Positions 1 through 64,000 of a DNA stretch of 64,000 nt are shown one piece after another (within the stretch, counting starts at the first letter, position 1; each line of letters begins with the position of its first letter). Source of the stretch: Bacteroidota bacterium (lineage in GTDB: Bacteria > Bacteroidota > JABWAT01). The DNA lies in NCBI GenBank assembly GCA_023151185.1, contig JAKLJL010000009.1, forward strand, positions 62,001-126,000, written 5' to 3'. A program made the position numbers and the translations under genes. The notes below the pieces were generated by a model. It did no database searches. It was not told where the DNA came from and worked only from the letters and a program-made list of their open reading frames with translations.

Positions 1-1
1 A

Positions 2-3000
2 TTCACTCAGCCGAACTCATCCTCACCTGTAACCTACCGTTTTTACATGTACGCAGAGGCTGGTACGGGTAGTGGTGGAATAGGTGATGGAACCGGGAAT
101 GATCTTGTAGTCAATGGATCTGTTTCCGCCTCCACCCCCTCAGTCAATCTCTCTGCTGATCTGAATGCTGGAACAGAAGCCGGAGCAACGGTTGTTACCC
201 TGACGGCGACTGCTTCCTCTGCCGTTTCCGGCGCACAAACTGTTGACGTTGCCGTTTCAGGAACTGGAATAACAGCCGGTGATTATTCCCTCGGGGCTTC
301 TTCAATTACAATTGCAGACGGTCAAACAACCGGGACCACCACTTTCACAGTAGTTGATGATGCCGCCATTGAAGGGTCTGAAACCGCAACGGTCACCATT
401 TCAAATCCGTCTTCCGGACTGGTTCTGGGATCAACTTTGTCTCAAAACATTGCCATCACCGACAATGATGCCAACAATGTAAATCTGTCGGCAGATGTAA
501 ATTCTGGTACAGAAGCAGGAACCACTGTAGTTACCCTTACCGCAACCGCATCGGCAGCCGTTACCGGCGATCAAACCGTTGATGTGGCCGTGACAGGAAC
601 CGGAATTACTGCCGGTGATTACACTCTTGGCGCAACTACTATTACCATTTTAAACGGAGCAACGACCGGAACGGTAACTTTTACAATTGTGGATGATGCT
701 GCAATTGAAGGTGCAGAAACTGCAACAATCACCATTTCCAATCCTTCATCCGGAATTGCCCTGGGTTCTACTTTATCACAGAATGTGGCCATTACGGATA
801 ACGATTTTGCAACCTCGGTTCAATTTTCCTCTGCTTCTGCAACAGTCGCTGAAGGAGTTGGAACCACAACTCTTACCTTATCCATTGCAAATCCAAGTGC
901 ATCAACGGCAACAACTGTTGATGTTGCCCTGACCGGCGGTACCGGATCGGCTGCTGATATCAATTCCTACACAACCCAAACTGTGACCTTCCCGGCAAAT
1001 ACCAGCGGAGATCAGACCGTTACTCTGACTGTCACGGATGATGCCCTGGTTGAAGGCTCCCAAACCCTCATTTTTACCCTTCAGAATGTATCCGGCGGGA
1101 ATTCAGCAGCTTTGGGGAGCCAGACCACGCATACCCTGACCGTTACCGACAATGATTTCAATTCGGTTTACCTGAATACAGCCAATGTTGCGGCAACCGA
1201 AAATTTTGATGGAATGGGAACAGCCGGGACTACCTTCCTGCAGGGATGGACTTCGACTGATGCAGGAATGGTAGTTAGTGATGGATCCTCTAATACGGGC
1301 TCTATTTATAATGTTGGAACAGCATCCGCCTCGGATCGTGCATTTGGTTCCCTGGCCGGAACCGTTGTACCTGTTTTTGGAGCATCTCTATTAAACAATA
1401 CCGGATCCACTGTTACAACTTTGGAATTTTCAGGTGTAATGGAACAATGGCGAGCAGGAGATAACGCAGTTGTCGAAACCCTTCCTTTTGAATATAGCAC
1501 AAACGCCACTTCTCTGACGACTGGGACCTGGACTGCTTTCACCTCGATGGACCTTGTTGAAAAACTGACGGGGACAACAACTGCTGCAGCAGTTGATGGA
1601 AACAATGCCGCCAACAGAACGGCAATTTCCGGAACCCTGACCGGACTTTCTGTTGCAAACGGCTCTGAGATCTGGATCAGATGGACGGATACCAACAATA
1701 CGGGTGCTGATGGGCTTTATGCCATAGATGATTTCTCGGTTACTCCGAATCCAAAACCGAAGGTTACGCTTTCAGCTACAGCAAATTCCGGAACCGAAGC
1801 GTCCGGTACTGTTGTGACACTGACTGCAACTGCTTCTTTTGCAGTTACCGGTTCACAAACGGTTGATGTTGCTGTTTCCGGGACCGGGATCACCGGAACA
1901 GACTATTCACTGAGTTCATCTTCAATCACAATTGCGGATGGTGCGACGACCGGAACTGCCACTTTTACCATTTTGGATGACAGTGATGTTGAAGGGGCTG
2001 AAACGGCAACGGTTACCATTTCAAATCCGTCTTCCGGTGTCGCCCTGGGAGCAACCGTTAGCCAAAATGTTGCAATAACTGATAATGACTTTGCAACCAC
2101 AGTTCAGTTTGCTTTAGCCTCCTCTTCGGTTGCTGAAGATGGCGGAACCATTGATTTATCCCTGTCGATTGCAAATCCGAGCGGAAGCACGGCTACAACT
2201 GTTGAAGTAGCCCTGACCTCAGGGTCTCCTGCCGATATCAACAGTTATTCAACTCAAACGGTCACTTTCCCGGCAGGATCTTCCTCTAATCAGACGGTTA
2301 CAATTACGGTAACCGATGATGCTTCGATGGAAGGCAACGAAAATTTAACCTTTACCCTTCAGAACCCTTCGGGTGGAAATGTGGCTGCATTAGGAGCCCA
2401 AACTACCCATACATTGACGATTACAGATAATGACAATGCCTCTATTTCTTTATCAGGTTCTGCAAACGAAGGAACTGAAAACGGTTCGGTTGTGACTGTC
2501 AACCTGACGAACGACACCTTTGTTGATCCTCTGACACCTGCCAACTGGACAGTTACAAACCTTCCTGCCGGTGTTTCAGTCGGTTCTATTGACCGGGTTA
2601 ATGCCACCCAGGTCACCATTACCCTTACCGGTAACAGGACCGATGATTATGATGCAAACCGCAGTCCGGTCGTTTCTGTAAGTCATGAAGAACTGACGGT
2701 TACCGCTTCCGGTACAACTTCTGCCAACTCCGGATTTAACTTCATTGCAACAGATGATGCCGAAAGTATTTCCATTGCCAGCGACGGATCCATAACAGAA
2801 GGAAGTGAGTCAGGTGAAGTTCTGACCGTGACTGTGACCGGGGGAACCCTGGTTTCGACCTTAACTCCGGCGAACTGGGTGATAACCAACGCCCCGGATG
2901 GTGTTACTTTCGGGAGCCCGGTACGGGTCAGTGCCACTCAGGCAACAATTACAATCACCGCGAACCGGACAACTGATTATGACGCAAACGATACCGACCT

Positions 3001-4792
3001 TCAGATTTCAGTTAATCAGGCGGAAATTGACGACTATTCCGGCGGAAATCTGGTTGCTTCCGGTGTGACTTTTACAGCCGTTGTTGAAGCCGTTCCAGCT
3101 GGATTTTTTACCGAATATGTCGAAGGAACCTCAAACAACAAAGCCATCGAGATTTTCAACAACTCGGGCTCTGCAATTGACTTTACTGCAGGCAGTTACA
3201 AAGTAGAGATTTATGCAAACGGATCAGCAACTGCAACCGGTACGATTTCCCTGACAGGGACCCTGGCAGCAAATGATGTTTATGTTATTGTCAATAGCTC
3301 TGCCTCTGCCGGCCTGAAGGCGTATGCAGATCTTCAGAGTGCAACCCTGAATTTCAATGGAGATGATGCCGTTGCTCTGAAATCTGGAACAGAAACCCTG
3401 GACGTTATTGGTCAGATCGGATCAGATCCCGGTACAGAATGGGTTGCCTCTGGTGTTTCGACCCTGGATAAAACCATAAGACGTAAAGCAACTGTGACCA
3501 TGGGGGATGCTGTCGGGTCGGATGCTTTTAATCCGTCTGTTGAATGGGATGTTTTTGCCGTAGATACCTTTACTGATCTTGGTCTGCCACCCTCACAGGC
3601 AAATCCGACTTCAGGAAACTATGCCAACGTCACCATTTCAGGCCCCACTACCCTGACCGGTAACCTGACTGTTTCTGGAACCCTGACTATTTCAGGTGCA
3701 AATCTGAATACCGGTTCAAACTCCATTAATCTTGGAAGTACCGGCTCCATTTCAGGGGAAACAACCACCAATTACATTCTTGGGACTGTAAATTATACCC
3801 CGACACTTTCGGGAAGTTCACCTGTGAATATTGGAGGTCTTGGCCTGACTATTAACCCGACAGGACAAAATCTGGGTGTCACAACCATAGTCCGTAAAAC
3901 CGGCGCCGCCTACAGTGTGCATGGTAAGGGAATCCGCAGACAGTGGACCATTTCACCTGCCAGTCAACCCGATGGAGCTGTAACCGTTACCATTACCTGG
4001 CCCAGTTCGGATGATAATGGGGTCGTTCTGAATGATTTGTATGTTGTCAGATCCGAGAATAACGGCTCAACCTGGCTCCTTCATGACGGTCCGTTTGTGA
4101 CTGCCAGCAACCCAAGATCGATCACCTTCACGACTTCCACCTTCTCAGACTGGACCGTAACCGATGGGGACTCTCCGCTGCCGGTTGATGTGGTCTCCTG
4201 GACAGCTACTCCGGGTAACGGCGTTGTCAAACTGGCCTGGGAAACAGCCTCCGAACTGAATAATGCCGGATTCGAACTTTACCGGTCAACTAAAAAGGAT
4301 ACAGATTTCCGGTTAATTGCCAGCTACCAGACCAATGAAAGTCTTCGTCCCCGGGGTCAGCAGGCCGGAAAATATGCCCTGAACGATAATCAGGTGATCA
4401 ACACCCGGACGTATTATTACAAACTGGTGGATGTATCCATTGACGGTAAACGGACCGAATACAAAGACGTTATTTCTGCAGTACCGACAGACGGGAAACC
4501 TCAGCAACCGGGATGGGAAGCCCCGATTGAGTTTAAGATTACCCAAGTGTATCCGAATCCGTTCAACCCATTTGCCACACTGGTTTTCAGCTTGCCTCAT
4601 GACGGGCTGGTTTCGGTTCGGTTGTTTAATGTCATTGGTCAGGAAGTGGCTGTGCTGAAGAATGAAGTCATGAAGAAGGATGCCGAACACACCCTCACCA
4701 TCAAGGGTGACGGACTTCCATCCGGAATTTACCTGGTAGTGGTCGAATCTGCCGGCCAGCGCCTTACGAAAAGACTGACCCTGCTGAAATAA
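2..4792 (+). CDS. Giant Calx-beta/lamin-tail surface protein with C-terminal sorting domain (5' partial)
   Basis: The reading frame is open to the left edge, so the N-terminus and signal peptide lie outside the window. Seen in order (nt): Calx-beta repeats at about 143-466, 479-805 and 815-1165 with TDND ends; a beta-sandwich at about 1170-1740 ending in AIDDFSVT; two more Calx-beta repeats to about 2440; a pair of related repeats at 2445-3090; a lamin-tail-like domain at 3105-3585; a module at 3600-4190 shared with the protein at 56961-60914; and a sorting domain with YPNPFNP at 4550-4570, ending in RLTLLK. Calx-beta and lamin-tail domains are common in adhesive or calcium-binding extracellular proteins. 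I infer an exported cell-surface or released protein; its ligand is unknown. It is transcribed alone and followed by a strong terminator. Confidence 0.88.
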   Translation, partial: FTQPNSSSPVTYRFYMYAEAGTGSGGIGDGTGNDLVVNGSVSASTPSVNLSADLNAGTEAGATVVTLTATASSAVSGAQTVDVAVSGTGITAGDYSLGASSITIADGQTTGTTTFTVVDDAAIEGSETATVTISNPSSGLVLGSTLSQNIAITDNDANNVNLSADVNSGTEAGTTVVTLTATASAAVTGDQTVDVAVTGTGITAGDYTLGATTITILNGATTGTVTFTIVDDAAIEGAETATITISNPSSGIALGSTLSQNVAITDNDFATSVQFSSASATVAEGVGTTTLTLSIANPSASTATTVDVALTGGTGSAADINSYTTQTVTFPANTSGDQTVTLTVTDDALVEGSQTLIFTLQNVSGGNSAALGSQTTHTLTVTDNDFNSVYLNTANVAATENFDGMGTAGTTFLQGWTSTDAGMVVSDGSSNTGSIYNVGTASASDRAFGSLAGTVVPVFGASLLNNTGSTVTTLEFSGVMEQWRAGDNAVVETLPFEYSTNATSLTTGTWTAFTSMDLVEKLTGTTTAAAVDGNNAANRTAISGTLTGLSVANGSEIWIRWTDTNNTGADGLYAIDDFSVTPNPKPKVTLSATANSGTEASGTVVTLTATASFAVTGSQTVDVAVSGTGITGTDYSLSSSSITIADGATTGTATFTILDDSDVEGAETATVTISNPSSGVALGATVSQNVAITDNDFATTVQFALASSSVAEDGGTIDLSLSIANPSGSTATTVEVALTSGSPADINSYSTQTVTFPAGSSSNQTVTITVTDDASMEGNENLTFTLQNPSGGNVAALGAQTTHTLTITDNDNASISLSGSANEGTENGSVVTVNLTNDTFVDPLTPANWTVTNLPAGVSVGSIDRVNATQVTITLTGNRTDDYDANRSPVVSVSHEELTVTASGTTSANSGFNFIATDDAESISIASDGSITEGSESGEVLTVTVTGGTLVSTLTPANWVITNAPDGVTFGSPVRVSATQATITITANRTTDYDANDTDLQISVNQAEIDDYSGGNLVASGVTFTAVVEAVPAGFFTEYVEGTSNNKAIEIFNNSGSAIDFTAGSYKVEIYANGSATATGTISLTGTLAANDVYVIVNSSASAGLKAYADLQSATLNFNGDDAVALKSGTETLDVIGQIGSDPGTEWVASGVSTLDKTIRRKATVTMGDAVGSDAFNPSVEWDVFAVDTFTDLGLPPSQANPTSGNYANVTISGPTTLTGNLTVSGTLTISGANLNTGSNSINLGSTGSISGETTTNYILGTVNYTPTLSGSSPVNIGGLGLTINPTGQNLGVTTIVRKTGAAYSVHGKGIRRQWTISPASQPDGAVTVTITWPSSDDNGVVLNDLYVVRSENNGSTWLLHDGPFVTASNPRSITFTTSTFSDWTVTDGDSPLPVDVVSWTATPGNGVVKLAWETASELNNAGFELYRSTKKDTDFRLIASYQTNESLRPRGQQAGKYALNDNQVINTRTYYYKLVDVSIDGKRTEYKDVISAVPTDGKPQQPGWEAPIEFKITQVYPNPFNPFATLVFSLPHDGLVSVRLFNVIGQEVAVLKNEVMKKDAEHTLTIKGDGLPSGIYLVVVESAGQRLTKRLTLLK

Positions 4793-4814
4793 GCTGATCA
4801 GGTTGTGAAATTTC

Positions 4815-4842
4815 AAAGCCCGGACAAAATCCGGGCTTTTTT
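4815..4842 (+). terminator. Rho-independent terminator after the Calx-beta protein
   Basis: A 9-bp stem (AAAGCCCGG / CCGGGCTTT) with a 7-nt loop is followed by T residues, 23 nt after the stop codon. It separates the surface protein from the GroES-like gene. Confidence 0.85.
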
Positions 4843-4872
4843 GTTTAGACGGAAATCCAGATTTTTGCAGAA

Positions 4873-4879
4873 AAGGAGG
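4873..4879 (+). promoter_or_regulatory. Shine-Dalgarno site fixing the GroES-like start
   Basis: AGGAGG-type site 9 nt before ATG 4889. It favours this start over an in-frame upstream ATG at 4805, which lies before the terminator hairpin. Confidence 0.75.
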
Positions 4880-4888
4880 GTTTGGAAA

Positions 4889-5257
4889 ATGAAACTGAAA
4901 AAGGAAATCATTGTCATTGGAGACCGGCTCCTGATCAGTCCGGATGATTTAAGGGAGAAAACTGAATCAGGGTTATATTTGCCGCCAACAGTTCGGGAAA
5001 AGGAAAAAATCCAATGTGGTTATGTGGTTAAAACAGGTCCGGGGTATGCTATCCCAAACCCTGCAGCAATGGATGATGAGCCCTGGAATAAGGACAAGCC
5101 CGAGGTGAAATATATTCCCCTGCAGGCAGAAGAGGGAGACTATGTGATGTATCTGAAGGATCAGGCGATAGAAATTCAGTTTGAAGAAAAGAAATATTAC
5201 ATCGCCCCTCAATCTGCCATTATGGTGATTGTCAGGAATACAGTTGTTGAAGAATAA
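4889..5257 (+). CDS. GroES-like co-chaperonin family protein
   Basis: 122 aa. It has the GroES pattern: IGDRLLISP near the N-terminus, ESGLYLPP where the GroEL-binding mobile loop lies, a GYVVKTGPG turn, then GDYVMYLKDQA and a final beta strand. Classical GroES is about 95 aa. The extra length is mainly an insert of about 25 residues after the GPG turn (around residues 55-80, containing PWNKDKP). GroES caps the GroEL folding chamber; this diverged form may have a modified mobile loop. No groEL is adjacent, so a role as the main co-chaperonin is unlikely and its partner is unknown. The start is set by a strong ribosome site. Confidence 0.8.
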   Translation: MKLKKEIIVIGDRLLISPDDLREKTESGLYLPPTVREKEKIQCGYVVKTGPGYAIPNPAAMDDEPWNKDKPEVKYIPLQAEEGDYVMYLKDQAIEIQFEEKKYYIAPQSAIMVIVRNTVVEE

Positions 5258-5455
5258 GCGTTGCCGGGCTGGAAAAAGTGACCATACAAAAATGAAGGAA
5301 AACGCCTGACTGGCTTAAAAGGCAGACAAAATGGAGTCATATTAAACCCTGGTGTTCCACTTTACATCTTATCGGTTCACCTGAGGGTTAAGAGTCTGCA
5401 CCAGATTTGATGGACGATTCTGATCCTGACTGTTTTTATAACTGAAAGGAGCAGA

Positions 5456-7225
5456 ATGATGCGTTGGTTATTGATTTTTCCGGTAGCCTTTTTGGTTCCG
5501 GTACTTTCTTCAGGTCAGCAAAAAACTATAACAGTTGATTTCGCCACTCCACTGGAACAAATAAAGGATCTGGGAGGTATAAACGGTGGTCCCGAAACAT
5601 CCCTGACCGAACCTTCATCGGTTGCGGGATATCACTCTGGTGGTGTCACGGGAGTAAGAATCCATGATGTTGCCGGGTTGCAGTATTTTGAATATGCTCC
5701 CACCTTTTGGGTTAATAAAAAGTTAAACGTGAATTTTAATCCTGCACTCGAAACCAGTTATAAATGGATCACAGCCGACCAGAAAATAGATTCGTTGATA
5801 ATCTGGGGATTCGAACCCTATTTCAGAATCGGGATCAATTTTGATGCAGCAAGGGATGTTTATAGTGCTGCGCCGGTGGACCCGGACGGATACCATTTTT
5901 CAAAGTTTTCTGAACTGGCAAAAAGAACTGTTCTTCATTTTAACCAGGGATGGGCAAACGGGAAAACCTACGGGATAAAATTCTGGGAAATCTGGAATGA
6001 ACCGGATGGTGGTTTTTGGAAAGATTCTGTCAATTCGCCATCCTCAAAACCTGGTGATTCGGTAGCCTTCGCAAGAATGTATAAGGAAGTAACCGATTCC
6101 ATGCTGAAGGCCGACCCGGGAATTCTTGTTGGTGGCCCGGGGGTTTTGTCAGGTTCAGTGGTGTCTAAAAGAAAATGGCTTACCACCTTTCTGACCGAAT
6201 GCTCGAAAAACAATGCCAGGCTTGATTTCTTTTCCTGGCACCTTTACGGGGCGCTGAATCCGTATGCAATTGCGATTCAGGGAGACTACATCAGGGGATT
6301 GCTGGATGGATTGGGGTTTCAGGGAACCGAAAGCCATGTTTCAGAACACAACATCCGCCTGGGGTCTGCCGATGCCAATTCTGCAAAACCCCTGATCAAT
6401 ACACCTAAACACGGCGCCTTCACGGCTTCTTCGATGATTTCTGCCCAGTTTGGGAAAATAGATAAATTGCTGTTCTATAAGGGAAAATCCTTTATGAATC
6501 TGTTTAAACCCGACTCTCTCGGGCTTCCTTCTCTGACCCTTTCAGGTCAGGGATTTACTGCCTTTACAGAACTTAGCCGGTTTACGCCTCAACGGGTGAA
6601 GGCAGATTCCTCAGAGTTTATTCAGTCAGAAACCTCTACAATGCGGGATACAACAAATCTGATGATCCTGGCCGGTCGTTCAGAAGATTTGAACGCCTGT
6701 TATGTCCTGATTTCCAATTATAACAGTAAATACAAATCCTGTCCGGTCACAATCAAAAACCTCCCCTGGACGCAGCCTGGAAAAGTTGAACTGCGAATTA
6801 CCAAAATGAATGCACAGGGAACGGTTACAGAATCAACTCAATCGGTTTCCCCTGAATCTGTTTTATCAATTACCGTCGATGAAATGCAGGCACCAGCCTT
6901 TGCCCTCTGCCGGTTTACCTATAAAACTGAAACGGGTATTGGTGAAAGGAACGGGGAAATAAACTCATTTTATCTGAACCAGAATTTCCCAAATCCATTC
7001 AACCCGACTACCAAAATTTCCTTTTCACTGGTTGATAAAGGTTCCATAACTCTGAAGATCTATTCAGTAACCGGAAATGAACTGGAGACTCTGATAAGTG
7101 GTGAGTTTCTGCCGGGGCAGCATGAGGCCAGTTTTGATGGCAGCAAATACAGTTCAGGTCTATATTTTTATGAATTGGTTTCAGGACACAGCCGGCAAGT
7201 CCGGAAAATGGTTCTGTTAAAATAA
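5456..7225 (+). CDS. Secreted GH39-like glycoside hydrolase with C-terminal sorting domain
   Basis: 589 aa. Signal peptide at residues 1-20 (hydrophobic, ending SSGQ). A TIM-barrel glycosidase region follows: FWEIWNEP at 176-183 has the NEP motif of clan GH-A enzymes, making E182 the candidate acid/base, and E297 in VSEHN is a candidate nucleophile. The region around 180-300 resembles beta-xylosidases of GH39. A C-terminal beta-sandwich and a sorting domain (FPNPFNP, ending MVLLK) follow. Predicted role: an extracellular or surface-attached exo-glycosidase on plant or microbial polysaccharide. The substrate cannot be read from the sequence. A GAAAGGAG ribosome site precedes ATG 5456. Monocistronic, with a terminator shared with hsp20. 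Confidence 0.78.
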   Translation: MMRWLLIFPVAFLVPVLSSGQQKTITVDFATPLEQIKDLGGINGGPETSLTEPSSVAGYHSGGVTGVRIHDVAGLQYFEYAPTFWVNKKLNVNFNPALETSYKWITADQKIDSLIIWGFEPYFRIGINFDAARDVYSAAPVDPDGYHFSKFSELAKRTVLHFNQGWANGKTYGIKFWEIWNEPDGGFWKDSVNSPSSKPGDSVAFARMYKEVTDSMLKADPGILVGGPGVLSGSVVSKRKWLTTFLTECSKNNARLDFFSWHLYGALNPYAIAIQGDYIRGLLDGLGFQGTESHVSEHNIRLGSADANSAKPLINTPKHGAFTASSMISAQFGKIDKLLFYKGKSFMNLFKPDSLGLPSLTLSGQGFTAFTELSRFTPQRVKADSSEFIQSETSTMRDTTNLMILAGRSEDLNACYVLISNYNSKYKSCPVTIKNLPWTQPGKVELRITKMNAQGTVTESTQSVSPESVLSITVDEMQAPAFALCRFTYKTETGIGERNGEINSFYLNQNFPNPFNPTTKISFSLVDKGSITLKIYSVTGNELETLISGEFLPGQHEASFDGSKYSSGLYFYELVSGHSRQVRKMVLLK

Positions 7226-7243
7226 AAAATTGCGGTTGTCAGG

Positions 7244-7275
7244 AAAAAAAAGGCGGGTTATCCCCGCCTTTTTTC
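7244..7275. terminator. Bidirectional terminator between glycosidase and hsp20
   Basis: GGCGGG / CCCGCC stem flanked by an A run on the left and a T run on the right, between convergent genes. It can work in both directions. Confidence 0.8.
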
Positions 7276-7732
7276 AGTTCACAGAAACAACCGGGATTTC
7301 CCGGGGTTTGATGGCTTCTGCCTTCGGAATGGTGATCGTAAGCTGTCCTTTGTCGAACTCAGCCCGGATTTCATCCTGACGGATCAGATCCGGCAGGGTA
7401 AAGGACCGGAAAAACTTTCCGGTTACCCGTTCAATCCGGTGGAAGTTCTGTTCCTTTTTCTCAGTTTCCTGCTTTCTTTCTCCGCTGATTGAAAGCTTTC
7501 CGCCTGAGATCTGAATTTTTACATCATCCTTACTGATTCCCGGAAGGTCACATTTCAGGATGAAGTGGTCTTTGTCTTCCAGAATATCGGTCAGCGGCGA
7601 CCAAACCGAGGATTCATACAAATCCATCACGGATTTTTCTCCGCCAAACGGATTCAGTTGATCGAAAACCCGTCTGAATTCTTTTTCAAAATCCAGAAGG
7701 TCTTTTCCTGAGTTCCAGCGAATGAGTGACAT
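7274..7732 (-). CDS. Small heat-shock protein, Hsp20/alpha-crystallin family
   Basis: 152 aa, the usual length. An N-terminal arm is followed by an alpha-crystallin domain (about residues 45-140) with the typical WSPLTDILEDKDHF entry, LPGISKDDVKI and LSISGERK strands, and a C-terminal IPV motif that docks neighbouring subunits in oligomers. Function in the family: ATP-independent holdase that binds unfolding proteins in the cytoplasm. An AAAGGAGG ribosome site lies just before ATG 7732. It is the second gene after a paralog 26 nt upstream, so probably one transcript. Confidence 0.95.
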   Translation of the reverse strand: MSLIRWNSGKDLLDFEKEFRRVFDQLNPFGGEKSVMDLYESSVWSPLTDILEDKDHFILKCDLPGISKDDVKIQISGGKLSISGERKQETEKKEQNFHRIERVTGKFFRSFTLPDLIRQDEIRAEFDKGQLTITIPKAEAIKPREIPVVSVN

Positions 7733-7758
7733 AGTTCCTCCTTTATTTTGATGGGTAG

Positions 7759-8199
7759 TTATTTAACGGTGATCGAAATTTCTTTTGGTTTTGTTTCTTC
7801 AGACTTCGGAAGATGAAGAATCAGTTGACCAAGCCGGTTTTCAGCTTTGATTTCCTCTGTTTGACAGTTTTTAGGTAAATTGAATGACCGGTAAAAGGTG
7901 CCGGAGGGACATTCTGAACGATGAACCGTAAGGGTTTCATCCCCTTTACTAACGTGTCTTTCTCCCGAAATTTCAAGTTTCCCTTCCTGAACTTTTATCT
8001 TGATTTCGTCGGGTGAGACTCCGGGAAGGTCCAGACGTAACTGCCAACTGTCTTTTGTTTCAAGAATGTCAGAAACCGGTGTCCAGACTGAATCCTGAAG
8101 CCTGCGGGAAGACCTCAAGGCCAGTTCATTAAATAACTGGTTGATGTCCTGTTCAGTTTTAACAAGATTAAAGCCCGGATGAATTCTGAGAAGTGCCAT
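7759..8199 (-). CDS. Small heat-shock protein, Hsp20/alpha-crystallin family (paralog)
   Basis: 146 aa. Same architecture as the downstream gene: alpha-crystallin domain at about 38-135 with WTPVSDILETKDSW, DLPGVSPDEIKIKV and LEISGERH, then a C-terminal ISI motif. It is clearly a tandem duplicate of the 7274-7732 gene. Two Hsp20 proteins often form mixed oligomers; that is inference here. An AAAGGA ribosome site precedes ATG 8199. The 180 bp upstream holds the promoter, but no CIRCE-type inverted repeat was recognised. Confidence 0.95.
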   Translation of the reverse strand: MALLRIHPGFNLVKTEQDINQLFNELALRSSRRLQDSVWTPVSDILETKDSWQLRLDLPGVSPDEIKIKVQEGKLEISGERHVSKGDETLTVHRSECPSGTFYRSFNLPKNCQTEEIKAENRLGQLILHLPKSEETKPKEISITVK

Positions 8200-8337
8200 G
8201 GTACTGATTCCTTTCGTTTTTTTGATTTACGACCCGTTATTTTTCAAAGGGCGTGCCAAAATAAAGGGATAGAACAGTTGACAGGGCGGGCTGAAAAAAA
8301 ATCAGGAGATGGTGACAGCCCGGTCAGACCAGACTGC

Positions 8338-8375
8338 CACAAAAATGAAAAACTGTCCTGCCGGTACGACAGGAT
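8338..8375 (-). terminator. Weak terminator-like hairpin after the di-heme lipoprotein gene
   Basis: Read on the minus strand: TCCTG / CAGGA with a 9-nt loop, then a T-rich tail. The stem is short, so this is tentative. Confidence 0.35.
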
Positions 8376-8381
8376 TTCATT

Positions 8382-9761
8382 TCAGAGAGATTTCAGGAAA
8401 GTTAACAGTTGGTCCCGTTCTACTTTCGAAAGTTTTTTAAAATTTTCCTTCGACTTCTCAGCCTCGCCACCGTGCCACAGGATGGCTTCTTCAAGGCTGC
8501 GGGCCCGGCCATCGTGCAGGTAATACGGCGTCCCGGTCACAACCTCGGTCAGCCCGATTCCCCACAACGGTGGAGTCCTCCATTCTGAACCGGTTGCCAG
8601 ATAGTCCGGCCGTCCATCGGCAAGGTCTTCCCCCATGTCATGAAGCAGAAGATCAGTATAGGGATGAATGGTCTGGTTACTCAGTTCAGAAACAACCGGA
8701 TGAAGACCTGTTTTCAACTGCGGTGTATGACAGGACTTACATCCGGCTGAGTTAAACAGGTCCTTTCCTTTAACAACCTGCGGATCGCCAGGATTACGCT
8801 GGGCGGGTACCGCAAGTGTCCGGACGTAAAATGCAGTTAAATCTGCATAGTCTCCGGTAATTTCCGGATCGTCATCAAGTTTTGAATCCTGCGGCTGTCC
8901 GTAACTGTTTTCTTTCGGGAAAAAGGGGGACGTGATTCCCATATCTTCCTGAAAAGCATTGGCTGTTTGCTGAAGCAGGTTCGGTGTGTTGGCTTTCCAG
9001 CCAAACCGACCGAGTTGAACGGACTGGGAAATGACATCCCACACATAATTCGGTCTTCCTGAAATCCCGTCCTGGTTCAGGTCATCCGGGTCAGATCGTC
9101 CAATAATTTCAGAGGAGGGAACAGCTTCAAGCAACCCAAGGCCAAAAACCGGTGGCGACAACCTGGGGGATAGCATCATACCGGCCGGAATCCCGGTGTA
9201 GGAATTGACCAGAGTGAAAACCGGTTTTCGGAGCTGCCAGCCAGTTCCGTCAGGATAAGACCCGGAAATCAACTCATAACTAACCTGAATTTCGGTTTCT
9301 GGCTGGATTCCGGCTGTTGCCTTTGGTTGGATCTGACCGCCGAATCCGGGAGCGCCAACCGGACCACCATGATCAGAAGAACCGGCCACACTTGCTCTGA
9401 GCAGAAGGGAAGTAAGCTGTTCTCCAGGTGCCGGTGCCTTTCCTCTTCCATCCCTGACATGGCAATTTTGGCATGAGGTATTATTGTACAAGGGGCCCAA
9501 TCCGCCAAAAACCTCAGCCGGTGCTGTTACAAAATGCTGACCAAAGGCGGCATCCCCATCAATATGCCGGGAAAGGCTTGCAGCCGATAAATTGGGCGCC
9601 GGCAATGAAAAGGCATGACTGGTTGCATCAAAAATGGTGGTTTCACCGCCTGAAAGGTGATCTGTGTTTTCAGCAGACGGGTCAGTCTGCGGGTCGTCAG
9701 AGCATGAAAACAGGAAAGTCCCGGTTAATATCAAAGCAATCTGGGGTACAAAAGAAGACAT
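8382..9761 (-). CDS. Di-heme cytochrome c-type lipoprotein, DUF1111/COG3488 family
   Basis: 459 aa. A lipoprotein signal ends in FLFSC with the lipidated Cys at 20. Two CXXCH heme c sites lie at 97-101 (CQNCH) and 341-345 (CKSCH). The C-terminus has the family pattern YYLHDGRA..EEAILWHGGEA. COG3488 proteins are annotated as predicted thiol oxidoreductases but resemble di-heme peroxidases and MauG-like enzymes; a proven reaction is lacking. It is the last gene of an operon: porin, imelysin, this gene, with gaps of 14 and 9 bp. COG3488 genes are repeatedly found with imelysin (IrpA-like) genes in iron-responsive clusters. I infer a periplasmic redox role in metal uptake. Confidence 0.88.
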   Translation of the reverse strand: MSSFVPQIALILTGTFLFSCSDDPQTDPSAENTDHLSGGETTIFDATSHAFSLPAPNLSAASLSRHIDGDAAFGQHFVTAPAEVFGGLGPLYNNTSCQNCHVRDGRGKAPAPGEQLTSLLLRASVAGSSDHGGPVGAPGFGGQIQPKATAGIQPETEIQVSYELISGSYPDGTGWQLRKPVFTLVNSYTGIPAGMMLSPRLSPPVFGLGLLEAVPSSEIIGRSDPDDLNQDGISGRPNYVWDVISQSVQLGRFGWKANTPNLLQQTANAFQEDMGITSPFFPKENSYGQPQDSKLDDDPEITGDYADLTAFYVRTLAVPAQRNPGDPQVVKGKDLFNSAGCKSCHTPQLKTGLHPVVSELSNQTIHPYTDLLLHDMGEDLADGRPDYLATGSEWRTPPLWGIGLTEVVTGTPYYLHDGRARSLEEAILWHGGEAEKSKENFKKLSKVERDQLLTFLKSL

Positions 9762-9770
9762 GGCTGGTCC

Positions 9771-10832
9771 TTATTTCAGTATGAGCGGCATTACGTCTTC
9801 TTCAAACGTTTGCTGGATTTTCCGGACTTTGATCTGGGCTGATTCAACAGACGGCCGGTTGCTGAAAATTGCCTCGCTGAAGGTTCCCGGAATTGCCCCG
9901 ATCGCCTCTATGGCGTCGGCAATTTCTGTCCTGATCCTGCTATCCAGTGTTGGATTCTTCGTTGAAATGACCTGAGATAACCCTGTACCTGAAAAGGAAT
10001 TATACTGTCCCAGATAAAGATTCCGGATGCTCCGGATGTTGTCCTGAAAGTCAGTTTTTGAATTGTCGCTGAATCTGGATTCTTCGAGTAATATGTCGGA
10101 TTGACTGAATGGATCATTGATTTTTCCGTTGGCAACTTCATCTGCGATGACGATTATTCCGTTGGTGATTTCCTGAAGGGCAGATTTTTGAGAACTGTAA
10201 ATGGACTCCGGTGAACCTGCCTTCATCAGGTGGTTTTGGAAATTCTCTCCGGATGGATGCCAGGACGCAAACAGTTTCTCGGTTTCTCCCTTCAGGCTTT
10301 GAGCTGCAGCAATCAGATACTCCAGTTCACGGGGAGTAAATCCGGAGGCTTTTTTATCGGCATTGTCCCCGAAAAGCAGGTATTCGATCGTATGAAAGCC
10401 CTTCAGCGTGTTTTCCAAACCGTCGATCCTGTCTTTGGTAAGTGGCTCTGTCTGAGCCAGAACCGACTCCAGATCCTGCTTATTCAACGGCCATGAATCA
10501 ATGGCAGGGTCAATCCCTTTGGTGTCAACAGGTCCAAAAAGAAACCCTTCAGCCTGCTCCCAGGGTTTTCTGGCTGCTTTCCAGGCTTGCTGTGCGGTAA
10601 GCAGGTTTGCTTCATCAGGTAAGTTCTTTAAAACAGTCACAGCCTGAAGCAGATCGCCCGCCCGGGCATCCAGATCCTGGTAGGTCGGGGTAATAATGCC
10701 CGTAGCCAGATCAGTCAGCACTTGTGTTGCATCAGCCGGGGCTGTGTCTTCAGGATCCGTGGCAGAATCAGAACAGCCCGTTCCTGCTATTGCCGTGAGA
10801 ATCAGAAATCCAAAAAAAAGATAGGTTTTCAT
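9771..10832 (-). CDS. Imelysin-family (M75/IrpA-like) lipoprotein
   Basis: 353 aa. Lipobox AGTGC with Cys20. The all-helical imelysin domain covers about 40-350. The diagnostic GxHxxE motif is G145-F-H147-T-I-E150, followed by YLLFG and later LEYLIAAAQSL. Imelysin proteins are periplasmic or surface lipoproteins linked to iron uptake; the old peptidase label is doubtful because most members have no shown protease activity. It sits between an outer-membrane porin and a di-heme lipoprotein on the same strand with very short gaps, so the three products probably act together at the cell envelope. An AAAGGA ribosome site precedes ATG 10832. Confidence 0.9.
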   Translation of the reverse strand: MKTYLFFGFLILTAIAGTGCSDSATDPEDTAPADATQVLTDLATGIITPTYQDLDARAGDLLQAVTVLKNLPDEANLLTAQQAWKAARKPWEQAEGFLFGPVDTKGIDPAIDSWPLNKQDLESVLAQTEPLTKDRIDGLENTLKGFHTIEYLLFGDNADKKASGFTPRELEYLIAAAQSLKGETEKLFASWHPSGENFQNHLMKAGSPESIYSSQKSALQEITNGIIVIADEVANGKINDPFSQSDILLEESRFSDNSKTDFQDNIRSIRNLYLGQYNSFSGTGLSQVISTKNPTLDSRIRTEIADAIEAIGAIPGTFSEAIFSNRPSVESAQIKVRKIQQTFEEDVMPLILK

Positions 10833-10846
10833 GTTTGTCCTTTTAG

Positions 10847-12070
10847 TTATTCAAATTCAAATCCGAGCCCCAGAGAAACGGTTTTCTCCCGGTTCAGGGA
10901 ACTCAAGCCCAGGGTCCGGTCAGAATATTGGGCTTTAAGTGAAATTCCGGGTAAATAGAGATAGTGAACTCCGGCCGTGTGGGTTGTTCGTTCAAAACGG
11001 GGGTTATCCGAAACGATCCCGGTTACCTCATACATCGAATCGTAAAACTCAGTTTTCCCGAACAGAAAAAGCTGATGAGCCTCTGTCCGGGAAAATAAGG
11101 GCAGAAGGTTATAACCTGCCTCGGCTGACCAGGAAAGGGCAGCACTGGCAACCGGTGTCCGTTTCACATTCAGATTGTTTGACAGGTTTTTATTGGCCTT
11201 TGTTACCAGATCGGCATGACTCAGGGTCCCGTAGAGAACCATTCCCCTGAAAATCCAGTTTTCCCATTCCTGAGAGGTATGGAATTCCGTCAGAGTAACA
11301 ACGGCATCTGTCTTCAGGTCTGGCTTGGGACGGTTTCCGGTTGTATTTCCCCTGTAAACCGAAATGCCGGTGACCGATTCGCCGGTTAACAGGGCATCCA
11401 GCCGGAGGAAAAAAGCCGGATTTTCTGCAGTGACCGTTTCAAACCGTTTCTGGTAACCTCCCCGGATCCAGTTGGCCGATGAAAACCCCGTCCCGTCCAG
11501 GCCGGTGACGATCATTCCGGTATAGGACAGAAATCCATACCGGCCCGAAATCCCGACGCCGCCTTCATACCAGTTTACCGGAATCAATGCTGACTCCGAT
11601 TCTGACGGGGAAACTGTGAAGTATTCATGAGGTTCGTCGTGAGTGGAAGCCAGACCAACCGGAATTTTCATCCACCCGGCAGTCAGAATCAGTTCCGGAG
11701 AAAACCAGTACCGGATGTTGAGCTGCTCCAGAACGACTTCGCCGCCTTTTTCAATTTCCTGCTCGAATTCTCCGAATTCCTCAAGTTTATCAAACTCCAT
11801 CGTGGACCCTGTCCCGCCATGTTCAAATTCGATTTCCGCAAGAACCGACAAATTTTCAGTCAGTTGCCAGCCTGGATAAAGGACCAGTTTCTCCAAATCG
11901 GCCTGATCCCGTTTTTCTGAATCAGTTTGCCAGTCAAAAGAAGAATAGGTCACCGTTCCATACCCCTTCAGGGTCATGTGCTTCAGCCAGTCTGGTAAAC
12001 CACCGGATTGTGCAGAACCTGCAGATACGTGGGAAATGAGAATCAGTACGGTAAAAATGGAGTGTTTCAT
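10847..12070 (-). CDS. Outer-membrane beta-barrel porin (first gene of imelysin operon)
   Basis: 407 aa. Signal peptide at 1-20 (ending GSAQS). The rest is alternating hydrophobic/aromatic strands with charged loops, such as LKGYGTVTYSSFDW and ILTAGWMKIPVG, and it ends LGLGFEFE, as expected for an outer-membrane beta barrel. The N-terminal part resembles phosphate-selective porin (OprP/OprO-like) families that show up with GWMKIPVG-type motifs; the substrate is not readable. As first gene of the imelysin/di-heme operon it may pass iron complexes or another metal. The upstream 150 bp is very AT-rich and contains a possible promoter element. Confidence 0.75.
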   Translation of the reverse strand: MKHSIFTVLILISHVSAGSAQSGGLPDWLKHMTLKGYGTVTYSSFDWQTDSEKRDQADLEKLVLYPGWQLTENLSVLAEIEFEHGGTGSTMEFDKLEEFGEFEQEIEKGGEVVLEQLNIRYWFSPELILTAGWMKIPVGLASTHDEPHEYFTVSPSESESALIPVNWYEGGVGISGRYGFLSYTGMIVTGLDGTGFSSANWIRGGYQKRFETVTAENPAFFLRLDALLTGESVTGISVYRGNTTGNRPKPDLKTDAVVTLTEFHTSQEWENWIFRGMVLYGTLSHADLVTKANKNLSNNLNVKRTPVASAALSWSAEAGYNLLPLFSRTEAHQLFLFGKTEFYDSMYEVTGIVSDNPRFERTTHTAGVHYLYLPGISLKAQYSDRTLGLSSLNREKTVSLGLGFEFE

Positions 12071-12092
12071 GTGGCCTTGTTTTAATTTAAAT

Positions 12093-12100
12093 CAAATATA
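12093..12100 (-). promoter_or_regulatory. Possible Bacteroidota-type -7 element of the imelysin operon
   Basis: Minus-strand TATATTTG matches the TAnnTTTG -7 consensus of Bacteroidota, 23 bp before the porin ATG. No well-spaced TTTG -33 element is seen, so this is tentative. Confidence 0.3.
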
Positions 12101-12231
12101 AATAACAAAGAAAATTAAATCAATTAATATAGAATAAATCTAAATAACGTTACACGATAAGTGATTTCCCCTTTCCGGGTGATGCCTGCCTGGATCAGTG
12201 ACGCTTATTTTTGGAAATTTGAGGAGGACGC

Positions 12232-14346
12232 ATGCGGAAGTTGACCCTGATTACCGGATTGTTGATGGCGATGCAAACAGGATTTGCCCAATGGACCCAG
12301 GTTGAAGGACCACCGGTTGGGAAAGTTGAAGTTATAACTGAACTGAATGACGGACTTTATGCAGCGGGAAACGGTTTTCTGTTCAAATCAGATTTCACTG
12401 GGAGCAGTTGGGTAAATATTACGGGGGAAATTCCTGCTTACACCGGCGTTCGGAAGGTGATCAGGTACAACGGCCTCCTGTTTGCGGCAACAAACCGGGG
12501 AATTTACAGGCAGGATGAGGCCGGTCATTGGCAGGAAATCAGCACAGGATTACCTAAAAGCGGGTTTTATTCAACCGGGGCAACCGGGATTTTCCAGTCA
12601 GGGGATAGTTTGTACAGTATTACCAATCAGGGTATTTTTCACTGGAATCCATCCGGCAGTAAGTGGACTACCAAAAGCACCTCCCTTTTTGCACGGAAAA
12701 CTTCCAAGTATATCTATGATGGACTGATCCTTAAGCAAAAAATCCTGCTTGCCATGGATTCGGTGATGGTTTCTGATGATTTAGGAGCAACCTGGTCGGC
12801 GGCAACCGGGTTCGAAAATGAAGTCCCTCAGGTTTTTGGATACAGCCGGGATACTTTATTTGCTGCAGGAAATAAGATGTACCGTTCGGTCGACGGCGGA
12901 TTGACCTGGACCAGTTTCAGTGACGGATTCCCGGGGATGGATAAACGGTTTGTGGCCGTTGAAAATGGCCGGCTCTTTTATTACCGGGACGGAAGTTTAT
13001 ATACCACAACCTCAGAAAGCGGAATCTGGACAAAGACAGATTCGGATATGCGGTTTATTGGTTCTCCGAGAACGATGTTTAAAACGGGTGGAAAGTTATT
13101 TGCCGGCTGGGATGTTTCTGGGTTATATGTCAGTGAAGATCAGGGAAAAACCTGGAAAAAATCGGGCAAAGGATTGCAGAATCTTGCTCCCAAAAGGCAC
13201 TTTGATCTGAATGGAAAAATCGTCCTCGAATACGGTGATTTCAATTATTATCTGTCTGGTGACCAGGGAAACAGTTGGGAATTAGTGCCAACACCAGGGT
13301 CTTTATCCGGAGACATCTTTAGTGCAAAAAGGGCATTCAAGGACTTGTTTTTCTGGCAGGATACACTGTTTGCCATTGCTTCCGGCGATTTGTATCAGTC
13401 TGTGAACTGGGGGCAGGACTGGAAGTATCTGAATGGAAATAATCTCTCATCGCTGGTTTGCACCGATTCTGCCTGGTTTGCAACTGGTGGAGACGGGCCG
13501 GAAGTTTCTTATAACCGGGGCAGAACCTGGACCGTAAGAAATACGGGTGTAGGGAATACAAACGGCTTTAAACTGATTGGCGTAAATGGGCTTTTGGTTG
13601 CGGGAACATCAAATGCGGGCGTTTATTTTTCCTCTGACGGTGGAAGAAACTGGGTCTGGGCAAATAAGGGTTTTAAGTTTCCGAATGGATCTTACCTGAG
13701 TTCAATTTGCTATTTTGACGGATATTTTTACATCTGCAACCAGGGTTCAGCCGGTGCCCCGGTTCTCAGATCCAAAGACCTGACCCAAAACTGGGAAGGA
13801 TTTTCATCAGGTCTGGGGACAAACAACAGTGGGAATCAGGTCTACGGGTCGGGAAATTCCTTGTTTTTTACCGGCTACAGTGATGGGTTTGCCTTTATCG
13901 GCGGGCCAAAAACAACCTGGGTAAAAGCAGGCGGTTCCATCCCGGGGACAACACGGCAACTGTCCTTTGTTCTTGGCCGGGAGGTTTGGATTGGGGTAGA
14001 AGGAACCGGCCTCTGGAAAATTGACGGCAGTCTCCTTGAGGATGTCAGGGTTTCTGTTGAGTCGAAGGAAGGCGTGCCCGCAATGCCGGTATTGGTTTCA
14101 GCTTACCCAAATCCGTTTAATCCTGAGGCTACAATCCGGATTGACTTACCTGCACCAGACCGGATTTCGGTTGCCATCTACTCACTTACCGGGCAACTGA
14201 TCAGAGCACTTGCACATCAGGAGGTCAAAGGCGCCGGAGTTCATCAGTTTCAATTTTCAGGTGATGGGTTTGCTTCCGGGGTTTATCTGTACCGGGTAAC
14301 CGGGGGTAAATTTCAGACAGGCGGAAAGCTGGTTTTGTTGAAATGA
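12232..14346 (+). CDS. Secreted Asp-box (BNR-like) propeller protein with sorting domain
   Basis: 704 aa. Signal peptide at 1-20 (ending GFAQW). About eight Asp-box repeats of the S-x-D-x-G-x-T-W type are spread over residues 50-560, for example SVDGGLTW at 219-226 and SEDQGKTW at 301-308, so the body is a beta-propeller like sialidases or YCF48/Vps10-type folds. No sialidase catalytic set (Arg triad, FRIP) was seen, so a glycosidase role is not supported. The C-terminus is a sorting domain (YPNPFNP, ending LVLLK). Inference: exported binding or scaffold protein. GAGGAGG ribosome site before ATG 12232. Confidence 0.82.
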   Translation: MRKLTLITGLLMAMQTGFAQWTQVEGPPVGKVEVITELNDGLYAAGNGFLFKSDFTGSSWVNITGEIPAYTGVRKVIRYNGLLFAATNRGIYRQDEAGHWQEISTGLPKSGFYSTGATGIFQSGDSLYSITNQGIFHWNPSGSKWTTKSTSLFARKTSKYIYDGLILKQKILLAMDSVMVSDDLGATWSAATGFENEVPQVFGYSRDTLFAAGNKMYRSVDGGLTWTSFSDGFPGMDKRFVAVENGRLFYYRDGSLYTTTSESGIWTKTDSDMRFIGSPRTMFKTGGKLFAGWDVSGLYVSEDQGKTWKKSGKGLQNLAPKRHFDLNGKIVLEYGDFNYYLSGDQGNSWELVPTPGSLSGDIFSAKRAFKDLFFWQDTLFAIASGDLYQSVNWGQDWKYLNGNNLSSLVCTDSAWFATGGDGPEVSYNRGRTWTVRNTGVGNTNGFKLIGVNGLLVAGTSNAGVYFSSDGGRNWVWANKGFKFPNGSYLSSICYFDGYFYICNQGSAGAPVLRSKDLTQNWEGFSSGLGTNNSGNQVYGSGNSLFFTGYSDGFAFIGGPKTTWVKAGGSIPGTTRQLSFVLGREVWIGVEGTGLWKIDGSLLEDVRVSVESKEGVPAMPVLVSAYPNPFNPEATIRIDLPAPDRISVAIYSLTGQLIRALAHQEVKGAGVHQFQFSGDGFASGVYLYRVTGGKFQTGGKLVLLK

Positions 14347-14365
14347 AATGCAGACCTTGAAGGGG

Positions 14366-14398
14366 TAAGCCGGACGGAGTTTTCCGCCCGGCTTTTTT
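14366..14398. terminator. Bidirectional terminator
   Basis: AGCCGGACGG / CCGCCCGGCT stem (one mismatch) followed by six T, between the convergent propeller gene and the 722-aa secreted protein gene. Confidence 0.75.
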
Positions 14399-14399
14399 A

Positions 14400-16568
14400 T
14401 TATTTTAAAACCGACATTCTGCCGGATTGAATCTGACCAGCCAGTTTCAGATGATAGAAATAGACTCCTGAAGCAAGATCACTGAAGTTCGCATCAAGGG
14501 TAGTATCTCCGGGTTTCACTTCAACCGAAAGGGTCCTGACGGTTTGTCCGAGCAGGTTAATGATCTGCAGGGAGGCGGTGCCTTCCAAACCGGTCCGGAT
14601 AAAAAACCGTGTAGACGGATTAAAAGGATTCGGGTAATTCGAAATGGTCAGGGACCCCGGCTGACTCCCACCTATTTCAACGCTGCCTGAAAAGGTGCAG
14701 GTACCGTCAAGGTCAATCTGTTTGAGACGGTAAACTCCATTGGTTTCTGAATTCTCAACCAGATACCGGTAAGAAGTTGTCCGGGTAGTGGTCCCGTTTC
14801 CCGCAACAAATCCAATCGTTTCCCATCCGGAAAGTTTTTTCTGGATTTCCCACCCGTAATTATTTTTTTCAGAAGCGGTAACCCATTTCAGTGTCACTGA
14901 AGACCCGGTACGTGTTGCGGTGAACGTAACAAGTTCTACCGGCAGGGTGATAGCAGAAACGTAATTTGACAAATTCAGCGGATTGTTCCAACTGGTCATG
15001 GTCAGATCATCCGGAACCGAATCGAATGAACTGTGTTCACCTGGGTTATTGCCTGAAATATAAAATTGAACGTCCCCGGAGAGGGCATTATTCAGCATGG
15101 CCTGGGTCACCCGGACTTCAACAAATGCCGTTGTAAATTTGGTCCAGACATCCTCAGTCAGTGCAGTTGCATGGTCGGTCCAGGCAGAACCGTTCCAGAC
15201 TTTCAGCGTAGCCCCTGTTCCGTTCTGAACAAGTGCAAAATCGGGTAACTGGGAGTGGGCATAAGTCGCTGCATCGTTTGCCGCCGAGACCGAACCGCCG
15301 GCATCTGAAACCGTGTTGATCAGAAAAACCCACTTCTGCCAGGAAGCATAATCGACTTCTGCGCCGAAGTAGACATACGTGTCGTCATGCGTAACGTAAA
15401 TCTTTTTGGCATTGACATCAAACCAACCTGCAATACCGTCAGCCGTTCCTGCAGGGGCCCCCCATTTTTCTTCCCCATCAAACAATCCGTCCATAATGAT
15501 CAGAGGTTCCGCAGCTGTGGACGCCGTCACCTGATTGGATAATGTTCCCTTATTTTCAGCCTGGTCCACACCTCTGATTTTAAAGGTGTATCCGGTTCCC
15601 CAGGAAAGTCCGGTCAGGGTTACGGTTGAAGTTGTTCTGGTTCCGAGAGAGGCATACGTGTTTTTATCGAATTTGGAATCCGTTTCAGTAACTGTGCCGG
15701 TTGTGCTGTAAAAAATTTCATACGTATCAAAATTATCCTCAGTGACCGGTGTCCAGGAAAGCGTGATTTTATTCAGATCGGGATCTGAGGATGCAGTCAA
15801 ATCGGAAACAGTCGACGGTGGGGTAACATCTGCGGCTGTTGCAGAAGTATAATTATAGTTGGTCCCGGCGTTATTGTTTACTTTCAGGGTCAGGATATCC
15901 ACATTGGCACCCCACGAACCTGAAGAAACCGGGGTAGTAAGTGCATAATAAGAGACAAGGGTCCCTTCTGTCTGAGCCGGAATGCTGACCGTTCCTGACG
16001 TCCCTGAAATGGTAACCGGCAGTGAATTGCTTGTACTCCAGTTGGTGGTGGAGTAACGGATGTAAACCAATTGATCAACCCCGGGGCTGCCACTGAGAGT
16101 TACAGTAATGGTAGGTGAGTCGGCAGGGGACGGGGAGACGATATCCCGTGTAACAGAAGATATGGTAACCGGGGCTGTAGCTGTTTCCAGAATGGCAAAC
16201 GGCTGGGTTGTATTTCCGACAACCGGGACTGTCGGGACGTTGAAGGTGTAAAATCTGCCGGTTACTGCACTGAACCGGCCGTCGGGTGACCCGCTTCCGC
16301 CTGCATTGGCAAAGGTGAGTGCTGTATTAACCGGGTTTGGATTGGTTGTCCATTTGTTGGACCAGTCAGATTTCCGGTAAATGTAACCAGCATTGGTTGT
16401 GGTTGCTGTAGCCTGAACTGTTGCAGAACTCAGTCCGGCGAATCCTTTTGCTGTTACGGCGGTTGGTGCCGGACCAACCCCATCAAAAAGCCACAGGTCA
16501 TAGGTCTGGGCCTGAGCACCTGTTAAACTTCCCAACAGGCAGATCAAGGAAAGTATCAGTGTTTTCAT
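14400..16568 (-). CDS. Secreted FN3 plus DOMON/CBM9-like protein with sorting domain (paralog B)
   Basis: 722 aa. Signal peptide at 1-20 (AQAQT). The N-terminal beta region (YDLWLFDGVGPAPT) occupies about 21-130, with another Ig-like region to 245. A fibronectin type III domain lies at about 248-350. A DOMON/CBM9-like domain begins at MDGLFDGEEKWG (359) and runs to about 545; such domains bind sugars or heme. A second Ig-like part follows, then the sorting domain (YPNPFNP, ending MSVLK). It is a tandem paralog of the gene just upstream at 16736-18901, with the same domain order and nearly the same length. No catalytic residues were recognised. Role inferred: surface carbohydrate binding. Confidence 0.8.
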   Translation of the reverse strand: MKTLILSLICLLGSLTGAQAQTYDLWLFDGVGPAPTAVTAKGFAGLSSATVQATATTTNAGYIYRKSDWSNKWTTNPNPVNTALTFANAGGSGSPDGRFSAVTGRFYTFNVPTVPVVGNTTQPFAILETATAPVTISSVTRDIVSPSPADSPTITVTLSGSPGVDQLVYIRYSTTNWSTSNSLPVTISGTSGTVSIPAQTEGTLVSYYALTTPVSSGSWGANVDILTLKVNNNAGTNYNYTSATAADVTPPSTVSDLTASSDPDLNKITLSWTPVTEDNFDTYEIFYSTTGTVTETDSKFDKNTYASLGTRTTSTVTLTGLSWGTGYTFKIRGVDQAENKGTLSNQVTASTAAEPLIIMDGLFDGEEKWGAPAGTADGIAGWFDVNAKKIYVTHDDTYVYFGAEVDYASWQKWVFLINTVSDAGGSVSAANDAATYAHSQLPDFALVQNGTGATLKVWNGSAWTDHATALTEDVWTKFTTAFVEVRVTQAMLNNALSGDVQFYISGNNPGEHSSFDSVPDDLTMTSWNNPLNLSNYVSAITLPVELVTFTATRTGSSVTLKWVTASEKNNYGWEIQKKLSGWETIGFVAGNGTTTRTTSYRYLVENSETNGVYRLKQIDLDGTCTFSGSVEIGGSQPGSLTISNYPNPFNPSTRFFIRTGLEGTASLQIINLLGQTVRTLSVEVKPGDTTLDANFSDLASGVYFYHLKLAGQIQSGRMSVLK

Positions 16569-16680
16569 TGTATCCTCTTCAAATTAAACCGTTCGGAGAC
16601 TAAACTTAAAATAACCAAAAAATGCAAAAGCTGACAGACTGTTACCATTAAAACCGCATTGGAAAACCCGATTTCCGGTT

Positions 16681-16717
16681 AAAAAAAAAGCCTGCCGGAA
16701 GGTAGTCCGGCAGGCTT
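16681..16717 (-). terminator. Strong terminator after paralog A
   Basis: On the minus strand, an AGCCTGCCGGA / TCCGGCAGGCT stem (11 bp) with a 6-nt loop is followed by about nine T. It separates the two paralogs, so each probably has its own promoter. Confidence 0.88.
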
Positions 16718-16735
16718 GCAAAAGGGCAGAAAAAC

Positions 16736-18901
16736 TTACTTCAGAATGCTCATCGTTCTGGTGAAGGATTTTCCGTCAAAGGTAACCCGGTAAACGTAAA
16801 TACCCGATGAAAGTCCGTCAGCACGGAAATGAAGCTGATTAAGTCCGGCCGTACCGGCTAACACAGAAGAAGCAACTTCCTGTCCCAGCATATTAAATAC
16901 CGAGAATTGAACCTGACCCGAGGACGGCAGGGTAAATTCAACGATGGTAGCCGGGTTAAACGGATTCGGATAGTTTCCGGAAACTTTAAATGAGGCTGCT
17001 TCTGTAGAACTGACTTCCACGACCTGACTGTAGGAAACCGATCCGTCGAGATCCTGTTGCATCAGGCGGTAAGAGGCTTTTCCGGTAGCTGCTTTATCAG
17101 TAAAGGAGTAGGATTTTGCTTCAGTTGTGGTTCCGTTTCCGGAAACAAAACCAATAGCTTTCCAGTCACTTCCTGAGAGTTTCTGAATTTCGAAACCGTA
17201 ATTGTTTTTCTCAGTAGCGGTAGTCCAGGTCAGAAGAACATCAGAACCGGTTACTTTTCCTGTAAAGGAGGCAAGTTCAACAGGAAGGGAAATTGCAGTA
17301 GCATAATTGACAAGGTCAGATTGAGCACCCGGATCTCCATCCCAGGCAGTTGAATTATCATCATCCGGGATACAATCGAAAGCGCCGTGACCGGCATTAT
17401 TCCCGACAACATAAAACTGCAGATCCCCTAAAAGTGCATCGTCAATCATGCCATGTGACAACCGGAATTCAATGAATGAAGCTCCTTCCTTATACCACCG
17501 GTTTTCAGTCAGGGTGGCATCATCATAGGACCAGGCACTGCCATTCCAGGCATTGAACTGAGCTGCAGCAGCAGAGTTTCCTTTTCTGACAGAAAAATCG
17601 GGAAGGTTTGTATGCCCATAAAATACATTCTGGCCCCAGCTGTCCTGACCGGCACCACCAGGTTTGGTGTTGAGGATAAACACCCAGCGCATCCAGGAAT
17701 CCATGGTTACTTCAGCACCGACATATAGATAGTTGTCATCGTAGGTAACGTATAGTTTTTTAGCATTCGCACCTGCCCATCCTGCTGCCAGGTCAGAAAC
17801 TGCGACCGGCGGGCCCCATCTTTCCTCACCGTCAAACACGCCATCCATGGTAATCAGAGGTTCCTGAATTGTCAGTGCATTGATCTCGTTCGAAAGAGTT
17901 CCGGCATTGGAGGAGGCGTCGACCCCACGAATCCTGAAAAAATACATCTCGTCATAATTCAGCCCGGTAATTGTTACCGTTGCAGTTGACTTGGAGCCCA
18001 ATGCAGAAATGTCATTTTTATCCAGTTTGGTGTCACTTGCGGATACTGAACCAGTCGTGTTGTAATAAATCTCGTAGGTATCAAAATTATCTTCAGTTAC
18101 AGGTGACCAGGTCAGGGTAATCTGATTCAGGTCGGCATCTGCAGTTGCAGTCAGGTCGGTCACAGTTGTAGGAGCTGTTTCATCCGGACCGGCACTTACC
18201 GTGTACGAATAGAACAAACCGCCGTTGGTGTTGGCTTTCAGGGTCAGGATGTCACGGTTTGCACCCCAGGAACCGGAGGTAACCGTAGAAGTCATAGCAT
18301 AGTAAGCCACAGTGGTACCCAGCACCTGCTCAGGGATATTGGTGTATCCGACATTTCCTTCCATTGCAACTGAAAGTGCTGTTGCACTTGCCCAGGCGTT
18401 TGTTGTATAAATTACATAAACGTGTTCATCAGAACCAGGCGAAGTACTGGTGGTAACCGTTATTTCCACCAGGTCGGTAGGAATCGGTGTCGGGTTGCTG
18501 CGGGTAACAGATGAAATTGTTACCGGGGCTGCATTGGTTTCCAGAACGGAATAGGGGTTGGTTAGATCATTTACCGGAACTGTGGGGACATTTATAGTAT
18601 AATACTTCCCGGAAGTAACGGGGATGGATCCATCTGCACCGCCTTTGTCTAAAACGCCGGCAGTGTTGAGAACTGCATCAACGGTATATTTTTCTGTCCA
18701 GTCGGTTTTTCTGTAAATCCAGCCGGCAGAACCCGTTGCGGTTGCCTGAATGGTGGCTGAACTTAAACTACCGACACTTTTTGCGGCTAAAGTAGTAGGG
18801 GCTGGTCCCAGACCGTTCCATAACCACAAATCATAAGATTGTGCACTTGCAAAGGAAGCCATTCCTGCAAGCAGAAACAGGGACAATAACCATCTTTTCA
18901 T
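16736..18901 (-). CDS. Secreted FN3 plus DOMON/CBM9-like protein with sorting domain (paralog A)
   Basis: 721 aa. Signal peptide at 1-20 (ASAQS). Mature start YDLWLWNGLGPAPT matches paralog B. FN3 domain at about 240-345 (DNFDTYEIYYNTTG), DOMON/CBM9-like domain starting MDGVFDGEERWGPP (352), then Ig-like segment and sorting domain (YPNPFNP, ending MSILK). The pair most likely arose by tandem duplication. The leaders share a GAAGAGGA ribosome site before the ATG. The sequence gives no enzyme motif. The most economical view is a cell-surface carbohydrate-binding protein. Confidence 0.8.
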   Translation of the reverse strand: MKRWLLSLFLLAGMASFASAQSYDLWLWNGLGPAPTTLAAKSVGSLSSATIQATATGSAGWIYRKTDWTEKYTVDAVLNTAGVLDKGGADGSIPVTSGKYYTINVPTVPVNDLTNPYSVLETNAAPVTISSVTRSNPTPIPTDLVEITVTTSTSPGSDEHVYVIYTTNAWASATALSVAMEGNVGYTNIPEQVLGTTVAYYAMTSTVTSGSWGANRDILTLKANTNGGLFYSYTVSAGPDETAPTTVTDLTATADADLNQITLTWSPVTEDNFDTYEIYYNTTGSVSASDTKLDKNDISALGSKSTATVTITGLNYDEMYFFRIRGVDASSNAGTLSNEINALTIQEPLITMDGVFDGEERWGPPVAVSDLAAGWAGANAKKLYVTYDDNYLYVGAEVTMDSWMRWVFILNTKPGGAGQDSWGQNVFYGHTNLPDFSVRKGNSAAAAQFNAWNGSAWSYDDATLTENRWYKEGASFIEFRLSHGMIDDALLGDLQFYVVGNNAGHGAFDCIPDDDNSTAWDGDPGAQSDLVNYATAISLPVELASFTGKVTGSDVLLTWTTATEKNNYGFEIQKLSGSDWKAIGFVSGNGTTTEAKSYSFTDKAATGKASYRLMQQDLDGSVSYSQVVEVSSTEAASFKVSGNYPNPFNPATIVEFTLPSSGQVQFSVFNMLGQEVASSVLAGTAGLNQLHFRADGLSSGIYVYRVTFDGKSFTRTMSILK

Positions 18902-19070
18902 TTTTTCCTCTTCGTTTGGTTGTTGGTTGGTAACAGAAGCGCTTTCAATGTCAAGAAACTGTCATATAAAGTCAATAGATCTGTTTAAGTAAATCCTTTT
19001 TTAATTTATTTCCAATCATTTTCCCGGTGGAATTGGAACCCCTTCTTCCCATAAATCCGTTCCGGAGTTG

Positions 19071-19106
19071 GGAAAGGCAGGTTCTGTTGTTTAATTTTGC
19101 CTTTCC
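19071..19106 (+). other. Inverted repeat in the yajC leader region
   Basis: GGAAAGGCA and TGCCTTTCC (9 bp arms, 18-nt AT-rich spacer) lie 41 bp before the yajC start. It could be an mRNA leader hairpin or the remnant of a terminator. Its function is not known. Confidence 0.35.
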
Positions 19107-19146
19107 GGAAAAATCCGGCCAAAATTGAATGTTAACCTGAGGATTT

Positions 19147-19476
19147 ATGTTGACTTATCTTCTTTTATTTGCACCTCCCGCACCCGGGCAAAGCACAACC
19201 GGAAGCCTGATTGCCAATCTGCTTCCTATCGTCCTGATTTTTGTGGTTTTCTACTTTTTCATGATCCGGCCCCAGAAAAAGAAACAGCAGGAACATGAAG
19301 CTCTGCTGAAAAGCCTTTCAAAAGGGGATAAAGTGGTAACCAACAGCGGTATCCATGGGGTTGTTGAGTCGGTAGAAGATTCAGCCGTTATCCTGAAACT
19401 GGCCGAAAACGTTCGGGTTAAATTTGAGAAAGCCGCCGTTTCTTCTGTCGTAAAAGGAACTGCCGAAAGTAAATAA
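19147..19476 (+). CDS. yajC: Preprotein translocase accessory subunit YajC
   Basis: 109 aa. One membrane segment (about 20-40, [16 protein letters not shown]) is followed by the hallmark [33 protein letters not shown]. YajC belongs to the SecDF-YajC complex that helps the Sec translocon. The length is typical. It is the first gene of a five-gene run in which the following genes overlap. The stop codon overlaps the ribBA start by one base. Confidence 0.95.
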
Positions 19477-20747
19477 TGCCCTTCCAGTTTGATACCATAG
19501 AATCTGCCCTCGAAGATATCCGGTCCGGAAAAATCATTATCGTTGTGGATGATGAAGACCGGGAAAACGAGGGCGATTTTGTGGCTGCTGCTCAGTTTGC
19601 AACCCCCGAAATGATCAATTTTATGGCTACTCACGGCCGGGGATTGGTCTGTGCCCCCATTACCCGGGAACGGGCCAACCAGTTGAATCTGGAATTGATG
19701 GTTCCGAAAAATGAGTCCAGATACGGAACGCCGTTTACCATCTCGATTGATTACCGCCATGACGGCGTTACAACCGGAATCTCGGCTTCTGACCGGTCAA
19801 AGACCATACAGGCGATCGTCAATGAGGAAAAAACAGCCGATGACTTCACACGGCCCGGACATATTTTCCCGCTGATAGCTGCTCAGGGTGGAGTTATCCG
19901 TCGTGCCGGTCATACCGAAGCGAGTGTGGATCTGGCCCGGATTGCCGGCTGCTACCCCGCCGGAATAATCTGCGAAATTATGAATGATGACGGGACCATG
20001 GCCCGTCTTCCCGATCTGATGGGAGTCGCCTCCCGGTTCGGACTTAAGATCATTACAATCAAAGACCTCATTGCCTTCAGGTTGCAGAAAACCAAACTGG
20101 TTAACCGGGCTGCCGAAGTACCCCTTCCAACCCGGTTCGGTGATTTTACGATTGCAGCCTATGACTGTCAGGTGGACGGGAAAACCCATATTGCCCTGGT
20201 GAAAGGAAATGTTGCGGATGGGGAACCGGTTCTGGTCAGGGTGCATTCAGAGTGCCTCACCGGCGATGTTTTTGGTTCACGCCGGTGCGATTGCGGTGAA
20301 CAGCTTGAAGCAGCCCTCCGGCAGGTGTCGGATGCAGGGCGGGGGGTTGTCCTGTATATGCGTCAGGAAGGCAGAGGAATTGGTCTGATCAATAAACTGA
20401 AAGCCTACGTGCTTCAGGACCAGGGAAAAGATACAGTTGAAGCCAATCTGGCGCTTGGGTTTAAACCGGATCTCCGTGATTATGGAATCGGCGCCCAGAT
20501 TCTGCGTGATCTCGGTGTCAAATCCATGAAACTGCTGACCAATAACCCGAGAAAAATTATCGGGCTTAACGGATACGGCCTTGAAATTGTCGAACGGGTC
20601 CCGCTTGAAATACTGCCCAATTCAGACAATCAGAAGTACCTCGAAACCAAACGGGACAAAATGGCCCATGCCATTCTGGGATCAGACCACTCAGATTCTC
20701 ATGATGCCTCTGTATTTGATTCGCTGATCGGGGATGAAAATCCCTGA
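19476..20747 (+). CDS. ribBA: Bifunctional 3,4-dihydroxy-2-butanone-4-phosphate synthase / GTP cyclohydrolase II
   Basis: 423 aa. It catalyses the two entry steps of riboflavin synthesis: ribulose-5-phosphate to dihydroxybutanone phosphate, and GTP to the pyrimidine precursor. The N-terminal RibB domain (1-205) has [11 protein letters not shown] and [14 protein letters not shown]. The C-terminal RibA domain (210-400) has the zinc site C260, C271 and C273 ([17 protein letters not shown]) and RQEGRGIGL. All key residues are present. The ATG overlaps the yajC stop by one base and the 3' end overlaps the next gene by 14 bases, so it is translationally coupled. Confidence 0.97.
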
Positions 20748-22131
20748 CAACCGGGTCAGTTCACTCCCCCAATCCGGATTTTGGATTCCGGATTCCCACT
20801 TTCCTGGATGGCTTACCGGTGAGTTGCCAAAACTTGCTGTAAAAGCCCCTTCACACTTTCTGTTTATTCAGGCCCGGACGGAGAAAATACTGCGGTTTGA
20901 AAATGAACGTGCAAGCCAGGTAGAATCTCAGTTTTCTTCCGGATTTGCCTGCAGGGCTGCAGAAAATGAAAACCGGATTTCTTCTGATCTGACCCGGGCA
21001 GACTTCAGTTCTGTGTTACGGGAAATTCCCGGAAACAGGCCGGACGTCATTCGGAAAAATCTGTGCTGGGGACCGGCCCTTAGTCAGGATTCTGCTGAAC
21101 TGCACGAAATTGCCCTCAGGATCCGGGATTGGCTGAGAAGCAGAGACAGTAGGGTCCGAACCGTTGCAATTGAATGTGAACTCTCTGATTCGGAATCTGC
21201 CGGGATCAACCGGGCAGGCGTCATTTACCATAAATCGGAACGGTTTTCTGACTGGCGGATTACGGTTGTCTGCGAATCGAAAAAGGGGCAGGGTTCCGGC
21301 AGTTCACGGGTCGGGGAACGTGATTTTTCGACAGGAATTCCGGCCAAAGATCCATTTTCGGCTGCAGATCTGGCACTAAGAAAAGCACTGATTTCGGCAG
21401 CTTCCGCCTGGCTGATTCCAGGATCTTATGACCTGCTCCTTCCGCCGGGGTGGGGTAATCTGTTCTTTCACGAAACAGCAGGCCATTTATTTGAAGCAGA
21501 CTCATTATCAGCCGGGCGGGTCTCATTGGTTGGCAAATCCGGCGATCTGGCCGGACCCGCCTGCCTGTCTGTTCTGGATGACGGAACGCTCCCGGGACGC
21601 GGTGGAATTGATCGGGATGATGAGGGAACTCTGCTTCAGAAATCAGTTCTGATTGACCGGGGACGGGTTTCCGGCTGCCTTGCAGACAGGAAAACTGCCA
21701 GAGAAACAGGAGTAAGTCCGACCGGAAACGGCCGGCGGTACTCCTGGGAAACCCCGGTCCTGACCCGGATGACCAATACGGTAATTCTGCCGGGAACTGA
21801 ATCAAGACCGTCACTTCTTGCCGGCATGAGAGCCGGAATTGAAGTGATTGATACCGGTAATGGCTGGGTCGACGGCAGCACAGGTGCCTTTCGGTTTGAA
21901 ATTGGTCTCGGGTATAAAATTGTCAATGGCCACCGGAATCATGCGGTCAGTGAGGTGCTCGTGACCGGAATGGCACCCGAAATCCTGAAAAAAGTTGTTG
22001 CTGTCGGAAATGATTTTTATCTTGAAAATTCAACCGGTTTTTGTGATAAACAGGGTCAACGGCTACCGGTTTCAATCGGCGGCCCCTCCGTATTGCTGCA
22101 TCAGATCCAGATTGGAAATTATCAGTTATGA
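20734..22131 (+). CDS. TldD/PmbA-family metalloprotease (TldD-like)
   Basis: 465 aa. The zinc motif HExxxH is H246-E-T-A-G-H250, and C437 in GFCDKQGQ matches the third zinc ligand region (CxKxGQxxPV) of E. coli TldD. TldD works with catalytically dead PmbA/TldE to trim unfolded or modified peptides (microcin B17, CcdA). The glycines around the HExxxH differ from the common HEAVGH, so this is a divergent member. No pmbA partner is nearby. It overlaps ribBA by 14 nt and rpiB by 4 nt, so it belongs to this operon. Confidence 0.85.
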
Positions 22132-22757
22132 AAAAACTCCTGATCACTGAAAAAGATGTTCTCGCTGCAGCCCGGTCGGGTTCTTTGGCGGTTCCGGATG
22201 GTGCACTCATTACCGCCCTGGCCAGGGATACTGCAAAAGCCAGAAAAGTTCAATTTGTTCGTCCTGCTGAAACGCCAGGCACAGTTCCGGCCCAAACACC
22301 GGTAGCCGGAATTGTTATTGCAAGCGACCATGGTGGATTTTCACTCAAAACAGAGCTGATTCCTTTTCTGTCGGGGAAGGGATTTCAGGTCGAGGATCTG
22401 GGACCGGCAACTGATGCCGCAGTTGATTATCCCGACTTTGCCTATGCAGTCGGTCTCAAGGTTAAAAGCAATCCTGGAGTTTTAGGAATCATGATTGATG
22501 GGGCAGGAATCGGTTCGTCTATGGCCCTGAATAAAATACCTGGAATTCTGGCCGCCTGCTGTCACAATGAATTTACCGCCAGAAATGCCCGGCAGCACAA
22601 TCATGCCAATGTTCTGACTCTGGGGTCAAAGGCTATCGGGGCAGAAACGGCGAAAACTGTTGTTTCCGCCTTCCTTGCCTCTATTCCCGAACCTGGCCGT
22701 CACGAAGCCCGGGTTAACAAGATCCGGGAAATTGAAAACCGGTTTTCCAAAGGATGA
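22128..22757 (+). CDS. RpiB/LacAB-family sugar-phosphate isomerase with EutQ/EutT-like N-terminal module
   Basis: 209 aa, longer than the usual 145-150. Residues 1-60 are an extra module with LITEKDVLAAA and a PxGAxIT..ARDxAK pattern. The RpiB domain starts near 60: SDHGG at 66-70, then IDGAGIGSSMALNKIPG and ARQHNHANVLTLGS. RpiB interconverts ribose-5-P and ribulose-5-P; ribulose-5-P feeds RibB, encoded two genes upstream. The catalytic Cys of E. coli RpiB (ICGTG) is Asp124 here, so the substrate or mechanism may differ. Such forms with IDGAGIG are known from bacterial-microcompartment loci, to my recollection. It overlaps tldD by 4 nt. Confidence 0.82.
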   Translation: MKKLLITEKDVLAAARSGSLAVPDGALITALARDTAKARKVQFVRPAETPGTVPAQTPVAGIVIASDHGGFSLKTELIPFLSGKGFQVEDLGPATDAAVDYPDFAYAVGLKVKSNPGVLGIMIDGAGIGSSMALNKIPGILAACCHNEFTARNARQHNHANVLTLGSKAIGAETAKTVVSAFLASIPEPGRHEARVNKIREIENRFSKG

Positions 22758-23452
22758 CACCGCCTCTCTTCTTTATGGATTCAGTCCTGCTGCTACCTGC
22801 ACTGACTATCCGGCAGCTTTTCGAAACGACAGACCTTCACTGGAACGAAGAGGCCGGATTCTTATTTTCGGAGGAAGTTGCCCGGTATGAAAAGGAGTCG
22901 GACGGACAGATTCTTCCGTTGTTGAAATGGCCGGGGTTACATGGCCGGATTCTAACCGGAAAACCAGGTTTTTCACCCTGGCCGGCAAACCTGCTTACTG
23001 CTTCACCCGATCAGCAGGTAACCCTGTATGGTCCTTCTGCCGGTTTTTCACGTCAGGTGCAGATCATTACTCTTTCACCGGCGGTCTGGGTGCCCGAAGG
23101 GTCAGGAAATGAGGGAAAAACAGCCCAGGTTTCTCTTGAAGAAAAGGGAAGTACCCACCACTGGGAAAGACTCCCTGTGGTGACCGCACCGGTTCTACTG
23201 CCGGTCATTTTGTTCCCGGGATCCTGGAAACCTCTCATCGGCGGGTGCAGGGTAACCGGCTTTAATCTGATCTCTGCCGGGAATCAGGACAATCTGGTTA
23301 CCTTTAACCGGCTGATAACCGAGACCGACATCCGGCACTGTTTCCTCCGGAAAAAGAAAATCCGTCTTCTCCCCGGTTCAAGAATGACCCCTGCCGCTTC
23401 TGATCTGGCCAAATCTCTCGCAGTTCTGGTTGATACAAATCACTTAATGTAA
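22754..23452 (+). CDS. Unknown protein with C-terminal EutQ/EutT-like module
   Basis: 232 aa, with no overall family recognised. Residues about 188-229 read LITETDIRHCF.. then LLPGSRMTPAASDLAKS, aligning with the N-terminal module of the RpiB gene just upstream (LITEKDV.., PDGALITALARDTAKA). The same pattern occurs at the N-termini of EutT and EutQ (ITEAWLR..LPADSRLTPSARE), proteins of ethanolamine microcompartments. The first 180 residues look like a globular domain with several Pro-rich turns. It is the last gene of the operon, overlapping rpiB by 4 nt. Inference: partner of the RpiB-like enzyme. Confidence 0.7.
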   Translation: MTPPLFFMDSVLLLPALTIRQLFETTDLHWNEEAGFLFSEEVARYEKESDGQILPLLKWPGLHGRILTGKPGFSPWPANLLTASPDQQVTLYGPSAGFSRQVQIITLSPAVWVPEGSGNEGKTAQVSLEEKGSTHHWERLPVVTAPVLLPVILFPGSWKPLIGGCRVTGFNLISAGNQDNLVTFNRLITETDIRHCFLRKKKIRLLPGSRMTPAASDLAKSLAVLVDTNHLM

Positions 23453-23614
23453 AATTAATGATTGTAAACACAGTTGTTAAGTTGTTGATTTATATGATTA
23501 AAGCGCTTCCACTGTCACTTTCAGTCTTTTTGTTTTTTTTGCTTTCCTGATTACTTTCGGGCAGTAGAAACGCTTCTACCTGATTGTCGAACTTAAAACT
23601 CAATTTCTTGCGGG

Positions 23615-23920
23615 ATGCATATGGAAGGCCCAGACAAAAAAAGCAAATGGCATGAAATGCGGAAGAACAAATTCCAACGTCAGCTCACCCAGCAATTGAT
23701 AGATGAAGGCATTGAACGGTCAACGGCTATCCGTCATGCTGAAGTATCAATCCACATTGCAACCGAAACCTTTGACTCTCACAATAAACCCCTGCATCAG
23801 GTAGTTTTAAACAATTTCCGGCAGGCAAAACTGCATAAATCCGGATCAAAACCCAACGGTAAGGTGGTTTACCTGTCGCCGGCCCCCTGGCAGCCAAATC
23901 CGGTTCTGCCGACCGTTTAA
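23615..23920 (+). CDS. Small basic protein, paralog 1 (RQLTQQL..DEG family)
   Basis: 101 aa, no known family recognised. The core RQLTQQLIDEGIERSTAIRH, followed by EVSIHIATETFDSHNKPLHQV, is shared with the protein at 24104-24418, so they are duplicates. The start is uncertain: ATG 23615 or ATG 23621, with no clear ribosome site. Rich in Lys, Arg, Gln and His, with no membrane segment or signal peptide, so cytoplasmic. Repeated conservation of the core argues that it is real. Function unknown. Confidence 0.6.
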   Translation: MHMEGPDKKSKWHEMRKNKFQRQLTQQLIDEGIERSTAIRHAEVSIHIATETFDSHNKPLHQVVLNNFRQAKLHKSGSKPNGKVVYLSPAPWQPNPVLPTV

Positions 23921-23928
23921 CCAGGTTA

Positions 23929-23949
23929 CCGGGAGGCTTTTTCTCCCGG
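23929..23949 (+). terminator. Hairpin after paralog 1
   Basis: CCGGGAG / CTCCCGG stem with a 7-nt loop, 9 bp after the stop codon. The tail is pyrimidine-rich but not a clean T run. Confidence 0.5.
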
Positions 23950-24031
23950 ATTTCCCCCTTCTTCCTGTTCAACTCCCTGAAAATACCCTGAATTTGTGAT
24001 CTTTGTTGGATTTAATCTAAATTCATTCGCT

Positions 24032-24039
24032 TATATTTG
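24032..24039 (+). promoter_or_regulatory. Possible Bacteroidota-type -7 element
   Basis: TATATTTG matches TAnnTTTG, 64 bp before the start of the second small protein. A TTTG lies 26 bp upstream, slightly too far for a canonical -33 element. Confidence 0.3.
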
Positions 24040-24103
24040 CCCCTAAATGAAGGGTCCCTGGTCAGGATAACTGGCCGGATTGATTTTTACAGGGGTTTAA
24101 GCG

Positions 24104-24418
24104 ATGAGACAGAAACAGGTTGTATCCGAAAAAAATGAGATTAACGCCCGGCAGAACACGCTGCAAAGGCGGTTAACTCAGCAGTTGCTCGATGAAGGCC
24201 TCACACGGGATATTGCCATCAAGCACGCCTCTATTACGATCCAGATTGCTTTGGATGGATATGATAAACATGGCAAACCGCTTCCGCAGATTTTGAAAAA
24301 CAGCCTTCTTTCAGCAATCGAAGATTTTCTGAATTCTGATTTTGGCAAAGATCTGGATATTTACAATCAAAAAAACCCCAGGTCAGAGCCTGTAAACCCT
24401 GTTGTAACCCAGAACTGA
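24104..24418 (+). CDS. Small protein, paralog 2 (RQLTQQL..DEG family)
   Basis: 104 aa. Core RRLTQQLLDEGLTRDIAIKHASITIQIALDGYDKHGKPLPQILKN matches the protein at 23615-23920 along about 45 residues, after which the C-termini differ. AGGGG lies before ATG 24104. It is followed after 9 bp by the cysteine desulfurase, so it may share that transcript. Function unknown; no DNA-binding or toxin motif was recognised. Confidence 0.6.
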   Translation: MRQKQVVSEKNEINARQNTLQRRLTQQLLDEGLTRDIAIKHASITIQIALDGYDKHGKPLPQILKNSLLSAIEDFLNSDFGKDLDIYNQKNPRSEPVNPVVTQN

Positions 24419-24427
24419 CCGTACCTT

Positions 24428-25579
24428 TTGTCTCCGTCCCCGATTTTTCTCGATTATAATTCAACCACACCAGCAGACCCCGAAGTCCTTCAGGCGATGC
24501 TGCCCTATTTTTCTCAAAAGTTCGGAAATCCGTCCAGTATCACTCATCGGTTCGGCCTTGAGGCTGATGCGGCAGTTTCGCTGGCCCGTGAACAGGTGGC
24601 ATCTCTCATCAATGCAAAACCGGAGGACATTTTTTTCACTTCCGGGGCTACTGAGGCAGCAAACTGGGTGATCTCAGGTCTTTGTGCCGTTAAGGGGCGG
24701 AACCGGGTTTTGCTCTCTGCCATTGAACATGCTGCAGTTCGGGAACCGGTGAACCGGCTTGCTGCTTCAGGATTCCGGATCGGGACATGTGGCGTAACTC
24801 TGCAGGGAGTAGTGAACCTGACCGAGGCCCAAAATCACCTATTGGAACCGGTGCACCTTGCCTGTCTGATGCGGGTCAACAATGAAACCGGAGTCATTCA
24901 GCCGGTTATGGAATTTGCTGAACTGGTGAAAGGCCGGGGTGGGCTGGTTCTTTGTGATGCGGTCCAGGCAGCAGGGAAAATTCAGGTTGATGTAAAAAAG
25001 CTTGGAGCTGATTTTCTGATTCTTTCCTCGCACAAACTCTACGGGCCAAAAGGAGCCGGATGTTTATGGATCAATCCCAAGTTCAAAAAGTCAGGATTGA
25101 AGCCGTTGATATCCGGTGGCGGACAGGAATCAGGGTTCAGGGGGGGCACGCTGAATGTTCCTGCTGTCGTCGGTTTCGGAAAAGCCGCTGAACTGTCCCA
25201 AAAACGCCTGACTGAAAATGAAATCCGCCTGAGGGAATTCAGAAAGCGGATCGAGGAAACACTACTGACTCATTTTCCGGAAATCTGTATCCACGGCAGA
25301 GAGGCTGACCGGATTCCGGGAACTCTTTTGTTTTCGCTTGGCGGCCACCGTGCAGGACGGTTGCTGAAAGAGCTGAAAGGTCTTGCTGTTTCAACAGGTT
25401 CGGCCTGTGCCTCGGGAAACAGGGAACCATCACCAGTTCTGAAGGCAATGAAAGTAGCCGATGACCTTGCCCGGAACACCATCCGGATCAGTTTGGGGCA
25501 CCCAATCACCGATTCTGAAATCCGGGATGCCTGTGAGCTTCTTCTTTCCGCCATCCGAAAATTGAAATCACCCCATTGA
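24428..25579 (+). CDS. Cysteine desulfurase, NifS/IscS family
   Basis: 383 aa. PLP-dependent enzyme that takes sulfur from cysteine for Fe-S clusters and thio-cofactors. PLP lysine K203 in SSHKLYGPKG; persulfide Cys327 in STGSACASG; the family start FLDYNSTTP is at residues 7-15. Only TTG 24428 gives this conserved N-terminus: the next ATG (24496) would cut it off. There is no clear ribosome site, so expression may depend on coupling to the upstream small gene. Downstream genes encode an A-type carrier and DUF2480, fitting an Fe-S assembly cluster. Called iscS/nifS-like because it lacks other isc genes nearby. Confidence 0.92.
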   Translation: MSPSPIFLDYNSTTPADPEVLQAMLPYFSQKFGNPSSITHRFGLEADAAVSLAREQVASLINAKPEDIFFTSGATEAANWVISGLCAVKGRNRVLLSAIEHAAVREPVNRLAASGFRIGTCGVTLQGVVNLTEAQNHLLEPVHLACLMRVNNETGVIQPVMEFAELVKGRGGLVLCDAVQAAGKIQVDVKKLGADFLILSSHKLYGPKGAGCLWINPKFKKSGLKPLISGGGQESGFRGGTLNVPAVVGFGKAAELSQKRLTENEIRLREFRKRIEETLLTHFPEICIHGREADRIPGTLLFSLGGHRAGRLLKELKGLAVSTGSACASGNREPSPVLKAMKVADDLARNTIRISLGHPITDSEIRDACELLLSAIRKLKSPH

Positions 25580-25644
25580 TTTTTTTCCCGTTCCGGAATT
25601 TTTTTTCCTGATTTTGAATTATCCCGGTGAAACAAAAAGTGTAC

Positions 25645-25650
25645 AAAGGA
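25645..25650 (+). promoter_or_regulatory. Shine-Dalgarno site fixing the Fe-S carrier start
   Basis: AAAGGA 8 nt before ATG 25659. It chooses this start over an in-frame upstream ATG at 25614. Confidence 0.65.
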
Positions 25651-25658
25651 TTCTCCTT

Positions 25659-25985
25659 ATGATCAATGTAACTGAAAAAGCAGCAAAACATGTTCATGCA
25701 ATCATGACAGAAAAAAATGTTCCTGCTGATTATCATCTGCGCGTTTCGGTTGTGGGTGGCGGATGTTCCGGCCTGTCTTACAGTCTTGCCTTCGATAATG
25801 AAATGAAGGAAGGGGATGAGAAAATTACAGAAAATGGAGTCAGTCTGGTTGTTGACGGGAAGTCACTCCTGTATCTGGCCGGTACGGTTCTGGATTTTAC
25901 TGATGGATTAAACGGAAAAGGGTTCGTTTTTAACAACCCCAATGCAGCCCGAACCTGCGGGTGTGGTGAGTCTTTCAGCGTCTGA
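25659..25985 (+). CDS. A-type Fe-S cluster carrier (HesB/IscA/ErpA-like)
   Basis: 108 aa. Three conserved cysteines hold the cluster: C36 in GGGCSGLSY and C100/C102 in the terminal CGCGESFSV. These proteins pass Fe-S clusters to target enzymes. The best start, MINVTEKAAKH, agrees with the family. Gap to the desulfurase is 79 bp; the stop overlaps the next start (TGATG). An AT-rich stretch in the gap could hold a promoter. Confidence 0.92.
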   Translation: MINVTEKAAKHVHAIMTEKNVPADYHLRVSVVGGGCSGLSYSLAFDNEMKEGDEKITENGVSLVVDGKSLLYLAGTVLDFTDGLNGKGFVFNNPNAARTCGCGESFSV

Positions 25986-26329
25986 TGTCTATAAAGCATT
26001 CCATTCTGGTCAGAGACGAACAGCATCTCTGGTTTCTTGAGAAGGGAATTCCGGTTTTTGATATTCTGGAGTGGTTTTCGCCCCAAAGTATTTCTGATAA
26101 AGCCGGAAATTCAATAAAACCAGGTTTACCGCTTCATCCAGTTACTTTTATGACGGATCTGGGATGGAGTTTTTCTGCTGCTATTGAAAACGGCAAATTT
26201 CTTATTTCAGAACGGTCACAGAGCAGACCCGGAACCTATCAATTTTTAAAAGCAGCCGGTGTAAAGCCGGGTGATCAGATACAAATTGAAAAATTAGACG
26301 AATTCACGTTCAGACTATGCAAAATTTAA
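25985..26329 (+). CDS. Unknown small protein in Fe-S cluster operon
   Basis: 114 aa, with no family recognised. It overlaps the Fe-S carrier by one base and the DUF2480 gene by 13 bases, so it is surely co-translated with them. It is globular, has no signal peptide and has a C-terminal stretch GVKPGDQIQIEKL that looks like a beta-rich segment similar in style to AbrB-like folds, which is weak evidence. One Cys near the C-terminus only. A role in Fe-S assembly is guessed only from its neighbours. Confidence 0.65.
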   Translation: MSIKHSILVRDEQHLWFLEKGIPVFDILEWFSPQSISDKAGNSIKPGLPLHPVTFMTDLGWSFSAAIENGKFLISERSQSRPGTYQFLKAAGVKPGDQIQIEKLDEFTFRLCKI

Positions 26330-26643
26330 ACATTCAACAACCCATTGCCCCCAAAGAATCCCCTTTTATTACGGTTGATATGCAGGATTTTATTGAAGGT
26401 GGAATTTTACGGGAAAAGCAGTTCCGGGCTGCTCTGCGGGCTCACAACTGGGAGCAATACAGGAACCAAACGGTGCTGGTAAAAGGATGCGGTGAAATTC
26501 CGGTCCCAACCTGGTCTTATATGCTGATTGCGGCTTATCTGGTTCCAGTAGTAGAGTATCTCGTGTTTGGTGAAGGGTGTTCGGCCATCCCGATTTACCG
26601 GAAAAAAGAAATCCTGCCACCGGGTGAACTCCCGGTTCCCTGA
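26317..26643 (+). CDS. DUF2480-family protein
   Basis: 108 aa. It matches the DUF2480 pattern: ITVDMQDFIEGGILREKQFR, WEQYRNQTVLVKGCGE and PVPTWSYMLIAAYL, then EYLVFGEG. Known members come from Bacteroidota-type genomes and are often beside suf Fe-S genes; here the neighbours are a desulfurase and an A-type carrier. The domain is shorter than usual (about 170 aa) because the N-terminal part is trimmed. Biochemical role is unknown. Confidence 0.8.
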   Translation: MQNLNIQQPIAPKESPFITVDMQDFIEGGILREKQFRAALRAHNWEQYRNQTVLVKGCGEIPVPTWSYMLIAAYLVPVVEYLVFGEGCSAIPIYRKKEILPPGELPVP

Positions 26644-26752
26644 TTCCCGGGTAAAAAAATTGGGATATGTTTATTTAATTTTAAAATACTTCTTATCTTG
26701 TTGGAGTTCCGGGGCATAGGCCCTTTATACTCACCCAAACAAGGCAGGATGT

Positions 26753-27925
26753 ATGAACATTCAATTTAAAACCAGACTTATTTGTCTGTTTGTAGCAAGT
26801 TTCACCTCACCCCTTTATTCTCAATCTGGCCGGATTCCGGGTGATTCTTTGCTCTTTGAAATCCGGTTGAAAAACGGAGAGATGGCAAAAGGGCAGGTTG
26901 TTGAACAACTTTCCGGGCCGCGTGCAGTTTTTAAATCCACAGATGGGCGGTTATATGTCATTTCAAAAAATAACACTGAGGACTTTGAACTGGACCGGGA
27001 AAAATTAGCTGAATTGAACAGAAAATACGGAGAAGTTAAGGATGAACCAGTACAAGAAGAGGGTATTCAGGAATTCCCGGTAGTTCAACACCCGGTTGGT
27101 AACGGAGATACTGTCATTCTCAACTCAGAAACTGATCCTGAAGCCAAGGAAGATTGGTTTTCCATGTTCAAAAACCCATATTGGGGTTTTGGGTTCAGGT
27201 ATAAAACCATTTCTTCTGGTCCCTTGTACTTATATACCTATGATTCATTCGGGACAAGAATTCCGCTTCAGGTCATTGATTTAAGTACAGCCAAATTCTC
27301 AACTGAGTTCATTTTTGGATCTGATTTTCCGGTAACCGGATTCGTGTATTTCGATTATGCCGGCTCATCTGATGAAAGTTATTATTCCCAGAAAAGCAGC
27401 TCCTTTTTTGAAAACAACCCGGATTCACTTGTGAACTCTGCCTACATCTGGAATAAAGACTTAAAAGATGAGGAAACCTGGAATGTTGGACTTGGAGCCA
27501 GAATTCAATACCCAGTCGAAATTGGAACCCACCTTGCAAAGCCGCGTTTTGCACTATTCTTCGGGAAAAAAATGACCACCTTTAAGGAAAAGGAATCAAC
27601 TTTCAATCCGTATCAAAACCCGAATAGTGGCTATTCCAATAACAATGATGAGGCTTTATCCGACCTCAATTCTCCCTGGCATTTTGGAATGGAAATAAGT
27701 GCAGAATATTATTTTACCAAAGGCCTCTCTCTGGTAGCCAATATTCAGTTTATTAAAACCTGGGCGGAGGCTGAATTTAAATCAACTCAGTGGAGCAGGT
27801 CGAACCTCTGGGATTCCAATAGTCAATCCTACCGGTATTTAAGATATGAATATCAGACAATTTCGAAAATGTCCTACACAAACTGGGCATCTCAAAGCAT
27901 GATCGGGCTCAATTTCTACTTTTAA
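26753..27925 (+). CDS. Outer-membrane beta-barrel protein, unknown
   Basis: 390 aa. Signal peptide at 1-24 (ending LYSQS). Residues 30-130 look periplasmic: RLKNGEMAKGQVVE followed by charged, acidic segments. Residues about 140-390 alternate hydrophobic and aromatic residues and end SMIGLNFYF, the terminal Phe expected for the BAM insertion signal. No family recognised and no enzyme motif. Transcribed alone, with a strong bidirectional terminator against yraN. Confidence 0.7.
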   Translation: MNIQFKTRLICLFVASFTSPLYSQSGRIPGDSLLFEIRLKNGEMAKGQVVEQLSGPRAVFKSTDGRLYVISKNNTEDFELDREKLAELNRKYGEVKDEPVQEEGIQEFPVVQHPVGNGDTVILNSETDPEAKEDWFSMFKNPYWGFGFRYKTISSGPLYLYTYDSFGTRIPLQVIDLSTAKFSTEFIFGSDFPVTGFVYFDYAGSSDESYYSQKSSSFFENNPDSLVNSAYIWNKDLKDEETWNVGLGARIQYPVEIGTHLAKPRFALFFGKKMTTFKEKESTFNPYQNPNSGYSNNNDEALSDLNSPWHFGMEISAEYYFTKGLSLVANIQFIKTWAEAEFKSTQWSRSNLWDSNSQSYRYLRYEYQTISKMSYTNWASQSMIGLNFYF

Positions 27926-27932
27926 AATCATA

Positions 27933-27963
27933 AACCTCCGGGAGGGAATACTTCCCGGAGGTT
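27933..27963. terminator. Bidirectional terminator
   Basis: AACCTCCGGGA / TCCCGGAGGTT stem (11 bp) between the convergent barrel gene and yraN. It overlaps the yraN stop codon. Confidence 0.8.
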
Positions 27964-28369
27964 ATAAACTCATCATCTGGGTCACATTTTCAAAGTGATC
28001 GATCGACACTTCCTCCCGGATTCTTGAGATACTGATAACGTCGAGCCGCTGATCTAAGGATTGGTATCTGGGATTTTTTAGCAGAAATCCGTTCACCCCG
28101 TTCAGTATCATCCGTACCTTTTTAACTGTTACAGCATCAGACGGATGTCCATAATCGAGCCGGGATCTCATTTTAACCTCAAAAAAGACCAGAAGATTTT
28201 CCTTCACACCAATCAGGTCTATTTCAGATTTGCCGAAGGTGAAATTCCGGGCAATGACCCTGAATCCTTTTTCTGCCAGATAATCTGCTGCAGTTTGCTC
28301 GGCCCAGTCTCCGATTTCACGGGTTGGTTTTAATCCGGAAGGACTTCCGGTGGTGGGGACTTTGTCCAT
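27962..28369 (-). CDS. yraN: YraN family protein (UPF0102), predicted endonuclease fold
   Basis: 135 aa. REIGDWAEQTAADYLAEKGF, then NFTFGKSEIDLIGV and LVFFEVKMRS contain the E-D-ExK core of PD-(D/E)XK nuclease-like folds. The cellular role is unproven. Its 5' end overlaps rnhB by 53 nt; rnhB-yraN order is common in bacteria. Confidence 0.93.
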   Translation of the reverse strand: MDKVPTTGSPSGLKPTREIGDWAEQTAADYLAEKGFRVIARNFTFGKSEIDLIGVKENLLVFFEVKMRSRLDYGHPSDAVTVKKVRMILNGVNGFLLKNPRYQSLDQRLDVISISRIREEVSIDHFENVTQMMSL

Positions 28370-28967
28370 AGGTGAAAAGTGCCTTTCTGTGGTCTTCTGT
28401 TCCGTATCCTTTATGCCGGCTGAACCCGTAAAGTGGGAATTCCTGATCCAGCCGGTTCATAATTTCATCCCGGGTTACTTTAGCAAGAATTGAAGCAGCC
28501 GCAATCGAAAGAGACCGGGCATCACCCCTTACAACCGCTTTTGTATTTGCTCTGCCAGGGATGCCGTAATTTCCATCAACCAAAGTGAATCCCGGGTGGG
28601 TTTTTAGCCCTGAAAGTGCCCTTTTCATCGAAAGAACAGTTGCCTGCAGGATATTCATCCGGTCAATTTCCTCTACTGAGGCTTCACCCAAAGAATACTC
28701 AACAGCATTCGACCGAATCCAATCTGCAAGGAGAACTCTTTTTTGCTCAGGGATCTTTTTTGAATCATTTAAATCCCAGTTCAGGTTCCCGGGATCAAGA
28801 ATAACGGCAGCCGATACGACCGGTCCGGCAAGCGGCCCTCTGCCGGCTTCATCCACACCGGCAATAGCTTTTTTACCGGACTGGATCAAACTCAATTCAA
28901 GATCAAACCGGGAATCAGGAAAACCTGGGGGGCGAATGAAACCGGTTACATCAAAAAATAAATTCAT
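28317..28967 (-). CDS. rnhB: Ribonuclease HII
   Basis: 216 aa. It removes RNA from RNA-DNA hybrids, including single ribonucleotides in DNA. Catalytic site D39-E40 in GVDEAGRGPLAGP, followed by DSKKIPEQKR, TLVDGNYGIPG and SIAAASILAKVTRD. Full length, cytoplasmic. A 30-residue lead precedes the catalytic core, so a later start is possible. Transcribed with yraN. Confidence 0.95.
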   Translation of the reverse strand: MNLFFDVTGFIRPPGFPDSRFDLELSLIQSGKKAIAGVDEAGRGPLAGPVVSAAVILDPGNLNWDLNDSKKIPEQKRVLLADWIRSNAVEYSLGEASVEEIDRMNILQATVLSMKRALSGLKTHPGFTLVDGNYGIPGRANTKAVVRGDARSLSIAAASILAKVTRDEIMNRLDQEFPLYGFSRHKGYGTEDHRKALFTYGQSPHHRKSFRIKTNP

Positions 28968-29016
28968 TGATTACTATTTGGTTGGGGCTGTCTTGAAAGC
29001 AAAATTCTTCGGTAAT

Positions 29017-29045
29017 GTCATTCCCGTCCCGCAAGCGGGAATGAC
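29017..29045. repeat. Inverted repeat GTCATTCCCG / CGGGAATGAC
   Basis: Perfect 10-bp arms around a 9-nt loop, between rnhB and trpB. This sequence style is a common intergenic palindromic repeat (REP-like) in many bacteria. It could also end trpB transcription, but it lacks a T run. Confidence 0.6.
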
Positions 29046-29108
29046 AATTCTTAGATACTGAAGTGAAAATTCATTTCAATAAACGTAGTTTCTTCGTTTC
29101 AATTGAGG

Positions 29109-30311
29109 TTACAGATTCAGCTCTTTCATATAAGTCCCGAGATCTTTATCCCCCCGGCCGGAGAGGTTAATGACAATTGCGGTGTTTTCTGCAACCTGAT
29201 CGGGGTGTTCGAGCAGCCAGGCCAGAGCATGAGCACTTTCCAGTGCCGGAATAATGCCCTCTGTCCGGGAAAGTACGGTGACTGCATTCAGGGCTTCCCG
29301 GTCGGTGGCATGAACATACCGGACCAATTTCTGATCCTTCAGCCAGGCATGTTCGGGCCCAACACCCGGGTAATCGAGTCCGGCAGAAATAGAATGGGCG
29401 ATTTGAACCTGACCGGCTGCATCCTGCAACAGGTAAGTCATGGCTCCGTGAATAACACCCGGTTTACCAAGGGTCAGAGTTGCCGCATGGGCCTGGGTAT
29501 CGATTCCATGTCCGGCAGCTTCAACCCCGATCAGACGTACCTGATCAGAATATGGAATCAGGGGATAAAAAATTCCCATCGCATTCGAACCGCCACCGAC
29601 ACAGGCCAGAACCACATCCGGAAGGCCGCCAATCTGGTCATAAGACTGCTGAATGGTTTCCTTGCCTATTACCGACTGGAAGTCACGGACTATCATCGGG
29701 AAGGGATGCATCCCAACAACTGACCCGATGATATAATAAGTATCATCCGGATTCGAGACCCAGTCCCGGATGGCTTCATTGGTGGCATCTTTCAGAGTCC
29801 GGCTTCCGGAAGTCACCGTCCTGACTTCGGCGCCAAGGAGTTTCATCCGGTAAACATTCGGGGCCTGGCGGTGAATGTCTTCTTCGCCCATGTACACAAT
29901 GCATTGAAGTCCGAACAGGGCGCAGACCGTTGCAGTGGCAACTCCGTGCTGGCCGGCTCCGGTTTCGGCGATGATCCGTTTTTTACCCATCCGGTTTGCA
30001 AGAAGCACCTGCCCGACAGTGTTGTTGATTTTATGGGCCCCGGTATGATTCAGATCCTCCCGTTTCAGCCAGATCCGGCGGTTTCCGCCCAGTTTTGCTG
30101 ACAGACGCTTGGCTTCATACAGGGGTGTTGCCCGACCGACATAGTTTTTCAAAAGGTCATTGAATTCGTCCCAAAAAGCAGGATCCTCTTTTGCCTTCAG
30201 GTATTCCTGTTCAATTTCTTCGGCAACAGGAATCAAGGTTTCAGGAATAAATTTACCGCCGTAAGGACCAAAATGGCCGGTTTTGTCGGGGAAGTTCTGG
30301 TAAGAAATCAT
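29109..30311 (-). CDS. trpB: Tryptophan synthase beta subunit
   Basis: 400 aa. It joins indole with serine to form tryptophan; PLP is bound by K94 in HTGAHKINN. Also seen: [16 protein letters not shown] and the family ends [12 protein letters not shown]. All key residues are intact. No trpA is seen in the window and trpC/trpF lie 4 kb away, so the pathway genes are scattered. No ribosome site is clear before ATG 30311. Confidence 0.97.
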
Positions 30312-30480
30312 TTAAACAGCTTCTTTTTTCAGGTCAAATACATCGTCAAGTATGGATCCGGGAGTAAAAAACAGAATTAAACCTTACCGGATAAGACAAA
30401 TCAGACAGGTTTCCTTTAAAATTAAGTGATGACACCTTAGAAGTCATTCTTTCATCAGAAATTCTTTCAGAATCTGTGGT

Positions 30481-30505
30481 TCTGCTTTACTTTTTTAAAA
30501 GCAGA
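30481..30505 (+). other. Hairpin between trpB and pntA
   Basis: TCTGCTTT / AAAGCAGA arms with a 9-nt loop in the 294-bp gap between divergent genes. No T-box, trp leader or terminator pattern is convincing, so its role is open. Confidence 0.3.
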
Positions 30506-30605
30506 CTCTTTGGTCTGAATTGTATTTTAGCAGATTAAATGATTAAATTAGACGATGATTTTTGACCGACGAACCGAAAAAATTAATTAAACGGGAGATC
30601 TGACC

Positions 30606-31751
30606 GTGGTTATTGGAGTACCGAAAGAAATCCTGGACGGTGAATTCAGGGTTGCTCTGGTTCCTGATACAGTGTCCAAACTGATCAAAGCAGGATTCCA
30701 GGTAACAGTTGAACGGGATGCCGGTTTGGCAGCCCATTTTTTAAATGAAGAGTTTGAAAAGGCCGGGGCCACACTGGCTGATACGGCAACTGTTTATTCT
30801 TCGGCAGATGTTCTGCTGAAAGTTGGACGGCCGTCGGTCCACCCTGGAACCGGGAAGCATGAAGCCCGGATGATGAAAAAGGGAAGCCTGATGATTGCCC
30901 TGGCGTATGTGATGGCCTACCCGGAATCTGCCGCAGCCTGTGCAGAAGCCGGTGTTGATTTCCTGTCGATGGACATGGTCCCAAGAACAACCAAGGCCCA
31001 GCGGATGGATGCCCTGTCTTCGCAGGCAAATCTTGCCGGGTACAAATCTGTGCTGATGGCGGCGAACGAATATGGCCGGATTTTCCCTCTGCTGATGACC
31101 GCTGCCGGTACCATTACTCCTGCCCGGGTTGTGATTATGGGAGCAGGTGTTGCCGGGCTGCAGGCACTGGGAACCGCCAAACGGCTGGGTGCAGTAGTCG
31201 AAGTTTCTGACGTCCGGATTGCAGTAAAGGAAGAAGTGCAGTCTCTGGGCGGAAAATTCATTGAAGTGGAAGGAATGGCCGACCTTCAGGATGAACGGGG
31301 TTATGCCAAAGAGGCTTCGCCTGAATTCCTTCAACGGCAGAAGGAGGTTATCTCCAGACACGTGGCAAATGCCGATATTGTGATCACCACTGCCCTGATA
31401 CCGGGAAAAAAAGCACCGGTTCTGGTCACCGATTCCATGCTTTCGGCGATGAAACCGGGATCGGTTGTGCTGGATATGGCGGTTGAATTTGGTGGAAACG
31501 TTGAAGGATCAGAAAAGGGAAAAACGGTCGTCCGTCATGGAGTCAAAATCATCGGGCATCCGAACCTTCCGGCCTTGCTGTCCACCCAATCCAGCGATCT
31601 GTATTCCAAAAATCTGCTCGCCTTGCTGCAGCACATCAGCAAGAACGGGACGGTCACCCTGGATCTGAACGATGAAATTGTAAAAGGGGCCCTGATTGCC
31701 CATCAGGGACAAATTATCAACCAGCGGGTTGCACCGCTTCTTTCGAAATAA
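30606..31751 (+). CDS. pntAA: NAD(P) transhydrogenase, NAD(H)-binding alpha-1 subunit
   Basis: 381 aa. Starts with GTG 30606; a GGGAGA ribosome site is 7 nt before. N-terminal VIGVPKEI and a Rossmann motif GAGVAG at 179-184 bind NAD(H). This is the soluble domain I of proton-translocating transhydrogenase, separate from the membrane part as in Rhodospirillum rubrum. Role: couples proton influx to NADPH production. First of three genes in an operon. Confidence 0.95.
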   Translation: MVIGVPKEILDGEFRVALVPDTVSKLIKAGFQVTVERDAGLAAHFLNEEFEKAGATLADTATVYSSADVLLKVGRPSVHPGTGKHEARMMKKGSLMIALAYVMAYPESAAACAEAGVDFLSMDMVPRTTKAQRMDALSSQANLAGYKSVLMAANEYGRIFPLLMTAAGTITPARVVIMGAGVAGLQALGTAKRLGAVVEVSDVRIAVKEEVQSLGGKFIEVEGMADLQDERGYAKEASPEFLQRQKEVISRHVANADIVITTALIPGKKAPVLVTDSMLSAMKPGSVVLDMAVEFGGNVEGSEKGKTVVRHGVKIIGHPNLPALLSTQSSDLYSKNLLALLQHISKNGTVTLDLNDEIVKGALIAHQGQIINQRVAPLLSK

Positions 31752-31763
31752 GGAGGGGAGACG

Positions 31764-32048
31764 ATGGAAGGTTCATCACTGCTCATGCTCATTTATGTCT
31801 TTGTACTGGCTACATTTGTCGGCGTTGAGCTGATCAATAAGGTACCGCCAACCCTGCACACTCCGCTGATGTCAGGATCAAATGCAATTTCAGGGATCAC
31901 CATTATCGGATCTTTGATTGCCGCCGGTCTGGGTGAAATCACCGCCAGCAGCATCATGGGGTTTGTTGCGGTTGTTTTCGCAATGATCAATGTGGTCGGT
32001 GGGTATCTGGTTACGGACCGGATGCTCAGAATGTTTAAAAAGAAGTGA
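31764..32048 (+). CDS. pntAB: NAD(P) transhydrogenase, alpha-2 membrane subunit
   Basis: 94 aa with three membrane helices at about 5-25, 33-58 and 62-84 (LIYVFVLATFVGVELI, GITIIGSLIAAGL, GFVAVVFAMINVVGGYLV). This is the small membrane part of the three-subunit enzyme. A GGAGG ribosome site precedes ATG 31764. Confidence 0.95.
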   Translation: MEGSSLLMLIYVFVLATFVGVELINKVPPTLHTPLMSGSNAISGITIIGSLIAAGLGEITASSIMGFVAVVFAMINVVGGYLVTDRMLRMFKKK

Positions 32049-32055
32049 GTGAGTC

Positions 32056-33465
32056 ATGGAAAATTTTAAAGAACTGCTGATTAATTGTACCTACCTCATC
32101 GCTTCATTCCTGTTCATTTTCGGAATTAAACGGATGAGTTCACCGGCCACGGCCAAAAATGGAAATCTGGTCTCAGGAATCGGGATGCTGCTTGCCATTC
32201 TGGTGACTCTGCTCGACCGTCATATTCTGTCTTATGAACTGATTATTCTCGGGCTCGTTATCGGCTCTGCGATTGGGGCGGTTCTGGCCTATAAGGTAGA
32301 AATGACAGCCATGCCCCAAATGGTCGGTCTTCTGAACGGATTTGGCGGCGGTGCTTCGGCACTTGTCGGGATGGCCGAATATTACAACACCAGTCTTCAT
32401 GGATTCCCGGATGACGGCGGAAAGTTCCTGGTTTCGGTCGGATTGAGTCTTCTCATCGGGGCGGTAACGTTCACCGGTTCTCTGATCGCCTTTGGTAAAC
32501 TTCAGGGACTGGTTACCGGAAAAGTGGTCAAACTTCCCGGGCAGAACCCGATTGTTGTTCTGCTGATTCTGTCTATTCTTGGTCTGGTGGGTTTTGGAAT
32601 GGCTGATCCGGGCAACCTGATCTATTTTGAGCTGGTAGTTTTCCTGTCACTGGTGCTTGGTGTGCTTCTGGTCATGCCCATTGGTGGCGCTGATATGCCG
32701 GTAGCCATCTCCCTGCTGAATTCCTACTCAGGTCTGGCCGGGGCTGCAACCGGATTTGTCATCGACAACAATATGCTGATCATCGCGGGTGCTCTTGTTG
32801 GTGCTTCCGGGATTATTCTGACCAATATCATGTGCAAGGCCATGAACAGGTCCATCATGAACGTTCTTCTTGGCGGATGGGCCAATACTGCTGAATCCGG
32901 TTCTGGCGATACTGATAAAAAGGATCTCGTGGTTAAATCGGTGGATACGGAAGAAGCTGCGATGCTGTTCTCCGGAGCTTCAAAAGTGGTGATTGTTCCT
33001 GGTTACGGGATGGCCGTTTCCCAGGCGCAGCATGCTGTGAAAGACCTGATGAATGTGCTCGAAAAAAATGGAACTGAGGTGCGTTTTGCCATTCACCCGG
33101 TTGCCGGACGGATGCCTGGCCACATGAATATCCTGCTGGCAGAGTCAAACGTTCCGTATGACAAACTGTTTGCCCTTGAAGAAATCAATGACGACTTCAA
33201 AAATGCCGATATTTCACTGGTAATCGGTGCCAATGACGTGGTCAATCCGGCGGCCAGAAACAATCCGCAGTCCACAATTTATGGGATGCCGATCCTGAAT
33301 GTGGATTACTCGAAAACGGTGATTGTGGTCAAGCGATCAATGAATGCCGGTTATGCGGGAATTGAAAATGAGCTCTTTTACATGGATAATACCCTGATGT
33401 ATTTCGGGGATGCAAAAGATGCGGTGACCAAACTGGTCAACGAACTTAAGTCGATGAATAGTTGA
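32056..33465 (+). CDS. pntB: NAD(P) transhydrogenase, beta subunit
   Basis: 469 aa. Membrane part with about nine helices to residue 265, then soluble NADP(H)-binding domain III (about 290-469) with GYGMAVSQAQ (from 316) and VIGANDVVNPAARN. All three subunits of the enzyme are thus present and linked by 7-12 bp gaps. Confidence 0.96.
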   Translation: MENFKELLINCTYLIASFLFIFGIKRMSSPATAKNGNLVSGIGMLLAILVTLLDRHILSYELIILGLVIGSAIGAVLAYKVEMTAMPQMVGLLNGFGGGASALVGMAEYYNTSLHGFPDDGGKFLVSVGLSLLIGAVTFTGSLIAFGKLQGLVTGKVVKLPGQNPIVVLLILSILGLVGFGMADPGNLIYFELVVFLSLVLGVLLVMPIGGADMPVAISLLNSYSGLAGAATGFVIDNNMLIIAGALVGASGIILTNIMCKAMNRSIMNVLLGGWANTAESGSGDTDKKDLVVKSVDTEEAAMLFSGASKVVIVPGYGMAVSQAQHAVKDLMNVLEKNGTEVRFAIHPVAGRMPGHMNILLAESNVPYDKLFALEEINDDFKNADISLVIGANDVVNPAARNNPQSTIYGMPILNVDYSKTVIVVKRSMNAGYAGIENELFYMDNTLMYFGDAKDAVTKLVNELKSMNS

Positions 33466-33488
33466 CCTTAACCCGGCCGGTAAATTTT

Positions 33489-33522
33489 CAGAAAGGTCTG
33501 CTTACGGCTGACTTTTCTGTTT
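33489..33522 (+). terminator. Possible terminator after pntB
   Basis: CAGAAAGGTC / GACTTTTCTG stem (one G-T pair) with an 11-nt loop and a T-rich tail. Modest support. Confidence 0.4.
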
Positions 33523-33598
33523 CTGGGTGAAATTGAAACCGGTTTGCTGTGCCTGAGAGTATCCTGGATTTTTTTGCCGGTCAGCAGGTTCCCGCCGG

Positions 33599-34210
33599 TT
33601 ACCGGTTTGAGTTAACCACTTCGAACAGCTTTTTCATTTTCTCCGGATTCTTGATTCCCGGGCTTTCTTCGATACCCGAAGACACGTCGATCCAGGCCGG
33701 GTGAACAATTTTCAGAAGATCAGGCAGGTTTTCGGGGGTAAGTCCACCTGCAACAATCAGCGGTTTGGGAAGTGAAAAGTCCGGGATCCGGGTCCAGTCG
33801 AAGGGAATTCCGGTACCGCCGGTTTTACCGTTGACCGATGTATCGGCGAGATAGCCGTCAATGGCGGGATGCAGGGGAATGTTGCCTGAGAGAATATCGT
33901 CGGGTGACAGCACCTGCCAGACCGGAACCGGGAAAAGCCCGGGATCTGGGAAGGAAAGCCGGGAGTGAAGCTGAACCCGGTCCAGTTTGCAGAAGGAGAC
34001 AATCTGGAGAATTTCCTCGGCACTTTGAGTCGTGAAAACTCCGGTTTTCGGCACTTCGGCCCTGAAATCCCGTATCCACTGTCTGTTCCCATCCGGGATA
34101 AACCGGCGTGATTCAGCAGCAAAAATGAACCCAAGTGCAGCAGCTCCCAACGTTTCTGCAAGCCGGGCATCCTCCAGCCGGGTTAGTCCGCAGATTTTAA
34201 CTTTGACCAA
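33599..34210 (-). CDS. trpF: Phosphoribosylanthranilate isomerase
   Basis: 203 aa. Catalyses the third step from anthranilate in tryptophan synthesis. Catalytic Cys7 in KICGLT and Asp123 in LADTS..GGTG. It overlaps trpC by 14 nt and follows it. The QLH motif lacks the usual following Gly, a small deviation. No sign of damage. Confidence 0.93.
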   Translation of the reverse strand: MVKVKICGLTRLEDARLAETLGAAALGFIFAAESRRFIPDGNRQWIRDFRAEVPKTGVFTTQSAEEILQIVSFCKLDRVQLHSRLSFPDPGLFPVPVWQVLSPDDILSGNIPLHPAIDGYLADTSVNGKTGGTGIPFDWTRIPDFSLPKPLIVAGGLTPENLPDLLKIVHPAWIDVSSGIEESPGIKNPEKMKKLFEVVNSNR

Positions 34211-34976
34211 GCAGTTCCTTCAGTTTAGCTTCCGGATTCCCCGATTTAACCAGACTTTCACCAACCAACGCGGCATGAAACCCGGCATCCTCCATTTTAA
34301 CCATATCCTCCCGTGTAAAAATACCCGACTCGGTAACCTTGGTCAGGTCTTTCGGAAGGTGTTTCACCAGGCTGAGTGCAGTAGCCAGATCCACATGAAA
34401 ATTATGCAGATTCCGGTTGTTGATTCCGATGACGGGGTTTTCAAGGATAAAGGATCTTCTGAGTTCAGGAAGGGTGTGAACTTCGACCAGGCAGTCAAGC
34501 CGAAGATTTTTGGCCACTTGGTACAGTTCTTTCAGCTTTTTATCCGAGAGAATTGCCACGATCAGCAGAATGGCACTGGCACCGGCAGCATACGCCTGCT
34601 CAATCTGAATGGGATCAATAATAAAATCTTTCCGGATGGCCGGGCAGAGTTCCAGTTTGGTTACGGTTTCCAGATCCTGAAGGCTGCCCTGAAAAAAATG
34701 CTCATCCGTTAAAACAGAAAAGGCAGCAGCACCGCCGGATTGATAGCTTTTCGCCAGTTCGGCCGGGTTAAAGTTTTCGATCAGAATCCCTTTGCTTGGC
34801 GACGCTTTTTTGATTTCGGCAATGATCTGGATTGAATCCCGGTGAATGGCTTCACGGAAGGACCGGGTCGGGGTTTTTAAATGAACTGGAGCAAGCGGAT
34901 GCGCTTTTGACCGGGCAACTTCCTCAATTTTCACAGAAACAATTTTATCCAGAATGGTCATCGGAACCTGGGTCAC
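34197..34976 (-). CDS. trpC: Indole-3-glycerol-phosphate synthase
   Basis: 259 aa from GTG 34976. TILDKIV, EIKKASPSKG, IRKDFI, GINNRNL and SGI are the family signatures. The start is a choice: AAGGAG lies 5 nt before this GTG and gives the usual length; TTG 35024 would add 16 residues, and ATG 34961 lacks a site. Coupled to trpF by a 14-nt overlap. Confidence 0.93.
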   Translation of the reverse strand: MTQVPMTILDKIVSVKIEEVARSKAHPLAPVHLKTPTRSFREAIHRDSIQIIAEIKKASPSKGILIENFNPAELAKSYQSGGAAAFSVLTDEHFFQGSLQDLETVTKLELCPAIRKDFIIDPIQIEQAYAAGASAILLIVAILSDKKLKELYQVAKNLRLDCLVEVHTLPELRRSFILENPVIGINNRNLHNFHVDLATALSLVKHLPKDLTKVTESGIFTREDMVKMEDAGFHAALVGESLVKSGNPEAKLKELLGQS

Positions 34977-34981
34977 ACCTA

Positions 34982-34987
34982 CTCCTT
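34982..34987 (-). promoter_or_regulatory. Shine-Dalgarno site for trpC GTG start
   Basis: Minus-strand AAGGAG, 5 nt before GTG 34976. Confidence 0.55.
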
Positions 34988-35075
34988 TTTGCCGGAATTT
35001 CTGTAAAACACCTTCTAAACTCAACTTTCCTGTGGCCTGTGAATGAAAAATGTCTGAAAATGCTTAATTTAAAGG

Positions 35076-35855
35076 ATGCTGACAACGAAATTTTTTAAAT
35101 CTCTCGGCCAGAAGTCAAAATCATTTTTTTCGGATCTGGGCGGTATTTCACAGATTATCTGGGAAATTACCCGTTTTCTGCCCAGAGTCTGGCGGGACCG
35201 CCGGCTTTTAATTCAGCAGATGCACCACATTGGAGTTGGCTCGCTTCCGCTGGTCATTGTGGTCGGACTTTCCACCGGGGCAGTTGCGGCCTGGCAGGTG
35301 GCCTATCAGTTCAAAGGGATGATGTCCAATTCCTTTGTCGGATCAGCCGTGAGCCGGGCTATTTTTCTCGAACTTGGCCCTGTGTTAACCGGAATCGTTA
35401 TTGCCGGGCGTGTTGGCGCTTCGATCGCAGCCGAAATCGGGACCATGAAAGTAACCGAACAAATTGATGCGCTTGAAGTCATGTCCATTCCCTCTAACCG
35501 GTTTCTGGCCATGCCCCGGGTGCTTGCAGCTCTGATTATGCTTCCGGTTCTGGTTATTTTTGCCAATACCGTTGCCTTGCTGGGTTCATACCTGGTTTCA
35601 AACGCCTTTCTTGGCGTCAGTTCACAAACCTTCTTCTACTCCGTCCAAAAGTTTTTTGTGTTTAAAGACCTCATCTACGGAATTTCAAAATCGATTGTAT
35701 TTGGCGGGATGACCGCTTTGGTTGGGTGCCATATCGGGTTTCAGACAGATGGGGGTGCAGAAGGCGTCGGGAAATCGACAATTAAAGCCTTTGTTGTTTC
35801 TTCAGCTTCAATCCTGGTAGCCGATTACCTGCTATGGGGTCTGTTTTTCGAATGA
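35076..35855 (+). CDS. mlaE: MlaE-type lipid-transport ABC permease
   Basis: 259 aa with about five membrane helices. Family landmarks: RVGASIAAEIGTMKVTEQIDALEVM and PRVLAALIMLPVL. MlaE forms the inner-membrane core of phospholipid transport between membranes. The partner ATPase (MlaF) and MlaD are not in the window, so this is an isolated permease gene. The ATG is directly next to AAAGG, an unusually short ribosome-site distance. Confidence 0.88.
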   Translation: MLTTKFFKSLGQKSKSFFSDLGGISQIIWEITRFLPRVWRDRRLLIQQMHHIGVGSLPLVIVVGLSTGAVAAWQVAYQFKGMMSNSFVGSAVSRAIFLELGPVLTGIVIAGRVGASIAAEIGTMKVTEQIDALEVMSIPSNRFLAMPRVLAALIMLPVLVIFANTVALLGSYLVSNAFLGVSSQTFFYSVQKFFVFKDLIYGISKSIVFGGMTALVGCHIGFQTDGGAEGVGKSTIKAFVVSSASILVADYLLWGLFFE

Positions 35856-36884
35856 TCAGACCTGCATCCCGGCCAGTTCCCTGACCAGCCCGGGCCCCTG
35901 ATAAATAAAACCGGTGTAAATCTGAACCAGACTGGCACCTGCGGCGAGTTTTTCCTCTGCATCCTGAACCGAAAAAATCCCGCCGGATCCGATAATCGGA
36001 ACCTCCGGCAGCCAGGTATGAAACTGACGGATCATTTCTGTGGATTTACTCCGCAAGGGACGGCCGGAAAGTCCGCCGGTCTGAGAACTCAGAGAACCCG
36101 GACTGGTAAGCCCCGCCCGGTCAAGTGTCGTGTTTGAGATGACCAGTCCGTCAATGGCGAGATCCCGGACGAGTCCGGCAACTTCTTCCCGCTGACGTTC
36201 AGACAGATCGGGGGCCAGTTTCAGAAGAACAGGCTTCCGGATTTGAAATTGCTCCCGGTCATTCTGAAGGGTTCCAAAAATCGCTTTCAGTGCCTCTTTA
36301 TCCTGAAGTTTTCTCAGGTTCGGTGTATTGGGTGATGACACATTGACCACGAAAAAACCGGCAAAGTTATATAACTGATTCAATACTGCCGAATAAGCTG
36401 CCGGCGCATCGTCATTTTCAACCCATTTATTCTTCCCGATATTAATCCCGACCGGTACGGGGAACGGCCCGGCTTTTTCGAGCCGTTTGGCAATTTCTTC
36501 CATCCCGTCATTATTAAATCCCATCCGGTTGATAATTGCCTTGTCAGCAGGCAGACGAAAAATTCTCGGAAGCGGATTCCCCGGCTGGGGGAATTGGGTT
36601 ACCCCGCCAAATTCAATATGTCCGAACCCGAGCATCCACCAAAACCAGGGGGCCTGAACATTTTTATCAAAACCGGCAGCAAGCCCAACCCTGTTCGGAA
36701 AGGTTAAATTCCAGAGTCTGACTGGTTTTTGACGGGTTTCATCGATCAGAAGTGTACGGAACTGACGGGTAAAACCGGGATGACTCTGAAGTTTTGAAGC
36801 CCAGTTCACGAGGACATCATGAACCAGTTCGGGATCATACTGAAACAATACCGGGCGGATCAGGGAGGTGTACAGAAGGGACAT
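35856..36884 (-). CDS. pyrD: Dihydroorotate dehydrogenase, class 2 (quinone)
   Basis: 342 aa from ATG 36884. Oxidises dihydroorotate to orotate with quinone in pyrimidine synthesis. Landmarks: GLAAGFDKN, NRMGFNN, NVSSPNTPNLR (catalytic Ser) and IGSGGIFS. An in-frame start 53 codons earlier (37043) would add a hydrophobic piece that bacterial members do not have; neither start has a clear ribosome site, so the first ATG of the family-like region is preferred. Its stop directly follows the mlaE stop. Confidence 0.9.
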   Translation of the reverse strand: MSLLYTSLIRPVLFQYDPELVHDVLVNWASKLQSHPGFTRQFRTLLIDETRQKPVRLWNLTFPNRVGLAAGFDKNVQAPWFWWMLGFGHIEFGGVTQFPQPGNPLPRIFRLPADKAIINRMGFNNDGMEEIAKRLEKAGPFPVPVGINIGKNKWVENDDAPAAYSAVLNQLYNFAGFFVVNVSSPNTPNLRKLQDKEALKAIFGTLQNDREQFQIRKPVLLKLAPDLSERQREEVAGLVRDLAIDGLVISNTTLDRAGLTSPGSLSSQTGGLSGRPLRSKSTEMIRQFHTWLPEVPIIGSGGIFSVQDAEEKLAAGASLVQIYTGFIYQGPGLVRELAGMQV

Positions 36885-37216
36885 GGAGTGTTTTTCTGAA
36901 TTTTTCCAAAATTCGCAAACTGCCGGGATAAAGGCAAAACCTGAACCAAAATCACATACGACCCACCAGGCAGAAAGTACTGATTGAATCAAAATTTCCC
37001 GCAATAGTTTCTTTACCGTAAATTCTAATCTTCGCAGTGTCATGAAGTAAAATCAGAAAAAACAGATGATTACGGTAAAGCTTGCAATCTTACAATGATT
37101 AAAAATAATAAATCAGGTGTACCAGACTGAATCCTGCAGACCCTCCCGCCGAATAACCGGTCCGTGCACAGCAACCGGGTATCGGCCAATACCCCAAAAG
37201 ACCCAAACGAGATGCC

Positions 37217-37220
37217 GGAG
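37217..37220 (+). promoter_or_regulatory. Ribosome site for the M13-like protein
   Basis: GGAG 6 nt before ATG 37227, which begins a clear signal peptide. Upstream in-frame starts do not give a signal peptide at the N-terminus. Confidence 0.55.
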
Positions 37221-37226
37221 AAAAAA

Positions 37227-38636
37227 ATGAAAACTGCTGTCCTGTCCCTGTTTATTGTGTGTCCTGTGATCTCCCTGCAGGCCCACACCGGAAACCCTTC
37301 CGGAAATCCATCTGATAACCTGCCGGCTGCTTCCGCCGGTGCTGCTGTTTACGGAACCACTTCAGTTCTGGATTATTCCCCCTGGTATTCTGCAGTTCCT
37401 GATCCTGATCAGCTTGATTCCTGGCTGAAGGCACAGGCCACTGGTTCCCGTATCGGAAAAACTGAATTTTCCAGGTTTTTTTCTTCCTTTTATACTTCTG
37501 CACTGAATACAGAAGCCATCGAAAGTGCCGGCATGGAGCCCGTGAGGCCGTTGCTGAATCAGGTGGATCTTATTCAGTCCTGGGATGATTTTCCTTCTGC
37601 ACTGGGTGTCTTGCACCGGTATGGAATCCCATCCTTTTTCTCCCTGAAATCAGCCGGAGGAACACTTTTCCCTGTATTTAACCGGCCGGATCAGCCTGGT
37701 TTCTCTTCCGGGAAAAAGGCCGATTGGGTTCGTACTCTTCTTGAACTGACAGATTACCCTCAGGTTGATCTGGCGAAAATGGAGGAAGGAATTCTGAGAA
37801 CCGGTGCGGCTTGGGAAGACTTGAAAAGGAGCACCGGATCACCTTCAGAAAATCCGGGTGATTTCAACTGGTCCAGATATGAAAGATCTCTCTCAGGTGC
37901 AGGAAAAACACAGGCCATCAGGCACGAACATTCCGTACAGAATGCCCTTGGCGGTCTGGATTCCCGGATCACACTTGAAGAATTAAAATCGTATCTGAAA
38001 TTCAGGATTCTTGAGGAATCAGCCCCGTATTTAAGCTATCCATTCCGGTCAGTACACCAAACCTTCTTTGAGTCCGGAAAGTATGCTTCCAGACCGGCAG
38101 AAGTGCTCCATCTGACTGATTCCATTCTCGGCCCTGAAATATCCCGGTGCGGATTCCCAAAATTGTTAACAAGATCGGCAGCCGAATCACTCAGGAACCT
38201 GGTTTCGCTGGAAAAAAAGGCGCTTGCAGAAAAGGTTATGTCGGCAGGATGGCTGAGCGGAGAAGAAAAGTCTGATCTGTCGCGGCGGCTGTCTGAACTG
38301 GACATCCGGTTTGTAATGCCTGAAGAGTTAAACAGTCTGGTTGAAATTTCCTTCAGCCCGGACCGGTTTTATTCCAATATTCTGAAGATGAAAGCCTGGA
38401 AAACGGCGCATGAAATTCAGGTGGATCATCAGGAACTTCGGCCGGCAGTTTACCACCGGGAATCAAACCGCCTGGAACTGACTGCAGGGATTTTTCTGCA
38501 GCCTCTCACAGACGGAACCGATGCCGGATGGAACAAGGCCGGGATGTTGATCCGGACCGAAATCTGCCGTGCCCTTTCTTCCTGCGGCATCCTTTCACAA
38601 CCCGATGAACTTCAGCCTTTGCTGACTTCACTCTGA
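37227..38636 (+). CDS. Degenerate, C-terminally truncated M13 (neprilysin-like) pseudopeptidase
   Basis: 469 aa. Signal peptide MKTAVLSLFIVCPVISLQAH. Two regions resemble the M13 N-terminal half: one near residue 130 and one near 250-290 (TLEELKSYLKFRILEESAPYL). Near the C-terminus, LTAGIFLQPLTDG followed by GMLIRTEICRALSS aligns with the PAGILQPP..GAVIGHEISHGFD part of active enzymes. The zinc motif HExxH is TEICR here (T444-R448), and the protein stops about 20 residues later, before the third zinc ligand. So it cannot bind zinc in the usual way. Possible regulator or decaying gene; secreted. Confidence 0.6.
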   Translation: MKTAVLSLFIVCPVISLQAHTGNPSGNPSDNLPAASAGAAVYGTTSVLDYSPWYSAVPDPDQLDSWLKAQATGSRIGKTEFSRFFSSFYTSALNTEAIESAGMEPVRPLLNQVDLIQSWDDFPSALGVLHRYGIPSFFSLKSAGGTLFPVFNRPDQPGFSSGKKADWVRTLLELTDYPQVDLAKMEEGILRTGAAWEDLKRSTGSPSENPGDFNWSRYERSLSGAGKTQAIRHEHSVQNALGGLDSRITLEELKSYLKFRILEESAPYLSYPFRSVHQTFFESGKYASRPAEVLHLTDSILGPEISRCGFPKLLTRSAAESLRNLVSLEKKALAEKVMSAGWLSGEEKSDLSRRLSELDIRFVMPEELNSLVEISFSPDRFYSNILKMKAWKTAHEIQVDHQELRPAVYHRESNRLELTAGIFLQPLTDGTDAGWNKAGMLIRTEICRALSSCGILSQPDELQPLLTSL

Positions 38637-38740
38637 TACTGCTTTTCCGGAAGGCCGGTTAATTGATGAAAGTCACGTAACCTGCCTTCCCGCTACTTTC
38701 CCGTTTCCGGTTTTACCATTCACTTGTATCTTGACCAAAA

Positions 38741-38745
38741 AAGGA
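38741..38745 (+). promoter_or_regulatory. Ribosome site for the 528-aa sorted protein
   Basis: AAGGA 6 nt before ATG 38752. It favours this start over TTG 38731. Confidence 0.5.
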
Positions 38746-38751
38746 CCGGAA

Positions 38752-40338
38752 ATGAAAAAAATCCTGTTTCTGCTCATCCTGAGTCCCCTTGTCCTGGCGG
38801 CCCAAACCCCGGCTGATTTCTTTTTTACGGCAGGCTCGGAAGCCAAACAAATTTTTGTCAGGGACCTGATGATATCGGATACCGGCGTCCTCATTGCCGC
38901 CGGAGACCGGCTGACGGGAGGGGGACAGTTTGATCAGAAGTTGTATCTGGGTGGGTTCAGCCAAACCGGGGATTCCGTTTTTGAACTTGTTTACGGAAAA
39001 AAATTTGGGAATGAATGTGCCGGAATGACCGGATGGGGCCCAGACCATCTGGCATTTATTGGTCATACCGAAGATTCAACCGGTACCTTTAACGTAACAG
39101 TTCTGAAAGTTTCCAGGTCGGGGCAATTGATTTGGGACTTGACTTATGGCGATAATGGAAAGTTTGAAATGGATACCCCGCTTACCTGGCTGGTGGATGC
39201 AGCAGGGAACCTTCTGATCGGCGGATCATCGGGATCCAGCGAAATCCAACGTCTTCTGCTCAAAATAAGCAGTGACGGGAAATTGGTTTCAGTAAACCGG
39301 TTTGCCCTTTCCGGTTCAGCCTCAACAACCTGGGTTCAGGAAGTTGGGGCAGAGCCTGAAGGTGCCATGCTGACCCTTTCCTTTAACCCTTTCCGTACCG
39401 ATACCAATCTGGTCAGCCTGACCCGTTTCTCTTCTTCGGGAAAGTTAAACTGGGAAAGACAGTTTAACGGGTGGATTTCAGCAGGGACCAGTAGGCAATT
39501 GCTTGCCATGAATGGGAGCATTTTTACTGTTTTTCCTGAAAATAACCAGGGGGCATCAGATGCCCTGAAATGGATCCGGCTGGATACAACCGGGCAGGTT
39601 CTCATTCATCAAATTCTGAAAATTCCTGGATCAGGCAGGTTTCAGGAGCTTAAAGCACTACGTTCACTGGGGAACGGCCGGATTCTGATCCTTGCAGAAT
39701 CCTTCAGCTCCGGGCGGTATTTTTATGAAAGTTTGATTACTGACCAGAACGGCCTGGTACTCTGGTCTGATCTGTCAGACGCCTACTCCGGCCCGCAGAA
39801 AGTAAAAGTCAGTCCGGCAGAGGGATCGGGAATTTCAGTTTATTGGTTTGGGGACCGGATCAGACGGCATGATCTGGCAGTCTCTGAAGATGGAAAGGTA
39901 ATTAAAACGGTCCATCCCGAGCTTATAGTTCAGGATTGGTTATCTGAACTGGCAGTCTCAAAAAGTCAGGTTTGGGGTGCGTCCCTGCATTTTTCATCTT
40001 CTTCAACTGTGACTCATTTTTATGGGTATCAAGTGGGGACGGTACTTCAGTCAGAGGATTACCCCGGTCAGTTGGGTCAGTTCCAGGTTGATCCGGTCTA
40101 TCCGAACCCGTTTAATCCTTCCACCCGGATCCGGTATGAACTTGATAAACCGGAGTCCGTTTTAATTGAGGTGTTTGATGTTACCGGACGGCGTGTTGCG
40201 GTTCTGGCAGATGAAGTAAAACCAGCGGGAATCTGGCAGACTCAATTCAGGCCGGAGGCACTTGCCGCCGGGTTGTATTTTATCCGGATTCAGGCAGGAC
40301 TTAAGCAAAAAGTCTTAAAGGCGGTTTATGTGAAATAA
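38752..40338 (+). CDS. Secreted propeller-like protein with C-terminal sorting domain
   Basis: 528 aa. Signal peptide MKKILFLLILSPLVLAAQT. The body (20-440) is a series of beta-rich units with GQLIWDLTYG- and GKLNWERQFNG-like strands, as in PQQ/Kelch-type propellers, but no catalytic motif. The end is a sorting domain (YPNPFNP, ending VLKAVYVK). It meets galE head-on only 3 bp later, with no terminator in between. Confidence 0.78.
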   Translation: MKKILFLLILSPLVLAAQTPADFFFTAGSEAKQIFVRDLMISDTGVLIAAGDRLTGGGQFDQKLYLGGFSQTGDSVFELVYGKKFGNECAGMTGWGPDHLAFIGHTEDSTGTFNVTVLKVSRSGQLIWDLTYGDNGKFEMDTPLTWLVDAAGNLLIGGSSGSSEIQRLLLKISSDGKLVSVNRFALSGSASTTWVQEVGAEPEGAMLTLSFNPFRTDTNLVSLTRFSSSGKLNWERQFNGWISAGTSRQLLAMNGSIFTVFPENNQGASDALKWIRLDTTGQVLIHQILKIPGSGRFQELKALRSLGNGRILILAESFSSGRYFYESLITDQNGLVLWSDLSDAYSGPQKVKVSPAEGSGISVYWFGDRIRRHDLAVSEDGKVIKTVHPELIVQDWLSELAVSKSQVWGASLHFSSSSTVTHFYGYQVGTVLQSEDYPGQLGQFQVDPVYPNPFNPSTRIRYELDKPESVLIEVFDVTGRRVAVLADEVKPAGIWQTQFRPEALAAGLYFIRIQAGLKQKVLKAVYVK

Positions 40339-40340
40339 GA

Positions 40341-41357
40341 TTAGCCCGGATACCCATCCGGATTTTGGGTCTGCCAGTTCCAGGCATCCCTGACCATATC
40401 CTCCAGGTTTTTTTCTGCTTTCCAGTTCAATTCCCTCAAGGCTTTTCCCGGGTCTGCATAACAGGCGGCAACATCACCGGGCCTCCGGGCCGTAATCCGG
40501 AAAGAAACCTTTTTACCGGAAACTTTTTCAAAAGCGCTGATCATTTCCAGAACAGAATACCCGGTTCCGGTTCCCAGATTATAAACCTCAAGCCCGGGAT
40601 TCTTTTCCAGTTTTTCAAGTGCTTTCAAATGGCCGGTTGCCAGATCGCAGACATGAATGTAATCCCGGACCCCGGTTCCGTCGGGTGTAGGGTAGTCATT
40701 CCCGAAAACTGACAATTCCTTCAGCTTCCCGACAGCAACCTGGGTAATGTACGGAAGCAGATTGTTGGGAATTCCGTTTGGATCTTCCCCGATTTTTCCG
40801 GATTCGTGCGCCCCGACCGGATTGAAATACCGGAGCAAGATCAGATTCCAGGATTGGTCTGAAATGAATAAATCTCTGAGAATTTCCTCGATTTGCAGTT
40901 TTGTTCTGCCGTACGGGTTGGTTGCTGACAAGGGAAAATCTTCCCGGATGGGAACAGAGGCAGGATCGCCGTAGACAGTAGCAGAAGAACTGAAAACCAG
41001 GTTTTTAACGCCATGTTTTTTCATTGTCTCAAGCAAAATAAGGGTTCCGGTCAGGTTATTGTGGAAATAATAGAGAGGAAGCCTGACCGATTCACCGACC
41101 GATTTCAATCCGGCAAAATGAATAACAGCCTGAATTTGTTCAGTTTCAAAAAGTCTTTCAATGCCATCCCGGTCAAGAAGATCCGTTTTGTAAAACGTGA
41201 TTTTTTTTCCGGTAAGCTGCTCAACCCGGGTCAGAGACTCCGTTTTGCTGTTTAACAGGTTATCTGCCACAACGACCCGGTAACCGGCGTTCAGAAGTTC
41301 GAGAGCAGTATGACTGCCGATATATCCGGCACCGCCGGTAACAAGAATGGTTTTCAT
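40341..41357 (-). CDS. galE: UDP-glucose 4-epimerase
   Basis: 338 aa. Interconverts UDP-glucose and UDP-galactose. NAD site TGGAGYIG at 7-14; catalytic YGRTK with Y149 and K153; SSS at 123-125. Full length for the family. The region before the ATG is pyrimidine-rich (CTTTTTTCTTTTTTT) with no Shine-Dalgarno, so initiation is unusual. No lipopolysaccharide genes are nearby. Confidence 0.95.
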   Translation of the reverse strand: MKTILVTGGAGYIGSHTALELLNAGYRVVVADNLLNSKTESLTRVEQLTGKKITFYKTDLLDRDGIERLFETEQIQAVIHFAGLKSVGESVRLPLYYFHNNLTGTLILLETMKKHGVKNLVFSSSATVYGDPASVPIREDFPLSATNPYGRTKLQIEEILRDLFISDQSWNLILLRYFNPVGAHESGKIGEDPNGIPNNLLPYITQVAVGKLKELSVFGNDYPTPDGTGVRDYIHVCDLATGHLKALEKLEKNPGLEVYNLGTGTGYSVLEMISAFEKVSGKKVSFRITARRPGDVAACYADPGKALRELNWKAEKNLEDMVRDAWNWQTQNPDGYPG

Positions 41358-41674
41358 AAAAAAAGAAAAAAGTGAATAGGGTTGTAAAAATATTAAAATT
41401 GAGTCCGGAATTCAGGTTTTGGTGAACAGGGTAACCCCTTTTACCACTTTTCAGGAATTAAATTTCAACCATTCCCGGGCTCAGCGATATCCGTCGGTGG
41501 CCGGATTTTAAGATATCCCGCGGGCAGAATCCCCCGGGGACAGGAAATCAGAGTTGTGAAAGCCGGAAAAGACCGGGATTGGCGGTCAATTTTGGAAAAA
41601 TTTAAAAATAGGACAAATTCATTTTGACTCTGATGTTCTGATTTTGAAACTTATCCTTCTTTAACAGAGTGAAA
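41358..41674. other. 317-bp non-coding gap between galE and NifX-like gene
   Basis: It should hold both divergent promoters. The part near galE is A-rich. A CCCGCGGG palindrome lies at 41517-41524 and two GATATCC copies at 41486 and 41512. Nothing gives a definite regulator site or RNA gene. Confidence 0.3.
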
Positions 41675-42034
41675 ATGCGGTTCGTTATCCCAGCCCATTC
41701 AGAGAAAATTGAAGACACGCCGGCAGAGTTATTTGCCCGTGGTGATGGTTTTCTGATTGGAGATACAGAGTCACTGACTTATTTCTGGATTCCCAATCCG
41801 TACCGGAATGTCAGTGCGCATGTCGGTCCGGATGTGGTGAATCTGGTTCTGCGGCTGGGGGCTAAGCGGGTTTATGCCGTTCGGTTTGGCCCGAATGTGA
41901 GAAAACTGCTGGAAAAAAACGGGATTGAAATGGTTATCCTTCCAAACAAAACCGAGTGTGTCGCCTGTTACCTCAGGCAGCCTGAGCAGCCTGAGGAGGT
42001 CCGATACACCCTTTGTCCAGTTCCCGTCTATTAA
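41675..42034 (+). CDS. NifX/NafY-like (nitrogenase FeMo-cofactor fold) protein
   Basis: 119 aa. MRFVIPA start, DTESLTYFWIPNPY, and a C-terminal half LVLRLGAKRVYAVRFGPNVRKLLEKNGIEM follow the dinitrogenase iron-molybdenum cofactor family (PF02579) fold. No nif genes are in the window, and the family also has members unrelated to nitrogen fixation, so the function is open. GTG 41669 is an alternative start two codons earlier. Its stop overlaps the GDPD stop by 4 nt. Confidence 0.8.
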   Translation: MRFVIPAHSEKIEDTPAELFARGDGFLIGDTESLTYFWIPNPYRNVSAHVGPDVVNLVLRLGAKRVYAVRFGPNVRKLLEKNGIEMVILPNKTECVACYLRQPEQPEEVRYTLCPVPVY

Positions 42035-42804
42035 TCCGGTTTGAGCTCCGGATAGTCGGTCATCATCAAGGAAACGCCATAACCGGCAATTTGCTGCATT
42101 TCCGGAACTGTATTAACCGTATATCCGACAACTGTTACCCGTGCAGAATTGCACATGGTGACAAAAGTCTGGGATAAGTTGGTTTTTTCGCAAAGCAGAA
42201 ACGGATATCCTTTTTTCACTGTTTCTTCAAGTCCGGCCTGGTTTTGATCGAGGGCAACCTGAATACCGGGAGAAATCCGGCGGGCTGTATCCAGTGGTGC
42301 ACCTTCTGTGCAGGTAAAAATAATCCGGCTGGTCAGGCTGGTTTCATCTGAGATCCGGATTACCTGGCGGACGAGTGCAAAAACCTCCTCATCCTGTCCG
42401 GATTTCAGATCCAGGTAAATCTGAGCAAACCGGAGCCCGTACCGGTCTGCAAACTGACGGAAAGTCAGCATTGATGCGTTCATTTTCGTCCGGAATCCGG
42501 TACGGACCTGTGCAGCTGTGAGGGAATCAATATCGGCCGTCAGGTTGGTCAGCCGGGCACTGTTTACATCATGAAAAACAATAACACTGTCGTCGCCGGT
42601 CCAGACGAGATCAATTTCAATCCGGTCAATTCCTGTAGAAATCAGGCCCTGAACGGCTTCTTCTGAATTTTCTGCATACTTCCCGCTGTACCCCCGGTGT
42701 CCGATCAGCCGGATGTCCGGTGAGTCATCCTGAAGATCGGTACATCCCTCAGAAAGAAAAACGATAGCCGAGAGTAAGACCCAGCCTGAAAAAATAGGTT
42801 TCAT
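42031..42804 (-). CDS. Glycerophosphodiester phosphodiesterase lipoprotein
   Basis: 257 aa. Lipobox LSEGC with Cys21. The GDPD fold: GHRGYSGKYAENSEEA (catalytic His-Arg, Glu), EIDLVWTGD, FHDVNSARLT, and TDYP at the end. It hydrolyses glycerophosphodiesters to glycerol-3-phosphate and an alcohol, on the periplasmic side of the membrane. It overlaps the upstream barrel gene by 56 nt and is probably co-transcribed with it. Confidence 0.9.
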   Translation of the reverse strand: MKPIFSGWVLLSAIVFLSEGCTDLQDDSPDIRLIGHRGYSGKYAENSEEAVQGLISTGIDRIEIDLVWTGDDSVIVFHDVNSARLTNLTADIDSLTAAQVRTGFRTKMNASMLTFRQFADRYGLRFAQIYLDLKSGQDEEVFALVRQVIRISDETSLTSRIIFTCTEGAPLDTARRISPGIQVALDQNQAGLEETVKKGYPFLLCEKTNLSQTFVTMCNSARVTVVGYTVNTVPEMQQIAGYGVSLMMTDYPELKPD

Positions 42805-43273
42805 CCAGTGAAAAACTTTCCTTGATTTTTAAATCCTCAATTTTAAAACTTTGGCGGACGTATTTTACAACCGTTGCATCGGTTCCCACTACCCAGTGAT
42901 CCCCAAAAACGGCCTGATACCCGGCACCCAAATGAACAGATCTGAGCCGGTACCGGTAATCGTCTTCTGCCAGCGACCAGAACTGACTGACCCCACCTTT
43001 CAGAAAGAGCTGGGGTTCACCCCTGAACGGGAACCAGATAACCGATCCTGAGACCGAGTTCAGATCATCTTTTCCGTAGGAAACCGAAACACCCAGAAGG
43101 GAATTCCAGTCAGCCTGAATGCCGGCGAAACCCCCATTCTGATGATATCCACGAAGTCCGGCAAACGGAGTAATCCGCCAAAGGTCATCCGTTTGGCTGA
43201 TTGCGTTTTCCGGAAAAAAGGGAAAAAGGGAGAGAATGGTCAAAGTAAGGTAAACAGGCAGGGAAGTTTTCAT
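42749..43273 (-). CDS. Small outer-membrane beta-barrel protein
   Basis: 174 aa. Signal peptide at 1-26 (ending NAISQ). Eight or so alternating strands such as GVSVSYGKDD, SVHLGAGYQAV and a last FRLGLTLGYRFSF with terminal Phe indicate a small beta barrel in the OmpA/OmpW size class. No family recognised. It precedes and overlaps the GDPD lipoprotein gene by 56 nt. Confidence 0.7.
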   Translation of the reverse strand: MKTSLPVYLTLTILSLFPFFPENAISQTDDLWRITPFAGLRGYHQNGGFAGIQADWNSLLGVSVSYGKDDLNSVSGSVIWFPFRGEPQLFLKGGVSQFWSLAEDDYRYRLRSVHLGAGYQAVFGDHWVVGTDATVVKYVRQSFKIEDLKIKESFSLDETYFFRLGLTLGYRFSF

Positions 43274-43407
43274 GGGCGGTTTGATTGAAGAATTTAAATT
43301 AGATGTCAGTTACCGGCATCTGATGACCGCCGGAGGAAAATGGTTTAACCGGCAATGAGTGCCATCCGGTCAGACAACCGGAACCGGAAATTCCTGCAAA
43401 TCTTAAT

Positions 43408-44202
43408 TTATTTTAGGGTTGGATACTTTCCCGGAGAGTAACCGGTCATTTTTTTAAACTCACGGCTGAAGTGTGCCTGATCAAAGTAACCCAGTTCAAG
43501 AGCAAACTGAGTCCAGTTTACTTCTTTCTTTTCATCCAGAAGGGCAAGAATTTCGTGCATACGGTACCGGTTGATGACCCATTTCGGGCTAACGCCAACC
43601 CGCTGCCGGAACACACGCTCCAGGTGACGGAGGCTTACTTCTGCCACTGCTGCAAGATCCTCTGCCCGAACCATAGCCGGGTTTTTTATCGCTTCACTGA
43701 ATACGTCAGCAATCATCCTCAAAACAGAATCCTCAACCGGTGAAAAACTCTGCAGAAACAAATCGGTTTGACGGACCCAGTTGCCGGGATCCGGATCCGT
43801 TTCAACAAACTTTGCCCACTCCAGAACAGGTCCGTCCAAAAACTCACCGGCCGGAAAGCGTTTCCCGGTCAATTCAGACGCCAAAACGGGGTTAAAGGGG
43901 AAAAATCCGCCCGGAGTAAATTTGATTCCGAAGACAGACCCCTTCCCGGTAAGTTCTTTGGTATACCGAACCGGAACGACCCCATACAGCCAGGGAATTC
44001 CATCTTCGGCAGTTAAATGAACAGACGGGTGGGAAACAACTTCCTGTGTTACCGGTTTCTGACCGGTGAGATCCCAGGAGACCTGCCAGTAATGCTCGAT
44101 AAACGGACAGAGACCGGGTGACGGAGAAAACCGCTGAAGTTTGAATGGCCGAAGTCCTTCAGGCTGATTCAAAATTCCCTTTGGAATGGTGCGGTTGATC
44201 AT
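43408..44202 (-). CDS. AraC-family transcriptional regulator
   Basis: 264 aa. Sensor part at about 1-150 (DUF6597-type, GIKFTPGGFFPF); two helix-turn-helix parts at 160-260: LAAVAEVSLRHLERVFRQRVGVSPKWVI and FALELGYFDQAHFSREFKKMTGYSPG, the AraC signature. It is divergent to the SRPBCC gene, which it may regulate. The ligand is unknown. Confidence 0.92.
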   Translation of the reverse strand: MINRTIPKGILNQPEGLRPFKLQRFSPSPGLCPFIEHYWQVSWDLTGQKPVTQEVVSHPSVHLTAEDGIPWLYGVVPVRYTKELTGKGSVFGIKFTPGGFFPFNPVLASELTGKRFPAGEFLDGPVLEWAKFVETDPDPGNWVRQTDLFLQSFSPVEDSVLRMIADVFSEAIKNPAMVRAEDLAAVAEVSLRHLERVFRQRVGVSPKWVINRYRMHEILALLDEKKEVNWTQFALELGYFDQAHFSREFKKMTGYSPGKYPTLK

Positions 44203-44298
44203 GTCGGATTTTTACAAGCTATCAAAGGTCAACTTTCCGGATTTTTGTGAGGCAGAAGCAAAAATATCCAAAACACAAAAAAAAGAGAAGGAGCCGGT

Positions 44299-44742
44299 AT
44301 GGCAGGCCAGTTTTCCCTGAACGTTTCATCTGAATTTTCGCAGACACCTGATCAGATCTGGCAGATTCTGACTACTCCCGGTTACATCAGCCGGTATTTA
44401 TTCGGGACGGAGGCCATTTCCGGATGGAAGACCGGGGACTCCCTGGTTTTCAGAGGAGTCTGGGAGGGTACCCGGTATGAAGATAAAGGAATTATCCTCG
44501 AAGCTGTACCGGGTAAAACCTTCCGGTATACCTATCTGAGTTCACTTTCCGGGCTCACGGACGTCCCTGAAAATTATGCAGAAGTTGGCTATTTTCTGGA
44601 ACCGGTGCCTGGTGGAACCCGGCTGACTATTACCCAGGACGGGATTCAGGATGAAGAACGGCGGGAGCATTCCGAAAAGTCCTGGTTGTGGGTTGCCGGT
44701 GAAATGAAGAAAGTTCTGGATGAAGTTTTCCCGGAAAAGTGA
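44299..44742 (+). CDS. SRPBCC/AHSA1-family protein
   Basis: 147 aa. START-like fold: VSSEFSQTPDQIWQILTTPGYISRYLFG, then GDSLVFRG.W, and C-terminal helix SWLWVAGEMKKVLDEV. Binds a small hydrophobic ligand, or acts like Aha1. A GAAGGAG ribosome site precedes ATG 44299. It is divergent to an AraC regulator. Confidence 0.88.
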   Translation: MAGQFSLNVSSEFSQTPDQIWQILTTPGYISRYLFGTEAISGWKTGDSLVFRGVWEGTRYEDKGIILEAVPGKTFRYTYLSSLSGLTDVPENYAEVGYFLEPVPGGTRLTITQDGIQDEERREHSEKSWLWVAGEMKKVLDEVFPEK

Positions 44743-44766
44743 TTTACCGGAGCTGAGGGTTTAAAA

Positions 44767-44781
44767 CAGGACTTCCTGATT
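44767..44781. terminator. Short terminator-like palindrome
   Basis: CAGG ACTT CCTG flanked by A and T residues between the convergent SRPBCC and ribbon-helix-helix genes. Small stem, so tentative. Confidence 0.3.
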
Positions 44782-45000
44782 TTACCCCATCCAGATCGGA
44801 TCTTCATTTTTCTCTGGCGGCGGTGAAGAATCACCACCGCCAGACTCCCGTTTCCATTTTCTGACGGATTGCCTGAGCAGATATTCAATCTGCCCGTTCA
44901 GGCTTCTGAGTTCATCGGCAGCCATGGCATTCAGGTCATTCCAGAGAACCGGGTCGATCCGGAGCAGGAGGTTTTTCTTTTTATCCGGCGGGGGCGTCAT
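44782..45000 (-). CDS. Arc-type ribbon-helix-helix DNA-binding protein
   Basis: 72 aa. NLLLRIDPVLWNDLNAMAADELRSLNGQIEYLLRQSVRK is a ribbon-helix-helix core of Arc/MetJ style; the acidic tail follows. Such proteins repress their own operon by binding short palindromes as dimers. It is the last of three genes: SPFH, membrane protein, this one, overlapping by 4 nt (ATGA). The palindrome before the first gene is a good candidate operator. Confidence 0.8.
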   Translation of the reverse strand: MTPPPDKKKNLLLRIDPVLWNDLNAMAADELRSLNGQIEYLLRQSVRKWKRESGGGDSSPPPEKNEDPIWMG

Positions 45001-45329
45001 TTTGCGGATTCCGGTTTTTTCAAGGCCAGTACAGCCATTACTGCAAATAAAATTCCCACCAGCACCCAGGCTACGGGCAGGTACTGTTTACCGGCAGCAT
45101 CAAACATCCAGGCGGTCAGGAAAGCCATGGCGGCATTCAGAATCCCCAGAATCAACTGGGTTTTCCCCGGTTTTTTTTCAATCCAGAGAAGAGCCGCGAG
45201 ATTGGCACCAGCCATCACCGCATTTGCAGCAATGGCAATCGGCTGACCGGAGAAGGCACTGTCGGTTGCTGCAAGGATAAACGGAAAGGCAGAGAGCAGC
45301 AGAAGGCGGCGGTTTTTGGTCAACGTCAT
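44997..45329 (-). CDS. Small membrane protein of SPFH operon
   Basis: 110 aa with about four hydrophobic segments ([50 protein letters not shown] and [18 protein letters not shown]). No known family. It overlaps the SPFH gene by 1 nt and the ribbon-helix-helix gene by 4 nt. Confidence 0.75.
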
Positions 45330-46207
45330 CAGTACAGGGTTCCTGCATTGATAACCGGTGTCGTCGCCTTATCGGCACAGAGAACAACCAGCAGATTGCT
45401 GACCATGGCAGCTTTCCGTTCCTCATCCAGATCGACAACCCCCTCTTCTTTCAGCTTTTTAAGAGCAAGCTGCACCATTCCTACAGCACCGTCCACAATT
45501 TTTGTGCGGGCCGCAATGACGGCTTCGGCCTGCTGGCGCTGCAGCATGGCACCGGCAATTTCGGGGGCATAGGCCAGATGGTTAATCCGGGCTTCAGAGA
45601 TGGAAACTCCGGCTGCTTCAACCCGTTCCTGAATTTCCTTTTCCAACCGGTCAGACACTTCTTTCAGGGAAGATCTCAGGCTCAGTTCTTCACCTTCTGA
45701 ACTGTCATAATTGTAGGATGTGGCCACATGACGGACAGCGGATTCTGCCTGAACGGTGACAAACTGATTGTAATCTTCGACATCAAACAGGGCCTGAGCT
45801 GTATCCGAAATCTGCCAGACGATAACGGCTGAAATTTCGATAGGATTTCCCTTTTTATCATTAACCTTCAATTTCTGGCTGTCGAAGTTTCTTGACCGGA
45901 GGGATAGTTTTTTTCTCTGGAAGAAGGGAACCGTCCAGCGAAACCCTGAAGTTTTTTCGGTTCCCTGATATTTTCCCAGGAAAATGAGAACGGCTGATTC
46001 ATTCGGCTCCAGGGTAAAAAATCCGCCCAGAAGAATCAGCAGAACAGCATCGGTAAAAATCAGCAAACCGAAGAGAACCGGATGATCCGGAACCAGGCCG
46101 CCGGATGCCATGTGGATGAAAAGTACTGTAACGGTGATGATTGCCGGGATCAGACTCAGCAGGAAAGTCCAGCCACTGTAGGTTCGTGCGGTCAGTTCTT
46201 TTGACAT
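45329..46207 (-). CDS. SPFH/band-7 domain membrane protein (prohibitin-like)
   Basis: 292 aa from ATG 46207. Two membrane segments (about 12-35 and 43-65), then the SPFH domain with [44 protein letters not shown] and a coiled C-terminal part [48 protein letters not shown] proteins form membrane rings and organise microdomains. The start is set by an AAAAGGAG site; 17 residues upstream are not supported. Confidence 0.88.
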
Positions 46208-46213
46208 AGTGTG

Positions 46214-46221
46214 CTCCTTTT
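46214..46221 (-). promoter_or_regulatory. Shine-Dalgarno site for SPFH gene
   Basis: Minus-strand AAAAGGAG, 6 nt before ATG 46207. Confidence 0.7.
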
Positions 46222-46230
46222 GTCGAAGTG

Positions 46231-46245
46231 ATATCATAATGATAT
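46231..46245. promoter_or_regulatory. Palindrome, likely operator of SPFH operon
   Basis: ATATCATAATGATAT is a perfect 7-bp inverted repeat with one central base, between the SPFH ribosome site and its expected promoter. Probably bound by the ribbon-helix-helix protein at the end of the operon. Confidence 0.5.
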
Positions 46246-46471
46246 AAATACGTATCAAAGGTAGGTGATCGTGTATCTAATGTCAAGACCTGCCTGATCG
46301 GGAAAAGGAAGATTAACTCACTTTCACTATCTGCAGGCTCCCTTAAAGGTTTCTGCAATAATCCATTCCGGGACCGTGCAGGTAACAGAAATTTCTTCTC
46401 AGAAATTGCCGGTCCAATTGTAAAACCCCGCAGACAGACTTAATTTTAGCCGGGCTAACCAATTGGGTGAA

Positions 46472-49400
46472 ATGAAACCTGTCCTAACAATCAGGCTGAT
46501 CCGGCAAAGTTTTCTTATTTTTCTGCTGGCGGCGGTCATTCTGCTTCCTTCCGCATCCGGTCAGAACCCGGTTACCGGCCGGTTTGAAGTAACCAACTGG
46601 ACCATGGCGAATGGTCTTCCGCAAAGCTCCGTCAATGATATCGTCCAGACTCCTGATGGCTTTCTCTGGTTAGCAACCTACAGCGGTCTGGTCCGATTCG
46701 ACGGCCACGCATTTACAGTTTTTAACCGCCTGACTACACCGGGACTTACATCCGACCGTATCCTTCAGATTAAGCCGGATTCGAAAGGAACTCTGTGGGT
46801 TTCGACCGAAAATGGATTTTTCAGGTTTCAGGATGGAGCGTGTGAGCCATTTTTCATCCGGCAGGGGTCCCAGCTTTTCTCGCCGCTGATGGTCACAGAA
46901 GATGAATCCGGCGGAATCTGGGTTTCTGCCAATGGCATTCCTTACCGGTTCAGGGACACTGCATTTGTTCAGGTTGTGCCGGTAAAACGAAATCCGTCCA
47001 GCTTAAAGACGGGCCAGGCCGTGCTCGGACATGAAAAAGCAATATTCCGGACATCCGGGGATACTCTGTTCCAGATAGCCGACTTAACTGACCGGCTGTC
47101 TCACAATATTCAGGACGTCATCGAATTCCCGAAAGGGTCAGGGGTCTATTTTTTTGCAACGAGCGGTGACGGTGCCGGACTGATTCAGAACGGGAAGGTT
47201 GCTCTGTTTACTGAAAAAAACGGGCTGCCGTCTGTCTTTTGCAAGCGGCTGGAAGCCGACCGCCATGGGCAGTTATGGGTGATCTGCTACAACGGCATTG
47301 CCCGCTGGACCGGCACAGGATTTGAGCCTCTGCCGGATTTACCTTCAGAAAGTGAAATTCACTATAGCAGTCTTTTTGAGGATCATGAGGGAAATTACTG
47401 GGTGGGTACACCGGCGCATGGGCTTTACAAATTCAAACCGGTGCTTTTCTCGACCATCGGCAGCGGGCAGGGCCTGAAAAATCAAAAAATGCTGTCCTTA
47501 GTCCGGCTTTATGGCGGAAAGATCCTCTTTTCGACCAATTGCGGGGGGATTTATGAGTGGGATGGCGTCCGGGCTGTTCCTTCGGACGTTAACAGATTTT
47601 TGCCCAATCTGTGTGTGTGGTCGGTTTTTGAAGATTCAAAACGGCGGATCTGGTTTGGGTCCCGTTCTCTGTATCTGACTTCTGATCTTTCAAAAAAGGG
47701 AACTGTTTTCGAAATATCGGAATCCGAAACCGGAAATGAAGTGTTTTCAATTACTGAAGATCAGTCGGGTATGATCTGGATCGGATCTCTTCAGGGCGTT
47801 TTCAGATATGATGGAAAAAACCTGGAGAAATTCACCACTTCAGACGGATTAAGTTATAACGATACCCGGGTGATCTTCCCAGAACCGGATGGTTCGGTCT
47901 GGTTCGGATCCGTTTCGGGGCTTTCCCGGCTGGCAGATGGAAAAATCACGCCGGTTCCGCTCAGGAAAAAAAGTCCGTCAGGGAAAACTCCGGACGAACC
48001 GTATATCCGGGCTATTTTCAGGGATGCTTCCGGGAGTCTGTGGCTCGGGACGTATGGAGATGGTCTTTTCCGGATAAAAGGCGGCAAGATTTCGCAGGTG
48101 ACTGAAAAAGACGGGCTGTTTGACAATATTGTATCCCATTTAATTCAGGATGACTACGGACGGATCTGGATGGGGTCGAACCGGGGCGTTTCCTGGGTTC
48201 ATCTGGAAGATCTGACCGATTTCTGTGACGGCAAACTGGCCCATGTCCGAAACGTCTCCTATGGCACGGGCGACGGAATGACGTCGTCTGAAACCAATGG
48301 TGGGTTCCATCCCTCTGCACTGTCACTTCCGGATGGCCGGTTGTTTTTCCCGACTGTCAGCGGGGTTGCAACCCTTGATCCGTCTGAAGTCAGGATCCAA
48401 ACGGTTCCGCCGCCGGTTGTCATTGAAAAAATTCTGGCATCCGGCCGGGATATCCGGATTTCGGGTCCGCTGGTGTTGAGTCCGGACAGTAACTCTGTTG
48501 AAATCCGGTTTACTGCACTCAGTTTCACTGATCCGCAAAAAGTCAGATTCTGGTATCTTCTGGAAGGTTTCCAGACCGGGTGGTATGATGCCGGAGCCAG
48601 CCGGTCTGCTGTTTTCCAGAACCTTCCGCCGGGAGATTATACCTTCAGGGTAAGGGCGGCGAACCATCAGGGACTGATCAATGAAGCCGGGGTTTCTTTA
48701 CCGCTGAAAATACTTCCGCATTTCTGGCAGACCTGGTGGTTCCGCTCCCTGCTGATTTTTATTTTTGTTACACTCGGTCCGGCGGTTTACTTCTTCCGGA
48801 TCACCCGGCTGGAACGGGAGAAAAAGTTACATGAACGGTTTCTTCAGCAGATGATGCAATCGCAGGAAACCGAACGGCGCCGTATTGCAGCCGAACTGCA
48901 TGACGGACTTGGCCAGCAGATTCTGATCATAAAAAACCGTGCCGATCTGGCCCTGCAGTCCGGACCGGTTTCTGAGACGATGGCCGAACATCTGATTGAA
49001 ATCAGAGACAGTTCGGTTGCCGCCATCGCAGATGTCAGGCAGATTTCACAGGCCCTCAGACCCATGCATCTGGAACAATTCGGGCTTACCGAATCCCTGA
49101 ATGTACTGTGTGAACGACTTCAGAGTGCGTCACCGATAGAATGGAGCTATTATTTTGATCAGATTGACGGCCTGATTTCAAAGGAAAATGAAATCAACTT
49201 TTACCGGATAATTCAGGAAGGAATCAATAACATTCTGAAACATTCCAAAGCGAACCAGGCCTCGGTCATGGTCCGGGTTCTGGATGGTCAGATTCAAACG
49301 ATGGTCTGGGACGACGGAATTGGCTTTAATCCGGAAGAAAAAAACCAATCCGTCGGGATGGGACTTTCGGGGATGGCGGAACGGGCAAAAACCCTGACTC

Positions 49401-49477
49401 CTGCTGCTCTGACCCTGATTTCGTCACCGGGGAACGGAACGATCATAAAATTTAACATTCCTGTGCAGAAAAACTGA
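46472..49477 (+). CDS. Propeller-type sensor histidine kinase (NarL-family, Y_Y_Y)
   Basis: 1001 aa from ATG 46472 (TTG 46463 possible). Signal peptide/first membrane segment at about 8-30. Periplasmic two-component propeller repeats (GFLWLATYSGLVRFDG, GTLWVSTENG and others) run to about 640. A Y_Y_Y domain lies at 660-745 and a membrane helix at about 755-776. The HisKA_3 domain has His810 in ELHDGLGQ and the HATPase domain occupies about 905-995 with DDGIGFN. It senses an extracellular signal and phosphorylates the regulator encoded next. The stop overlaps the regulator start (TGATG). Confidence 0.92.
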   Translation: MKPVLTIRLIRQSFLIFLLAAVILLPSASGQNPVTGRFEVTNWTMANGLPQSSVNDIVQTPDGFLWLATYSGLVRFDGHAFTVFNRLTTPGLTSDRILQIKPDSKGTLWVSTENGFFRFQDGACEPFFIRQGSQLFSPLMVTEDESGGIWVSANGIPYRFRDTAFVQVVPVKRNPSSLKTGQAVLGHEKAIFRTSGDTLFQIADLTDRLSHNIQDVIEFPKGSGVYFFATSGDGAGLIQNGKVALFTEKNGLPSVFCKRLEADRHGQLWVICYNGIARWTGTGFEPLPDLPSESEIHYSSLFEDHEGNYWVGTPAHGLYKFKPVLFSTIGSGQGLKNQKMLSLVRLYGGKILFSTNCGGIYEWDGVRAVPSDVNRFLPNLCVWSVFEDSKRRIWFGSRSLYLTSDLSKKGTVFEISESETGNEVFSITEDQSGMIWIGSLQGVFRYDGKNLEKFTTSDGLSYNDTRVIFPEPDGSVWFGSVSGLSRLADGKITPVPLRKKSPSGKTPDEPYIRAIFRDASGSLWLGTYGDGLFRIKGGKISQVTEKDGLFDNIVSHLIQDDYGRIWMGSNRGVSWVHLEDLTDFCDGKLAHVRNVSYGTGDGMTSSETNGGFHPSALSLPDGRLFFPTVSGVATLDPSEVRIQTVPPPVVIEKILASGRDIRISGPLVLSPDSNSVEIRFTALSFTDPQKVRFWYLLEGFQTGWYDAGASRSAVFQNLPPGDYTFRVRAANHQGLINEAGVSLPLKILPHFWQTWWFRSLLIFIFVTLGPAVYFFRITRLEREKKLHERFLQQMMQSQETERRRIAAELHDGLGQQILIIKNRADLALQSGPVSETMAEHLIEIRDSSVAAIADVRQISQALRPMHLEQFGLTESLNVLCERLQSASPIEWSYYFDQIDGLISKENEINFYRIIQEGINNILKHSKANQASVMVRVLDGQIQTMVWDDGIGFNPEEKNQSVGMGLSGMAERAKTLTPAALTLISSPGNGTIIKFNIPVQKN

Positions 49478-50124
49478 TGGAAAAACTGTCTGTCCTTATT
49501 GCAGATGACCACGAACTGGTCAGAAAGGGACTCAAGCATTTTCTTGAGACCAACGGGGCACATAAAATTACTGAAGCAGAAAACGGCAGGGAAGCCTATC
49601 ATCTGATCCGGGAACTTAATCCGGAAATTGCCATTCTGGATATCCAGATGCCGGAAATGACCGGTGTTGACGTAGCTTCTCTGCTGGCAGGAGAAAATCA
49701 CCCGGTCAGGCTGATTCTGCTGACCATGTTCCGTGATGAGGCCGTTTTTAACCGGGCGCTGGATTTAGGCGTCAGGGGATACATTCTGAAAGAAAATACC
49801 GTTTCCGAAATCCTGACCTGCATCCGGAAAGTCAGGGAAGGTGGACATTATATCAGTCCCGTACTGACTGAATTTCTTCTGGCCAGAACCACCCGTCAAA
49901 GTTCAGGAGCCCGCCAACCGTCAGGTCCGGATCTGCTTACGGCTGCCGAGGCCCGGGTTCTCAAACTGCTGGCGACCATGAAAACCAACCAGGAGATTGC
50001 AACTGAACTGGGAGTCAGTATCAAAACGGTCCATAATCACCGCAATAACATCTGCAACAAACTGGATCTGAGAGGCGCCCATGCTCTGCTCAGATACGCC
50101 ATCGAAAACGCCGACCGGATTTAG
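49477..50124 (+). CDS. LuxR/NarL-family response regulator
   Basis: 215 aa. Receiver domain 1-120 with phosphorylation site D55 in AILDIQMPEMTG. C-terminal LuxR helix-turn-helix: LTAAEARVLKLLATMKTNQEIATELGVSIKTVHNHRNNICNKL. It is the partner of the upstream kinase, sharing one base. The next gene is a giant surface protein with a repeated dyad element in front, which is the suggested binding site. Confidence 0.95.
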   Translation: MEKLSVLIADDHELVRKGLKHFLETNGAHKITEAENGREAYHLIRELNPEIAILDIQMPEMTGVDVASLLAGENHPVRLILLTMFRDEAVFNRALDLGVRGYILKENTVSEILTCIRKVREGGHYISPVLTEFLLARTTRQSSGARQPSGPDLLTAAEARVLKLLATMKTNQEIATELGVSIKTVHNHRNNICNKLDLRGAHALLRYAIENADRI

Positions 50125-50156
50125 AAAACCCACTTTTTCACTTGACGACCATCACT

Positions 50157-50206
50157 TTCTAGGTATTTCTACCCAGAAAAATGAGTACTTCTTCCTATTC
50201 CCGCCC
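50157..50206. promoter_or_regulatory. Repeated upstream element copy A (likely LuxR-type operator)
   Basis: 50 bp, matching 61197-61246 in 47 positions. It contains the dyad CTAGGTA-TTTC-TACCCAG (50159-50176) and then ATGAGTACTTCT and a pyrimidine-rich CCTATTCCCGCCC. Two of the three differences lie in the dyad spacer, so the arms look selected. It is 174 bp before the start of the first giant gene and 32 bp after the LuxR-type regulator gene. Confidence 0.65.
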
Positions 50207-50380
50207 GTGATAAATTGCCGGATCTTCACTTTATCGAAAAAGGTGAAGTCTGACTGGGAATCTGCTCCCTGTCAATTAACCCGTTCCGGAAACGACTACA
50301 AAGAAAAGCCGGACTGAGTTCATCCAACTCAGAGAAATAAAAGCTGTTTCTGCATCCGTACACAACTTATCGGGGAACCC

Positions 50381-53300
50381 ATGAAAAAACTGTTACAAAT
50401 CTGGTTGTTGCTGATTGTCACCCTTCTGCTCACAGAAGCAAGAGTTACAGCACAACCCACCGTCACTTCTGTGACACCGGCAATGAATGCCATCAACCAA
50501 TCTGCATCCGCCAACATTGTAGTTCAGTTCAGTGAAGCCATGGATCAGGCAACCCTGACCGCCTCCACCATCAAAGTTTACGGAAGTTTTACCGGTTATC
50601 ATGCCGGTTCCCTCTCATACAATGCCGGTACGTATGCTGCCACAATTAATCCATCCACCGATTTTGACCCGGGTGAGCTGGTCACCGTTACGTTAACAAC
50701 CGGTATTACCAATGGCTCCTCAGTTGCCCTGTCCACTGCCTACAGCTGGAACTTTACCACTGCCACCCCGCCCAGTGGAGAGTCCTACACATCCACCAAT
50801 TATACAGTTGGATATGGACCGAGGGAAGTCCGGGTTGCCGATGTGGATAATGACGGTGACAACGATCTGGTGACAGTCAATTATGACTGGGATAATGCCT
50901 CCGTTCTGAAAAATAACGGAGACGGAACCTTTGCTGCCAAGTCAGATTACCCGTTGGGAGACAATCCGACTCAGATTACAGTTGCAGATCTCAATAATGA
51001 TGGATATATCGACATTATTTCAACAAATAGTTTCGGTCTTTCCCTTTCAGTCCTGATCAATAACGGGAATGGGACATTTGCCGCCAAAGTTGATTATTCT
51101 ACGCCTTATCAGTCACGCAGTGTCATTGCTTCTGATGTCAATGGCGACGGATTTCTTGATCTGCTCGCCCCGACCGAAAGAGATGATATTGTCTCTGTTT
51201 ATCTGAATAACGGCAACGGCACCTTTGCTGCTGATGTGCAATACCCGACCGGGGATGGACCCTTCGGTATAACCGCAGCAGATCTTGATGGTGATGGAGA
51301 CCTGGATTTGATTACATCCAATTATGCAACCAAAACCATTTCGGTTCTGCCCAATCTGGGCAATGGAACCTTTGGCAGCAAAACCGATTACAGCACCGGA
51401 GAGGCAGGCCGGCATCTGACCACTGCTGATGTGGATGGTGATGGCGATGCCGATGCGATCGTTGCCATTATTTCGGGTGCTTCAAGCGGAAACATTGCGG
51501 TCCTGAAAAATAATGGGGATGGAACCTTCGCTGCCAAAGTCGATTATACCATGCCTTTCGGCGCCTTTTACCCAACGGCACAGGATGTGGATGGTGATGG
51601 AGATATCGATATTCTCTGTGCCAGTTCTTCACCGGGTAACAGTGTGTCCCTGCTGAAAAATAACGGCAACGGCACCTTTGCTGCCAAAGTTGATCTGGTC
51701 ACTGGTTTCAGCACCTTCAGTGTGGCTGCAGCCGATCTGGATGGTAACGGGACGATTGATTTAGCCACCGGGCAGTCAGGAACCAACCAGGTTACTGTTA
51801 AACTGAACATTGTTCCTCCGGCTGTTTCTTCAACGGCTCCCACTGCGCAGGCCACCGATGCTGCCACCTCTGGCAACATTACCATCACCTTCGACCAGGC
51901 TATGTTTGCCGATTCCCTGAATTCCAGAACCATCCGGGTAACCGGTTCTCAATCGGGAAATCATGGCGGCAGTATTTCCTATAACAGCGGAACGTATACC
52001 GCCACCTTAAACCCGGCCTCTGATTTTGCGCCGGGGGAAAAAGTCACTGTTGTGGTGACCACCGGAGTTCAGAACAGTCAACGGGCTGCCATGACTTCTC
52101 CTTTTGCATTCCAGTTTAATACAGTTCTGAAAGGCGATCTGCTGTCGGACAAGAATTCGAAGTTCTTCCCCGGAACCAAGCCCTATGGCGTGGCTCATGC
52201 CGATTTTGATTCTGACGGCGATCTGGATATGATCTTTCCGAATGCAGAAAAAGACAGCATCACCATTCTGTCCAATGACGGATCGGGAACCTTCACCATC
52301 GCAACCACCCTGTTCACCGGGGCCTCCACCCTGCCAAACAGTCTATCCGTTGCCGACTTTGATGGAGATGGTGACATGGACTTTGTCATCACCCAGTACT
52401 ACAGCAACGGCATCAGTGTTTACCTGAACAATGGCTCCTTCTCCTTTACCAGCACCTTCTATGGCGCACAAAGCGGAACCACCACCTCTGCTATCGGTGA
52501 CTATGATGGCGATGGAGATATCGATATTGCAACCTTCAACCGGATGGTACCCAGTCTTTCTGTCTTCATGAATAATGGAGATGGCACCTTTGCTTCTGCT
52601 GCAAACAAATCGGTGTTTACAGGATCCCTGAACAAACTACGTTCTGGCGATGTGGACAATGATGGCGACCTCGATCTTTTAGTAGGTGGGGAGCACCAAA
52701 CGGTTTATCTTTTGAAAAACAACAGCAACGGAACCTTTTCAACCGAAGTCAATCTTGGCTTTTCCTCTGTATCTGATTTTGATCTCGCCGATCTGAATGA
52801 GGACGGAAAACTTGATTTGATTACTGTTCACCAAACCAGCAATAAAATAACAGTTTCAAAAGGTAACGGAAACGGGACTTTTGCATCCGGAACGGATTTC
52901 ACATTCACCAACCCATCTTCTGTTACGTTTATGGATCTGGGTTACGATGGGGACCCTGATATTATTGTTGCAGCTCAGGATGCTGATTTATATGATGAAA
53001 TCCATTACCTCACCAATGATGGAACAGGCAGTTTCACGAAAGAGTATGGGTTTTATGCTCTGCAGACTGGTTATGAATATTCCTATGCCGGATATCCTGT
53101 CCTTTCCACGGCTGATATCAACGGGGATGGCGATCTGGATCTGGTTCAGACCAGCCGGTTAAACAGTTATGCGGCCATTAATCAGTCCTCTGATTTTGTA
53201 AGGGTGACATCCTTTTCACCCGCATCCAATGCGATTGATGTATCTCCTTCAGGTTCTATTTCTGCCACACTGAACTATGATGCAAATCCGGTTACGATCA

Positions 53301-56300
53301 ACAGTACTACGGTGACACTGGTTGGTTCCGGAGCCGGCCGGATTGCCGGATCGGTTTCCTATGATTCACCCAGCCGGATGGTAACGTTCGATCCTGCATC
53401 CGATCTGAAACCCGGGCAGACCTACATGTTCTCAGTATCTGATTCGGTTACAAGCCAGAATGGAACTCATCTGTACGCCGGACGGTCCACCGAATTCACC
53501 GTGGCCACTGCAGGAGATGGCAAAGGTCATTTTGTGTTGGGCAGTACCCTCACGTTCGATAACGGGACGTATCCCGAACAATCAGTTGTTGGTGATCTGA
53601 ATGGAGACGGACATCAGGATGTTGTGGCCACAACCGGTTATTACGGAACCGGATATGTGCTGCTGAACAACGGAGATGGAACCTTTGCAGCTCCTGTTTC
53701 ACTGGGTTATTCAAAGGCCTACATTGCCCATCTGAGACTGGCCGATATGGATTCTGATGGCGACCTGGATGTGGTTATTGGCCGATCCGGTAATTCAAGT
53801 CTGGATGTGTTATCCAATAACGGCAGCGCATCCTTCACAGAGGCGGTTTCCTACGGGTCATTCGCTACTTATTATGATAACCTCGATGCAAAGGATCTCA
53901 GCAGCGATGGCTTTGCAGATCTGATCCAGCGAAACGGAGGTTCAAGTGGCCCGATTTTCGCAATCAATAATGGCGACTGGACTTTCAACGGCGATATCAA
54001 ACAAATAGACTGGAGTTCATCCGACCTCGAAATCACTGACATTGATCAGGATGGCGACCAGGATTTTGTCATGTCGTACAACCAAAACGGTTATAAACGG
54101 TTAGGTATTGCACTCAATGAGCGAACCGATAATTATGGCTACCAGAAATTTGGCACCCCTTATTTCATTGATACTGACCTTGCACCCAAACTGATTAAGG
54201 CGGCTGATTTTGATGCTGATGGAGATGTGGATTTTGTTGCATCTTCCACCGATGGCCTGTCCTTTTTTATACTCAAAAATAATGGGAACGGAACGTTTTC
54301 TACCCAGCCGGCCGTTCAGGTTGAACTGGCAATTAATTCGATCAAAGTCGGTGATCTGAATGGCGACGGCGACCTTGATCTGGTGTTTACAAGCAGTGAG
54401 CACGACAGCAACAGCAAAACATACATCATGGCTTACTACAATTCCGGCACCGGAACGTTCAGTAACTCGGCTTCCTTTACGATTCCGGAGTACTATTTCA
54501 GAAGTCTGAATCTGGCAGATGCCGATTCGGATGGCGATCTGGATTTTGTTACGATTTACGGTGGATATGCCGGATCAGATTTTCTGCTGAAACTGGGTGT
54601 TTATGAAAACGGCGCAGCCGTTTCACCGGCTACTGCTGCAAGCAGCCTGTCCTCCGGCCAGAATCTGGGATCAAAAATTACGTTAACCTGGACAAAGGGT
54701 GACGGAAGCCGGAATCTGGTTGTTGTCAAAGCCGGGAGTGCAGTCGATGCCACACCGGTTAACAACGCAAATTACACGGCTGAAGCCGAGTTCGGTTCTG
54801 GATCTGATCTGGGTGGCGGAAATTATGTTGTATATACCGGAGGCGGCAATTCTGTTACTCTGTCGGGTTTATCATTAAATACACAATACCATGTGGCAGT
54901 TTTTACATTCAATGGAAATGGCGGAGACGAGGTGTACTATACAACCGATGCTCCATCTGCAACCTTCACCACAAACAGCAAAGACGGTTACCCATTTGAA
55001 ACCACTGCCGGTAAGGCATTGTCCTTTAATGGCTCTTCATCCGCTGCTGAATTTTCCTATGAAACCGAGTTGCCCAAAGACATCACCATACAGATGTGGG
55101 TAAAAGCATCTGATTCTTCGGATGTGGCTGCCTTCTTCGTCAGAGGTGACTCACAGGGGATTTCTGAAAGCAGCGGACGGACGATTGGACCGGATGGTAA
55201 ACGCAGTTCTGATGGAAAAGATACCCGGAAACCCAAATTGGCGAAAACAACTTCAGGTGGTAATGCTGAGTACTACTATCCCATCCATCTTGGAATCAAC
55301 GGCGGTCATTTGTATGCCAGTATCTATGATGATGATACTGAAGACCCGGTTACTCTGACTGGCGCCGATGTTGTCAGAAGCAATCAATGGTACCATGTTG
55401 CACTAACCATGCATCGGGATTCCGACAATTATTCAAACGGAACTTTTTATGTAAATGGTAATGCCGTAAGTTCCTACAGCAACGTTTATTATAATGACTA
55501 TGATTACAGCTTCGTCTTAGGGTATGATGGGGATGTGTACTTCCAGGGTGAGGTTGATGAACTTCAGATCAGGGAGAAAGTTCTGACCACGCAGGAAATC
55601 CGGTCTGGCATACATACCACTTTAAGTGGCTTTCCTGAAAAGGTGCTGGGTTACTGGCAATTTAATGACGGAACCGGAACAACGGCCTCACAAGCAATCA
55701 ACAGCCAAAAATTTTATCTGCAGGATGTTTCATGGGTTACCTCAACCATTCCTGTCGGAACCGGGGCAACTACCACTACCACCGGGGTCACGACAGGTGA
55801 ACAAACGGTCGGGAATGCAAAACTGAGTATGGGTGATGGTTTTGATAACCCGGTTGATGTGGTTGTGTCTGAGGTAACTGCCGAACCGAACTCCTGGCCG
55901 GCAGGCTATTCTTCTTCAGTCGGAGGGAAGTATTTTGTGATCGAATTATTCGGCGATCCGGGAACGTTTTCGGTGGATCTTACCCTGAATTTTGGACCCG
56001 GTGTTCTGGATGAACTGGTTAACACCAATCCGCAGTCCATGAAATTGTACAAACGCAGTTCAACTTCCTCCGGCGCGTGGACCGATCTTGGAGGTGCTTC
56101 TTCTGCTGATTACGAAACTGGACTTGTTACCTGGACCGGGATTACCTCTTTCAGTCAGTTTCTGCCGGTACTCGATGTCTCCTCTCTGCCTGTTGAATTG
56201 TCCTCATTTGCTATCAGCCATACCAGAGGAATGATCAACCTGAACTGGTCAACGGCATCAGAGAGCAATAATGCCGGATGGGAAATTGAAGAGCGGTTAA

Positions 56301-56755
56301 CCACCGGTCAGGACAGAGGTACTTTTAAACCGGTTGGTTTCGTTGCGGGTAACGGCACAACCACCGAGGCACAGGCTTATTCATTCAGTATCTCTGCTGC
56401 CAAAGCCAATCTGGCTGAATTCCGCCTGAAACAGATTGATACAGACGGCAAGACGTCGTACTCAAGAATTCTTTCTGTGGATCTGAAACCGGCAGTATTT
56501 GAGCTGTCACAGAACTATCCGAATCCGTTCAATCCAACAACAACCATTCAGTATTCGGTTGCGAAAGAATCAAAAGTTTTTCTGACACTTTACAATGCCC
56601 TCGGACAGAAAGTAAAAACCCTGGTTCAGGAAAATCAGCCTGCCGGATTTTACTCGGTTCAGCTCAATGCATCTGATCTGTCATCCGGAATGTATTTCTA
56701 TGTACTGGAAGCCGGTTCATTCAAATCAGTTAAGAAGCTGACGTTGCTGAAGTAA
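50381..56755 (+). CDS. Giant secreted FG-GAP/VCBS, Big_5 and LamG protein with sorting domain
   Basis: 2124 aa. Signal peptide at 1-25 (ending TAQPT). Three repeats of [Big_5 Ig-like domain + FG-GAP/VCBS set]: Big_5 at about 26-125, 479-583 and 940-1043; FG-GAP blocks at 144-476, 587-934 and 1050-1410 with DxDGDGDxD calcium motifs and NNGDGTFAAK turns. An FN3-like domain lies at 1418-1535, a LamG-like domain at 1540-1757, and the sorting domain at 2043-2124 (YPNPFNP, ending KKLTLLK). Propeller folds of this type bind ligands or matrices. Inferred role: large adhesin or binding protein on the cell surface. Confidence 0.88.
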   Translation: MKKLLQIWLLLIVTLLLTEARVTAQPTVTSVTPAMNAINQSASANIVVQFSEAMDQATLTASTIKVYGSFTGYHAGSLSYNAGTYAATINPSTDFDPGELVTVTLTTGITNGSSVALSTAYSWNFTTATPPSGESYTSTNYTVGYGPREVRVADVDNDGDNDLVTVNYDWDNASVLKNNGDGTFAAKSDYPLGDNPTQITVADLNNDGYIDIISTNSFGLSLSVLINNGNGTFAAKVDYSTPYQSRSVIASDVNGDGFLDLLAPTERDDIVSVYLNNGNGTFAADVQYPTGDGPFGITAADLDGDGDLDLITSNYATKTISVLPNLGNGTFGSKTDYSTGEAGRHLTTADVDGDGDADAIVAIISGASSGNIAVLKNNGDGTFAAKVDYTMPFGAFYPTAQDVDGDGDIDILCASSSPGNSVSLLKNNGNGTFAAKVDLVTGFSTFSVAAADLDGNGTIDLATGQSGTNQVTVKLNIVPPAVSSTAPTAQATDAATSGNITITFDQAMFADSLNSRTIRVTGSQSGNHGGSISYNSGTYTATLNPASDFAPGEKVTVVVTTGVQNSQRAAMTSPFAFQFNTVLKGDLLSDKNSKFFPGTKPYGVAHADFDSDGDLDMIFPNAEKDSITILSNDGSGTFTIATTLFTGASTLPNSLSVADFDGDGDMDFVITQYYSNGISVYLNNGSFSFTSTFYGAQSGTTTSAIGDYDGDGDIDIATFNRMVPSLSVFMNNGDGTFASAANKSVFTGSLNKLRSGDVDNDGDLDLLVGGEHQTVYLLKNNSNGTFSTEVNLGFSSVSDFDLADLNEDGKLDLITVHQTSNKITVSKGNGNGTFASGTDFTFTNPSSVTFMDLGYDGDPDIIVAAQDADLYDEIHYLTNDGTGSFTKEYGFYALQTGYEYSYAGYPVLSTADINGDGDLDLVQTSRLNSYAAINQSSDFVRVTSFSPASNAIDVSPSGSISATLNYDANPVTINSTTVTLVGSGAGRIAGSVSYDSPSRMVTFDPASDLKPGQTYMFSVSDSVTSQNGTHLYAGRSTEFTVATAGDGKGHFVLGSTLTFDNGTYPEQSVVGDLNGDGHQDVVATTGYYGTGYVLLNNGDGTFAAPVSLGYSKAYIAHLRLADMDSDGDLDVVIGRSGNSSLDVLSNNGSASFTEAVSYGSFATYYDNLDAKDLSSDGFADLIQRNGGSSGPIFAINNGDWTFNGDIKQIDWSSSDLEITDIDQDGDQDFVMSYNQNGYKRLGIALNERTDNYGYQKFGTPYFIDTDLAPKLIKAADFDADGDVDFVASSTDGLSFFILKNNGNGTFSTQPAVQVELAINSIKVGDLNGDGDLDLVFTSSEHDSNSKTYIMAYYNSGTGTFSNSASFTIPEYYFRSLNLADADSDGDLDFVTIYGGYAGSDFLLKLGVYENGAAVSPATAASSLSSGQNLGSKITLTWTKGDGSRNLVVVKAGSAVDATPVNNANYTAEAEFGSGSDLGGGNYVVYTGGGNSVTLSGLSLNTQYHVAVFTFNGNGGDEVYYTTDAPSATFTTNSKDGYPFETTAGKALSFNGSSSAAEFSYETELPKDITIQMWVKASDSSDVAAFFVRGDSQGISESSGRTIGPDGKRSSDGKDTRKPKLAKTTSGGNAEYYYPIHLGINGGHLYASIYDDDTEDPVTLTGADVVRSNQWYHVALTMHRDSDNYSNGTFYVNGNAVSSYSNVYYNDYDYSFVLGYDGDVYFQGEVDELQIREKVLTTQEIRSGIHTTLSGFPEKVLGYWQFNDGTGTTASQAINSQKFYLQDVSWVTSTIPVGTGATTTTTGVTTGEQTVGNAKLSMGDGFDNPVDVVVSEVTAEPNSWPAGYSSSVGGKYFVIELFGDPGTFSVDLTLNFGPGVLDELVNTNPQSMKLYKRSSTSSGAWTDLGGASSADYETGLVTWTGITSFSQFLPVLDVSSLPVELSSFAISHTRGMINLNWSTASESNNAGWEIEERLTTGQDRGTFKPVGFVAGNGTTTEAQAYSFSISAAKANLAEFRLKQIDTDGKTSYSRILSVDLKPAVFELSQNYPNPFNPTTTIQYSVAKESKVFLTLYNALGQKVKTLVQENQPAGFYSVQLNASDLSSGMYFYVLEAGSFKSVKKLTLLK
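56413..56464 (+). repeat. Near-identical 3' segment, copy 1
   Basis: 52 bp of coding DNA, differing from 60572-60623 at only two bases, inside the C-terminal part of this gene. It marks recent exchange between the two giant genes. Confidence 0.75.
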
Positions 56756-56775
56756 GAACAAATAAAGGAAATTGG

Positions 56776-56805
56776 CACTCCTGATTGATGTCGGGAGTGT
56801 TCATT
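56776..56805 (+). terminator. Terminator after the 2124-aa protein
   Basis: CACTCCTGA / TCGGGAGTG stem with a 6-nt loop and T-rich tail, 20 bp after the stop codon. Confidence 0.55.
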
Positions 56806-56960
56806 TTCGAAGATGTAAAACAAGTTTTGGTTGCTTGTTTGTTTAAACTGACAAAGGTGCAGTTTTTTAAAAAAACCTGATCAATATGTTGACTTCATAT
56901 CCATCAGGGTAATACTAAAATAGAATTAAATTAAAGCTGAAGAAGGAAAAAGGGGATCCA

Positions 56961-59900
56961 ATGAAATATATCTTTAATACCATTTTTACACTATTTATGA
57001 TAAGCGGATTGAATGCTGAGGCACAGCCGGTAGTGAGTTCTGTTATTCCTTCAAAGAATGCGATAAATATCAGCAAGTCATCTGATATTTCAGTCACCTT
57101 CGATTCTGAAATGAAGGAGGAAACGTTGACTGCATCAAATATCAAAATATCCGGTTCAGTAACCGGGCCTGCATCAGGTTTATTTTCTTATTCTTCAGTA
57201 ACTAAAACCGTCACTTTTAATCCGGAAGAAGATTTTAACCATGGCGAAATGGTGACAGTTATTTTGACCACAGGGATTAAAAATACAGAAAATGTTGCCT
57301 TGACTGAATCATTTAACTGGAGTTTTACGGTATCTGCAATTATTGGTGGAGAATTTGAACCTGCTGTCAACTATGGAACCGGATCAAATCCCCGAGGTTT
57401 AGTCAGTGGTGATGTAAATAATGATGGGCATCCTGATTTAATTATTTCAAATTATGACGGGAATAGTATTTCAGTGCTATTGAATAACGGAGATGGGACT
57501 TTTGCATCAAAAGTTGATTACTCAATTGGATCATATAGTTTTGGCGTTTCAGGTGGTGCTGTCCTTGCAAAAGATGTGAATAATGATCACTATATTGATT
57601 TGATAACCGCTAATTATGGCTTAAATAATGTGGCTGTATTTTTAAATAATGGGGATGGAACCTTTGCTGCCAAAGTTTTTTATGCGACCGGGACTCATCC
57701 CTTCAGGATAACCTCATCTGACCTAAATGGGGATGGATATTATGATCTAATTACGGCAAATTATGAAACGGCAAACAACGTGTCAGTTTTACTGAATAAT
57801 GGGGATGGTACTTTTGCAGGGAGCGTTACTTATTCTGCAGGAACATATCCCAATGACATTGAAAGCGGGGATCTGAATAATGATGGTGCGCCCGATATCG
57901 TAATCGCCAATTATGATTCACACGATTTGTCAGTTTTTTTTAATAACGGGGATGGTACTTTTGGCCCAAAAACAACCTATGCGGTTAGTTATGATGGCCA
58001 GGGTATTGCAGTTGCGGATATTGATGGCGATGGGGATAATGATTTAATCGCAGAAATTGATGTGTATGATTATATCGAGGTACTAAAGAACAATGGTGAT
58101 GGAACATTTGCTCCTAAGGTATCTTATTGGACGGGTGGAACGAGTTCCTTCAAACCATCAATTTCAGACATTGATGGAGACGGGGATCTTGATGTCATGG
58201 TGGTTCAGGATTACAGCAATAAAATAACAATACTCCGAAATAATGGTAACGGTTCATTTGCGGGAAAAGAGGAGATTAATTTATCACTGAAACCGAGTGG
58301 GTTGGTAAGTACCGATTTAAACGGAAATGGAAACATGGATTTTGTTGTTATAAACAGCAATAACAACACTATTTCGGTTTTTTTTAATAAAATTCCGGAA
58401 GTAAAAATTTCTCAAACAAATCCTTCAAAGAACTCAACAACACACTCAATTTCTGAACCGGTTAAGTGTACGTTCAACCAAAAAATGAATGGATCCTCGT
58501 TCACACAAAATTCAATTTCTGTTTATGGATCATTTTCAGGAAAGCGTACCGGAAATATTTCCTATGACACCGGAACAAAAACGGTTACTTTCAATCCGGA
58601 TGATAATTTCTCTTATGGAGAATGGGTTACCGTTGTAATTAATGAAGGAATTGCCAGCGAACTAAGTATTAACCTCCCCAAGCCAATCGTTTGGCAATTC
58701 AGAACAGGTTCAGCAGAAGGAAATGGGCTTTCCTTGTCTGCTGAATCCTCTGTAACAACACAATCCAACCCAAAATCAATTGTCCCGGTAAACGTTGATA
58801 ATGATTCAGATATTGATTTGGTTAGTGTGACCGGAAGTAATGTATCAGTTAATTATAACTCAGGTAATGGTACATTTAATTCGCAAAATTCTTATCAGGC
58901 AGGATCTGGTCCGATTGGAGTAACAGGAAGCGACATTAATAGTGATGGTTTTCTTGATTTGATAGTTGCAAATGGTGATGAAACAACAATTTCAGCATTC
59001 ATTAACAATGGCGACGGAACTTTCGGTGATCAGGTTAAACATACATTGGATTTTTATCCGACTTGTATTTCTTCTGGAGATGCAGATGCAGATGGCCTGA
59101 TTGATATTATTGTTGCCGGATGGGGCGGAGGTATTAAAAGCGGAATTGTATTTAAAAATAATGGAAATGGTACACTTACGAAAAAACCCTATTTTTATAT
59201 TTCCACAAGCCCAAGTGAGTTGGCCGTTGCTGACTTAAACAACGATGGTATTTTGGATGTAATCTCATCAGATTCATACAGTAAAATCTTTATTCTGACC
59301 GGAAATGGCGACGGTACATTCGGAGATGGTGTTTTTGATGTAGATGTTACTTTCGATGTTGGTTCCAATCCGCGAGGTATTCATACAGTTGATTTTGATA
59401 AGGATGGTGATGTTGATATTCTGAATACAAATATGGTCTCTGGAACCATCTCTGTCTTAAAAAATAACGGAAATGGTACCTTCGCAACAAAGGTAGATTA
59501 TTCTACCGGTGAAAATCCGATGAGAGTTAATTCTGCTGATATGGATGGTGATGGTTTAATAGACTTAGTTGTCACAAACTATTCCAGCAATAATTTCTCG
59601 GTATTTCTAAATAATGGAAATGGAACATTTGCTGATAAAACAGATTTCAGTTCTTTTTATTATTCAGAATACGGATCGTTTGGCCTGGCTCCTGCTGACT
59701 TGGATGGTGATGGTGATATTGATATTGCTAAAACAAATAACAATGCCTCCAATATTGTTGTCTACCTGAATTCAACAGTTCAAAATCCAGAAAGTGGATC
59801 ATTTACAAACACCACAATAAACTCACCAACTACACTTAACGGGGATTTGAACATTTCCGGCACCTTAACAATTGGTGCCCAGATCGCCACCGGGTCCAAT

Positions 59901-60914
59901 ACCATTAACCTGGGAGCCACCGGTTCACTTACCGGCGAGACACCTGCCAATTACATAGTTGGTACCGTTCAGGCAAGCAAAGAAATTTCCAGCCTGCAAT
60001 CCAACATTGCCGGACTTGGTATTTCTATCGATCCGCAATCCAACAACCTGGGATCAACTACCATTAAACGGGAAACCGGAACCGCAGAAAATTCATCGTC
60101 CATCAAACAGATCTGGACGATTACCCCAACTACCCAACCCTCCGGGCCGGTAACCGTAACCCTTTCCTGGCCGTCAACCAATGACAATGGGATCAACCTG
60201 AATGACCTGGTCGTGTTTAAATCGGAGGATGGGGAAAATTGGAATGTGGTTACGGCAACCATTAATAAGGATACTGATCCCCGGACAGCTACTTTTACTA
60301 TTACCTCTTTCTCTGAGTTTACCATTGGGGAAACAGGCTCACTTCCCGTTGAACTGGTCCAATTTTCTGCCGAAGCATCCGGAGACCGCGTGAACCTGAC
60401 CTGGTCAACTGCCACCGAAACCAACAACAGTGGATTTGAAGTGGAAATGCAGAAGTCAGAAGCCGGAAGTCAGAAGTCAGGATGGACGAAAGTAGGTTTT
60501 GTCGCTGGTAAGGGGACCACGACTGAAGCTCAAACCTATTCCTTTTCGGTTTCTGGTGTTAACGCCAATCAGGCTGAATTCCGCCTGAAACAGATTGATA
60601 CGGATGGCAAGACGTCGTACTCACAAATTCTTACGGTGGATCTGAAACCTGCTGAATTTGCCCTGGAACAGAACTATCCGAATCCTTTCAATCCGGCAAC
60701 AACCATCCGGTATTCCCTGGCAGCAGAAAGCAGGGTTTCGCTGAAGGTTTACAACTCATTGGGCCAGCAGGTGAGAAACCTCGTTCAGGCCTCACAACCG
60801 GCCGGATTTTATTCCGTCCCTCTGAATGCAGCAGATCTCTCCTCGGGGGTTTATTTCTACATTCTGGAGGCAGGATCCTTCAAGTCTGTGAAGAAATTGA
60901 CGCTGGTGAAATAA
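56961..60914 (+). CDS. Giant secreted FG-GAP/VCBS and Big_5 protein with sorting domain
   Basis: 1317 aa. Signal peptide at 1-22 (ending EAQP). Two units of Big_5 plus FG-GAP repeats (Big_5 at 23-125 and about 481-585), then the module at 59790-60345 shared with the protein at 2-4792, and a sorting domain (from about 1233, YPNPFNP, ending LTLVK). The first part is more AT-rich than the end: composition changes near 59,870. Same family as the upstream giant; probably a surface adhesin. Confidence 0.87.
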   Translation: MKYIFNTIFTLFMISGLNAEAQPVVSSVIPSKNAINISKSSDISVTFDSEMKEETLTASNIKISGSVTGPASGLFSYSSVTKTVTFNPEEDFNHGEMVTVILTTGIKNTENVALTESFNWSFTVSAIIGGEFEPAVNYGTGSNPRGLVSGDVNNDGHPDLIISNYDGNSISVLLNNGDGTFASKVDYSIGSYSFGVSGGAVLAKDVNNDHYIDLITANYGLNNVAVFLNNGDGTFAAKVFYATGTHPFRITSSDLNGDGYYDLITANYETANNVSVLLNNGDGTFAGSVTYSAGTYPNDIESGDLNNDGAPDIVIANYDSHDLSVFFNNGDGTFGPKTTYAVSYDGQGIAVADIDGDGDNDLIAEIDVYDYIEVLKNNGDGTFAPKVSYWTGGTSSFKPSISDIDGDGDLDVMVVQDYSNKITILRNNGNGSFAGKEEINLSLKPSGLVSTDLNGNGNMDFVVINSNNNTISVFFNKIPEVKISQTNPSKNSTTHSISEPVKCTFNQKMNGSSFTQNSISVYGSFSGKRTGNISYDTGTKTVTFNPDDNFSYGEWVTVVINEGIASELSINLPKPIVWQFRTGSAEGNGLSLSAESSVTTQSNPKSIVPVNVDNDSDIDLVSVTGSNVSVNYNSGNGTFNSQNSYQAGSGPIGVTGSDINSDGFLDLIVANGDETTISAFINNGDGTFGDQVKHTLDFYPTCISSGDADADGLIDIIVAGWGGGIKSGIVFKNNGNGTLTKKPYFYISTSPSELAVADLNNDGILDVISSDSYSKIFILTGNGDGTFGDGVFDVDVTFDVGSNPRGIHTVDFDKDGDVDILNTNMVSGTISVLKNNGNGTFATKVDYSTGENPMRVNSADMDGDGLIDLVVTNYSSNNFSVFLNNGNGTFADKTDFSSFYYSEYGSFGLAPADLDGDGDIDIAKTNNNASNIVVYLNSTVQNPESGSFTNTTINSPTTLNGDLNISGTLTIGAQIATGSNTINLGATGSLTGETPANYIVGTVQASKEISSLQSNIAGLGISIDPQSNNLGSTTIKRETGTAENSSSIKQIWTITPTTQPSGPVTVTLSWPSTNDNGINLNDLVVFKSEDGENWNVVTATINKDTDPRTATFTITSFSEFTIGETGSLPVELVQFSAEASGDRVNLTWSTATETNNSGFEVEMQKSEAGSQKSGWTKVGFVAGKGTTTEAQTYSFSVSGVNANQAEFRLKQIDTDGKTSYSQILTVDLKPAEFALEQNYPNPFNPATTIRYSLAAESRVSLKVYNSLGQQVRNLVQASQPAGFYSVPLNAADLSSGVYFYILEAGSFKSVKKLTLVK
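60572..60623 (+). repeat. Near-identical 3' segment, copy 2
   Basis: Counterpart of 56413-56464, with 50 of 52 identical bases. Confidence 0.75.
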
Positions 60915-61296
60915 TTGAACATGCCTTATTCTGTCCTTCGGCACTGCTCAGAGACCATGGCCCATAAGTGTCAGGTAACATAATCAGGTGACTGCCCTTC
61001 GGCTCCGCCTGGTCTCTGGGCTTACCGAAGGGCTGTGACCGCTTTAAGTCACCGGATTTTTCCCCGGTTCAGCTTTGAAACCCAAATTGGCGGGCCCTTG
61101 CCTAACCTGCCCTGGCGAGCCGGCAAAAAGTCAAAAAACACGCAGCGTTTCCGGGTACTCATAAAAATAGTGTGAGGAAACTCACATTGGCCTGTTTTCT
61201 AGGTACTACTACCCAGTAAAATGAGTACTTCTTCCTATTCCCGCCCTTATTTATTTCCCGGATATTCATACGATCATAAAAAGTTGAGTTTACCTG
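60915..61296. other. 382-bp non-coding gap with nested inverted repeats
   Basis: Arms CAGAGACCA (60949-60957) and TGGTCTCTG (61010-61018), plus GCCCTTCGG (60994-61002) and CCGAAGGGC (61025-61033), overlap each other. A TGTGAG-GAAA-CTCACA hairpin with a GNRA loop is at 61171-61186, and element copy B follows at 61197. No open reading frame is convincing. Confidence 0.6.
61197..61246. promoter_or_regulatory. Repeated upstream element copy B (likely LuxR-type operator)
   Basis: Dyad CTAGGTA-CTAC-TACCCAG at 61199-61216, then the same ATGAGTACTTCT and pyrimidine tract as copy A. It ends 50 bp before the stand-alone receiver gene. A GTACTCAT at 61155-61162 is the reverse complement of the ATGAGTAC at 61221. 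Confidence 0.65.
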
Positions 61297-61644
61297 ATGA
61301 AATTACTGATCGTCGAAGATCATGCAGCGATGAGAAAGACACTTCGGTCCGTTCTGAATAACGGGTCTTTGGTACGCCATGAGATTTATGAATGTGATAA
61401 CGGGGAAGAGGCGGTCAGGTTGTTTGCTATTCACCATCCGGATTACATTCTGATGGATATTCAATTGCGGGTCATGGATGGTTTCGCCACTTCCGAATTG
61501 ATTCTTGCGAATGACCCTGCAGCCCGGATCATTTTTGTTTCAAGTCATAACGCCCCTTCATTCAGAGAACGGGCTAAAAACCTGAATGCTTACGGATTTA
61601 TTGCCAAAGATAATCTCAACGAACTTTTACACCTTTTGAATTAA
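61297..61644 (+). CDS. Stand-alone response-regulator receiver protein
   Basis: 115 aa; receiver domain only. Acidic pocket VEDH (E7/D8), phosphorylation site D54 in ILMDIQLRVMDG, Ser-Ser in FVSSHN, Lys in IAKDN. No output domain, so it may act by protein contact, or as a phosphate sink of the nearby kinase. The upstream element suggests control by the LuxR-type regulator. Not close to a kinase gene. Confidence 0.9.
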   Translation: MKLLIVEDHAAMRKTLRSVLNNGSLVRHEIYECDNGEEAVRLFAIHHPDYILMDIQLRVMDGFATSELILANDPAARIIFVSSHNAPSFRERAKNLNAYGFIAKDNLNELLHLLN

Positions 61645-61980
61645 CCCAAAACCGGAAAAACCAAAAAAAATAGTACACTCAGGCCTTTTATTACTAACGG
61701 GAAAGCGAAAGTGTTAATTCACCACTCAGTTTAACCGGAGAAGAGGCCAATCATCAAATGCCGGATTCCAGAACGGTAACTCTGATTTTTTCCAGAAAAA
61801 ATTTTTTATAGTAAGGTGTAACGGTACTTCAAATTTTGTAGAGTACAGAATAAGGTGAAGCAGGTTAAGATGGATTTGGGAAATTGCACAAGTCCCGGAT
61901 TCTACAAAGGAAAGTCCCAATTTTAATTGGAAAACAGGTTTAAGTAAAACAGGTAAAATAAAAAAGAGGAAAGGTAAAAG
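61645..61980. other. 336-bp AT-rich gap before the delta-60 protein
   Basis: It contains CCAATT-TT-AATTGG (61917-61930), an inverted GTACT/AGTAC pair at 61824 and 61842, and a repeated AAGTCCC. A promoter for the downstream gene is expected here. The minus strand is open for 91 codons, but without family or codon support. Confidence 0.35.
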
Positions 61981-64000
61981 ATGAAACAGGTTAACGTTCA
62001 AAGGAAGATACCATCAGACTATTTCAAGAAGATATTTTTTGTATTCTCTGTGCTGATTTTAGCTTTTGGTGTTGCGGTGGCCGGGAAAATTTCAAATAAT
62101 AAAAGCCCGGCAGGAAAAACCAGTCAGTCACAGTTTAAAAAATCTGATTCACTATCCGATGGTGATTTAGATCCAACGTTTGGTAGCGGCGGAAAAGTAA
62201 CCGCAGATTTTGGCTCATTCGGGCAGGTTCGGGATGTCGTAATCCAGTCAAACGGGAAAATTGTTGCCGGTGGTTTTAATAGTTCCGGAATGTTTGCGAT
62301 GCGTTTTAAAACCAACGGTACCATCGATAGCTCTTATGGAACCAATGGTATTGCATCGGCAGGTATAAATCAATCGTACAAAACCCTGATTCAATCTGAT
62401 AATAAAGTCATTCTTGTTGGTTATGACGGTAGTAATGTTCCAACTGCAGCCCGGTTAGATACTACCGGAGCGTTGGATGCAAGTTTCGGAACTAACGGAG
62501 TCGCGATATTGAGCGCCTTAGGCGGAGGATATTGTTATGGTGCAGCTTTGCAATCTGACGGAAAAATCTTATTGACAAGCAGAAGCTATAATGGCAGTAA
62601 TTATGATGTGATGATAGCCAGACTGAATACTAATGGTACGCTGGATACTGGTTTTAACAGTTCAGGTTATATTTCTGTTGATTTCGGCAATTGGGAAGAT
62701 TCATACGGAGTTGCTCAGCAGTCAGACGGTAAAATCATCTTTTCGGGTGCTTCAACCAACATTGGTAACGATTTCAGATATTTAGCGATTGGCAGATTAA
62801 AAAGTGATGGTACTTTGGATTCGACAGGATTCGGAACCAATGGAAAGGTTTTAACATTATACGGTGCTTCCGTTTCAGTAGGCCCATGGAATATTTACGA
62901 GCAAAGTGATTCGAAAATTGTAGTATCAGGATATTCTGATTCAAAATTTTTGCTATCCCGATATGATGCATCCGGAAATTTAGATACCGGATTTAATGGA
63001 ACCGGTAAAGCTACTATCGATTTCGGTTACACTGCATACGGTTATTCAGTGGCATTTCAAACCGACGGGAAAATTTTAATTGGTGGTGGCAGTGAAAATG
63101 GCGTTGACGCCGATTTTGCCCTTGCACGTGTAAAAACCAACGGAATAATTGATTCTACTTTCGGAATTAATGGTAAAGTTACAACCGACTTTGGCGGTAG
63201 CAATTATGCCTATTCAGTTAAAGTTCAGCAGGATGGAAAAGTTGTTCTGGCGGGCTATACCGGATCCCAAACTGCAGCATTGGTCAGATATTATGTGCAG
63301 GAAGTAGTCCCAACGGTTCCTTCCGTTACAGAAATCAGTCCGGCTTCGAATGAAAATTCCGTGGTGACCGATCAGGCTATAACCATTACCTTCAGCGAGG
63401 CAATGAATGCTGCAACCCTGACAACGGGAACGATTCGGGTAACCGGCTCAAAGTCAGGCAGTTACAGCGGTGTTGTCAGCTATGATGCCGGTACAAAAAC
63501 AGCAACGTTTACTCCATCAATGGATTTTCTGGTAGGGGAAAAGGTAAGTGTAACGGTAACAACCGGTGTGGAAAGTGCCTCCGCTGTTGCCCTTGAAGAT
63601 TCATACACATGGTCATTTACAATAAAAACAGCACCTGCCACAGCCAGTTTGGTTCAGAACAATCTTCAGGTGGGCGGAGCAATAAACAGTGGACCCAACG
63701 GAGTTAATGTTTCTGATGTTGATCGCGATGGAGATTTAGATCTTGTCTGGAACTATGGACGTTTTATGGTCTCCATCAGAAACGGATCGGTCTATGATCC
63801 TGTGGTTGTATACAATGGAGCAACAGCAAAACAAAGCGTCACAATTGATCTTAACAACGATGGATATCCGGATCTGGCAGGGTTGACCCAGAAAAATTCA
63901 ACAGACAGTCTGGTTGTTTTTTTTAATGACGGAGACGGGACCTTTACTTTCAACAACCGGTACAGTGTTAATGCAGATACCTACTATGGTTATTTTACTG
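61981..64000 (+). CDS. Giant delta-60/Big_5/FG-GAP protein (3' partial)
   Basis: The frame is open from ATG 61981 to the right edge (673 codons), so the end is missing. GAGGAAAGG precedes the ATG. Hydrophobic segment at about 18-37. Seven delta-60 repeats (LDPTFGSGGKV.., TIDSSYGTNGI.., ALDASFGTNGV..) cover about 62-440; then a Big_5 domain (about 445-540, SEAMNAATLTTG) and an FG-GAP block (VSDVDRDGDLDLVW). This is the third member of the giant family next to the two others. Surface protein; sorting domain not seen because of the window edge. Confidence 0.8.
   Translation, partial: MKQVNVQRKIPSDYFKKIFFVFSVLILAFGVAVAGKISNNKSPAGKTSQSQFKKSDSLSDGDLDPTFGSGGKVTADFGSFGQVRDVVIQSNGKIVAGGFNSSGMFAMRFKTNGTIDSSYGTNGIASAGINQSYKTLIQSDNKVILVGYDGSNVPTAARLDTTGALDASFGTNGVAILSALGGGYCYGAALQSDGKILLTSRSYNGSNYDVMIARLNTNGTLDTGFNSSGYISVDFGNWEDSYGVAQQSDGKIIFSGASTNIGNDFRYLAIGRLKSDGTLDSTGFGTNGKVLTLYGASVSVGPWNIYEQSDSKIVVSGYSDSKFLLSRYDASGNLDTGFNGTGKATIDFGYTAYGYSVAFQTDGKILIGGGSENGVDADFALARVKTNGIIDSTFGINGKVTTDFGGSNYAYSVKVQQDGKVVLAGYTGSQTAALVRYYVQEVVPTVPSVTEISPASNENSVVTDQAITITFSEAMNAATLTTGTIRVTGSKSGSYSGVVSYDAGTKTATFTPSMDFLVGEKVSVTVTTGVESASAVALEDSYTWSFTIKTAPATASLVQNNLQVGGAINSGPNGVNVSDVDRDGDLDLVWNYGRFMVSIRNGSVYDPVVVYNGATAKQSVTIDLNNDGYPDLAGLTQKNSTDSLVVFFNDGDGTFTFNNRYSVNADTYYGYFT

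Follow-up and report, generated by a model that had tools for sequence, protein, structure and literature searches.

Two 50-bp repeats in the window, the 64,000-nt stretch of a 3.74-Mb Bacteroidota genome (G000) analysed here, are best explained as the operator-promoters of a two-component regulon, a reading to which, mechanistic steps included, we assign a probability of roughly 0.86. Judged from sequence, its regulator most likely activates giant secreted surface proteins and, along with them, a small receiver. The combination, for the control of giant T9SS proteins, is conserved and previously unreported in the literature searched (coverage of subscription journals was thin), which held no description of the operator motif or of the module; its components are ordinary.

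The locus comprises a sensor kinase, a response regulator, secreted proteins and a stand-alone receiver (Table 1, positions of the whole window). The kinase translation contains the HisKA_3 motif AAELHDGLGQ. The regulator belongs to the NarL/LuxR type by both its domains and its phospho-acceptor residues (D10, D55, T83 and K105 in the translation); it gives full-length structure matches, with VraR-type regulators, DesR and NarL as its best solved relatives. The C-terminal sorting domain PF18962 marks secreted proteins 1 and 2 as T9SS cargo.

As the original prediction described, the two copies agree at 47 of 50 bases (mismatch offsets 9, 11 and 20), and when they are aligned two of the three mismatches fall in the 4-bp spacer of the dyad. 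Both copies are intergenic: copy A begins 32 bp past the regulator stop codon, while 50 bp separate the end of copy B from the receiver gene downstream and 286 bp separate copy B from the preceding gene. Beyond the 50 bp, a weak similarity (15/25 bases) continues into a −7-like box. A 41-bp core pattern had two matches in the window, and none of 100 dinucleotide shuffles gave one. Genome-wide, copies A and B were the only matches to the element, and relaxed patterns with 3 mismatches added none; a single dyad searched at 3 mismatches gave about as many matches as the control or fewer, and is thus uninformative alone. No element lies directly upstream of protein 2 or of further FG-GAP protein genes, which, like the presence of just two copies in the genome, weighs against the preferred reading.

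Table 1. Features of the window and of related loci.
Feature	Position	Strand	Description
Sensor histidine kinase	46463..49477	+	Reg_prop beta-propeller, Y_Y_Y, HisKA_3, HATPase_c; all four Pfam domains above cut-off
LuxR/NarL-type response regulator, putative binder	49477..50124	+	Receiver PF00072 and GerE HTH PF00196, above Pfam cut-offs
Regulator recognition helix	residues ~181-195		SIKTVHNHRNNICNK
Element copy A	50157..50206	+	First 50-bp repeat
Copy A strong upstream dyad	50159..50176	+	CTAGGTA-TTTC-TACCCAG; family consensus TAGGTA-N4-TACCTA
Copy A weak downstream dyad	50181..50198	+	ATGAGTA-CTTC-TTCCTAT; 22 bp centre to centre from strong dyad; column conservation in 42 copies
Copy A predicted −7 box	50221..50228	+	GATCTTCA; conserved nAnnTT at fixed spacing in 42 copies; predicted start ~50233
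Giant secreted protein 1, 2124 aa	50381..56755	+	FG-GAP repeats, Big_5, laminin-G-like domain, T9SS C-terminal sorting domain (Pfam)
Large secreted protein 2, 1317 aa	56961..60914	+	FG-GAP repeats, Big_5, T9SS sorting domain (Pfam)
Element copy B	61197..61246	+	Second 50-bp repeat
Copy B strong upstream dyad	61199..61216	+	CTAGGTA-CTAC-TACCCAG
Copy B weak downstream dyad	61221..61238	+	ATGAGTA-CTTC-TTCCTAT
Copy B predicted −7 box	61261..61268	+	GATATTCA; conserved nAnnTT at fixed spacing; predicted start ~61273
Stand-alone receiver, 115 aa	61297..61644	+	Canonical acceptor residues (Pfam; alignment of 18 family receivers)
Further secreted protein, start of gene	61981..64000	+	DUF5122 propeller, Big_5, FG-GAP (Pfam); full 1086 aa in G000:C27, past window end
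Small cysteine-rich protein	L075:7722-8015
Small cysteine-rich protein	L093:7733-8026
Small cysteine-rich protein	L087:9929-10243	−
Paralogous double-dyad operator	L094:10420-10620
Paralogous double-dyad operator	L095:10330-10530
Paralogous double-dyad operator	L096:10680-10900

A mismatch-tolerant search of related genomes recovered the same element elsewhere. With a 38-bp consensus that included dyads 22 bp apart, 17 of the 395 genomes searched in the phylum gave a match (reversed control, 0). Relatives carry one to four copies per genome; they belong to the Balneolaceae, to Ignavibacteria-like MAGs and to the same family as the window. The aligned copies give the consensus TAGGTA-N4-TACCTA followed by TGAGTA-N4-TnCCTA, with centres 22 bp apart. 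The dyad originally described is real but just the first half of the operator; the second half, 22 bp downstream, is a weaker dyad and comes close to repeating the first directly. The ATGAGTACTTCT that the earlier search pattern placed after the dyad turned out to be the left half of this second dyad and no start codon. Both dyads are conserved, with no insertion or deletion between them, in a non-redundant set of 42 copies less than 75% identical to one another. Written as heptamers, the operator consists of four half-sites (ATAGGTA, TACCTAT, ATGAGTA and TnCCTAT) in alternating orientation with an 11-bp period. NarL and NarP recognise TACYYMT heptamers in a 7-2-7 arrangement. The proposed closeness to NarL-type sites holds for the half-sites, since TACCTAT and TACTCAT (ATGAGTA reversed) both match TACYYMT and the regulator belongs to the NarL family; it fails for the arrangement, which is 7-4-7 with the 11-bp alternating period and a 4-bp spacer in the aligned copies.

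Broader pattern searches were less specific. The exact long pattern had no match among the genomes and viral contigs because it lies too near the window's own variant, and a degenerate pattern matched 39 stretches, some of them isolated look-alikes in Treponema, Deltaproteobacteria and Bacteroides MAGs that are not linked to the module. In one Treponema MAG, an unrelated bacterium, four TAGGTAA-type dyads follow one another in tandem, spaced by exactly 22 bp (L128:3770-3873).

The element travels with the regulator. All 17 element-positive genomes encode a close homologue of the window regulator (49-100% identity, E<=1e-64), as against one of the 20 Balneolaceae lacking a strict element match (G045) at the same E value, and G045 carries the element after all, with two consensus mismatches. 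Thus the element is present in all 18 sampled genomes that encode the close regulator and in none of the 19 sampled Balneolaceae that do not. Even with G045 scored as negative, Fisher's test gives P = 1e-9 for these 37 genomes, which are MAG-like and related rather than independent, Balneolaceae being the family of most element-positives. Co-inheritance through a shared locus accounts for part of this co-occurrence. In G142, however, the regulator and two strong copies are on separate contigs, so that the association is more than physical linkage. The copy that does adjoin the regulator in G142 is degenerate (5 mismatches), a point against the reading. Comparative genomics supports the proposal that the element is a binding site of the adjacent LuxR-type regulator, predicted to control giant surface proteins.

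Placement was read from 50 copies in loci examined in full. None lies inside an ORF, and the next gene is on the same strand for 48; the two exceptions are near-palindromic arrays of ambiguous direction. Twenty-four copies stand directly ahead of a stand-alone receiver and 16 directly behind the regulator gene, the remainder being upstream of giant or PKD/PA14 surface proteins, a kinase gene or a small cysteine-rich protein. The usual order is a kinase (Reg_prop, Y_Y_Y, HisKA_3), LuxR-type regulator, element, receiver and giant protein with a T9SS C-terminal domain. Copies are confined to target loci, the opposite of the random or intragenic placement that had been named as refuting. The receiver does adjoin copy B as described; it is, more exactly, normally the first gene of the controlled unit. 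The expectation of more copies before sorted-protein genes was borne out in relatives and found no further instance in the window's genome, where the small regulon envisaged for giant surface proteins is supported as two predicted units.

The target proteins carry T9SS sorting domains or sorting-type C-termini. PF18962 occurs in targets of G262, G186, G290 and G199 as well, and some PKD/PA14 targets have no sorting domain. In Balneola, the giant T9SS-type proteins under the element reach 7,511, 7,433 and 6,921 aa as single open frames (L071 + L072, L079 + L080 and L075 + L076, respectively). An assignment of PKD and M28-peptidase neighbours as PorP/SprF was rejected by Pfam. Elsewhere, a copy precedes a conserved small cysteine-rich protein (CSYC...CQTC, ~80 aa) located 3′ of the giant gene. 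The nearest relative, G003, has the order kinase, regulator, element, receiver and giant protein 1; in the window, receiver and giant protein have instead come apart, with one element copy for each. Giant protein 1 of the window is 82% identical to its G003 counterpart (L077:11320-17691), whereas identity is far lower for the regulator (65%), receiver (62%) and kinase (~49-57%). Transfer or repeat homogenisation of giant protein 1 is a possible explanation.

Downstream of the dyads, at a distance of exactly 23 bp, the copies share a second conserved feature, nAnnTT (columns 62-67). In the 42 copies, column 63 is A in 41, column 66 is T in 35 and column 67 is T in 40. Columns 43-61, between the second dyad and the box, are unconserved in the same copies, which provides an internal control against mere relatedness. 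The peak information of the box is 1.39 bits, compared with at most 0.43 in 500 rotations of the downstream sequences. Columns 39-41, at −33, read TTG in most copies and TTC in the window copies, a departure that weighs against the preferred reading; a scan for a −10 TATAAT gave no positional peak. The Bacteroidota −7 box, TAnnTTTG, spans −12 to −5 (PMC9723704). In sequence, the nAnnTT box resembles it, and from this likeness we predict the starts given in Table 1; with the box conserved 23 bp downstream, the predicted dyad centres then fall near −65.5 and −43.5 relative to the start.

This architecture is reminiscent of the Bordetella fha promoter, where BvgA dimers occupy inverted heptads every 22 bp on one DNA face, with a strong site upstream, weaker sites downstream and the last abutting −35, and where the gene controlled encodes a large secreted surface protein (PMC7250471). 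The element likewise has 22-bp centre spacing, a strong-then-weak order, a large secreted protein as predicted target and a proximal dyad at −33; taking the predicted start, that dyad abuts the −35/−33 region at a fixed distance from the −10/−7 position. The element differs in having two dyads where BvgA has three to six, a different half-site, a Bacteroidota-type core promoter, a simple kinase with a Reg_prop sensor, and targets of the type IX rather than the two-partner pathway. By this comparison, the Reg_prop/HisKA_3 kinase would sense a signal through its propeller and drive phosphorylation of the adjoining regulator, which would then bind as two dimers on one DNA face. Binding at the strong distal dyad would seed occupation of the weak proximal dyad, and the regulator would recruit RNA polymerase to a poor −33/−7 promoter at fixed spacing. 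Copy A would drive giant protein 1 and perhaps protein 2, and copy B the stand-alone receiver and perhaps the next secreted protein, with the receiver feeding back on the kinase.

The same site could serve the adjacent regulator mainly as a repressor, or as an on/off switch overlapping the promoter, and the weak dyad does touch the −33 region, where a repressor could act too. We consider this unlikely: the core promoter is downstream of both dyads, its −7 box is degenerate, with the first T not conserved, and a strong distal site followed at 22 bp by a weak proximal one is the pattern by which BvgA activates (PMC7250471). Less probable still is that the copies are the mere footprint of a recent duplication or of a mobile or REP-like repeat with no regulatory role. 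The window copies are indeed more alike than the family consensus demands, down to a shared CCCGCCC tail; against this, the element recurs at equivalent positions across several families, with constrained arms, free spacers and a fixed promoter distance, its copies are few and confined to target loci, and a promoter that was duplicated is still a promoter. We give least credence to a role of the dyad in RNA, whether in a leader or as a terminator behind the regulator gene. Copy A does follow the regulator gene and its dyad could form a hairpin of 6-7 bp, but no T-run follows the dyad, copy B is 286 bp from the gene before it, and the near-direct repetition of the dyads does not fit; the predicted start, moreover, lies downstream of the element and would leave it out of the target mRNA. 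An Rfam scan of the region found no family at gathering score, only sub-threshold chance matches.

Under the preferred reading as an activated operator-promoter, the receiver may be a brake on its own kinase, by analogy with Osp/CckA of Rhodobacter. There, the gene for a single-domain receiver carries an operator of its own system's response regulator, and the receiver, activated by that regulator, inhibits its kinase (PMC9430884). The receiver here is also single-domain, with its gene under its own system's predicted operator, and a feedback brake would agree with its recurrent place at the head of controlled units; the kinase and regulator families differ, and the inhibition tested for Osp is carried over here by analogy. 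The main alternative to such a brake, which we hold to be doubtful yet clearly more plausible than those above, is that the receiver is an output acting on the T9SS motor, as has been proposed for the CheY-like domain of PorX. That domain interacts with the T9SS motor protein GldL in F. johnsoniae (PMC10951265), and the receiver gene is usually co-directional with a T9SS cargo gene. Set against this are the direct Osp/CckA precedent and the lack of T9SS machinery genes in the loci read. PorX/PorY-SigP of Porphyromonas and Flavobacterium is likewise a two-component system of the same phylum that regulates T9SS-related genes; PorX, however, is a CheY-HBD-PglZ protein that controls machinery genes, whereas here a LuxR-type regulator is linked to cargo genes and a receiver.

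The recognition helix is near-constant among close regulators (KTV[HQ]NHR). Three paralogous systems of the window's own genus (G001, G002 and G000:C11) have KTTETHR instead, and ATCAGGG/CCCTGAT dyads occupy the same intergenic gap, exactly 23 bp before ATCTTT; a search with this second-family pattern found just one copy at 3 mismatches. The sequences are suggestive of helix and half-site changing together while the geometry is kept, as a single switch confined to a clade of three related paralogues. A search for the same dyads behind more distant regulators, covering 32 further genomes, turned up mostly unrelated ones. In L147 and L167, TTACGTA-N4-TACGTA dyads stand behind NarL-type regulators whose helix is TVETHR, a hint of a common GTA-N4-TAC core with variable flanks. 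In Fulvivirga (L115 and L120), a regulator of 28% identity keeps the VHNHR helix, and the kinase-regulator pair adjoins a TTAGGTA-N4-TACCTAA tandem site, which in L115 is followed by a receiver gene; these sites share the dyads and not the −7 spacing, and were excluded from the statistics.

More tentatively, and with somewhat more doubt than confidence, the system could form a self-contained surface-remodelling switch spread over several classes, with one operator and its own receiver for each giant T9SS unit, the receiver feeding back on the kinase or gating the secretion motor, pulse-like expression, and duplicated systems insulated by the joint helix and half-site change. If so, these very costly proteins would be expressed in a pulse-like way, and duplicated systems of unchanged promoter geometry would work side by side in a cell as separate switches. 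Little studied as these bacteria are, they commonly encode T9SS surface proteins several thousand residues long, and the literature searched held no paper on the activation of such giants. An operator, a promoter and a regulator can now be predicted for them from sequence, which links them to a Reg_prop sensor and a conserved receiver, and culturable hosts exist (Balneola sp. EhC07). The matched change of helix and half-site offers a starting point for a specificity code of LuxR-type regulators.
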